Source: a virus
IMG/VR virus record: IMGVR_UViG_3300025133_000423
Coordinates: 1 to 30,948 of that record
Strand: one strand, 5' to 3'
Length of the DNA stretch: 30,948 nt
Shown: piece by piece, positions 1 to 30,948 of the stretch
How positions within the stretch are numbered: position 1 is the first letter of the stretch
Layout of the letters: each line of letters begins with the position of its first letter
Notes under the pieces: generated by a model
What the model saw: the letters and a program-made list of their open reading frames with translations, nothing else
Databases searched by the model: none
Told to the model about the DNA's origin: nothing
Made by a program: the position numbers and the translations under genes

Positions 1-2
1 AG

Positions 3-224
3 GCTAGGACCGCCAGCAAGGCCCCTCAGCCCCGCCCTGACGCATCGGCCGGTGTCAAGCGGGCCGGACTCGCCCTGGCGGTCCTCGCAGCCTCAGCGCC
101 GGCCCTGGCGGTCCCCTTGCTCGCCCTTAGCGCCGTTGGTTCGGCGCCGCTGGCCCTGGGGTGTATGGTCCTCGCGCCCGCGGCCCTAATGGCGGTGGGC
201 GGGCGGTCTCCCCGGTGGGTTTAA
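3..224 (+). CDS. small membrane protein, 5' truncated by window edge
   Basis: The frame is open from the first bases to a TAA at 222-224, giving the last 73 residues of a protein whose start lies outside the window. The visible part has a basic and proline-rich stretch, then a long Ala/Leu/Val-rich hydrophobic region (about residues 20-65) that could hold one or two membrane helices, and ends in GGRSPRWV. The next gene appears to start with a GTG inside the end of this one, which supports a real coupled pair. I do not recognise a family. The hydrophobic composition could partly reflect GC-rich codon bias, so the call rests on frame continuity and the overlap. Confidence 0.45.
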   Translation, partial: ARTASKAPQPRPDASAGVKRAGLALAVLAASAPALAVPLLALSAVGSAPLALGCMVLAPAALMAVGGRSPRWV

Positions 225-373
225 CGCTAGGGCAGCTTGCCGGCCTGATTTGTGTAGGGTTGGCCTTACATGGCACGATGGGTGCAATCGAGCGCATTGT
301 TTGGCCCGGCGAAGGTGACCCGCCCCCGGCAAGGTGGAGCGGTAGCAGGAAGCCGAGCGCGCGTCGCAAGTAG
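215..373 (+). CDS. hypothetical small membrane protein
   Basis: This reads from GTG 215 to TAG 371-373, 52 residues. It has one hydrophobic segment (LTLGQLAGLICVGLALHG, about residues 3-20) followed by a basic tail ending in SARRK. The start is uncertain: an in-frame GTG at 161 would add 18 Arg/Gly-rich residues. I prefer 215 because it overlaps the end of the upstream frame by ten bases and has a G-rich stretch ahead of it. The stop lies 11 bases before a 22-base hairpin terminator, the same arrangement as for the next genes, which supports this frame as the one that is really translated. Function unknown. Confidence 0.4.
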   Translation: MGLTLGQLAGLICVGLALHGTMGAIERIVWPGEGDPPPARWSGSRKPSARRK

Positions 374-384
374 CATGCCAACCA

Positions 385-406
385 ACCGGGCACAATTCGG
401 CCCGGT
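385..406 (+). terminator. 22-base hairpin terminator, family ACCGGGC-N8-GCCCGGT
   Basis: Arms ACCGGGC (385-391) and GCCCGGT (400-406) pair over 7 bp around an 8-base loop. It sits just after the stop at 373 and before cassette A1. The same arm-loop-arm design recurs at 689-710 and 1273-1294, and imperfectly at 2364-2385 and 3135-3154. No T-run follows, so termination is inferred from position and recurrence. Confidence 0.6.
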
Positions 407-465
407 ACAAGGCTAGAGGACCTGCTAGAGTTCCCTTAGTCGCACGTTGCGACGCAAAAGAAAGG
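407..465 (+). promoter_or_regulatory. cassette A1: extended -10 promoter, 5' hairpin, RBS
   Basis: Bases 400-465 are identical to 704-769. In order they hold: an extended -10 (TGC-TAGAGT, 423-431), a likely start of transcription near 438, a hairpin GTCGCA-CGT-TGCGAC at 439-453 (6 bp, 3-base loop), and the ribosome site AAAGAAAGG ending at 465, 8 bases before ATG 474. No good -35 box is visible, which fits an extended -10 or a phage-specific factor. The hairpin would lie at the very 5' end of the mRNA. Confidence 0.65.
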
Positions 466-473
466 TCAATCCG

Positions 474-677
474 ATGAGCAAAAGCACACAAGAAACCCGG
501 ACTCGGCGTTATGTCAACGCCTGCGATAGGATGACTCGCGCCTGGGAAACCTTGCGCAAGGCGCAGCGCGAGTATGACGCTGCCGCCGCTAACCTCAACC
601 CCAGGGACCGTGCACTGGTACTGGCGGAGCACGGTATCGATACTCGCAACGCACAGGCGGACGATTTTGGAGCGTAG
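474..677 (+). CDS. hypothetical small charged protein
   Basis: 67 residues starting MSKSTQETRTRRYVNACDRM. The start is set by the cassette ribosome site AAAGAAAGG 8 bases upstream; a TTG at 447 in the same frame lies inside the leader hairpin and is rejected. The protein is mostly helical by composition: a basic N-terminus, then an amphipathic stretch with alternating charge (about residues 20-48, TRAWETLRKAQREYDAAAANL) that could form a short coiled coil, then an acidic tail. There are no membrane segments, and C17 is the only cysteine. It is a single-gene unit between two hairpin terminators. No family recognised; small phage proteins expressed this way often act on the host, but that is only inference. 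Confidence 0.7.
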   Translation: MSKSTQETRTRRYVNACDRMTRAWETLRKAQREYDAAAANLNPRDRALVLAEHGIDTRNAQADDFGA

Positions 678-688
678 CGTGCCAACCG

Positions 689-710
689 ACCGGGCGAAAC
701 GGTGCCCGGT
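689..710 (+). terminator. 22-base hairpin terminator
   Basis: Arms ACCGGGC (689-695) and GCCCGGT (704-710) with loop GAAACGGT. The arms match the terminator at 385-406 while the loop differs, so the stem rather than the loop is conserved. It lies 11 bases after the stop at 677. Confidence 0.6.
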
Positions 711-769
711 ACAAGGCTAGAGGACCTGCTAGAGTTCCCTTAGTCGCACGTTGCGACGCAAAAGAAAGG
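711..769 (+). promoter_or_regulatory. cassette A2: extended -10 promoter, 5' hairpin, RBS
   Basis: Second copy of cassette A, identical over 66 bases (704-769) to 400-465. TGC-TAGAGT lies at 727-735, the GTCGCA/TGCGAC hairpin at 743-757, and AAAGG ends at 769, 7 bases before ATG 777. Perfect identity between copies that flank unrelated genes points to recent duplication or ongoing gene conversion. Confidence 0.65.
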
Positions 770-776
770 CCCTGAT

Positions 777-1271
777 ATGATCACACCTGCTACCACTGCT
801 GCCCCCGGCCCGTCCGCCGCGCGGTCGATTACCCATGGACGATACTTCCCGGTTTGCGTGGTTGGCCTCGGCCCGAACCCGGACCGCCCCGATGACACCC
901 GCACCCCGAACGAACGAGCGGCGGACGCATTGCAGGCCCTGGGAACCCTGGGGGGTGACCCGAACCCCGCCGCTTTCCGTGGTGTGGGCGTCTGGCATGG
1001 CACGTCGGAGCCAGTACTTGTCCTTGTAGACGGTGAATGGACCGTGGAAGCTGCGAAGGTCGCAGGCCGGGCCGCGGGCCAGCAGTGCATCTACAGTCAC
1101 GTTCCGGGCACCGCGGCGGCGCTGGTCTACACTGACGGGAGTGGGCGCGGGTGGGTGCCCCTGGGGAGCCACGGGCCGGCGGACGCGGGCGCGGGGTCCT
1201 TCACGTCGTTCGAGGACACGAACGGCACCGCGTGGCGCTTCTCCGCCGGTCCCGGTCCGGGCCGCTGGTAG
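777..1271 (+). CDS. hypothetical protein
   Basis: 164 residues from ATG 777 to TAG 1269-1271, start fixed by the cassette ribosome site 7 bases upstream. It is a soluble, Gly/Ala/Pro-rich protein with no membrane segment and one cysteine. Hydrophobic beta-type stretches (EPVLVLVDGEWTV, TAAALVYTDGSGRGWVPL) alternate with turns, suggesting a compact mostly beta domain. The motif NERAADALQALGTLGGDPNP in the first third looks helical. No family recognised. The stop codon abuts the next terminator hairpin (first arm starts 2 bases later). Confidence 0.7.
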   Translation: MITPATTAAPGPSAARSITHGRYFPVCVVGLGPNPDRPDDTRTPNERAADALQALGTLGGDPNPAAFRGVGVWHGTSEPVLVLVDGEWTVEAAKVAGRAAGQQCIYSHVPGTAAALVYTDGSGRGWVPLGSHGPADAGAGSFTSFEDTNGTAWRFSAGPGPGRW

Positions 1272-1272
1272 G

Positions 1273-1316
1273 ACCGGGCACATAAGGGCCCGGTAGGCTA
1301 ACCACCTGCCGGGCCC
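1273..1316 (+). terminator. two overlapping, mutually exclusive hairpins
   Basis: Hairpin 1 pairs ACCGGGC (1273-1279) with GCCCGGT (1288-1294). Hairpin 2 pairs GGGCCCGGTAGG (1286-1297) with CCTGCCGGGCCC (1305-1316), 12 bp including one G-U pair, with loop CTAACCA. Both need the same middle segment, so only one can form at a time. It separates the gene ending at 1271 from the promoter of the next gene. Confidence 0.6.
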
Positions 1317-1366
1317 GTGCTGTGTATAATGGGTACTCCACGGGGGCACTGCCCCCACACTGAAAG
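1317..1366 (+). promoter_or_regulatory. cassette B1: TATAAT promoter, 5' hairpin, RBS
   Basis: A perfect TATAAT (1325-1330) lies 8 bases after the terminator arm. A start of transcription near 1337 would put the hairpin GGGGGC-ACT-GCCCCC (1342-1356) about five bases from the mRNA 5' end. GAAAGG (1362-1367) is followed by ATG 1376. No TTGACA-like box is seen 16-18 bases upstream, where the terminator arm lies. The same block recurs four more times. Confidence 0.7.
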
Positions 1367-1375
1367 GTCTGACCC

Positions 1376-1600
1376 ATGAGCACCCCGACTAACAACCCTT
1401 GCCCCTACGTGGAAGCCTACCGCGCGGGGGGTGACGCGTTTACGCCCCCCGGACCCGGGGAGACTCTGCCGAGCATGCCGGAACATCCGTATCTCGATAG
1501 CCCGGACGTGGACATCCGAGATAACTTCAAAGACGGCTGGAATGACGCACGGTGCGACCACGTGACCTACAGTGGCGGGGGATTCCGGGACCGCCGATAG
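1376..1600 (+). CDS. hypothetical small acidic protein
   Basis: 74 residues from ATG 1376, 8 bases after GAAAGG. Rich in Pro, Asp and Gly, without membrane segments. It has two cysteines (CPYVEAY near residue 9 and CDHVTY near residue 60). The motif DNFKDGWNDARCDH near the C-terminus resembles the [YF]-x-[DE]-GW-x-DA pattern found in many small phage proteins; a related YRDGWEDSERA motif occurs in the leftward gene at the right window edge. The stop codon TAG (1598-1600) lies inside the left arm of the next terminator hairpin, so coding end and terminator share bases. Function unknown. Confidence 0.7.
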   Translation: MSTPTNNPCPYVEAYRAGGDAFTPPGPGETLPSMPEHPYLDSPDVDIRDNFKDGWNDARCDHVTYSGGGFRDRR

Positions 1601-1616
1601 GCTAACCACCTATCGG
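1594..1616 (+). terminator. hairpin terminator overlapping a stop codon
   Basis: CCGATAGG (1594-1601) pairs with CCTATCGG (1609-1616), 8 bp, with the shared loop CTAACCA. Relative to the copies at 1286 and 2377 both arms change together (GGTAGG/CCTGCC to GATAGG/CCTATC), so pairing is kept. The stem is shorter than in other copies because its outer left arm is replaced by the end of the coding sequence. Confidence 0.6.
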
Positions 1617-1671
1617 GCCCGTGCCGTGTATAATGGGTACTCCACGGGGGCACTGCCCCCACACTGAAAGG
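1617..1671 (+). promoter_or_regulatory. cassette B2: TATAAT promoter, 5' hairpin, RBS
   Basis: TATAAT at 1629-1634, hairpin GGGGGC-ACT-GCCCCC at 1646-1660, GAAAGG at 1666-1671, ATG 1681. Sequence from the loop CTAACCA to GAAAGG is almost identical to B1. Confidence 0.7.
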
Positions 1672-1680
1672 CTAGAGACC

Positions 1681-1980
1681 ATGAGCAACGACTACCGAAA
1701 GGTAATCCGCGATGGGGTCGCCGCACATTTCGCCGGCCTGGGATTCCGACTGACATCGCTGCGAACCGAGGTCAGCAGCACCCGCGTTGAGTTTGTGTGT
1801 CGTGGCGAAACTCCGAAGGGCTTTGGGACGTGGGAGGGCCACCACGACCGTCACGGAGTCGACGTCTACAATGGACACTACTTCGGGGCCGGTGATGAGG
1901 AGCGTAGCGCCTCGATTGCGGACTACACCGCAAGGTGCGGAGATATGTGGCGGACTAACCGGCCCGGTCCGGGCCGCTAG
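1681..1980 (+). CDS. hypothetical protein
   Basis: 99 residues starting MSNDYRKVIRDGVAAHFAGL. The start is taken at ATG 1681, 9 bases after GAAAGG; the same frame is open upstream through the leader, but an earlier start (GTG 1621) would lie before the promoter. A first helix-like segment (residues 4-22) is followed by likely beta strands (SLRTEV, RVEFVCRG), then a His/Gly-rich region (GHHDRHGVDVYNGHYFG, about 58-75) and a C-terminal segment with one cysteine. The His-rich patch could bind metal, but no known motif is complete. Single-gene unit. Function unknown. Confidence 0.7.
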   Translation: MSNDYRKVIRDGVAAHFAGLGFRLTSLRTEVSSTRVEFVCRGETPKGFGTWEGHHDRHGVDVYNGHYFGAGDEERSASIADYTARCGDMWRTNRPGPGR

Positions 1981-2005
1981 CAAGGACCCCACCAGGGCAC
2001 AAATC

Positions 2006-2034
2006 GGCCCGATAGGCTAACCACCTATCGGGCC
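2006..2034 (+). terminator. hairpin terminator with compensatory changes
   Basis: GGCCCGATAGG (2006-2016) pairs perfectly with CCTATCGGGCC (2024-2034), 11 bp, loop CTAACCA. Compared with 2720-2748 (GGTAGG/CCTACC), both arms have changed in step, which is direct evidence for selection on the RNA or DNA stem. Confidence 0.65.
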
Positions 2035-2090
2035 CGTGCCGTGTATAATGGGTACTCCACGGGGGCACTGCCCCCACACTGAAAGGCTTG
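2035..2090 (+). promoter_or_regulatory. cassette B3: TATAAT promoter, 5' hairpin, RBS
   Basis: TATAAT 2044-2049, hairpin GGGGGC-ACT-GCCCCC 2061-2075, GAAAGG at 2081-2086, ATG 2096. Same layout and spacing as B1 and B2. Confidence 0.7.
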
Positions 2091-2095
2091 AGACC

Positions 2096-2344
2096 ATGAG
2101 CGACTACCAAGACATCGACCCCGGACCGGACGCTTACGATGAGGAGGAGGACGAGTGTAGTGTGTGTGGGAAGGTCAAGGCCCTGGGGCACGGACGCTGG
2201 GAGGACGAGTGTGTGGATTGTGCGGAGGCCGGCGTGTGGGGCGCATGGGAGGAGTGCCCGCTGTGCCGGAACGGGACAGTCGAGGTAGTACTCGATGAGG
2301 TCCTCTGTCGGGGGGAGTGCGGCAACATCTGGAGGCAGGCCTGA
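2096..2344 (+). CDS. double zinc-ribbon small protein
   Basis: 82 residues starting MSDYQDIDPGPDAYDEEEDE; start set by GAAAGG 9 bases upstream. After an acidic N-terminal tail of about 20 residues come four cysteine pairs: CSVC (21-24), CVDC (39-42), CPLC (54-57) and CRGEC (71-75). This is the pattern of two zinc-ribbon or treble-clef sites, each made of two CxxC-type knuckles. Such modules bind nucleic acid or protein partners such as RNA polymerase or ribosomal components; which applies here cannot be read from sequence. The acidic tail could mimic DNA or a basic partner site. It is the most recognisable protein of the left array. No enzyme motif is present. Confidence 0.75.
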   Translation: MSDYQDIDPGPDAYDEEEDECSVCGKVKALGHGRWEDECVDCAEAGVWGAWEECPLCRNGTVEVVLDEVLCRGECGNIWRQA

Positions 2345-2363
2345 CCGTCCCCGGCTCGAATCG

Positions 2364-2407
2364 ACCGGACACATAAGGGCCCGGTAGGCTAACCACCTGC
2401 CGGGCCC
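2364..2407 (+). terminator. overlapping hairpins as at 1273-1316
   Basis: Hairpin 2 pairs GGGCCCGGTAGG (2377-2388) with CCTGCCGGGCCC (2396-2407), identical to the copy at 1286-1316. The competing upstream hairpin (ACCGGAC 2364-2370 with GCCCGGT 2379-2385) has one A-C mismatch, so it is weaker than at 1273. Confidence 0.6.
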
Positions 2408-2458
2408 GTGCTGTGTATAATGGGTACTCCACGGGGGCACTGCCCCCACACTGAAAGG
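2408..2458 (+). promoter_or_regulatory. cassette B4: TATAAT promoter, 5' hairpin, RBS
   Basis: TATAAT 2416-2421, hairpin GGGGGC-ACT-GCCCCC 2433-2447, GAAAGG 2453-2458, ATG 2467. Same layout as the other B copies. Confidence 0.7.
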
Positions 2459-2466
2459 CTCGACTC

Positions 2467-2676
2467 ATGAGTACCATTAGCCGCTACCTCAGCATCTCCA
2501 CCCACCGCGACCTGGAGACGGGTGACACCTACACGGACGAACGCCTGCACGACTGCGAGGAGGACGCCTGCCGCTCCTTGGCGAGTCCGAACCGGCGCAA
2601 CGGCACGCCGTTCGATACGCTGGTCAATATCCAGGTCTACCTCATCACCGTGGACCTGGGTAAGGGCTTGCTCTAG
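2467..2676 (+). CDS. hypothetical small protein
   Basis: 69 residues from ATG 2467, 8 bases after GAAAGG. The N-terminal half is polar and charged (SISTHRDLETGDTYTDERLHDCEEDACRSL, with cysteines near residues 30 and 35 in a C-x4-C spacing). The C-terminal half ends with a hydrophobic beta-like strand (TLVNIQVYLITVDLGKGLL). It has no membrane helix of full length and no recognised family. Single-gene unit in the cassette array. Confidence 0.7.
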   Translation: MSTISRYLSISTHRDLETGDTYTDERLHDCEEDACRSLASPNRRNGTPFDTLVNIQVYLITVDLGKGLL

Positions 2677-2719
2677 CACGAAGCGTGCCAACTCGCAGGA
2701 CCCCACCAGGGCACAACAC

Positions 2720-2748
2720 GGCCCGGTAGGCTAACCACCTACCGGGCC
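2720..2748 (+). terminator. hairpin terminator
   Basis: GGCCCGGTAGG (2720-2730) pairs perfectly with CCTACCGGGCC (2738-2748), 11 bp, loop CTAACCA. It restores a full Watson-Crick stem where the copies at 1286 and 2377 use a G-U pair. Confidence 0.65.
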
Positions 2749-2799
2749 CGTGCCGTGTATAATGGGTACTCCACCGGGGCGATGCCCCACACTGAAAGG
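2749..2799 (+). promoter_or_regulatory. cassette B5: TATAAT promoter, diverged 5' hairpin, RBS
   Basis: TATAAT 2758-2763. The leader hairpin here is GGGGC-GAT-GCCCC (2776-2788): one base pair shorter and with a different 3-base loop from B1-B4, yet still a stem with a triloop at the same place. GAAAGGG follows and ATG is at 2807. Confidence 0.7.
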
Positions 2800-2806
2800 G
2801 AATAAC

Positions 2807-3118
2807 ATGAGCACCGATTACCCCGTCCGAGACCTCAACTACTACGCAACCACGCCCCTTGCGGGCACCATTCGACGGCTCGGGTGCATGCGAGGCGCGC
2901 ACGGTCAGACGCACGCGCTCCGATGGGTGGAGTTGGAGTCGGGCGACGTGCTGTTCCACGACGCGGGGCGAGCCATCTACGGTGTGTGCACAGTGTCGCG
3001 GGATGACTACACCCCCGCGCGCACGGACCCCGGGCGAAGCCCCGCCTCCCTGGTTGACCGCTGCTACATCCAGGGTTACGCCGCCCACACCTGGCACGGT
3101 AGCGCCAGCTACGTCTAG
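2807..3118 (+). CDS. hypothetical protein
   Basis: 103 residues starting MSTDYPVRDLNYYATTPLAG, start fixed by the cassette B5 ribosome site 7 bases upstream. The middle reads ALRWVELESGDVLFHDAGRAIYGVCTVSRDDY, a run of alternating strands and turns suggesting a small beta barrel or beta sandwich. Three cysteines are scattered and do not form a motif. It is Tyr-rich and soluble. Last gene of the cassette array; a weaker hairpin (3135-3154) follows instead of another B cassette. No family recognised. Confidence 0.7.
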   Translation: MSTDYPVRDLNYYATTPLAGTIRRLGCMRGAHGQTHALRWVELESGDVLFHDAGRAIYGVCTVSRDDYTPARTDPGRSPASLVDRCYIQGYAAHTWHGSASYV

Positions 3119-3134
3119 CAGGACCCTATCGGAC

Positions 3135-3154
3135 CCGGGCACCCCGGGGCCCGG
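3135..3154 (+). terminator. hairpin closing the cassette array
   Basis: CCGGGC (3135-3140) pairs with GCCCGG (3149-3154) around an 8-base loop, the same geometry as at 385-406. No promoter or leader follows, so the array ends here. Confidence 0.5.
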
Positions 3155-3381
3155 TAGGGCGCCCCGCCCAACCCCTAAATCAAAATTTTGAAAATGAAAG
3201 TTCAACATAGGGATATCCCACGTTGTCCCTACACTGTCACTACACTGCGCCAGCCCACCAGCCAACCAGCCCGACACCCCTACCTAGCCGACACTTAACT
3301 AAAGCCGTGTTTTAGTAACGAACACGGAACTAGCACCCCACCGCACCCTACCAAGCCGCTCGCGCCTTGAGCAACTCGTGG
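3155..3381 (+). other. AT-rich non-coding gap with palindromes
   Basis: No gene is visible between the array and the terminase. Bases 3178-3215 are strikingly AT-rich for this window and hold the perfect 10-base palindrome CAAAATTTTG (about 3181-3190) and the inverted pair TTGAA/TTCAA. Near the right end, CCGTGTT (3305-3311) and AACACGG (3321-3327) form a 7 bp inverted repeat around 9 bases, overlapped by ACTAAA/TTTAGT. These could be binding sites for a regulator, a replication or packaging signal, or a terminator; the sequence does not decide. Confidence 0.45.
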
Positions 3382-3387
3382 TACCCT
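3382..3387 (+). promoter_or_regulatory. TANNNT box, leaderless start of terminase
   Basis: TACCCT ends exactly 6 bases before ATG 3394. No ribosome site precedes that ATG. With the usual 6-7 base distance from -10 to +1, transcription would begin at the A of the start codon. The -35 region shows no TTGACA. Confidence 0.4.
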
Positions 3388-3393
3388 CCACGA

Positions 3394-5736
3394 ATGAGCC
3401 ACTCTGACCGCACTGCCGCCTCGACCGCCTCTGCCGCCTCTGCCACCTCTGCCGCCTCGACCGCTCCGACGACCACCCTCCAGCCCTCACGGGCCGGCGT
3501 GCTACCTCCAGGGTTCCGCAACCCGCCTCGGGTGGCTAGCACGCGAACGGCCCAGCCGGCGTCGAGCGTGTCCCACACGGTTGCGATCTCGGGTGTGCGC
3601 CCTGATAACCTGGTGCCCGGGAACCTGAGTACCCGGGAGAAACAGGTCCTCCAGGCTGCCGCGAGGCAGCAGTGGGCCTTGGACAGTCTGGGTCGTTTTG
3701 TGCGTCTTGCCTGGCAGCTTGTCGAGCCTGGCGTAGACCTGAACGAGAACTGGCACATTGACGCCTTGGCCTCGGAGTTGCAGCTCGTCTACCCGGGGGT
3801 GAGGGCAACCGAGCCCCCGCTCGGCTGGGCCCCCGAGGAGCCGCACGAGGGCCACCGGCCGGGACACGCCTACGCGACCGCGGACGAAGCCCGAGCACAT
3901 AGCACCACCCAGTCCGCCGTACCCGCGGGGGGCGTGGCGTTGGTGGAGGAGACCTGGCGGGCCTGGGTACCGGAGGCCTACCGACCCGAGCCACTGTGGC
4001 GGAACAGCAAGCTGGTCATCAACATTCCACCCGGGCACATGAAGTCCCTGATGGTGAGCGTGTTCTGGCCGAGCTGGGTGTGGTTGCACGAGCCGGGGCA
4101 CCGTCTTCTCAGCATTGCGGGTTCCGACACGTTGGCGACCCGCGACTCGATGAAGATGCGGACGATTCTGGACTCATCCTGGTACAAGGGTCTCATTTCG
4201 CGGGAGTACATGAACCGGAAGCGGAGGTGGCTGGACTTGGAGCCTCGTCTGACCGCGGAGCCGGAGGACGGCGTACCCCAGCCACGGACGAAGCAGATCA
4301 AGTCCCACGTCAAGCGGGCCACCCTCGGTGCGTACATCAACCTCGCGGCTCGCGTGAAGGGTTGGCAGATCGACACGAAGAAGGACGCGAAGGCGAGCTT
4401 CGGCACCACCGTGGGCGGCTACCGGGAGGCGAAGGCGATCGGCTCCCGCATCATCGGTGAGCGCGGCTACGGCTGGACCCTCGACGACCCGGTCGACGTG
4501 AAGGACGTCTTGGAGCACGGCCAGGTGGACCACGAGCGGGTAGCCGAGCGGTGCGAGGCGGTGACAGACGTCATTGACAAAACGCTAATGTCAAGGCTCA
4601 ACGACAAGCGGCCAGGCCGGCACTACTGCGTCATCATCATGCAGCGGCTCCACATCAACGACCCGGCGGGCGCGATGACCCGGAAGGGCTGGCGGACGGT
4701 GAGCTTCCGCTCCCGCTACGTCCCGGACGAGGACCTCCAGCCGGACGAAGCGCCGAACATGGACCTCGACCCCAGGCACGCCGCCTACACCGCCATGCGA
4801 TCGGGCGCCGACGTGCCCGACGACAACCCCTACACCGGGTACATCGGTGCCCGGTCGGGCACGCACGCGCCCCAGCCGGACGACGTCATCGGTGCGCCGC
4901 TGTTCCTCACGATGTTCCCGGAGTCGGTGCTCACGGCCATCGAGGAGGACGAGCTGGGGCACGAGCAGTTCAACGCCCAGCACCAGCAGAACCCGTTGCC
5001 CGGCAAGGGTGGCATGTTGAACGAGGCCCTTACGCGCGCACGCAGGTACCCAGACGACCCGTTCCTTGTGGCGGCCGGCACAGCGGGCATCGCGGCGCCC
5101 GACGGGAAGCCGCTGAAGGACCTGGAGCTTCTGATGACGGTGGACGCGACCTTCGGGTCGAAGAGCGCCACCGCGTCGAACGTGGCGGTGTGCGTGATGG
5201 GCAGGCCTTGGGAGGCTCAGGCTCGGGGCTGGCTGTTCGTGTTGGACATGGTGGCCGAGCGGATGAGCTTCACGGAGACGGAGGAGGCGATCCTCGCGAT
5301 GAAGAAGAAGTGGCCTCGGGTGCGCACGATCCTCATCGAGGAGAAGGCAAACGGTGCAGCACTCATCAACCGCCTGAGCAACCAGATCACAGGCATCGAG
5401 CCCTACGACCCCCGCGGTAGCAAGACGGTCCGAGCGGGCGTCTTCGCCTCCCTGGCGCGTCGAGGGAACGTCTGGCTCCCCGCAGGCAACCCCCTCATCC
5501 GGGGCACCGAGGCGAACCGACACACGTCGTGGATCGACCCCTTCGTCATGGAGTGCTCGCGGTTCCCCGGGGGGCGACGAGACGACCAGGTCGACGCGGT
5601 GTCCATGGGATGCATCTACTGGACGGAGAACACGCCCGCGGAGGACCCCAGGGACCGAGAGAAGAAGCGGTGGGCAGCCCTCAAGAAGCTGGCCGACGAC
5701 GCCCGGCGAGGGGTGCGAATCCCCGGTTTCCTGTAG
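3394..5736 (+). CDS. terL: terminase large subunit
   Basis: ATP-driven DNA-packaging motor and nuclease that fills the prohead through the portal. From ATG 3394 it is 780 residues, longer than the usual 400-600. Residues 1-30 are Ser/Ala/Thr-rich and repetitive; about 31-205 form an extension with few recognisable motifs. The ATPase holds a Walker-A-like IPPGHMKS (211-218), FGTTVGGYREAKAIGSR and Walker B GYGWTLDDPVD (358-368), and MQRLHINDPAG (416-426). The RNase-H-like nuclease shows VDATFGS near 582, ILIEEKANGAA and DDQVDAVSMG near 730. An in-frame TTG at 3367 is possible, but it lies upstream of the TANNNT box and has no ribosome site. No small subunit gene lies upstream; see the helix-turn-helix gene at 20866. 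Confidence 0.95.
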   Translation: MSHSDRTAASTASAASATSAASTAPTTTLQPSRAGVLPPGFRNPPRVASTRTAQPASSVSHTVAISGVRPDNLVPGNLSTREKQVLQAAARQQWALDSLGRFVRLAWQLVEPGVDLNENWHIDALASELQLVYPGVRATEPPLGWAPEEPHEGHRPGHAYATADEARAHSTTQSAVPAGGVALVEETWRAWVPEAYRPEPLWRNSKLVINIPPGHMKSLMVSVFWPSWVWLHEPGHRLLSIAGSDTLATRDSMKMRTILDSSWYKGLISREYMNRKRRWLDLEPRLTAEPEDGVPQPRTKQIKSHVKRATLGAYINLAARVKGWQIDTKKDAKASFGTTVGGYREAKAIGSRIIGERGYGWTLDDPVDVKDVLEHGQVDHERVAERCEAVTDVIDKTLMSRLNDKRPGRHYCVIIMQRLHINDPAGAMTRKGWRTVSFRSRYVPDEDLQPDEAPNMDLDPRHAAYTAMRSGADVPDDNPYTGYIGARSGTHAPQPDDVIGAPLFLTMFPESVLTAIEEDELGHEQFNAQHQQNPLPGKGGMLNEALTRARRYPDDPFLVAAGTAGIAAPDGKPLKDLELLMTVDATFGSKSATASNVAVCVMGRPWEAQARGWLFVLDMVAERMSFTETEEAILAMKKKWPRVRTILIEEKANGAALINRLSNQITGIEPYDPRGSKTVRAGVFASLARRGNVWLPAGNPLIRGTEANRHTSWIDPFVMECSRFPGGRRDDQVDAVSMGCIYWTENTPAEDPRDREKKRWAALKKLADDARRGVRIPGFL
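3412..3464 (+). repeat. imperfect GCC-TCN triplet repeat in terminase 5' end
   Basis: A run built from GCCTCTGCC, GCCTCGACC and close variants encodes the Ala/Ser/Thr tract at residues 8-27. It looks like slippage-prone simple sequence rather than a functional site. Confidence 0.6.
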
Positions 5737-5754
5737 GCGCACTTGACGGGCACG

Positions 5755-5776
5755 TGATTACGTGGGAAGGTAATCA
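5755..5776 (+). other. inverted repeat after terminase gene
   Basis: TGATTAC (5755-5761) and GTAATCA (5770-5776) form a 7 bp perfect inverted repeat around an 8-base loop, in the only spacer between the terminase stop and the next small gene. It could be an operator or a weak terminator. A TTGACG at 5743-5748 lies just upstream but has no -10 box at the right distance. Confidence 0.4.
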
Positions 5777-5819
5777 GGTCGACACAAAAACATGGTCGAT
5801 TTGAACATGGGGAGATGTT

Positions 5820-5900
5820 GTGAACCTGCGCGACCTCACCACGCTGCTACTCATCGGGGCTGCGGTGATTCTGCTCCCCGAACGCTACTGGAGACCTTGA
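5820..5900 (+). CDS. 26-residue membrane peptide
   Basis: GTG 5820 to TGA 5898-5900 encodes 26 residues, MNLRDLTTLLLIGAAVILLP followed by ERYWRP. GGGGAG lies 7 bases before the start, a good ribosome site. The TGA is followed at once by the ATG of the next gene (5901), so the two are probably coupled. The peptide is one hydrophobic helix with charged ends, like small holin accessories or membrane-stress peptides, but no function can be assigned. Confidence 0.5.
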   Translation: MNLRDLTTLLLIGAAVILLPERYWRP

Positions 5901-6197
5901 ATGGATGACTACGACGAGATGTTCATGAAGCACCTGGGGATTCTGGGGATCGTGGGTGCGTGCCACATCGCCCTGGTGGCCATCAACACCTGGTGCTTCG
6001 GCTGGGCGGTGAGCAGCATCGCCTCGGCGGGTGTGGTGCTGGCGGTGTTGCTCCTGGGGGCCATGGGCGGCTTCTGGATCGACCGGGACCACCACGACGC
6101 GGTGCGCATGGTGAACCTGGGCATCAGCATCAACGTCGTCGGGGGGCTCGTCAGCAGCTCGGTGTTGGCCCTCCAGCTCCTCCTCTGGTTGATCTAG
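5901..6197 (+). CDS. multi-pass small membrane protein
   Basis: 98 residues from ATG 5901, with CTGGAGACC (GGAG) upstream inside the previous peptide gene. Three hydrophobic segments are visible: about 13-32 (GILGIVGACHIALVAINTW), 36-57 (VSSIASAGVVLAVLLLGAMGGF) and 70-98 (VNLGISINVVGGLVSSSVLA onward to LLLWLI), with an acidic start MDDYDEMF. The loop WIDRDHHDAVRM after segment 2 is charged. Size and topology fit a holin, but its place between terminase and portal rather than beside the endolysin makes that uncertain. It may instead be a membrane protein of unrelated role. Confidence 0.7.
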   Translation: MDDYDEMFMKHLGILGIVGACHIALVAINTWCFGWAVSSIASAGVVLAVLLLGAMGGFWIDRDHHDAVRMVNLGISINVVGGLVSSSVLALQLLLWLI

Positions 6198-6221
6198 GTG
6201 GTGGTCACTGTCCGGGGAGGG

Positions 6222-6227
6222 TACACT
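6222..6227 (+). promoter_or_regulatory. TANNNT box 6 bases before GTG 6234
   Basis: TACACT lies 6 bases before GTG 6234, the same spacing as at 3394, 16252, 21643 and 27664. No -35 box is recognised. Confidence 0.3.
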
Positions 6228-6233
6228 GTTCGT

Positions 6234-6440
6234 GTGGATGACGAACTCCCCCCGGATTGCACCTTCCCGACCGCGGATCCGGACATCCTCATCGCCAACG
6301 TTCCGGTTGCCGGCCAGGCTTTCAGCACTACCGCGGAGTACAGTCATCTGGTAATGTGGTCGTTCATCACCCCCCTGGGACCGTGCCCTGCCGTTGTGCT
6401 GTGGGGTTGCTGGGAACAGGGCGACTGGTACGAGGCGTAG
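6234..6440 (+). CDS. hypothetical small protein before portal
   Basis: 68 residues from GTG 6234 (reading MDDELPPDCTFPTADPDILI). The frame stays open back to GTG 6198, directly after the previous stop, which would add 12 residues. I prefer 6234 because a TANNNT box lies 6 bases upstream, but GGGGAGGG at 6215-6221 would also be a distant ribosome site. The protein has three cysteines and two short hydrophobic stretches (YSHLVMWSFITPL, PAVVLWGCW). It ends 5 bases before the portal ATG. No family recognised. Confidence 0.5.
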   Translation: MDDELPPDCTFPTADPDILIANVPVAGQAFSTTAEYSHLVMWSFITPLGPCPAVVLWGCWEQGDWYEA

Positions 6441-6445
6441 TTCCC

Positions 6446-8011
6446 ATGAGCGTGATTGATCGAGCGGTTGGCGAGTTGTTCAAGCGCGCGGACAGCGTGG
6501 TGAACGTGATGACGGGCCTCGGCGGCAGTGCCGACAAGGGCAACCAGGTCGCTGTCGACACGTCGCGGATGCCCCTGGACGACACGGAGAAGGACGTCCT
6601 CGGTCGCTACGACGGCTACGTCGTCAAGTGGTTCGAGCGGTTGGCGAACGAGGCCACGCTCACCGGGTGGGACATCAAGAGCGGCCTGGACACCGTGGAG
6701 GCCTTCAAGGGGGTCGAGGACGGTGTCGCGGACACCATCCGCCGGGCCTTCAAGGTGGCCCTCAAGGACGGCGCCAGCCTGGTGCTCATCGTGACGGACG
6801 ACAAGCGCTCCCTACACCTCCCTCTGGACATGAGCAAGGTGTCTGAGGTGAAGGCCCTTCACGTCTTCGACACGCAGGAGTTCGAGGTCGCGGAGTACGA
6901 GACGGACTACCGGGACCCGAACTGGCGAAAGCCGAAAATGTGGGAAATCAACCCCGCAGTGAGCGGCATCGTCACCAGCAAGGCAGGAGATGCGAACAAC
7001 CGGTTGCGGAAGGTGCACCACAGCCGGTGCCTGTACATCCCCGGCCGCGAGCTGGGTGAGCGTCTCCGGCACTTGAACGGCGGCAAGGACGACAGCTACC
7101 TCGACTCGACCTGGGATCCGCTGAAGGACATGCGCCAGACGGACCAGGGCCTCGCGGTGCTGGCTCAGGAGATGAAGCAGGACGTCATTAAGATCGGCGG
7201 CCTGGAGGGCGTGGAGGCCTCGACCTTGAGCGAGGTGTTCCGGGAGCGCCTGCGGGCCCTGACGGCCGCGAAGGGCCTCCTGAACGTCATCATGCTGGCC
7301 GAGGACGACGAGTACCAGAGCCGCGCCGCGGTGACCACCGGGGCTAAGGACCTCAAGGGTGCAGCCAAGAGCACTTGGGCCGCGGTGACGGGCATGCCGG
7401 AGGTGGTCGGCTTCGGCGCGACACCTGGCGGCCTGAACACTGACGGGGAGGCAGGGCGGCGAGCCTGGGACCGCGAGGTGTCGCAGGTTCAGGTCACCCA
7501 CCTCAAGCCGGTGCTCCTGAAGATCTACGCGGTGTACGCGGCGGTGTTCGGCTTCGAGGGGACCTGGACGATCACCTTCCGACCGCTCGGCACCCTGACG
7601 GAGAAGGAGCGGGCAGAGGTCCGGGAGATCAACGCCCGAACCGACCGCATCTACCGACAGGAGGGCATCCTCCCGCCCGAGCACATTCGGGAGAGCCGCT
7701 TCGGCAAGGACGGCGACACCGGTATCCGGCCCATACCGCAGGGCACCCCTGTCCCTGGTGACCCGAGCCGGGCACTGGACGGCACGCAGATCCAGGCCGG
7801 CATGGAGCTGATGCTCCAGGCCGCCGCAGAGCGGTTGCCGAACCTGAACATCACGGAGTACATCATCGCCACCACGAACCTGCCGAGGGAGCAAGTGGAG
7901 GCGTTCATGGGGGGTCTCGGCGAGGCGTTCACCATCGACCCAACCCTCGTGGACGAGGTCGAGCCCGCCGAGCCCGCAGAGGGCACGCTCCTCGGCAAGA
8001 ACGCGGACTAG
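6446..8011 (+). CDS. portal protein, DUF1073 family
   Basis: 521 residues. The portal forms the dodecameric ring at the prohead vertex through which DNA is packaged and to which the neck attaches. Family recognition rests on the C-terminal half: QDVIKIGGLEG near residue 250, then GMPEVVGFGATPGGLNTDGE near 315-335 followed by a helical Asp/Gln segment with VSQVQVTHLKPVL, the typical DUF1073 signature. Pfam places this family under the name Acb1-like N-terminal because some members are fused to the anti-CBASS nuclease Acb1; no such fused domain is visible here. Start: ATG 6446, 5 bases after the upstream stop. No MuF-type minor head protein gene follows, unlike in many relatives. Confidence 0.9.
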   Translation: MSVIDRAVGELFKRADSVVNVMTGLGGSADKGNQVAVDTSRMPLDDTEKDVLGRYDGYVVKWFERLANEATLTGWDIKSGLDTVEAFKGVEDGVADTIRRAFKVALKDGASLVLIVTDDKRSLHLPLDMSKVSEVKALHVFDTQEFEVAEYETDYRDPNWRKPKMWEINPAVSGIVTSKAGDANNRLRKVHHSRCLYIPGRELGERLRHLNGGKDDSYLDSTWDPLKDMRQTDQGLAVLAQEMKQDVIKIGGLEGVEASTLSEVFRERLRALTAAKGLLNVIMLAEDDEYQSRAAVTTGAKDLKGAAKSTWAAVTGMPEVVGFGATPGGLNTDGEAGRRAWDREVSQVQVTHLKPVLLKIYAVYAAVFGFEGTWTITFRPLGTLTEKERAEVREINARTDRIYRQEGILPPEHIRESRFGKDGDTGIRPIPQGTPVPGDPSRALDGTQIQAGMELMLQAAAERLPNLNITEYIIATTNLPREQVEAFMGGLGEAFTIDPTLVDEVEPAEPAEGTLLGKNAD

Positions 8012-8013
8012 TG

Positions 8014-8043
8014 TTGACGCGGCCTCCGGTGACCGGGTAGAAT
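8014..8043 (+). promoter_or_regulatory. sigma70-type promoter for protease/capsid genes
   Basis: TTGACG (8014-8019), an 18-base spacer, TAGAAT (8038-8043), and GTG start 10 bases later (8054). It lies in the short gap after the portal stop. The expected start of transcription leaves a leader of only about three bases, so translation would be nearly leaderless; no ribosome site is present. Confidence 0.6.
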
Positions 8044-8053
8044 CGAGCCCATC

Positions 8054-9154
8054 GTGCCCAAGACCAGCAAAAACGTCTTCCGTTTCGACCGCGGCGAGCT
8101 TCGCCCCGCGAAGCGCACCGACGAGGGCTACCTCGTACTCGACGGCTACATCGCGCGTCCGGGGATCTACGTCTACCAGAACCAGGACGGCTCGAAGCGC
8201 CGCGAGCTGGTGCCGGAAGACACCCTCAGCTCGCGATCAAGCCTGGACACGCTCCGCCTGAAGCCCATCACGAACAACCACCCGGACCCTCACGCCTACC
8301 CAGACATGGTGACGCGCGAGAACGTGCAGGACCTCGCAGTGGGCAGCACGGGCGAGGTCGTGGAGGTCTCCGACGACGGGCGGCCCCGGTTCACGATGAC
8401 GATCCAACATCAGGACGCCATCGACGATGTCGAGGCGGGCAAGCGCGAGCTGAGTCCCGGCTACCGGTGCGACATCCGGTGGGAGAGCGGCGAGCATCCG
8501 ATTTTCGGAAAGTACGATGCAATTCAGGTGAATAGGGTGTACAATCACCTCGCCCTTGTCGATCAGGGGCGCGGCGGTGCCTCCGCCCACCTTCGGATGG
8601 ACGGCGCGGCTGAAGTCACTGACGAAGTCATCGAAGACAAGAAGGACGTGAAGATGGACGCCATCGAGGCCCTGGTCGAGTACGGATTCGACAAGACCGA
8701 TGCCGAGCGCCTGGTTCAGGAGGGTTCGGAACTCCTCGTCAAGGCTGCCAAGTACGACGCGCTCCCGAGCGACGAAGACGTGAAGGCCGCTGCGATCGAC
8801 GAGCGTACCGAGCGTACCACGCTGGATTCGATGGCGAACGAGCAGGGGCTCGACGCCGAGGAGACGGTCAAGCTCGACAACGACGAGCTGAAGGCTGCGA
8901 TCCTGGAGGCGGCTGACGTCGAGGTCCCGCACGTGGACGGCATCGACGCGGCTGCCGCGGTCAAGTTCACCTGGGCCACCTTCAAGGCTGGCTACAAGGC
9001 TCCCGAGCAGCGCCAGGACGGCGACGACGAGAGCAACGATGATGGTGAGGGTGCTGACGACGTCGAGGCGTTCCGTTTCGACGGCAAGCCCGAGACGATG
9101 CCCGGACTCACCAACCTCCTGAACCGCTACGATTCCCGGAACGTCCGCAAGTAG
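8054..9154 (+). CDS. prohead protease with scaffold-like tail, DUF2213 family
   Basis: 366 residues from GTG 8054. The N-terminal domain (about 1-185) matches the DUF2213 family: KPITNNHPDPHAYP near 75-88, VQDLAVGSTGEVVE near 95, then GKRELSPGYRCDIRW near 131-145 and NHLALVDQGRGG near 165-178. Family members sit between portal and capsid genes and are thought to mature the prohead. The rest (about 190-366) is very acidic, helical and low in complexity (for example DDESNDDGEGADDVEAF), as expected for an internal scaffold that is cut away. No separate scaffold gene exists here, supporting a fused role. It probably heads its own transcript. Confidence 0.85.
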   Translation: MPKTSKNVFRFDRGELRPAKRTDEGYLVLDGYIARPGIYVYQNQDGSKRRELVPEDTLSSRSSLDTLRLKPITNNHPDPHAYPDMVTRENVQDLAVGSTGEVVEVSDDGRPRFTMTIQHQDAIDDVEAGKRELSPGYRCDIRWESGEHPIFGKYDAIQVNRVYNHLALVDQGRGGASAHLRMDGAAEVTDEVIEDKKDVKMDAIEALVEYGFDKTDAERLVQEGSELLVKAAKYDALPSDEDVKAAAIDERTERTTLDSMANEQGLDAEETVKLDNDELKAAILEAADVEVPHVDGIDAAAAVKFTWATFKAGYKAPEQRQDGDDESNDDGEGADDVEAFRFDGKPETMPGLTNLLNRYDSRNVRK

Positions 9155-9179
9155 CGGAACCTGAACTGGAGACAGCCAA

Positions 9180-10355
9180 ATGACCCGTCCCACCGCTTCC
9201 CCGAAGGTCCACCAGCTCACGGTCCGAGACCGCAAGCTCCAGGCGTACATCGGCCAGCGTCACTCCGAGGTCGACAAGCTCGACCGGAACTACGTGAACC
9301 TGGACCCGCAGGCGGCCCAGATTTCGACCATCGTGGTCGACTCGTACTCCGCGGCTGCCGACTACGTGTTCTCGTTCAACGGTGTCGAGTACACCTACAC
9401 CGAGGACAGCGACACCGACGAGGACGGCGTGGCCTCGGCACTGGAGGCGTTCATCAACGACCTCGGTGCCATCTACGGCTTCGTGACCGCTTCGGCGGCC
9501 ACCGACACGGTGACGCTGACGGGACGCCTCCCGGGCTACACCTTCACGCTGACCGACTCGGACGCCAAGCTGACCACGGCGACCACGACCTCCGCGGCTG
9601 ACGCCGACGCGGTCGAGTTCGGTCGGGCTCTGGTGAGCGCGGGCTACCCCACGGGGTCGGTCACCGACGTCGAGGACACGCTGGAGTCGGCCTCGCTGGC
9701 CGAGACCGGCGCCTTCACCGCTCAGGTCGACACCTGGACGCCTGCGGAGGCCGCTGCTGCGTCCCTCTTCGGCGCCACCGTCCAGGTCAAGGGTCTGGAC
9801 GATGCTGTCGCGGTCACCGTCACGGCAACCGGCACGGTCGCGGACGACATCGACCTCCTGGACGCCGCGCTCAACCAGGCCCTCGCGGACCTGGGCCTGG
9901 ACGACTACGTGGTCGTGACCAACACGGACACCACCCTGATCTTCACGGCCGACATCGAGGGCGTCGAGTTCAGCTCGACGGTCTGGACGGACGAAGCCCT
10001 GGCGCACACCGTCACTTCCAACAAGAGCTTCAGCACCAGCCTCCTGCGTGCCTGGGCGGGCGTCGCCCTCCGGGTCAGCGACGAAGAGGCCTCGCTGGAC
10101 TTCGACAACGACACCGTCGGGTCCTACTCGGCCAACGCCACGATGCTCGTCGCCGAGCGCGGCGAGGTCTGGGTGGAGAACGACGACAGCGTCTCCCGCG
10201 GTGACCAGGTCTGGGTTGACCTCTCGACCGGCGAAGGCCTGTTCTACAACGCTGCCGGCACTGACCGTGTTCCGCTGCCGCTGTCCAAGGCGGAGTGGAT
10301 CAAGGCGGGCCGCTCCCTGGACAACGAGACCATCGCTCTGCTCCGCCTCAAGTAG
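9180..10355 (+). CDS. capsid cement/decoration protein with inserted beta modules
   Basis: 391 residues, ATG 9180 after CTGGAGACAG. The C-terminal part (about 285-391: VAERGEVWVENDDSVSRGDQ then VWVDLSTGEGLFYN) and a stretch at 144-165 (AVEFGRALVSAGYPTGSVTD) look like phage cement proteins, which bind the outside of the capsid and stabilise it. Two extra modules are inserted: about 50-135 and 199-280. Each has the pattern strand-NGVEYTYT, a helix of spaced Ala/Leu (ALEAFINDLG; AALNQALADLG), then VTLTGRLPGYTFTL or LIFTADIEGVEFSS. A related module occurs in the fibre protein at 24597. This makes the protein about twice the normal size. Cement identity is an inference from context and C-terminal similarity. 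Confidence 0.7.
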   Translation: MTRPTASPKVHQLTVRDRKLQAYIGQRHSEVDKLDRNYVNLDPQAAQISTIVVDSYSAAADYVFSFNGVEYTYTEDSDTDEDGVASALEAFINDLGAIYGFVTASAATDTVTLTGRLPGYTFTLTDSDAKLTTATTTSAADADAVEFGRALVSAGYPTGSVTDVEDTLESASLAETGAFTAQVDTWTPAEAAAASLFGATVQVKGLDDAVAVTVTATGTVADDIDLLDAALNQALADLGLDDYVVVTNTDTTLIFTADIEGVEFSSTVWTDEALAHTVTSNKSFSTSLLRAWAGVALRVSDEEASLDFDNDTVGSYSANATMLVAERGEVWVENDDSVSRGDQVWVDLSTGEGLFYNAAGTDRVPLPLSKAEWIKAGRSLDNETIALLRLK

Positions 10356-10385
10356 GCCCAGACCCCCAAGAACAGGACATCTTCC

Positions 10386-11609
10386 ATGGAATTCATCGAT
10401 CCCGTCAAGTCCGCCGAGGCACTCCGTGCCGGGCGCGACCTCGTTGAGGCCGAGAAGGACCTCCGCGGCGTTGCGGATGTCCGGTCGGTCGCCAGCCTCA
10501 GCCGCATGGACAACGCGGGCGGTCTGAGCTTCCTCGGTCTCCGCAACATGGCGCATTGCGCCGCCGAGAGGTACCTCGGTGCCGAGGGCGTCTCCAAGAT
10601 GGACGCCGCGCTCCGGCAAGTCATCAAGGCCCGTGCCGGTGTTGCCGACGACGTCCGCCTGGACGACGCCAGCCTGAACATCGGCTCGGACCGTATCGAC
10701 GCCGCGAACCCCTCGGCGACCATCGCCCTGGCTCGCGAGCTGGAGTACATCTACGCCGAGGTGATGCGCGAGGAGGGGCCGATCTTCTCGGCTCGTCGGC
10801 TCTTCGCCGCGGACCGCCGGGTCCCGGCCGGCGCCAAGAGCTACACGATCCGCCGGATCGAGGGCTCGGGTGAGGCCAAGTTCTACCGTGCCGGCATGGA
10901 GGTCCCCCTGGTGGGCATCGGCCGTGACGAGGAGACCGCGTTCGTCAAGCACGCAGTCATCGGCATGGAGATGGACTTCTTCAGCGCCCAGAGCGACGCC
11001 TTCGCGGGCATCGCCGAGGCCGCCGAGAAGATGCGCGAGATGCGCGAGGCGATGGCCGAGTTCGACGAGCAGTTGGCCTGGAACGGCTCCGCGGCTCACA
11101 AGATCAACGGCATCCTCAACTACCCCTGGCTGCGCAAGCGGCTGATCTCCACGACCTTCGAGTCGATCACGACCGCGGCCGACTTCCAGACGGCCCTGGA
11201 CGCGCTCAACAACATGGTCAACGAGATCCTGGACCGCAACCCGGGCATGAGCGCGAACCTCCGGTTCATCTGCTCGCCGCGCCTGCACCGCCTGATGGCC
11301 CAGCAGGAGCACCCGGACAGCCAGAAGACGCTCAAGGAGCGGTTCCTGGCCGGTCAGCCCTCGATCAGCTCGATCGAAGAGGCCCCTCACCTCCAGGGTC
11401 GCGGCCCCGGCGGCGAGGACGGCGTCCTCATCGTGCCCAAGGGCACCAAGGGTCCGCAGATCGTGTCCCCGGTCGGCTTCACCATGATGCCGGTCCAGAC
11501 GACCAACTACGGCTTCACCCGAAGCCAGGCGGCCTACCAGAGCTTCGGCGGTACTCGGATGCCCGACGTCCTCCGCTCCGCGCTCATCTGGGCCACGGTC
11601 GACTACTAG
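10386..11609 (+). CDS. major capsid protein, DUF2184 family
   Basis: 407 residues from ATG 10386 with ACAGGACATC upstream. It builds the icosahedral shell, with an expected HK97 fold. Family recognition is by context and features shared with DUF2184 capsids: a helical N-terminal region to about residue 110, then LFAADRRVPAGAKSYTIRRI near 140-160, GIGRDEETAFVKHAVIGMEM near 178-198, a long acidic helix (spine helix, about 203-240) with AFAGIAEAAEKMREMREAM, and a C-terminal domain ending GGTRMPDVLRSALIWATVDY. Codon usage is extremely GC3-rich, as expected for a highly expressed gene. It is followed by the strongest hairpin terminator of the window. Confidence 0.9.
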   Translation: MEFIDPVKSAEALRAGRDLVEAEKDLRGVADVRSVASLSRMDNAGGLSFLGLRNMAHCAAERYLGAEGVSKMDAALRQVIKARAGVADDVRLDDASLNIGSDRIDAANPSATIALARELEYIYAEVMREEGPIFSARRLFAADRRVPAGAKSYTIRRIEGSGEAKFYRAGMEVPLVGIGRDEETAFVKHAVIGMEMDFFSAQSDAFAGIAEAAEKMREMREAMAEFDEQLAWNGSAAHKINGILNYPWLRKRLISTTFESITTAADFQTALDALNNMVNEILDRNPGMSANLRFICSPRLHRLMAQQEHPDSQKTLKERFLAGQPSISSIEEAPHLQGRGPGGEDGVLIVPKGTKGPQIVSPVGFTMMPVQTTNYGFTRSQAAYQSFGGTRMPDVLRSALIWATVDY

Positions 11610-11622
11610 GGCACCTAGCCCT

Positions 11623-11642
11623 CGCCGCTAACTCACGCGGCG
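11623..11642 (+). terminator. first hairpin after capsid gene
   Basis: CGCCGC (11623-11628) pairs with GCGGCG (11637-11642) around an 8-base loop. It lies 13 bases after the capsid stop and directly before the larger hairpin. Confidence 0.4.
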
Positions 11643-11662
11643 TGCGAGTGGCTCCGCACCTG

Positions 11663-11700
11663 CGAGAACGCCTCGGGCCTTGCGCCCGGGGCGTTTCTCG
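11663..11700 (+). terminator. strong hairpin terminator after major capsid gene
   Basis: CGAGAACGCC (11663-11672) pairs with GGCGTTTCTCG (11690-11700, one bulged T). A G-U pair and the inner stem CGGGC/GCCCG close on a 5-base loop. The stem of about 16 pairs ends in TTGT. A terminator here is common in tailed phages and lets capsid mRNA accumulate above downstream neck genes. Confidence 0.75.
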
Positions 11701-11703
11701 TTG

Positions 11704-11709
11704 TAGAGT
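11704..11709 (+). promoter_or_regulatory. possible -10 box after capsid terminator
   Basis: TAGAGT matches the -10 of cassette A. Upstream, TTGCGC at 11680-11685 (18-base spacing) lies inside the hairpin. It would restart transcription for the neck genes with a 30-odd base leader containing GGAG. Confidence 0.3.
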
Positions 11710-11745
11710 AGGGTGCCCGCCACTGTTGGCGGTCGGAGCCACCAA

Positions 11746-12015
11746 ATGAAGACCGGAAGCATCGTCGTCGAGAATCGGAGTCGCGGACCCATCACCTTGG
11801 AGATCCCCAAGGAGGTCATCGCGGATGGCGCCAAAGGCGCGGAGCGCTACGAGAGCTTCGAGTGGGGCGACCCCGCGGACCGTGGCCGCGAAGACAACCC
11901 CAGCCCGGTGCTCCGCTTCTCGGTCGTCAAGTGGGACCGCATCTGCGACCACCACCAGGCGGCCATCGCGAGCATGATCGACAACGGCGAACTCACCGTC
12001 TCCAAGGCCTACTAG
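11746..12015 (+). CDS. hypothetical head-associated protein
   Basis: 89 residues from ATG 11746, with GGAG about 8 bases upstream. An in-frame GTG at 11713 has no ribosome site and lies only 3 bases after the possible -10, so I prefer 11746. The sequence is soluble: a beta-like N-terminus (KTGSIVVENRSRGPITLEIP), a polar middle, and a helical C-terminus (RICDHHQAAIASMIDNGEL). The position between capsid and DUF4054 genes is where many phages keep a small capsid-accessory or decoration gene. No family recognised. Confidence 0.65.
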   Translation: MKTGSIVVENRSRGPITLEIPKEVIADGAKGAERYESFEWGDPADRGREDNPSPVLRFSVVKWDRICDHHQAAIASMIDNGELTVSKAY

Positions 12016-12024
12016 GAGCCCCTC

Positions 12025-12435
12025 ATGGCAGCCTCGGCGTTCCTCTCCACGATGCAGACCCTCGTTGCGGGGGACCCTGCGTTCGTGACGCCTCTGGCGG
12101 AGGGTGACCCCTACGCCACGTTGGAGGCGTGGATCGCCCTGGCTGTCGTCGAGGTGAACACCACCCGGTGGGGCAACCTGTACGTCCAGGCGGTCGCCCT
12201 CCTGGCCGCGCACAAGTACAGCATGGGCCCGGGTAGCGCGGACGCCGGGGGCGCCTCAGCGGGCGGCTCCGTGGCTGAGAAGCGGGCCCGGAACTGGTCC
12301 ATCCGGTTCAACGCCCCGAGCGGTAGCGGAGGCACCGGTGACGCCGGCCTCCAGCAGACCCGATACGGGCTGGAGCTTCTGCGCCTTCGGAGCTACACCC
12401 GAGGGCCTGCGATCATCACCCCGTCCCGGACCTAG
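12025..12435 (+). CDS. head-tail adaptor, DUF4054 family
   Basis: 136 residues from ATG 12025 with TAGGAGCCCC upstream. DUF4054 proteins are found between the capsid and neck genes of contractile-tailed phages and are taken as the first ring below the portal. Features seen: an N-terminal helix (FLSTMQTLVAGDPAF), WIALAVVEVNTTRWGNLYVQ and AVALLAAHKYSM (helices about 40-72), a Gly/Ala-rich linker, and TRYGLELLRLRSYTRGP near the end, which is a typical close for this family. Spacing to the next gene is 2 bases. Confidence 0.8.
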   Translation: MAASAFLSTMQTLVAGDPAFVTPLAEGDPYATLEAWIALAVVEVNTTRWGNLYVQAVALLAAHKYSMGPGSADAGGASAGGSVAEKRARNWSIRFNAPSGSGGTGDAGLQQTRYGLELLRLRSYTRGPAIITPSRT

Positions 12436-12437
12436 CC

Positions 12438-13022
12438 GTGCCTGTCACCTTCGAGATGAGCGGCGACTGGGAGGGCTTCGACCGAGCCATCGCAGCTATC
12501 GAGGGCTTCGCAGGGGCCACGGTCGCCACCGGTGTTCGGGACGAGGAGCACGAGGGTCCCCGAGCGGCCAAGAAGGACCCCCCGCACACCACCGCCAGTC
12601 TCATGATGATCAACGAGTTCGGGGACGCGGACAGGAACATTCCCGCACGTCCCATCTTCACGCCCGCTATGGACGAGAACAAGGACAAGTACCTCGACAT
12701 GGTCGAGGCGGCTTTCGCCTCGTACCGACGCAAGGGTGGGTCAGAGGCCGCTCTCCGCTCCGCGCTCCAGGTGGTGGCTGAGATGATGGTGCAGGACGTC
12801 AAGGCGGTGCAGCGATCCCAGGTGTTCGGCGAGGCGGGCAGCGTGCCGCTGCACCCCCGGACCATCGAGCGAAAGGATCACGACATCGCCTGGAAGGAGA
12901 CCGGCCAGCTCCTCAAAGCCCTGGAGGGCTTCGTGGACGTGGACTTCAAGCCTCAGCGTGGCAAGTCGGGGACGGCCTTCCTCAAGGACAAGCTCGGGCG
13001 ATTCGCGAAGGTGGGCGGCTAG
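12438..13022 (+). CDS. neck/head completion protein, HK97-gp10-like
   Basis: 194 residues from GTG 12438, right after the previous stop (no clear ribosome site, so probably coupled). The pattern ASLMMINEFGDADRNIPARP followed by IFTPAMDENKDKY near residues 53-80 resembles the ...EFG...PARPF.RPA motif of HK97 gp10-type and related neck proteins. A basic C-terminal part ends DKLGRFAKVGG. The upstream half starts with a strand MPVTFEMSGDWEGFDRAIAA typical of this group. Expected role: joining head and tail or measuring the neck. Confidence 0.7.
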   Translation: MPVTFEMSGDWEGFDRAIAAIEGFAGATVATGVRDEEHEGPRAAKKDPPHTTASLMMINEFGDADRNIPARPIFTPAMDENKDKYLDMVEAAFASYRRKGGSEAALRSALQVVAEMMVQDVKAVQRSQVFGEAGSVPLHPRTIERKDHDIAWKETGQLLKALEGFVDVDFKPQRGKSGTAFLKDKLGRFAKVGG

Positions 13023-13373
13023 GTGCTGTTTTCCGACACCCTCAGCGTCGACCGCTACAGTGCCCAGACCCGAGACGCCTACGGGCGGGCCTCGACGCCG
13101 GCTGTGGACTCCACGTTCACCATTCGTGCCTCGGTGCAGCGGCCTTCGGGCTGGCGCCTGGAGAAGGTGATGGAGGGCCACAAGACCCGGGACGCCTGGT
13201 ACGTGGACACCATCACCGCGTTGCAGGTGGAGGACGAGACCGCGGGTGTGCCTGGGGACGTCATCACCATCGACGACAAGACTTACCTCGTGGTCGAGCA
13301 GGTAAAGGTTCGGTCGGTGCTCCCCCACTACGAGACCCTCGTGAAGCGGGTTGAGATCGGCCTCCAGGCATGA
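13023..13373 (+). CDS. head-tail connector (stopper-like) protein
   Basis: 116 residues from GTG 13023, which directly follows the previous TAG. The protein is mainly beta by pattern: a short N-terminal segment with SDTLSVDRYSAQTRDAYGRA, then FTIRASVQRPSGWRLEKV and GDVITIDDKTYLVVEQVKV. This fits the small beta-barrel stoppers (SPP1 gp16/lambda FII-like) that close the head after packaging. Assignment is from fold-like pattern, size and position; no hallmark residue can be pointed to. Confidence 0.6.
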   Translation: MLFSDTLSVDRYSAQTRDAYGRASTPAVDSTFTIRASVQRPSGWRLEKVMEGHKTRDAWYVDTITALQVEDETAGVPGDVITIDDKTYLVVEQVKVRSVLPHYETLVKRVEIGLQA

Positions 13374-13951
13374 GCACCCGCGACACCACCTACGAGGCCC
13401 TCCACACCTGGGTGCGGACCTACGCCGACCTGGGGTCGACTCTGGCGACCGACAAGGTCATCCCCGCCTACGACGGCGGAGGCCGACCCTCGGACGAGTA
13501 CATCGTGCTCTACCAGAGCAGCCACGGGCTCGTAGATCAACACGACGAGGTCATCCACAGCCTGGACGATGACGACAACGTCGCCATCGAGATCCGCGGT
13601 GTCCGGAGCGGCACGGTGCAGATCCACGGCTACGGCGCCGGCACTGACGTGTGGCTCCAGAACCTCACCTGGTCGCTCAAGCACCCCGACGCCCAGCTCC
13701 TCAACCATGAGGCGGGCATCACCGTACTGGCCCCCACCTCGGGCATTCGCCAGGTACCCAGGATGGAGAACGCCAACCTGGAGCCTCACTTTGTGCTAGA
13801 GTTCCCCTACACATACCGCGTGACTTCGGGTACAATCGCCCTGGCGAATGCGCCTGCCGCGGATACGGCTGAAGTGGACGCAACGCTGTACGAGCTTGAC
13901 CCAGAGACGGATCCGCTCGTTGTGAACATCGTCGTGGATACCACGGTCTAA
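13370..13951 (+). CDS. neck/tail terminator protein, LIC_12616-like
   Basis: 193 residues from ATG 13370, overlapping the previous stop by 4 bases. An N-terminal helix (TYEALHTWVRTYADLGS) is followed by a strand and DEYIVLYQSSHGLVDQHDE, VAIEIRGVRSGTVQIHGYGA, and a hydrophobic end EPHFVLEFPYTYRVTSGTIA. The size, order and position before the sheath fit the neck or tail terminator of myophages of this group (LIC_12616/gp12-like). The last 170 bases use more A/T and rarer codons such as CTA than the rest of the gene. They contain a 13-base match to the cassette A promoter core (13794-13806). Confidence 0.65.
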   Translation: MSTRDTTYEALHTWVRTYADLGSTLATDKVIPAYDGGGRPSDEYIVLYQSSHGLVDQHDEVIHSLDDDDNVAIEIRGVRSGTVQIHGYGAGTDVWLQNLTWSLKHPDAQLLNHEAGITVLAPTSGIRQVPRMENANLEPHFVLEFPYTYRVTSGTIALANAPAADTAEVDATLYELDPETDPLVVNIVVDTTV

Positions 13952-13963
13952 GGAAGACACCAC

Positions 13964-15058
13964 ATGGCCTCCTCTTCGCATGTCTCGAACGTCACCGTCA
14001 ACGTCACCCTCCAGGCGTTGGCGACGCCCGGCGCCGGATTCGGCACCGTCACGCTGATGGTCGACGAGGCCCAGGGTACTGGCAACGGGCTGGATGGCGA
14101 CCGCTACATCGACTTCGCTGACGTTGATGAGGCCCAGACGGCCCGTGACGCGGGCTACATCAGCGCCGAGGTCATGGCCGCGTGCACGACCGCCTTCACG
14201 CTGGACCCCGCACCCTCAAAGTTCCGCGTCTGCCGCGTGGACACGGGGGGCGCCGAGACCTACACCTCCGCCTACAACCTCCTCCTCGACGAGGCGGGCG
14301 TCCAGGGCGACCTCTACGGCTTCTGCATGGACAGCCGCACCGGTGCGACGCAGGAGGCGCTCGGCGTCACCATCGAGGCCACCGACCACTTCCTCTACCT
14401 CCAGAGTTCGGATGCGGAGATCACTGCCGCGGCGGACACGTTCCCTACGGCGATGGCGGACATGGAGGAGTACACGCAGGTGGGCGGCTGTCTTCACGAC
14501 ACCGACTCGGATTGGGAGGACGTCGCGGCGATGGTTCAGTGGCTCACGCCCGACCCGGACCTTTACAGCAACCCCGGCGAGGGGGATCTGAAGGGTGTGG
14601 GGGACTACGCGACCTTCCTGACCGCGACGGAGCGCACCAACGCCATCAGCAACAACTTCGGCGTCCTCGGAACCTGGGGCAGCACGGACACGTGGCTGCA
14701 CCCGATGGTGAGCTTCGACGGCCGTCCGGTGTACGAGAACCTGACGGCAGCCTGGCTGAAGGCGCGCATCGAAGAGCGCATCCAGACGCTCATCCAGCGC
14801 GAGCACCAGGCCAACCGCAAGGTCCTGGTGTCGGCCGCCGGCCAGCGTCAGGTCGGTGCCTCCTTCCGGGATGTTCTGGCCACCGGCGAGAACGTCGGTC
14901 ACTTCACGCCCGGCCAGGTCGTCGTGACCTACCCGACCATCACGGACGCGGACCGCACCGCCCGGCGCCTTCGGGTGGATGTGGAGGCCCAGGTCGGCAT
15001 CTCCGCGGTCACCTTCACCTTTGAGGCCTACCTCGCGACGACCGAAGTCGTCTCGTAG
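13964..15058 (+). CDS. tail sheath protein, DUF3383 family
   Basis: 364 residues from ATG 13964 with AAGGAAG upstream. It polymerises around the tail tube and contracts on infection, showing the particle is a myovirus. Family recognition is from its size, order (before a DUF3277-type tube gene) and DUF3383-like features: SNVTVNVTLQALATPGAGFG at the N-terminus, a middle domain with WLTPDPDLYSNPGEGD, and a C-terminal part with RIQTLIQREHQANRKVL and a closing beta region ITDADRTARRLRVDVEAQVG. In contractile systems N- and C-terminal strands weave neighbouring subunits together, which fits the strand-rich ends here. Confidence 0.85.
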   Translation: MASSSHVSNVTVNVTLQALATPGAGFGTVTLMVDEAQGTGNGLDGDRYIDFADVDEAQTARDAGYISAEVMAACTTAFTLDPAPSKFRVCRVDTGGAETYTSAYNLLLDEAGVQGDLYGFCMDSRTGATQEALGVTIEATDHFLYLQSSDAEITAAADTFPTAMADMEEYTQVGGCLHDTDSDWEDVAAMVQWLTPDPDLYSNPGEGDLKGVGDYATFLTATERTNAISNNFGVLGTWGSTDTWLHPMVSFDGRPVYENLTAAWLKARIEERIQTLIQREHQANRKVLVSAAGQRQVGASFRDVLATGENVGHFTPGQVVVTYPTITDADRTARRLRVDVEAQVGISAVTFTFEAYLATTEVVS

Positions 15059-15070
15059 CCCGGAGCTAGC

Positions 15071-15514
15071 ATGCCTGTTCAGACCCCGAGCACCTACAAT
15101 CCCGAAGCTATCGTCCTCGTCATCGACGGTACCCTTCTCGACGGTTTCGCCAACGAGGGCATTACCATCGAGCAAGAGGGGACCTCCGAGTACATCGAGG
15201 GCATGGACGGCGGTGGCACCTTCGAGTACAACGCCAGCCGCGTCGCGATCGTCACGGCGACGTTCCGCGCAGCCTCCGCAGGGGCTCAGACGCTGAACGA
15301 GATCCGCAAGTCGGCCGAGTCCGACCTCCGGCTCGGCAACGCCCACCCGGACCTCTCAGGTGAGGCAGCGGACCCCATCAACGGGTCGTTCATCGTCGCA
15401 CCCAACGTCTTCTTCCTGAACAAGCCCCTGGCTGACTTTGGGCAGCAGAGCGGTACGGTCGAGTTCCGCATGGCGTTCGTGAACTACGGCATGAACATGG
15501 CGGAGAACCTCTAG
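15071..15514 (+). CDS. tail tube protein, DUF3277 family
   Basis: 147 residues from ATG 15071, with CGGAG 5 bases upstream. It forms the inner tube of the contractile tail. DUF3277-like features: an N-terminal strand and YNPEAIVLVIDGTLLDGFAN with EGITIEQEGTSEYIEGMDGG (residues 10-50), then VTATFRAASAGAQTLNEIRK near 66-80, and a C-terminal strand pair with QQSGTVEFRMAFVNYGMNM. Directly downstream of the sheath and upstream of the chaperone, the standard order. Confidence 0.88.
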   Translation: MPVQTPSTYNPEAIVLVIDGTLLDGFANEGITIEQEGTSEYIEGMDGGGTFEYNASRVAIVTATFRAASAGAQTLNEIRKSAESDLRLGNAHPDLSGEAADPINGSFIVAPNVFFLNKPLADFGQQSGTVEFRMAFVNYGMNMAENL

Positions 15515-15546
15515 CCTGAGCTAACCCACAGCCCCCGGAGCCACCT

Positions 15547-16005
15547 GTGGATCACAAGATCGAGTTTGAGCTGAACGACGCCGCTGGCGTCGCCCACACC
15601 TACACCGCCCATCTCCACCCCGCCGACATCGGGCTCGAACTGAGCTTCGAGCTGATCAGCGTTCTCGGCGAGCCCCTCCTCAAGGCTCTCGGCGGCGTCC
15701 AGGACGTCGTCAAGACCGCTGTCCGAGCTGGTGGGTCTGAGGAGGACGAGCTGGAGAGCGTGCTGGGGAGCCTGGACCTCGCAGGCGCCGTCGGAGCCCT
15801 TCGGTCGCTGTCCGGCAAGGCGGTGGCGGACCTGACGAAGCGCGTCCTGTCCCACACCTACCGAGACGGTGCACGGCTCAAGGAGGGCCTGACATTCGCC
15901 AAGGCGTACCAGGGCAACTACGGCGAGATGTACCTGGCTCTGTGGAAGGTGATCGAGGGGAACCGCTTCATCCCTTTGCTCGGTACCTTGTCCGAGACCG
16001 AGTAG
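15547..16005 (+). CDS. tail assembly chaperone, short (G-type) form
   Basis: 152 residues from GTG 15547 with CCCGGAGCC upstream. It is acidic and helical: HKIEFELNDAAGVAHTYTAH at the start, a long helical middle (ALGGVQDVVKTAVRAGGSEE and ELESVLGSLDLAGAVGALRS), and KAYQGNYGEMYLALWKVIEG near the end. By position between tube and tape measure it is the chaperone that coats the tape measure before tube assembly. Near its end lies the heptamer CCCTTTG (15972-15978) in the right phase for a -1 shift into the overlapping frame that ends at 16247. The zero-frame product ends 8 codons after that site. Confidence 0.85.
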   Translation: MDHKIEFELNDAAGVAHTYTAHLHPADIGLELSFELISVLGEPLLKALGGVQDVVKTAVRAGGSEEDELESVLGSLDLAGAVGALRSLSGKAVADLTKRVLSHTYRDGARLKEGLTFAKAYQGNYGEMYLALWKVIEGNRFIPLLGTLSETE

Positions 16006-16018
16006 GTCCCGCGACAAG
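15972..16018 (+). other. programmed -1 frameshift signal: slippery heptamer plus nested hairpin
   Basis: In zero frame the bases read C-CCT-TTG, the X-XXY-YYZ form that allows slipping to CCC-TTT. Eight bases later CTTGTC (15987-15992) pairs with GACAAG (16013-16018), enclosing GACC (15996-15999) with GGTC (16005-16008). An alternative CTCGGT/ACCGAG pairing (15979-15984, 15997-16002) starts right after the heptamer. Slippage at a G/GT chaperone gene is a conserved property of tailed phages; the efficiency here is unknown. Confidence 0.7.
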
Positions 16019-16247
16019 CCCCGCCACCGAGGTGTCCCGAGCTGCGGACCTCGGCGTGAACTGGGTGTTCCATCGGCTAGCTTTCGCAGAGCAGACGCGG
16101 CGGCCGGTGGAGGAGCACATGAAACGACCCACACCCTACTTCTACCTCGACCTCGTCGCGCTCGACGCTATCGAGGCACTGCAAGAGCGCACCCAGCACC
16201 CAGCGCGAAGCAAGCCGGGACAACAAGCGGCCGAGAGGGTAGGATAG
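15978..16247 (+). CDS. frameshift extension (T part) of tail assembly chaperone
   Basis: This is the part of the -1 frame that would follow the slip: 89 residues added to the first 144 of the chaperone, giving a GT-type protein of about 233 residues. It reads ARYLVRDRVGPATSPATEVS, then LGVNWVFHRLAFAEQTRRP and TPYFYLDLVALDAIEALQER with a basic tail. It ends 4 bases before the tape-measure ATG. It has no ribosome site of its own at a sensible distance, although a GTG near 16032 with GAGG in front cannot be excluded. The T part usually contacts the tube subunit and recruits it to the tape measure. Confidence 0.65.
   Translation, partial: ARYLVRDRVGPATSPATEVSRAADLGVNWVFHRLAFAEQTRRPVEEHMKRPTPYFYLDLVALDAIEALQERTQHPARSKPGQQAAERVG
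16217..16245 (+). promoter_or_regulatory. possible promoter before tape measure gene
   Basis: GGGACA (16217-16222), 17 bases, TAGGAT (16240-16245), then 6 bases to ATG 16252. The spacing matches the leaderless pattern seen elsewhere, but GAGGGTAGGA could equally be a ribosome site, so this is weak. Confidence 0.3.
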
Positions 16248-16251
16248 GCCG

Positions 16252-18390
16252 ATGGCTAACTCCAGCGACTTGCGCAGGCTCGTAACCGTTGTTGAGCTGA
16301 TTGTCAAGTCCAAGGAGGGCTTGAAGCAGCTCAAGAACGAGGAGCGCGCGCTCGTCAAGCGCGCGGACAAGCTGGAGCAGATCGAGGCCGTCCTGAAGGA
16401 GAGCCTGGAGACGATCGACAAGGAGTACCGACGGTACATCAAGCAGGCGGTGAAGGAAACTGCCAAGGTCGTCGAGGGTCGGCAGAAGGACAGCAACCGA
16501 AAGCAAGAGGCTGAACTCCGGGACCACTTCCGGCAGATGGCACGCATCCAGAACATCTCGGAGAAGAAGACCGAGGCCGAGCTGGACATGCACTTCAACG
16601 AGCTTCGGCGCATCGAGAACGAGCGCATTGCGAAGCTGCGAGCCAAGCGCAAGAAGGTCATCGACGAGCGCCATCGTCAGGAGAAGCAGGCCCAGCGACG
16701 GCGCCGCAACCAGGTCCACAAGGAAACCCTGGACGAGATCGCGGAGATCCGCGCTCGCCGCCTCGCCGCCGATCGAATCGGCAAGAAGGCCACGCGCGAT
16801 TTCGACCGAGCCCTGCTCGCCCGCCGACGCCTCCTCGCCCGGAACATGAAGGCGATGGAGCGCCGCATGCGCAACCACGGTCGGCGTATGCGGGCCCTTC
16901 GGCGGAACATCGGCTTCGCCTTCCTGCCGACGGTCGCAGGCACCGCCCTGGCTGGGCACTTCATCTACGACCGGATGATCAAGAAGACCGCGGACGCTGC
17001 CGACGAGGCCAAGGTCCTCAGTGAGCAGCTCGGCATGAACGCGCAGGCGTTCCAAGAGGTGCACATCGCGTCGGACCTCGCCGGTGTGAAGTTCGGCCAG
17101 GTACGGACTGCGATCCGCCGCATGGTGGACAACGCCGGGGATTTTGTTCGAGGCAAGGGGCAGGCTGTCGACGCCTTCACCGAGATGGGCATCTCGGCCG
17201 ACATGATCAACGGCCCGCTGGCCGACACCGATAAGCTCCTTCTGGAGGTGTCGAAGCGGCTGACGAAGTTCTCGGAGTTCAAGCGGGGCAACCTGGCGGC
17301 GCAGATTTTCGGCCGTGCAGGGGCCAAGAGCCTACCGCTGTTTGGGGACATCGAGAGATTCCAGCTTTTCCGCCGCATCGCGAAGCAGACGGGCGCGGTC
17401 ATCGGGGTGGACCTCACCGAGGCCGCTCAGAAGTTCAACGACGAGATGATCAAGGTCAAGCTCGCCATCGCGGGCATCCGCAACGACATGTCGGCCCGGC
17501 TACTGCCGGTGCTTTCCGACGTCGCGGCGGGCATGTTCCGCTGGTGGTTGGGGAACCGGAAGATCATCCTCCAGCGGATGGACTGGTGGGTGGACCGTCT
17601 CGTCGAGGGCGTAGACACCTTGGTGTACCTGTTCGACCGCGTGGATCGCGGTGTCAACCAGTTCAGCGATTGGGGTCGTGTGTTCCAGCTCGCTGGGTGG
17701 GGTCTCGCCGCGTTCAGCACGGGGCTCATCGCCATGGGTGCGTACATGGTCACGGGTAGGCTCGCCGAAGGGTTCGCCACCGTGATGAAATTTATCGCGG
17801 ATAAGAAGGGCCTCATCCCCACGCTGAAGTTCTTGGGCGGCAAGGCCGGGCCGATCGCGGCTGTGATGGCCATGATAGCCGCGTTCACCGTCCGCATCGA
17901 GGACTGGATCACGTTCATGCGCGGCGGCGAGTCGGCCTTGGGTGACTGGCTGGACATGTTCCTCCGGTCGGCGGATGCTGGGCAGTTGGTGCAGGATATC
18001 GTGGTGGGTCTGGCCGACAAGTTCGGGGATTTCGGGGCTGTGTTGGGGAAGCACCTGCCAACTATCTGGGAGATGGTCGACGCCATGCGGTCCGCTGTCG
18101 CCTTCACGTCGATGCTGTTCAGCCCCCGGGAGTTCGCGAGCCGTATGGGTTCTGGTCGCTATCTCGGCCTCGTACTGGAGCCGATTTACCGCGCCAACGC
18201 CCGCGAAAAAAACGAGCAGCGGTACGCGGAGGCCGCCGCAGCCCACGCAGCGTCGATGGGTGGTAGCCCGTCGAGCAGCACGTCGAACAGTACCATCAAC
18301 GCCACCTTCATCAACGACCAGGCCCCCGTGCCGATGCTCCAGTCCCTCAAGTCGGCATTCCAGGGGCTCACGGGAGGGCGCGAAGGATGA
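16252..18390 (+). CDS. tail tape measure protein
   Basis: 712 residues; its length sets tail length, and at about 1.5 angstrom per helical residue predicts a tail of roughly 100 nm. Residues 1-215 are a highly charged Lys/Arg/Glu coiled coil (for example ELRDHFRQMARIQNISEKKT). Hydrophobic membrane-type segments follow at about 220-240 (IGFAFLPTVAGTALAGHFIY), 483-505 (GWGLAAFSTGLIAMGAYMV) and 533-548 (GPIAAVMAMIAAFTV), as in tape measures that insert into the host membrane on DNA ejection. The middle (about 250-430) is a globular helical domain; the C-terminus is Ser/Asn-rich, then a helix. It overlaps the next gene by 4 bases. No peptidoglycan-hydrolase motif is seen. Confidence 0.88.
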   Translation: MANSSDLRRLVTVVELIVKSKEGLKQLKNEERALVKRADKLEQIEAVLKESLETIDKEYRRYIKQAVKETAKVVEGRQKDSNRKQEAELRDHFRQMARIQNISEKKTEAELDMHFNELRRIENERIAKLRAKRKKVIDERHRQEKQAQRRRRNQVHKETLDEIAEIRARRLAADRIGKKATRDFDRALLARRRLLARNMKAMERRMRNHGRRMRALRRNIGFAFLPTVAGTALAGHFIYDRMIKKTADAADEAKVLSEQLGMNAQAFQEVHIASDLAGVKFGQVRTAIRRMVDNAGDFVRGKGQAVDAFTEMGISADMINGPLADTDKLLLEVSKRLTKFSEFKRGNLAAQIFGRAGAKSLPLFGDIERFQLFRRIAKQTGAVIGVDLTEAAQKFNDEMIKVKLAIAGIRNDMSARLLPVLSDVAAGMFRWWLGNRKIILQRMDWWVDRLVEGVDTLVYLFDRVDRGVNQFSDWGRVFQLAGWGLAAFSTGLIAMGAYMVTGRLAEGFATVMKFIADKKGLIPTLKFLGGKAGPIAAVMAMIAAFTVRIEDWITFMRGGESALGDWLDMFLRSADAGQLVQDIVVGLADKFGDFGAVLGKHLPTIWEMVDAMRSAVAFTSMLFSPREFASRMGSGRYLGLVLEPIYRANAREKNEQRYAEAAAAHAASMGGSPSSSTSNSTINATFINDQAPVPMLQSLKSAFQGLTGGREG

Positions 18391-19019
18391 TCCTCGTTAT
18401 CGACCCGGAGGTTGGTGTACTGCCGCTAGGTGCGGTCACTACGGCGTCTGTGTCTCGGTCCGTCACGGTCGCGAAGCACCCTATGGAGAGTGGTACCCCC
18501 ACCACCGACAACGCGGAGCCCTCCAACGCTACGGTGGTACTAGCTTGTCGCGTGTCCGAAGCGGCGACCACCCGACAGGCCAACAGGAGCTTCAGTGAGT
18601 ACGCCAACGTGGGCAACGCCGACGTGCTGGTGGGCAAGACGGGGATCGACCGGGTGCATGCCACCATCGACTTCCTCCGTAGTGTTGAGGGCAAACTGGT
18701 GGACGTGGTGAGCACCGAGGGGCGCTTCATCTACACAGACATGCTCCTGACACAGTACCCCCACGAGTGGAGCATCGTCCGCTCCTCACCCTTCACCTTG
18801 TCGTTCGTCGAGCCCCGCATTGTGGAGACTGGCAGCGCACGGATCCCGCCCCACCGGAGGGTGCCGGGCACCATCACAGACGAAGACCCGGAAGCCGAGA
18901 GCGGCACTGTGAACCCCGTGGGTCGGCGAGACGTCTCGGTGGAGAAGAAGCTGCGGGACGCGGGCCTGGCCGACATCGTGCCGGATGCGGTGTTGAGCTT
19001 CATCACGGGGGGTGACTGA
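18387..19019 (+). CDS. Dit-like baseplate/distal tail protein
   Basis: 210 residues from ATG 18387, preceded by GCGAAGG. An N-terminal beta domain holds MILVIDPEVGVLPLGAVTTA and TVAKHPMESGTPTTDNAEPS, followed by TVVLACRVSEAATT and AHEWS-like segment LTQYPHEWSIVRSSPFTLSF near 115-135. The pattern conserved in Dit-like proteins of this phage group (a strand domain with KHPMESG-type turn and a PxxWxxxxSSPxxLxF strand) is visible. The C-terminal third is Glu/Pro-rich and then helical. Position straight after the tape measure supports a ring at the tail tip to which the hub attaches. Confidence 0.75.
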   Translation: MILVIDPEVGVLPLGAVTTASVSRSVTVAKHPMESGTPTTDNAEPSNATVVLACRVSEAATTRQANRSFSEYANVGNADVLVGKTGIDRVHATIDFLRSVEGKLVDVVSTEGRFIYTDMLLTQYPHEWSIVRSSPFTLSFVEPRIVETGSARIPPHRRVPGTITDEDPEAESGTVNPVGRRDVSVEKKLRDAGLADIVPDAVLSFITGGD

Positions 19020-19396
19020 TGTTGCGGCTCAACTTCAACCCCCTGCTCCCGAAGCACACGCAGATCGTGTCCTTGGAAAGCCGCCAGTACCGCATCCGCG
19101 CTATCTGGCGTGAGAGAGCCAGAGCGTGGTACCTCGACATCACTCTCGTTGACGGCACGGGTGTTGCGGCGGGTGCCCGTGTTGCGGCGGGCTCCGCCAT
19201 CGTGCCAGACATGAACCGTTGGGACGACGAGGGTGTCGCGGGTGGTGTGCTGTTCGGGTACGGTCAGGACGAGTACGCCCGAGAGGATCTCGGACAGCCT
19301 GGCGGCATCAACGTGGGCTACCTGACCCGCGGCGAGTGGGATCTGGTTCTGGCTACCGCCGCCACCGACTACGACCTCCTGGTGACGAACTCGTGA
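19019..19396 (+). CDS. baseplate plug protein, Pam3 gp18-like
   Basis: 125 residues; ATG 19019 overlaps the preceding TGA (TGATG). The pattern LESRQYRIRAIWRERARAWY followed by LDITLVDGTGV matches the small plug proteins described from the simple baseplate of cyanophage Pam3 and common next to Dit-like proteins. The hub gene follows with another overlap. Residues 49-58 are encoded by a near-perfect direct repeat (GTGTTGCGGCGGG twice, starting about 19162 and 19180), giving VAAG twice. The rest is Gly-rich and ends YDLLVTNS. Confidence 0.75.
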   Translation: MLRLNFNPLLPKHTQIVSLESRQYRIRAIWRERARAWYLDITLVDGTGVAAGARVAAGSAIVPDMNRWDDEGVAGGVLFGYGQDEYAREDLGQPGGINVGYLTRGEWDLVLATAATDYDLLVTNS

Positions 19397-20238
19397 CACG
19401 GGCTTTTCAGCGGATCGTCCAGGTCCGCGCCGGACCGCCCGGGGAGACTGGTAGTGTGTTTGGCAACCCGGACGGCGGGGGTCTGGGTCTTCATGTCGCG
19501 TTCACTACGCGAGCGGGGGACCAGTCCCGACCGGCCGAGTGCCAGGTCTCGGTGTACAACCTGAGCCCTGAGTCGGTGGGCGTGTTCACGAAGACCACCA
19601 ACCTGGTCACGATTCGCGCCGGGCACGCCAGCGGGGGTGTCCGCCAGGTGTTCAGCGGCAACCCGGTGGCGGGGACCCTGGTGAGGCACAAGCAGGGTGG
19701 TGACGTCGTGACCAAGGTCACGATCCGTGACGGGGGCCGCGCCTACGACTTCGGTCGCTTGGAGGTCAGCCTCAGCGGCAAGACCACCGAACGCGAGGTT
19801 CTGAACCACATCCTGGCGCAGTCGGGCCTCGGCGAGGGGCACGTCGAGCTGACCTCCGTCACCTTCCCCCGGCGCTACGTCTTCAGCGGCACCGCCAGGC
19901 GGGCCCTGGACGAGCTGGTGGACGCCATGGGTCCGTCGGTGGCCTGGTTCATCCGGGATGGGAACGTGCACATCCTCGACAAGGCCTCTAAGACGCCCGA
20001 GGAGGGACCGGTCTTCTCCAGCGACCTCGGCAACCTCGTAGGCTCCCCGGAGCCTGTGGAGGGCGGAGGGATCCGTTTCAAGGGGCTCCTTGACCCCTCG
20101 GTTCGGGTTGGTAAGGTGGTGAAAGTGGAGTCGAAGTACATCACCGGCTGGTTCAAGGTCGTGGAGGCCGCTTTCGCCGGAGATAACTTCAGCTCGTCCT
20201 TCTATGTCAACGTGAAGGGGGTGGCGTATGCCACATAG
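19393..20238 (+). CDS. baseplate hub protein, gp27/gp44-like
   Basis: 281 residues from GTG 19393, overlapping the previous stop (GTGA). A beta-rich N-terminal domain (HVAFTTRAGDQSRPAECQVS, VYNLSPESVGVF) is followed by KTTNLVTIRAGH and a second beta domain, then a helical module with REVLNHILAQSGLGEGHVEL and RRALDELVDAMGPSVAWFIR, and the C-terminal GGGIRFKGLLDPSVRVGKVV. The order of beta barrels around a helical piece is typical of hub proteins (Mu gp44, T4 gp27). The motif VYNLSPES is common in the first barrel. It carries the spike encoded next. Confidence 0.8.
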   Translation: MTRAFQRIVQVRAGPPGETGSVFGNPDGGGLGLHVAFTTRAGDQSRPAECQVSVYNLSPESVGVFTKTTNLVTIRAGHASGGVRQVFSGNPVAGTLVRHKQGGDVVTKVTIRDGGRAYDFGRLEVSLSGKTTEREVLNHILAQSGLGEGHVELTSVTFPRRYVFSGTARRALDELVDAMGPSVAWFIRDGNVHILDKASKTPEEGPVFSSDLGNLVGSPEPVEGGGIRFKGLLDPSVRVGKVVKVESKYITGWFKVVEAAFAGDNFSSSFYVNVKGVAYAT

Positions 20239-20869
20239 CGACGCCGACCCCACCTTGGTGGACGTCATCGACGAGGGTATCCTCGGCCGGCTGGCGACCC
20301 TGGGGACGATGACCATCGGCAAGGTGCTGGCGTTCCGGGAGTCTGGCGAGGCGATCCCCCGGGCGGACATCCGCATCGCAGTGAGGGCACGCCGACGCAC
20401 CGAAGAGGGCGTGTGGGAGGAGTACGAGCAGGTGGTCCTGCCGGACCTCCCCGTGATGTATCCCAAGGTCGGCGCCGCGTCGGTGTACTTTCCTCTCGCC
20501 GCTGGTGACGAGGTGTTGATCCTCTTCGCCGAGCGGGACATCGAGACCGCCGTGGAGGAGGGTGCAGACATCAACCGGGCGAACACCGCGCGCCGGCATA
20601 GCCTGGCGGACGGGGTGGTCCTGCCGTTTTCGTGGTCGCAGTCGGTGCCCGCCTCAGCCCGGGATACTGGCTACGTCATCGAGTCGGACCTCATCAAGCT
20701 GGGAGAGGGCGCGACGGCTGGTGCAGCTCGGCTCAATGACGACGTGTCCCCCAACGCGGCATTCACCGTGTGGACCGACGCGGTGACCGTGGCAACGGGT
20801 GTAGCCTCCCTACCTGCCGGTGCTATCGGCGACATCTCCACCGCCTCCTCGAAGGTGCAGGTCGAATGA
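20228..20869 (+). CDS. baseplate spike, Gp138 N-terminal domain
   Basis: 213 residues from ATG 20228, overlapping the hub gene by 11 bases and with AAGGGGGTG upstream. The central part with GTMTIGKVLAFRESGEAIPR and AVRARRRTEEGVWEEYEQVV, then LPVMYPKVGAASVYFPLAAGDEVL, has the OB-fold pattern of Gp138-type spike N-termini; the pair YFPLAAGDEVLILFAERDIE fits its closing strands. The C-terminal section is Ala/Thr/Val-rich with short strands, likely the trimeric beta-helix tip. Expected to sit at the tail tip and pierce the outer cell surface. Confidence 0.8.
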   Translation: MPHSDADPTLVDVIDEGILGRLATLGTMTIGKVLAFRESGEAIPRADIRIAVRARRRTEEGVWEEYEQVVLPDLPVMYPKVGAASVYFPLAAGDEVLILFAERDIETAVEEGADINRANTARRHSLADGVVLPFSWSQSVPASARDTGYVIESDLIKLGEGATAGAARLNDDVSPNAAFTVWTDAVTVATGVASLPAGAIGDISTASSKVQVE

Positions 20870-21375
20870 GCAACTACCAGCTTGACGACCTCCGCTTGTC
20901 GGATTCGGACTTCCCCGAGCCTCGGGATGAGATCCAGGCACCGGCGCCGTACAAGCCCGGACCAGAGGACCAGACGGCTCTGGAGGCCTTCATCGATTCG
21001 GGGGGTAGCGTCCACGAGGCGAGCCGTGCGAGCGGCTTGCCAACGTCCAAGATTCTAGCTCTGACCCGGAAGGTGTGGTGGCGCGAGGTGCTCACCCGTC
21101 GGAACTTCGTGCCGATCACCGCCGAGGAGCTGGGCAACCACATCGCCATCCAGGCGGGCCGCCAGGCTCTAGACCGGCTGTCGGGGGACACCTACCTCGA
21201 CACGAACGACCTCGTGAAGTTGGGTCAGCTCGGTGTGGGGATGATGAAGAACAAGACCGACGTCAACGTGACGAACGTGCAGATCGGCTCCCTGAACCAG
21301 GTCGACCTCCGTGGCATGTCCCCGGAGCAGCTCAGTATCTTGGCCGGCGGGGACGACGAGATCATCGACGTCTAG
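20866..21375 (+). CDS. helix-turn-helix protein, possible small terminase subunit
   Basis: 169 residues; ATG 20866 overlaps the spike stop (ATGA). After a disordered acidic start there is a helix-turn-helix pattern at about residues 36-68 (ALEAFIDSGGSVHEASRASG, LPTSKILALTRKVWW), then a helical middle (HIAIQAGRQALDRLSGDTYL, LVKLGQLGVGMMKNK), and a C-terminal part with VNVTNVQIGSLNQVDLRGMS and an acidic tail. This arrangement (DNA-binding helices, oligomerising helices, short tail) is like small terminase subunits, and no other such gene is in the window. The location inside the baseplate operon is unusual for that role. An alternative is a phage regulator. Confidence 0.5.
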   Translation: MSNYQLDDLRLSDSDFPEPRDEIQAPAPYKPGPEDQTALEAFIDSGGSVHEASRASGLPTSKILALTRKVWWREVLTRRNFVPITAEELGNHIAIQAGRQALDRLSGDTYLDTNDLVKLGQLGVGMMKNKTDVNVTNVQIGSLNQVDLRGMSPEQLSILAGGDDEIIDV

Positions 21376-21590
21376 CGGGGAAGAGCCGCCAGGTCCGCCA
21401 TCCAGTCCTCGAAAGCCTCCGCAGCCTCCTCGGTGAACCGCATGTCATCGCGGACGCGACGGAGCAACACCTCCACCTCACTGAGCCGGTTCGCCACGAG
21501 GCGTGCATCGTCGCTGATGTACTTCCGTGGTCGCCCACGGGTACCTTCGGTGCGTTCGGGTAGCGGCTGGCCGGTCAGTGCACAAATCAT
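21372..21590 (-). CDS. leftward moron-like gene, degenerate zinc-finger pattern
   Basis: 72 residues read leftward from ATG at 21588-21590, ending with TAG at 21372-21374 that overlaps the stop of the rightward gene by three bases. It begins MICALTGQPLPERTEGTRGR, continues PRKYISDDARLVANRLSEVE, and ends as an acidic helix. The stretch resembles zinc-finger proteins with CxxCGxPLP...GRPRxYCSDxCR, but three of the four cysteines are replaced (C3 remains; T6, I25 and A29 stand at the others). GC-rich codon choice is like its neighbours. It has its own consensus promoter with no leader. A gene in opposite orientation with its own promoter inside a late operon is the pattern of a moron. Confidence 0.7.
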   Translation of the reverse strand: MICALTGQPLPERTEGTRGRPRKYISDDARLVANRLSEVEVLLRRVRDDMRFTEEAAEAFEDWMADLAALPR

Positions 21591-21596
21591 GGGAAC

Positions 21597-21625
21597 ATAT
21601 TACCGAGGTGTCGAAGAGGCGTCAA
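21597..21625 (-). promoter_or_regulatory. sigma70 promoter of leftward gene, leaderless
   Basis: Read leftward: TTGACG (21625-21620), a 17-base spacer, TAATAT (21602-21597), then 6 bases to the A of ATG (21590). This is the best match to a consensus promoter in the window. It predicts a message starting at or next to the start codon. Confidence 0.75.
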
Positions 21626-21630
21626 TGTGC

Positions 21631-21636
21631 TAGTCT
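21631..21636 (+). promoter_or_regulatory. TANNNT box, leaderless start of gp25-like gene
   Basis: TAGTCT ends 6 bases before GTG 21643. Its would-be -35 region lies within the spacer of the leftward promoter, so the two promoters overlap back to back. No ribosome site precedes the GTG. Confidence 0.4.
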
Positions 21637-21642
21637 CCGTGG

Positions 21643-22077
21643 GTGCCTGTATCCACCACAAGCGACATCGCGCTCGGGCCTGACGGCGACCTCCCTGAGT
21701 TCACCAGCCTGGTGACGGGGTTGGACGCCCTGGCCCAACGTGTGAGCAACCGGCTCCAACTCCACCGGGGGGAGTGGTTCGCCGACCCTACTGCGGGGCT
21801 GCCGTGGCCTCAGTGGGTGCGAATCAAGCCGCTCCCCCCTAGCCTGGTGGCCCAGCGCGTCCGGGCCATCCTGGCGACGACCCCTGGCGTCTCGTCGGTG
21901 CTGGACGTCCGGGTGACCCCTGATGACCGCACGATGACGATCGACATCGAGCTTCTCCACGAGCGCGAGGTGGTGGAGCTAGGGTACACAGCAGTCGCCC
22001 CCGGGCGCCACGGGAACACTTCCTTCCACGTTCGGTACCGACGTCTCGGTAGCTCGATCACCGCCACACTGAGGTAA
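21643..22077 (+). CDS. baseplate wedge protein, gp25-like
   Basis: 144 residues from GTG 21643. The motif LQLHRGEWFADPTAGLPWPQ at about residues 38-58 is the signature of the T4 gp25/phage W lysozyme-like wedge family (GEWF-x-D-x3-GLPW). It is followed by VAQRVRAILATTPGVSSVLD and a strand pair VRVTPDDRTMTIDIEL. This protein joins sheath initiator and wedges in the baseplate. Despite its name in older literature no lysozyme activity is expected. It is the first gene of the second baseplate block and ends 2 bases before baseplate J. Confidence 0.85.
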   Translation: MPVSTTSDIALGPDGDLPEFTSLVTGLDALAQRVSNRLQLHRGEWFADPTAGLPWPQWVRIKPLPPSLVAQRVRAILATTPGVSSVLDVRVTPDDRTMTIDIELLHEREVVELGYTAVAPGRHGNTSFHVRYRRLGSSITATLR

Positions 22078-22079
22078 CC

Positions 22080-23273
22080 ATGGGGCTTGCAGAACACGGT
22101 CTCACCCTGCCCACAGGGTCCGAGATCCTGGACTCGATGATCGACGAGTACGAGGCACTCACCGGCCTGACGGTGGACCGCACTCGTACCGACGACCAGG
22201 TCGTGATGATCTTCGCCACCATCCTGGCAACCCAGGTTGGTGAGATGTACGACCTCCTCCAGGCGATGTACGACGGCACCAACGTCGAGGCCGCCATCGG
22301 CAAGCAGCTCGAAGATGCGGCGTACATGACGGGCCTGGAGCCGAAGCCGGCTACCAAGTCGACGGTAGCTCTGATCCTCAGTGGCGTCTCTGGTACGGTC
22401 ATCCCCGAGGGCTCCATCGTAGAGGGAGGTGGCCCTGATGGAGATTCTCGGTGGGTGACCACCAGCGATGTCACGCTGTCCGGCATCTCGGTGACCGTGA
22501 CGGGGGAGTCCCAGTCGCGCGGAGCTATCACCGCGGAGCCAGGGGACATCGACAAGATCGTGACGGCGATTCCCGGCTGGTCGATCGTGACCAACGGGCT
22601 GGCCGCCACCCCGGGTGTGAAGCGGGAGAGCGATGCGTCCATCCGCGCCCGGCGCCGGGCGTCCCTCCAGGCATCCGGCAGTGCTAGCACGTCCGCGATT
22701 CGGGCATCCTTGCTGGACCTGGACTACGTGGAGAGCGTGGTCATCCTGGAGAACAACTCGAACGCCAAGCAGGAGGTGGTGACGGGCTGGACGCTGGAGG
22801 GTAACTCGGTGTGGATCTTCGTCCACCCGGACACCCTGGCCTCCGACCAGAATGACGAGGTCGCCAAGACGATCCACCTGAAGCTCGCCGCGGGTACCGA
22901 GACGATGTTCGTTGCCGGCCCCTCCGACGTGCAGCGGTTCGTGACGGACGTGGGCGGCATCACCAAGCACGAGGTCAACTGGCACACCAGCGTCTCCCTG
23001 GAAGCTGACTTCACGGTCACCGTGACCCGGGAGACCGGTTACGAGCTGGCGGACGTCGAGCAGGCCATCGAGGACGCCATGTCGGACTTCTTCGACGAGA
23101 TGGAGCTGGGGCAGACCCTCCGGGAGTACGACCTCATGCTGGCCACCCAGGGCATCCCCGGCATCGACGGACTGTCCTTCGGCACGCTCCTCATCGACGC
23201 CGGGCCGGAGAGCTTCCCCTACGACCCGGACATCGACGGCTTCTTGACCCTCGGCACTGTGACGGTGGTGTAG
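22080..23273 (+). CDS. baseplate J-like wedge protein
   Basis: 397 residues from ATG 22080 with CTGAGGTAACC upstream. Baseplate_J family features: the N-terminal segment with LPTGSEILDSMIDEYEALTG, an early helical part (MYDLLQAMYDGTNVEAAIGK), a beta domain (GTVIPEGSIVEGGGPDGDSR, GAITAEPGDIDKIVTAIPG), the characteristic GVKRESDASIRARRRASLQA at about 179-200, and VESVVILENNSN with GNSVWIFVHPDTLASDQNDE. This is the wedge subunit that forms the baseplate outer ring and links to fibres. Length is normal for the family. Confidence 0.92.
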   Translation: MGLAEHGLTLPTGSEILDSMIDEYEALTGLTVDRTRTDDQVVMIFATILATQVGEMYDLLQAMYDGTNVEAAIGKQLEDAAYMTGLEPKPATKSTVALILSGVSGTVIPEGSIVEGGGPDGDSRWVTTSDVTLSGISVTVTGESQSRGAITAEPGDIDKIVTAIPGWSIVTNGLAATPGVKRESDASIRARRRASLQASGSASTSAIRASLLDLDYVESVVILENNSNAKQEVVTGWTLEGNSVWIFVHPDTLASDQNDEVAKTIHLKLAAGTETMFVAGPSDVQRFVTDVGGITKHEVNWHTSVSLEADFTVTVTRETGYELADVEQAIEDAMSDFFDEMELGQTLREYDLMLATQGIPGIDGLSFGTLLIDAGPESFPYDPDIDGFLTLGTVTVV

Positions 23274-23274
23274 C

Positions 23275-23889
23275 GTGGTTGGCCCCACCCGATGGGACCT
23301 GGCTGCGCAGGGAGCCCACCAGGAGGTCGCCTTCGACTACGAGGGGGACCACCGGGGGCTCGCCATCAGCCGGCTGCCGGGCTACCTGCGCGACAAGACC
23401 CACGTGAAGCGGCTCATGCGGAGTCTCGGGGGTGGCATCCAGGACGCCGAGGACATCCTCTGGGGTGCTCTGGTGGGGTCCATCCTCCCCCTCGCCACGG
23501 GCAAGACCCTGGACCGCTGGGGCCTCCTGGTCGACGAGCACCGAGGGTCCCTCGCTTCGGACGCGGACTACCGACCCATCATCCAAGCTCGCATCTTGGC
23601 GAACTCCTGCAAGGGGGACATCGACTCGATCATGGCGGTGCTCAAGGAGGCTTGCCAACCAACCCTATGCCTGGAGCAGATGCTCCTCCCGCCGGGTGGT
23701 TTTCAGATCCAGGTCACTCGCGAGGCTCCGATGAATGAGGCTCGCCGGTTGCGTGTCCGCCGCATCATGGGTCTGTGCACCCCCTCGGGTCGTGACGCTC
23801 GGTACGTGGAGATCGTAGAGGGCGGCTTCGCACCTCCCGCGTCCTGCGCGCGCGGTGTGTTCGGTGGTCCATTCGCCAGGGAAATCTAG
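23275..23889 (+). CDS. baseplate protein, DUF2612/tail protein I position
   Basis: 204 residues from GTG 23275, directly after the J gene stop. N-terminal part is charged with HRGLAISRLPGYLRDKTHVK, then LMRSLGGGIQDAEDILWGAL, LATGKTLDRWGLLVDEHRGS, and YRPIIQARILANSCKGDIDS near residues 100-120. The features GxxLDxxGxxxxxxR and YR..I.A.I..N...G are common to DUF2612 and gpI-type proteins that follow baseplate J and anchor the fibres. Cysteines cluster in the second half. The C-terminus (SCARGVFGGPFAREI) has no known motif. Confidence 0.75.
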   Translation: MVGPTRWDLAAQGAHQEVAFDYEGDHRGLAISRLPGYLRDKTHVKRLMRSLGGGIQDAEDILWGALVGSILPLATGKTLDRWGLLVDEHRGSLASDADYRPIIQARILANSCKGDIDSIMAVLKEACQPTLCLEQMLLPPGGFQIQVTREAPMNEARRLRVRRIMGLCTPSGRDARYVEIVEGGFAPPASCARGVFGGPFAREI

Positions 23890-23892
23890 CAG

Positions 23893-23915
23893 TACAGCGG
23901 TTCTTGCTGTAGAAT
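23893..23915 (+). promoter_or_regulatory. hairpin and TAGAAT box before fibre genes
   Basis: TACAGC (23893-23898) and GCTGTA (23906-23911) form a 6 bp inverted repeat around 7 bases, overlapping the possible -10 TAGAAT (23910-23915). The box ends 10 bases before ATG 23926, the same distance as at 8054. No -35 box is visible; the repeat could be an operator. Confidence 0.4.
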
Positions 23916-23925
23916 CGGGACGCTT

Positions 23926-24594
23926 ATGTCTGCACCCGCATACCTTCCAGAAGTCGACGTCAACGGCACCAACCAGCCCGTTGATCCTGCCGGCATCCCC
24001 CAGGCGACCAAGGACGACGGTTTCCTGGAGGTCCAATCGGTGCCGAACACCTGGTGGAACTGGCTGTTCAAGAGCATCTACGACTGGTTCGTGTACCTGG
24101 TGGCAGACCGGCATAGGGTGCTCCACAAGGAACACAACGGAGGTAGTACGGCTATCTCGGCCAGCCCTCTGACGCTGATGTCCTACACGGTCCCTGCGGA
24201 CACGCTGGACGACAAGGTGCTCCGGGGTCGGGCCACGATCTCCTGCTCCGGTGTTGCGGTACCTACGGCGATGACGCTTACGGTGGAGTTCGACGGCCAG
24301 GTCATCGCGACGGTGGACAAGCCCGCAGGTGCAGCCATCACCGACAACGTCACCGTGGACTTTCAGATCGAGACGCCTGCTTTGGGCGGCTCTGTGAACT
24401 GCCATTCGTCCTGGCAAGGTGTGTACGAGCAGCCCGCAGGCCCCACGTACACCGCCAGCGGTGCGGGCAAGACGCTCGCCGTGGTGGACACCACCGACGA
24501 CATCGACATCGACGTTCGGGTGTCTGGTGTAGTGGACCCGGGGAACCTCGTCATCGCTGAGAACTTCGTCGTCGAACTCCTCGGGAAGGTCTAG
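23926..24594 (+). CDS. tail fibre protein, baseplate-proximal
   Basis: 222 residues from ATG 23926. The N-terminal segment MSAPAYLPEVDVNGTNQPVD and PNTWWNWLFKSIYDWFVYLV at about residues 43-62 resembles fibre N-termini that dock on the baseplate (aromatic-rich short helix after a Pro-rich loop). The rest is beta-rich (LMSYTVPADTLDDKVLRGRA, AMTLTVEFDGQVIATVDKP, DIDIDVRVSGVVDPGNLVIA), ending VVELLGKV. It has no collagen repeats, lectin motif or enzyme motif. Position after the gpI-like gene and start of an uninterrupted series of fibre genes support this assignment. Confidence 0.6.
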   Translation: MSAPAYLPEVDVNGTNQPVDPAGIPQATKDDGFLEVQSVPNTWWNWLFKSIYDWFVYLVADRHRVLHKEHNGGSTAISASPLTLMSYTVPADTLDDKVLRGRATISCSGVAVPTAMTLTVEFDGQVIATVDKPAGAAITDNVTVDFQIETPALGGSVNCHSSWQGVYEQPAGPTYTASGAGKTLAVVDTTDDIDIDVRVSGVVDPGNLVIAENFVVELLGKV

Positions 24595-24596
24595 AC

Positions 24597-25496
24597 ATGC
24601 CCCGTCTCTCCGGCCACGAACTCGCGAACCTCATCGGCGAACTGCACGCCGGGCGGAACCCCGCCTGGACGGAGCAGGACTTCCTGAGCAGCCCTCCGCG
24701 GACGGCCAGCGATGGCGTCCTGCTCACCAACGGCAACGACGGCGGTGCTCTCTCGACGGGCGTCCAGGTCCGTGTTCGTCGCGTGGCGAGCTACCGACAG
24801 GCGATTTTCACCATCACCGAGGACGACACAGCCACCTACGACATCGACATCGACGTGGGCAGCGGTGCTGTGGCCTTCCAGTACATCTCCGACGCCTCCG
24901 CGACGAAGGAGGAGATCGCCGACGGACTCAAGGCGGCCCTGGAGGCCACCGCGCTCGACGACGACCTCCTGGCGTACAGCGAGGAGGACCCCGACACGGG
25001 CGATTTCCGACTGCGCGTCACAGGCGGCAAGTCCGGCGGCGACCTGGGTGACAGCGACTTCGAGGTCACCGCCTTCACCGCTACCGGTGCTGGGGACCTC
25101 GCCTGCGAGGCGGACCCGAACTACGTCAACATCGCCATCTGGGGCCACCCCGCGGGCGACCGGGCGAGCACCGCGGAGTCGGACGACCTGGTGAACTACC
25201 AGGCCTTCGACGGCGACAGCGGTGGCGGCGACGGGGTCGAGGAGACCTCTCCGTGGCTTCAGGTCTACCTGACCGCGGAGCCGAGCGGCGCACCGGACAA
25301 CGACATGCAGGGCGAGAAATACGTCCACATGGGTGGCTACATCGACACCCTGAGCACGGGCGGCTTCAAGCGGCTCGCCATCCAGGTGCTCGACATCGTC
25401 GGACCCAGCAACGACCACGCGGACGTGACGTACACCAACCCCCGCGTCATCATCGGCCCTGCACAGCGCGAGTCCAGCCGACCGGCGGGCAGCTAG
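24597..25496 (+). CDS. fibre/receptor-binding protein with beta module
   Basis: 299 residues from ATG 24597 with GGGAAGG upstream. After a helical start (SGHELANLIGELHAGRNPAW) there is a module at about 78-163: strand TATYDIDIDVGSGAVAFQYI, helix with KEEIADGLKAALEATAL, and strand pair FRLRVTGGKSGGDLGDSDFE followed by VTAFTATG. The same pattern appears twice in the cement protein at 9180. The remainder is Gly/Asp-rich with strands (LQVYLTAEPSGAP, FKRLAIQVLDIVGPSNDHAD) and ends with a short polar tail. Role inferred from location among fibre genes; the module is common in surface-exposed phage and bacterial proteins. Confidence 0.55.
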   Translation: MPRLSGHELANLIGELHAGRNPAWTEQDFLSSPPRTASDGVLLTNGNDGGALSTGVQVRVRRVASYRQAIFTITEDDTATYDIDIDVGSGAVAFQYISDASATKEEIADGLKAALEATALDDDLLAYSEEDPDTGDFRLRVTGGKSGGDLGDSDFEVTAFTATGAGDLACEADPNYVNIAIWGHPAGDRASTAESDDLVNYQAFDGDSGGGDGVEETSPWLQVYLTAEPSGAPDNDMQGEKYVHMGGYIDTLSTGGFKRLAIQVLDIVGPSNDHADVTYTNPRVIIGPAQRESSRPAGS

Positions 25497-25497
25497 C

Positions 25498-26262
25498 GTG
25501 AGCGCGGTCTGGCCAGCGGTCGGGATCCCTCAGCCCCTCAACACCAAGGGGTGGTCCGAGGTTCTCGACGTTGATCTGCGGAAGATCGGCGACCACGACT
25601 TTCTCGTGACCCCCACCGTCACCGAGGACGGCATCACCTACTCGGTGACCAACTCGGGGAACCTGGACACTGCGGAGTTTGAAGAGGGCGAGGGGCTGAA
25701 GCTCAACGCGGCGGCCTCCGGCGGCTTCACGATCGAGGGCACCGGCTGCGTCGGCTTCGACCTGTCGGACCTCGACATCGATCAGGCGGACGACGTCTGC
25801 ATCCAGGTCCTCCTCGTCCCTTCCGACGCTGGCGGCATGGGCACCTCCGACTGGGTGGCGGGTGTCCAGGTTCGCGACGGCACCAGCGGGTTCGGGGTGT
25901 TCAACGAGGACACAGGCGCCAAGGAGGGGGGTCGGTGGTTCCGGGCTCAGTCCGGCGTCGAGAAATACTCCAACATCGTGGACGCTGACGCACTCTGGCC
26001 GTATCTCGAACTCCGGGTCTGCGCCCAGTTCACAGCCTGCCAGCCGGTCTGGAACGCCTGGCCGGGCGGGTTCAAGGTGCCGGGCGACGTGGCGAACGCG
26101 GACGCGGCGGTTGACGAGCTGACCGGCTCCTTCGATAATGAACCCCGGGACTCCCACTACATCGACGTCACGAGCGCTCGGGTTGAGTTCATGTGCTGGC
26201 GCAACAACACAGGCAGCGACTACGACGTACACATTCGCCGTCTCCGCATTCTCAAGAGGTAA
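25498..26262 (+). CDS. fibre/receptor-binding protein, jelly-roll-like
   Basis: 254 residues from GTG 25498, next to the preceding stop. It begins SAVWPAVGIPQPLNTKGWSE with VLDVDLRKIGDHDFLVTPTV. Strands alternate through the protein: ITYSVTNSGNLDTAEFEEGE, GFTIEGTGCVGFDLSDLDID, DVCIQVLLVPSDAGG, and YLELRVCAQFTACQPVWNAW. It ends with VHIRRLRILKR, as many beta-sandwich carbohydrate-binding folds do (last strand with conserved Arg/Leu pairs). The pattern suggests a concanavalin or carbohydrate-binding sandwich, which I cannot confirm by eye. Five cysteines are present. Confidence 0.5.
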   Translation: MSAVWPAVGIPQPLNTKGWSEVLDVDLRKIGDHDFLVTPTVTEDGITYSVTNSGNLDTAEFEEGEGLKLNAAASGGFTIEGTGCVGFDLSDLDIDQADDVCIQVLLVPSDAGGMGTSDWVAGVQVRDGTSGFGVFNEDTGAKEGGRWFRAQSGVEKYSNIVDADALWPYLELRVCAQFTACQPVWNAWPGGFKVPGDVANADAAVDELTGSFDNEPRDSHYIDVTSARVEFMCWRNNTGSDYDVHIRRLRILKR

Positions 26263-26265
26263 ACC

Positions 26266-26565
26266 ATGCCCGACATCCGCAACCACACCGACCTCGACGC
26301 TACCTGGTCCGCCGAGCAGAGCATCCCCGCGGGGACACACCGCATCCGTGTCTGGGGCGTGGATGACGTGACCAGCGAGCCGCCGTCCCGGGTGGACCTC
26401 TGGTTCCGGCTGCGGAGCCCCGACGGGGGCCTGGCGCCGGTCCTCATCGCCGACACCGCCGCCTGGGAGGAGGTCTTCCTCGGCTCCGGGTTCGACTCCG
26501 ACGACTGGTCCTACAGCGTCCTCGCTCCCGATGGCACCCACGACGCCGTGGTGGAGCTGGTCTAG
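26266..26565 (+). CDS. small fibre-associated beta protein
   Basis: 99 residues from ATG 26266, preceded by AAGAGG. Strand-rich: SIPAGTHRIRVWGVDD, SRVDLWFRLRSPDGGLAPVL, DDWSYSVLAPDGTHDAVVEL. Its stop overlaps the next start by one base (TAGTGG, G shared). It could be a chaperone or an adhesin subunit for the neighbouring sandwich proteins. No family recognised; the case for a real gene is frame, ribosome site and exact packing between neighbours. Confidence 0.55.
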   Translation: MPDIRNHTDLDATWSAEQSIPAGTHRIRVWGVDDVTSEPPSRVDLWFRLRSPDGGLAPVLIADTAAWEEVFLGSGFDSDDWSYSVLAPDGTHDAVVELV

Positions 26566-27383
26566 TGGGCCTTCTCTCACCAGGAGGCTCCGGCGGGGCT
26601 GGGGGCTCTCTCGACTGGGTCACGGAGGCGGACTGGGACTTCGTAGCCATCCGCGCCGCTATCGGGTCAGACCTCGATCTCGTGCCTGGTACCGAGGGCA
26701 CGAAGACCGACGCGGAGTTCCCCCACGACCTGGAGCTGAAGAAGGGGACCAACGAGCTGGGCACGGTGATGATCACCGCCAACGGCTTGGAGATGAACTC
26801 GTCGGCGGTGGCCCAGACGGAGGAGAACGGCGTGCTGCTCCCCTTCGGGGAGGCGATGGCTGACTACCTGTCGACGGACATCATCCGGGTGCTGGTTCTC
26901 GGCTCCTCGAACGTGGATGACGCAGGGGATCGCCCGCCGAACAACAGCCGGTGGGGCCTCTCCGTGTGGGCCGACGACGATGCGAGCGACCCGAACATCA
27001 CCCTCCACAACCGGTTCAACGGTTCGGCGGCCGAGTCGTTCCTCCAGCGGCGCGATGGCCTCTCCGGGGGCACCAACGACGCGGCGGCGACATCCCCCGC
27101 CGACTCGGAGTACACGATCCTCGCTGCGATCGTCCTCGGGCCGTTCGTGGAGTACCTCGCTGGGCGGGGGGAGTCCCTCCCGGACTGGGGTGATCTGGCG
27201 GCTCCGCCGAACGGCGACGAGGGCACGTGGTCCCAGATCGACGACGACGCTCTCGTCCAGCCCGGCATAACGCCGGTGCTGGCAGACGCGGTGGGTATCA
27301 CCGTCAAAAAGGCCACGGCGAACACCGACACCATCGACGTGGTGGTCCCCCGTGTGGTCATCCAACGTCTCAAGGTGGTCTGA
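26565..27383 (+). CDS. fibre/receptor-binding protein, jelly-roll-like
   Basis: 272 residues from GTG 26565, sharing its first base with the stop of the gene before. A Gly-rich start (GLLSPGGSGGAGGSLDWVTE) leads to a beta-rich body: ELGTVMITANGLEMNSSAVA, IRVLVLGSSNVDDAGDRPPN, SRWGLSVWADDDASDPNITL, YTILAAIVLGPFVEYLAGRG. It ends like its neighbour at 25498 with a strand carrying Val/Arg repeats (VVPRVVIQRLKVV). The two probably have related folds. It overlaps the following membrane protein by 3 bases. No enzyme motif is visible. Confidence 0.5.
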   Translation: MGLLSPGGSGGAGGSLDWVTEADWDFVAIRAAIGSDLDLVPGTEGTKTDAEFPHDLELKKGTNELGTVMITANGLEMNSSAVAQTEENGVLLPFGEAMADYLSTDIIRVLVLGSSNVDDAGDRPPNNSRWGLSVWADDDASDPNITLHNRFNGSAAESFLQRRDGLSGGTNDAAATSPADSEYTILAAIVLGPFVEYLAGRGESLPDWGDLAAPPNGDEGTWSQIDDDALVQPGITPVLADAVGITVKKATANTDTIDVVVPRVVIQRLKVV

Positions 27384-27631
27384 TGGATCAGTTCTTCCTC
27401 GACAACGTAGGTGGCATCCTCCTTGGAGGCTCCACCATAGCTGTCGCCTTCGGTGTGTGGATGGCTGCCATCTACCTCACCCTGCGAGCCATCGCGCGCG
27501 GTGTGGCTGCGAACGGTCAGCTCATCGCCAACCACTGGCACGCGGACCACGGCTCACCTCCCGTGTTCAGTGCTGCGGCGGTGAAGCAGGAAGCCCCCGC
27601 CTCGCCAGGTCTGGAACTCCTCCGACCGTAG
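27383..27631 (+). CDS. single-pass membrane protein before endolysin
   Basis: 82 residues; ATG 27383 overlaps the preceding TGA. One membrane helix (about residues 8-32, NVGGILLGGSTIAVAFGVWM and AAIYLTL) is followed by RAIARGV and a soluble tail with His/Pro (ANHWHADHGSPPVF). Its place right before the endolysin, the single helix near the N-terminus and a soluble C-terminal tail fit a pinholin, holin-like or spanin-type protein, but also a fibre-region membrane protein. The in-frame region upstream of 27383 lies over the previous gene, so the overlap start is preferred. Confidence 0.6.
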   Translation: MDQFFLDNVGGILLGGSTIAVAFGVWMAAIYLTLRAIARGVAANGQLIANHWHADHGSPPVFSAAAVKQEAPASPGLELLRP

Positions 27632-27657
27632 ACGCCTGGCTACCGGTCGCGTAGACT
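27629..27657 (+). promoter_or_regulatory. promoter of endolysin gene, leaderless
   Basis: TAGACG (27629-27634), a 17-base spacer, TAGACT (27652-27657), then 6 bases to ATG 27664. The -35 matches TTGACA at four of six positions. A 6 bp hairpin (CGACCG 27623-27628 with CGGTCG 27644-27649) overlaps it and may terminate the fibre message or compete with the promoter. Confidence 0.5.
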
Positions 27658-27663
27658 GGTGAC

Positions 27664-28113
27664 ATGCGCGACATCCGCCGAATCTACGTCCACCACGCCG
27701 CCGCCTCTCGCAGCACGTCTGTCGAGCAGGTTCGCAACTGGCACCTCGGGCGGGGCTGGTCCGACATCGGCTACCACCGGCTCATCCGCCAGGCTCCTTG
27801 GGAGTCCGTAGCGGCCGTCTTCCCCGGGCGTCCGATGCGCCGCCAAGGCGCCCACGTCTACGGGGACAACACGACTAGCGTCGGCATCTGCCTCATCGGC
27901 AACTTCCACGAGGAGAAGCTCCCTGCGGAGATGGGGGACGCCCTCATCATGCTCCTGGTGGATCTCTGCCGGCGATTCGATCTTGACCACACCGCCGTCT
28001 TCGGGCACCGTGAGTACGAGGACGCCAGCACGGTCTGCCCGGGTCGGTACGTCAACATGGACCTGGTGCGTGACCTGGTTCGAGAGGCTCTGAAGGAGGA
28101 CACCTGTGAGTAA
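27664..28113 (+). CDS. endolysin, PGRP/N-acetylmuramoyl-L-alanine amidase
   Basis: 149 residues. Zn-dependent amidase type 2, cutting the bond between muramic acid and the stem peptide of peptidoglycan to release progeny. Domain spans almost the whole protein: YVHHAAA (residues 8-14, Zn ligand H10 or H11), GYHRLI (36-41, the active-site Tyr), VFGHREYEDASTVCPGRYV (112-130) with H115 and C125 completing the Zn site, and a Thr (T123) at the position of the catalytic Lys/Thr before that Cys. This pattern is like T7 lysozyme and PGRP-LB-type amidases. No signal peptide or cell-wall binding domain, so export must need a holin. TANNNT box 6 bases before ATG. Confidence 0.92.
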   Translation: MRDIRRIYVHHAAASRSTSVEQVRNWHLGRGWSDIGYHRLIRQAPWESVAAVFPGRPMRRQGAHVYGDNTTSVGICLIGNFHEEKLPAEMGDALIMLLVDLCRRFDLDHTAVFGHREYEDASTVCPGRYVNMDLVRDLVREALKEDTCE

Positions 28114-28309
28114 GCGCTTCGTCGTCACCGTCGCCGGCCGCATGGTCAACGCCTTCCTGGTGTGGCACGCCATCAACATGTGCGCCATCGAGCCCGAGGC
28201 GAGCACCGCCATTGCGGGCATCTGCGCCACCTGCGTTGCCGCCATGGTCGCCGCGCAGCGGAAGTACGTGGACGGCGAGACCTCCCGCCCGAGCGTCCGT
28301 CGTGAGTAG
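28106..28309 (+). CDS. small membrane protein, holin candidate
   Basis: 67 residues from GTG 28106, overlapping the endolysin end by 8 bases, with AGGAGGACACCT upstream (one of the best ribosome sites in the window). Two moderately hydrophobic segments at about 5-25 (FVVTVAGRMVNAFLVWHAIN) and 33-50 (STAIAGICATCVAAMVAAQ) are followed by a charged tail RKYVDGETSRPSVRRE. Size, two helices, basic C-terminus and place after the amidase are what a class II holin would show. The family is not recognised. Confidence 0.6.
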   Translation: MSKRFVVTVAGRMVNAFLVWHAINMCAIEPEASTAIAGICATCVAAMVAAQRKYVDGETSRPSVRRE

Positions 28310-28421
28310 GACGCCGGAGCAGCCGCCGGGTACCGGGAACCTGGAGAGTTCCTTCCTGGTGTCCACCATCGCTGGCACCATCGCGCTCCTCTACATCCTG
28401 GTGCTTCACGGTGCCGGCTAG
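28302..28421 (+). CDS. 39-residue membrane peptide
   Basis: GTG 28302 overlaps the previous stop by 8 bases. The peptide is MSRTPEQPPGTGNLESSFLV followed by a membrane helix STIAGTIALLYILVLHGAG. The same frame extends upstream over the previous gene but without a good start. A short soluble N-terminus plus one C-terminal helix is common among small lysis-cassette proteins. Overlaps on both sides argue that it is translated. Confidence 0.45.
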   Translation: MSRTPEQPPGTGNLESSFLVSTIAGTIALLYILVLHGAG

Positions 28422-28713
28422 CCCGCCCCGGAAGTGGCTGGTGCCCGCGCTGCTCATCGGGGGTTTCATCCTCGGCATCCTGGTCGTCATCTTCCTGCCG
28501 GAGCTGATGAACTGGATCTTCCTCGGCGTCACCGCCCTGGTCACCACGGTCACCGGGTACTTCGAGATCAAAGCTGCACGCGCTGAGGCGGCTGAGGAGG
28601 CAGCGGAAGCGGTCGAGGCGGTGCGAGCCCTGCGCGAGGCGGAGGAAGCCGCTCACGCGGACGCTCAGGCCGCTCAGGACGCCCTGGCTAGGGACGAGCG
28701 GGTCACGTTTTGA
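28411..28713 (+). CDS. two-helix membrane protein with coiled-coil tail
   Basis: 100 residues from GTG 28411, overlapping the previous gene by 11 bases. Hydrophobic segments at about 10-28 (VPALLIGGFILGILVVIFLP) and 33-50 (NWIFLGVTALVTTVTGYF) precede a long Ala/Glu-rich coiled coil (about 52-95, AEAAEEAAEAVEAVRALREA). Candidates are a holin or antiholin, or the inner-membrane spanin if only one segment crosses. A coiled coil after a helix pair is also found in holins of the phage Lambda-S antiholin type, but that is weak. Its TGA overlaps the TTG start of the lipoprotein gene. Confidence 0.6.
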   Translation: MPASPPRKWLVPALLIGGFILGILVVIFLPELMNWIFLGVTALVTTVTGYFEIKAARAEAAEEAAEAVEAVRALREAEEAAHADAQAAQDALARDERVTF

Positions 28714-29249
28714 AGCTCGTTGCCCTGTTTGTTGCCCTGTTCCTGTGTGGCTGTGCCCCCTTTCAGTACGTCCTCAAGGCACCTCCGCCCCGGCCGGATT
28801 TCACCGAGGTCCCACCGGCACTGACCCGACCGACGCTCAGGCCTGATGACTGCCCCCGCTTCGTCTTCGAGGAGGGCGGCTGGCTCCGGGAGTCCTGGTC
28901 GCCCGACCTGGACATCACCGCCCTGCGGACCACCACCCTGCTCCCCGAAGACACCCACCCTGCGGCGCCGATGGGTATCGTGGACTGCAAGCACGTGGTC
29001 GTCTCCCCCGGCTGGTGGGTGACCTCTAAGGAGGCACTGGTGCGCTACCCGAAAGCCCGGGCGGCGGTCGTCGTCCTGGAGAGCCACCTCGACAAGGTGG
29101 GCAAGCACTGGGCGAGTGAGTCCAGGCGTCTTGGCGAGCTGGGTACCATCGCCAACCGTGAGAAGGTCCGAATGTTCTTCCTGGGTGCCGGAGCCGGCGC
29201 AGCCCTCTTTGGGGCTGCCATGCTGGCCTTCATGTTGGGAACTCGATAG
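28710..29249 (+). CDS. lipoprotein with C-terminal membrane anchor, u-spanin-like
   Basis: 179 residues from TTG 28710, overlapping the previous stop. N-terminus MKLVALFVALFLCGCAPF is a lipoprotein signal with lipobox LCGC, Cys 15 being the modified residue. A proline-rich stretch follows, and a second hydrophobic segment near the C-terminus (about 157-177, MFFLGAGAGAALFGAAMLAF) could anchor in the inner membrane. N-terminal lipid plus C-terminal helix is the topology of unimolecular spanins, which fuse the inner and outer membranes of Gram-negative hosts at lysis. The middle has a helical region with ARAAVVVLESHLDKVGKHWA. The sequence family is not recognised, so the role is from topology and context. 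Confidence 0.55.
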   Translation: MKLVALFVALFLCGCAPFQYVLKAPPPRPDFTEVPPALTRPTLRPDDCPRFVFEEGGWLRESWSPDLDITALRTTTLLPEDTHPAAPMGIVDCKHVVVSPGWWVTSKEALVRYPKARAAVVVLESHLDKVGKHWASESRRLGELGTIANREKVRMFFLGAGAGAALFGAAMLAFMLGTR

Positions 29250-29258
29250 GAGCCACAG

Positions 29259-30692
29259 ATGAGCGATTCTCGTCAAGCCGACGTGTCGGCCTGGTTGACC
29301 AGTGTTGCCGACGCGCAGCGCCAGGACAACATCCTGGACTACACCGTCCAGGGCCTCCGGGACCAGTTCGGGTTCAGCTACAACCGCGCTGCCATCGCCG
29401 CCGCCCTCCTGCGGGAGGGCATCTACACCACCGTCACCCGGGTCACCGAGGGCCACAAGCGGGCCTGGGCCGCCCTAGTGCGTGAGGCGGTGACCCCCCA
29501 GGACCTCAACCCCTCGGTCGACCAGGACGGCGAGGGCCTGCATGTCACCTACGGCGGCCTCGATGACACCTCCCGCAGCGGCCTGGTCACCAACCCCGAA
29601 GAGATGTGCGAGGTCGCGGGCATCGACCTGGAGAAGTGGCGGGTGGTGCACGCGAAGTCCAACAGATGGACGACCACCCTGAAGGGCAATGACGGCGAGC
29701 CCCGCGTGGTGGTGAACTGGCAGGTGAAGGTCGACCTGGAGCCCATCGCGAGTGCGCTGCTCCGCGTGCCGGACGTGATGGTCGATGTCAGAACGCTTCC
29801 CGCGCAGCCCCTTGATACCACGAGGGAAGTGGCGGTCTTCCTGGGGGACCCCCAAATCGGCCATCGTTGGAGCGACATGCACCAGCAGCTCCTCCCAACC
29901 CACGACCGCAAGGCGATGGACCTCGCGCTCCAGGTCTGCGAGAATCTACAGCCGGACTACGTCATCTGGCCCGGCGACAACCTCGACCTCGCCGAACTGA
30001 GCACCAAGTTTCCTCGCGCCCCTGGTCTCTGGGACACCACGCAGAGCGCCCTCATCGAGTGCACCTGGTGGCTCAAGGCCTTCCGCCAGGCATGTCCGAA
30101 CGCTCATATCTACTGGCTGAACGGCAACCACGAGGGCCGACTGGTGCGCCTTCTGCGCGAGCGTGCACCCATCCTCGAAACCCTCGCGGACGTCGAGGAC
30201 GGCAACAAGGCTCTCAACCTCGGGCGCCTGATGCACTTCGACAAGCTGGGTGTCGAGGACGTGGGTCCGTACCCCGAAGGGGAACTCTGGTTGTTCGACG
30301 GCCAGATGCGATACCACCACGGCACCAAGGTGAGGCCGAAGGGTGGTCAGACCGTAGCGTCCGTCCTGCCGGGTGCTGTGGCCTCCGAGGCCTTTGGGCA
30401 CATCCACAGACTGGAGAGGGCTCAAAAGACGATCCACGGGCCCCTGGGGCCCCGGGTTGTGGACGCCCTGACGCCTGGTTGCCTGTGCAGTGTCACCGGG
30501 GATACCCCGGGCGCGAGTCCCCGCCCCGACTGGCAGCAGGGTGTCCTGGTCACCACGAAGTACGCCGACGCGGCCCTGCTCGACCACGAGCTGGTCAGCA
30601 TCGAGCGAGGTCGGTGCGCATTCCGTGGTGAGGTGCTCCTGGCTCGTGACGTCGAGGACGCCCTCCAGGAGGCTACCGGTCTTCGGGTGTAG
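29259..30692 (+). CDS. calcineurin-like metallophosphoesterase with N-terminal domain
   Basis: 477 residues from ATG 29259 with AGGAG upstream. The catalytic core has the di-metal motif set: FLGDPQIGH (194-202), WPGDNLDL (237-244), NGNHEGR (288-294), RYHHGTK (351-357) and FGHIHR (379-384). The family includes phosphodiesterases and nucleases of the Mre11/SbcD kind, and phages often carry such genes near packaging or lysis modules. The N-terminal 70 residues look like a helix-turn-helix domain (DYTVQGLRDQFGFSYNRAAI), followed by about 110 residues of unknown fold. Substrate is not readable. Its end overlaps the end of the leftward gene at 30673. Confidence 0.85.
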   Translation: MSDSRQADVSAWLTSVADAQRQDNILDYTVQGLRDQFGFSYNRAAIAAALLREGIYTTVTRVTEGHKRAWAALVREAVTPQDLNPSVDQDGEGLHVTYGGLDDTSRSGLVTNPEEMCEVAGIDLEKWRVVHAKSNRWTTTLKGNDGEPRVVVNWQVKVDLEPIASALLRVPDVMVDVRTLPAQPLDTTREVAVFLGDPQIGHRWSDMHQQLLPTHDRKAMDLALQVCENLQPDYVIWPGDNLDLAELSTKFPRAPGLWDTTQSALIECTWWLKAFRQACPNAHIYWLNGNHEGRLVRLLRERAPILETLADVEDGNKALNLGRLMHFDKLGVEDVGPYPEGELWLFDGQMRYHHGTKVRPKGGQTVASVLPGAVASEAFGHIHRLERAQKTIHGPLGPRVVDALTPGCLCSVTGDTPGASPRPDWQQGVLVTTKYADAALLDHELVSIERGRCAFRGEVLLARDVEDALQEATGLRV

Positions 30693-30786
30693 GCTCCGGT
30701 CCGTGGTAGAGCCTCACTGTGCAGTCCCCCTGGAGGATCCCCAGATCACAGTTGATGGTGACGCTGTAGTCGTGTCCGTACTCCAT
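30673..30786 (-). CDS. hypothetical 37-residue protein, leftward
   Basis: Read leftward from ATG at 30784-30786, which overlaps the TGA of the preceding leftward gene (TGATG), to TAG at 30673-30675. GAGGGTGGG precedes the start. The protein MEYGHDYSVTINCDLGILQG continues to end YHGPEPTPEDR and has two cysteines in a beta-like pattern. It shares 20 bases with the end of the phosphoesterase gene on the other strand. The tight coupling argues for a real gene; an upstream in-frame extension would lie over the other gene and is rejected. Function unknown. Confidence 0.5.
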   Translation of the reverse strand: MEYGHDYSVTINCDLGILQGDCTVRLYHGPEPTPEDR

Positions 30787-30948
30787 CACCCACCCTCCTC
30801 GGGGCTGAGGGCGGCGAGGTAGGCCGTGAGGTAGTCCTCGACGCGATCGAAGCACTCTGCTCTCTCGGAGTCTTCCCAGCCGTCTCGATACGCCGACTCC
30901 ACCCGCGCCTCCGACGCCTTGAGCGCGGCTTCGGACGCCTCCAGGGCC
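30786..30948 (-). CDS. hypothetical protein, leftward, 5' end outside window
   Basis: The frame is open from the window edge to TGA at 30786-30788, giving 53 residues: a helical Ala/Glu-rich part (ALEASEAALKASEARVESAY), then RDGWEDSERAECFDRVEDYL and TAYLAALSPEEGG. The RDGWEDSERA stretch resembles the FKDGWNDARCD motif of the gene at 1376. Such short helical proteins with a GWxDA-type motif occur widely in phage early regions. It is the last part of a leftward transcription unit whose promoter lies beyond the right edge. Confidence 0.55.
   Translation of the reverse strand, partial: ALEASEAALKASEARVESAYRDGWEDSERAECFDRVEDYLTAYLAALSPEEGG

Follow-up and report, generated by a model that had tools for sequence, protein, structure and literature searches.

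Two classes of repeated promoter/leader-like cassettes precede seven unrelated small genes in a myovirus-like phage

Why should a row of unrelated small genes each be preceded by almost the same block of DNA? This question is raised by the left end of IMG/VR record IMGVR_UViG_3300025133_000423, which was analyzed over its whole length of 30,948 bases (~65% GC; referred to as the window). From 3.4 kb rightward, the window carries genes for terminase, portal, protease, capsid, tail sheath, tape measure and baseplate proteins, and this set, tail sheath included, identifies it as a fragment of a contractile-tailed phage that is unclassified and myovirus-like. The terminase matches phrog_38, and the best phage matches are not T4-like. 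To the left of the terminase gene, seven short genes on the forward strand form an array that adjoins the late (terminase-portal-capsid) genes on their upstream side. They encode proteins of 67 (474..677), 164 (777..1271), 74 (1376..1600), 99 (1681..1980), 82 (2096..2344), 69 (2467..2676) and 103 amino acids (2807..3118). All seven are orphans: no convincing match was found in Pfam or PHROG and no tblastn match among 50,697 phage records, and comparison of the proteins with each other detected no similarity for any pair (E > 0.1). The 82-residue protein contains paired CxxC-type motifs that look zinc-ribbon-like by eye. The host is probably a high-GC actinobacterium; a haloarchaeal host, considered because of the haloarchaeal myovirus HGTV-1 (see below), was rejected as the proteins are not uniformly acidic.

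A preliminary description of the sequence had pointed out five near-identical blocks in front of the genes starting at 1376, 1681, 2096, 2467 and 2807. These blocks (1290-1375, 1594-1671, 2009-2086, 2381-2458 and 2723-2799), termed type 1 here, were confirmed as 92-100% identical repeats ending just before the start codons. They have a common anatomy, i.e., a first hairpin of 8 to 12 pairs with the loop CTAACCA, the hexamer TATAAT, a leader hairpin with a triloop, GAAAGG as predicted ribosome site, and ATG. In cassette 1 (1272..1375, forward strand like all cassettes), a 12-pair hairpin with the 7-base loop CTAACCA (1286-1316) is followed by TATAAT (1325-1330), the leader hairpin GGGGGC-ACT-GCCCCC (1342-1356) and GAAAGG (1362-1367). 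Cassette 2 (1594..1680) lacks a gene-end module; the stop codon of the preceding gene (1376..1600) falls in the left arm of its shortened hairpin (1594-1616), and TATAAT (1629-1634), leader hairpin (1646-1660) and GAAAGG (1666-1671) follow. Of the first stem, described earlier as present in every copy, copy 2 keeps just 8 pairs. The gene-end module of cassette 3 (1979..2095) starts at the preceding stop codon and includes an 11-pair hairpin (2006-2034), with TATAAT at 2044-2049, the leader hairpin at 2061-2075 and GAAAGG at 2081-2086. The corresponding elements of cassette 4 (2363..2466) are a 12-pair hairpin at 2377-2407, TATAAT at 2416-2421, the leader hairpin at 2433-2447 and GAAAGG at 2453-2458, and those of cassette 5 (2677..2806) an 11-pair hairpin at 2720-2748, TATAAT at 2758-2763, the leader hairpin GGGGC-GAT-GCCCC at 2776-2788 and GAAAGG at 2794-2799. 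Proteins of all five type-1 genes start with MS(T/N/D), and the genes preceding cassettes 1 and 3 have a C-terminal GPGPGR in common.

Identity between type-1 copies amounts to 89-100% in the promoter/leader part, 41-81% over the 35 bases upstream and ~50% in the coding DNA, and the five downstream proteins are dissimilar, in agreement with the earlier statement that the genes are unrelated. With a covariance model, the five blocks were retrieved at E < 1e-22; across the window and eight further loci, no additional hit fell below E = 0.1. The hexamer TATAAT is present at five sites in the 30,948 bases, always in a type-1 block, against an expectation of 0.34, and none of 100 shuffles reached five.

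The total of five cassettes given in the preliminary description has to be raised to seven. A second type of repeat, present in two copies with 92% identity (370-473 and 674-776), precedes the remaining genes at 474 and 777. Copy a (370..473) comprises the hairpin ACCGGGC-ACAATTCG-GCCCGGT (385-406), an extended -10 element TGC-TAGAGT (426-431), the leader hairpin GTCGCA-CGT-TGCGAC (439-453) and GAAAGG (460-465) before the ATG at 474, while copy b (674..776) comprises the hairpin ACCGGGC-GAAACGGT-GCCCGGT (689-710), TGC-TAGAGT (730-735), a leader hairpin (743-757) and GAAAGG (764-769) before the ATG at 777. The two copies differ at eight positions, six of which are in the 8-base loop, whereas the stem has no change (p = 8e-7); as one single loop replacement could also produce this pattern, the stem is supported, not proven.

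Both types follow the same layout. GAAAGG is present in all seven cassettes, 7-9 bases before the ATG, and the distance from the -10 element to the ATG is 41-46 bases in every case. The leader contains a triloop stem of at least 6 pairs in six of the seven cassettes and of 5 pairs in the seventh. Across the window, perfect triloop stems of at least 6 pairs have a density of 0.94 per kb, yet those of the cassettes take the same leader position in both types. Compared with shuffles of these GC-rich leaders, the leader hairpins show no excess stability (z -0.5 to -1.5), and no -35 match was found upstream of the cassette promoters, which offer a -10 element only. Taken on its sequence features, the array is most likely a series of seven consecutive unrelated orphan genes each equipped with its own promoter and structured leader, and the assignment of one predicted promoter-leader unit to each small gene is well supported.

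With regard to their two halves, the cassettes differ in an informative manner. The 5' halves of type 1 and type 2 are homologous (0/1000 shuffles in each of the five comparisons made), whereas the promoter/leader (3') halves are not. Cassette 5 has AGCGTGCCAAC at its 5' end in common with type 2. A further gene-end hairpin module without a promoter half (GCAGGACCC..ACCCGGGCACCCCGGGGCCCGGTAGG, 3116..3160, forward strand) follows the last small gene; its likeness to cassette 5 was reached by 2 of 1000 shuffles, and the weaker likeness to three other copies by 12 to 33 of 1000. Most of the seven genes would then most likely have a hairpin at their 3' end. Among the type-1 cassettes, copies 1 and 4 as well as copies 2 and 3 are sisters. 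The gene-end part of copy 3, on the other hand, has its nearest match in copy 5 (81%), and therefore the two halves of a cassette have different histories.

These observations bear on the idea that the array arose simply by tandem duplication of one gene together with the leader in front of it, after which the genes diverged and the cassette persisted as the constrained part. The regular head-to-tail arrangement as well as the common MS(T/N/D) beginning and the GPGPGR ending would fit such an origin. We nevertheless regard it as highly improbable, given that no two of the proteins are similar at E ≤ 0.1, that coding DNA has dropped to ~50% identity next to promoter/leader parts at 89-100%, and that two promoter classes occur on one gene-end module.

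The gene-end hairpins themselves had been described as terminators. Hairpins are indeed predicted, and in all cassettes except copy 2 the first one folds at z -2.4 to -5.1 relative to shuffles. The arm GGCCCGGT of type 2 pairs with its upstream side at -13 to -14 kcal/mol; in type 1 upstream pairing of this arm is possible in some copies (-6 to -14 kcal/mol), but downstream pairing is much better (-22 to -26 kcal/mol; -12 in copy 2). None of the seven cassettes has a U-tract after its hairpin, and the 12 bases on the 3' side contain 0-1 T in type 2 and after the last gene and 4-5 scattered T in type 1. By contrast, a 12-pair hairpin after the capsid gene of the same window has the T-rich tail TTCTCGTTG. 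The cassette hairpins hence lack one of the two parts of a canonical intrinsic terminator, a GC hairpin plus U-tract, and a terminator cannot be read directly from the sequence. U-less hairpin terminators have been reported for actinophage phiC31 (Ingham 1995, as cited in PMC8355165), while, according to the title of a mycobacterial study, a U-tract is required for intrinsic termination (Czyz 2014, listed as a reference in PMC4351075). As the U-tract is absent here and present after the capsid gene, we use the term 3'-end hairpin, which may denote a terminator or a protector of the RNA end.

The missing U-tracts and the predicted hairpins at either end of every unit would also agree with RNA processing instead of termination. 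One long RNA would cover all genes, and the hairpins would be cut or would block exonucleases to yield separate stable mRNAs, the -10-like boxes being weak or unused. This appears quite improbable, because TATAAT is confined to these leaders despite a genome of 65% GC and because the type-2 element TGC-TAGAGT is the same hexamer in the same place as TAGAGT in the Microbacterium phages MementoMori and Cinna and also resembles the GTAGAG core of the Cluster EF ESAS (PMC7302621).

Compensatory base changes had been put forward in favor of the stems. One pair of the first type-1 stem does change on both sides, copies 2 and 3 having A-U in place of G-C. The remaining variation is one-sided, as U-A alternates with U-G (GGTAGG/CCTACC vs. 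GGTAGG/CCTGCC), and the leader stem GGGGC-GAT-GCCCC of the last copy, taken earlier for a compensatory change, is merely one pair shorter. Given the sister relationships 2/3 and 1/4, covariation corresponds to about one event. Pairing is kept in 95.5% of cells compared with 36-61% for slid partners; the covariation score was, however, reached by 52 of 500 shuffles and is not significant, and covariation was therefore rejected as evidence of structure.

Relative to the promoter that follows, the first type-1 hairpin covers about -51 to -21 and so overlaps the place expected for a -35 box. For this reason a DNA operator is kept as the main rival explanation. A dimeric phage repressor or activator would bind the inverted repeat and switch the type-1 promoters jointly, in the manner of the phiC31 repressor acting at dispersed conserved inverted repeats of that phage. 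The repeat occupies the site where -35 box and upstream factors act, no -35 match exists, and the half-sites are ~19 bp apart from center to center. Dispersed dyads are moreover familiar from other actinophages, i.e., the perfect dyad CCTACTCACGTGAGTAGG between phiC31 genes and dyads of 17-18 bp in Cluster O (PMC4351075) and Cluster EG (PMC7302621). Other features fit an operator poorly: type 2 has no such dyad at this place, its homologous arm pairing with the upstream side instead; a related hairpin follows the last gene without any promoter; copies 1 and 4 retain RNA pairing via U-G at the expense of DNA symmetry; and the 7-base loop is invariant and asymmetric. We consider an operator possible but unlikely.

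Our preferred reading, to which we assign a probability of roughly 0.6, is that the seven short orphan genes are self-contained, hairpin-ended expression units whose cassettes have been spread and homogenized by recombination. Host RNA polymerase would start at a promoter dominated by its -10 element (TATAAT or extended TGC-TAGAGT) and devoid of a recognizable -35. The mRNA would begin ~7 bases past the -10 element and form a short GC-rich hairpin within its first ~20 bases, which may shield the 5' end and prevent the leader from pairing with whichever gene comes next, thereby leaving GAAAGG free 7-9 bases before the ATG. At the other end, the RNA of each unit would stop at, or be trimmed back to, the GC-rich hairpin past the stop codon; in most copies, this hairpin is fused to the promoter half that follows. 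Recombination between copies would have both distributed the cassettes and kept them alike, and the gene-end half would have been combined with promoter/leader halves of two kinds. Each gene, having a copy of one of the two signal blocks to itself, looks like an interchangeable plug-in. The modular system suggested in the preliminary description has gained strength from the finding of seven cassettes with exchangeable halves; genes may have been gained together with a cassette.

A more far-reaching version concerns the shared gene-end arm GGCCCGGTAGG, which is predicted to pair either upstream, as in type 2, or, as in type 1, with the promoter half on its downstream side and would thus form a two-part exchangeable system. 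The same type-1 bases would end one RNA and also serve as -35 region for the promoter that follows, coupling termination to re-initiation, and a new gene would acquire a matched off/on signal by recombination within the arm. We regard this version as rather unlikely and put it forward tentatively.

Relatives of the cassettes were sought in several collections, from which records very near the window may have been withheld. Searches by DNA in phage and plasmid records, searches for the core patterns of both types in IMG/VR, and Rfam and tRNA scans gave no match. The exact core TATAATGGGTACTCCAC matched twice in IMG/VR, inside AT-rich DNA, and a search of GTDB genomes gave one match, on an Omnitrophota contig; these matches were attributed to chance. 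No relatives were found via capsid, portal or small proteins. The terminase led to three distant IMG/VR loci, all without a cassette, and the searches yielded no relative of the contig for a comparison of gene presence and absence.

Among the systems compared, the layout appears to be matched most closely by a five-copy intergenic repeat in the Cluster EI Microbacterium phages MementoMori and Cinna, the function of which was not explained (PMC7302621). Inspection of the two genomes revealed a GC-rich pairing sequence upstream, a leader hairpin, AAACACC, GAAAGG or a similar site, and the start codon. Four of the five copies in MementoMori contain TATAGAGT or TACAGT, while TAGAGT is missing from the fifth, whose leader hairpin is longer. 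The TAGAGT hexamer (as in type 2), the layout and GAAAGG are shared with the window. Differences lie in AAACACC, which the window lacks, in the leader hairpins (GGC-N4-GCC, once GGCTG-N7-CAGCC), whose stems of 3 to 5 pairs are weaker than those described here, and in the absence of sequence homology beyond short motifs. In addition, the copies (clearest pairs 57-98 bases, 76-81%) are scattered genome-wide before genes or gene groups, with neither a two-class system nor a single-gene array. The large terminase of these phages is a distant relative (23.8%) of that in the window. In Cluster EF, an ESAS centered on GTAGAG accompanies the SAS GGGAAAGGACCCC (PMC7302621). Together, these similarities support, without proving, TAGAGT as type-2 -10 element and an actinobacterial host, and we count the MementoMori/Cinna layout in favor of the expression-unit reading, as that of a second phage lineage with the same arrangement.

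The mycobacteriophage TM4 (Cluster K SAS/ESAS) likewise has repeats in front of small genes, 81-106 bases long and 73-88% identical, in which a GC-rich hairpin is combined with a SigA-like promoter that has an inverted repeat, and with a conserved motif at the ribosome site (PMC3203893, PMC11373665). In TM4 and Adephagia, the copies are dispersed and of other sequence, and ~17-bp inverted repeats surround a promoter with TTGACA as -35 and a SigA -10, whereas the window has a -10 element alone with a different inverted repeat upstream. The 13-bp SAS GGGATAGGAGCCC at the ribosome site is replaced by GAAAGG plus leader hairpin. Actinophage phiC31 resembles the window in its dispersed intergenic inverted repeats and U-less hairpin terminators (Ingham 1995, via PMC8355165). 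Its operator (CIR) is, however, a loopless perfect dyad of ~18 bp without long near-identical cassettes, in contrast to a stem of other sequence with a 7-base asymmetric loop and U-G in two copies.

PeSLs of T4 are reportedly the subject of work by Arbiol in 2010 and Comeau in 2014. According to the accounts in PMC4503421 and PMC3950731, the PeSL is a composite promoter-terminator motif before small genes in a region of gene shuffling, and the likeness noted in the preliminary description is well supported by the sequence. Hairpin and -10 element are present in all seven cassettes, though without a U-tract. In the T4 genome, we found repeats of 57-147 bases with about 70-96% identity, GTTTACA upstream and, in two of the copies read, hairpins with T runs after them, unlike the window, and no 5' leader hairpin followed by GAAAGG. 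Sequence and phage lineage are unrelated: the terminase matches phrog_38, with best phage matches that are not T4-like, and no -35 match as in a T4 early promoter was found. In HGTV-1, a promoter box and inverted repeat precede most ORFs of one genome half, a motif likened to PeSLs by its authors (PMC3950731); the promoter is of the archaeal type, and a repeat scan found no long near-identical copies in HGTV-1.

The array is hence real and orderly, yet it does not constitute a new category, as its architecture resembles that of several other phages. The preliminary description had not recognized the block from known examples, which holds true for its sequence but not for its architecture, given TM4, MementoMori, T4 and HGTV-1. 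New are the sequence, the combination of one gene-end module with either of two interchangeable promoter/leader halves, and the density of one cassette per gene. The cassettes represent a case for or against U-less termination and offer GC-rich bacteria compact candidate parts made of promoter and leader. Tiny genes without relatives abound in phage genomes, which raises the question how new ones are taken up without disturbing expression. Near-identical promoter/leader units in two interchangeable versions suggest a standard regulatory socket in some phages, and in view of the similar systems in TM4, MementoMori, T4 and HGTV-1, this arrangement may have arisen several times.

At its left edge, the cassette array seems to start at 370: window positions 3-373 hold two apparently overlapping reading frames with no cassette in between, of which the first is membrane-like and ends at 224, and the second ends at 373 and has a possible GTG start at 215. 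The genes preceding cassettes 1 and 3 have similar 3' ends (1246-1271 and 1955-1980, CCCGGTCCGGGCCGCT, translated as GPGPGR), so that the segment in common extends into coding DNA. The product of 2096-2344 is an acidic protein of 82 aa with CxxC-type motifs in pairs, which appears zinc-ribbon-like by eye and had no family matches.

A non-coding, AT-rich gap (3171-3370) containing the inverted repeats TCAAAATTTTGA, TAGGGATA..TGTCCCTA and CCGTGTT..AACACGG separates the last cassette gene from the terminase and is a possible candidate for a cos site, an origin or a late promoter. Located 3' of the capsid gene, a 12-pair hairpin with a T-rich tail (11666-11709, AACGCCTCGGGCC-TTGCG..GGGGCGTT) is, as predicted from its sequence, a terminator of more canonical form, and the TTG-TAGAGT that follows this tail is possibly a promoter.

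In phage phiC31 (L012), a perfect dyad, CCTACTCACGTGAGTAGG, is dispersed in intergenic positions (e.g., 2850, 17005, 27540, 41033) and agrees with the known repressor-site type. The repeat of the Microbacterium phages MementoMori (L017, 3170-40980) and Cinna (L018), published as "of unknown function" (PMC7302621), can be read as a putative TATAGAGT promoter, a leader hairpin, AAACACC and GAAAGG, in this order, with GGCTG-N7-CAGCC replacing GGC-N4-GCC as the leader hairpin in one copy.
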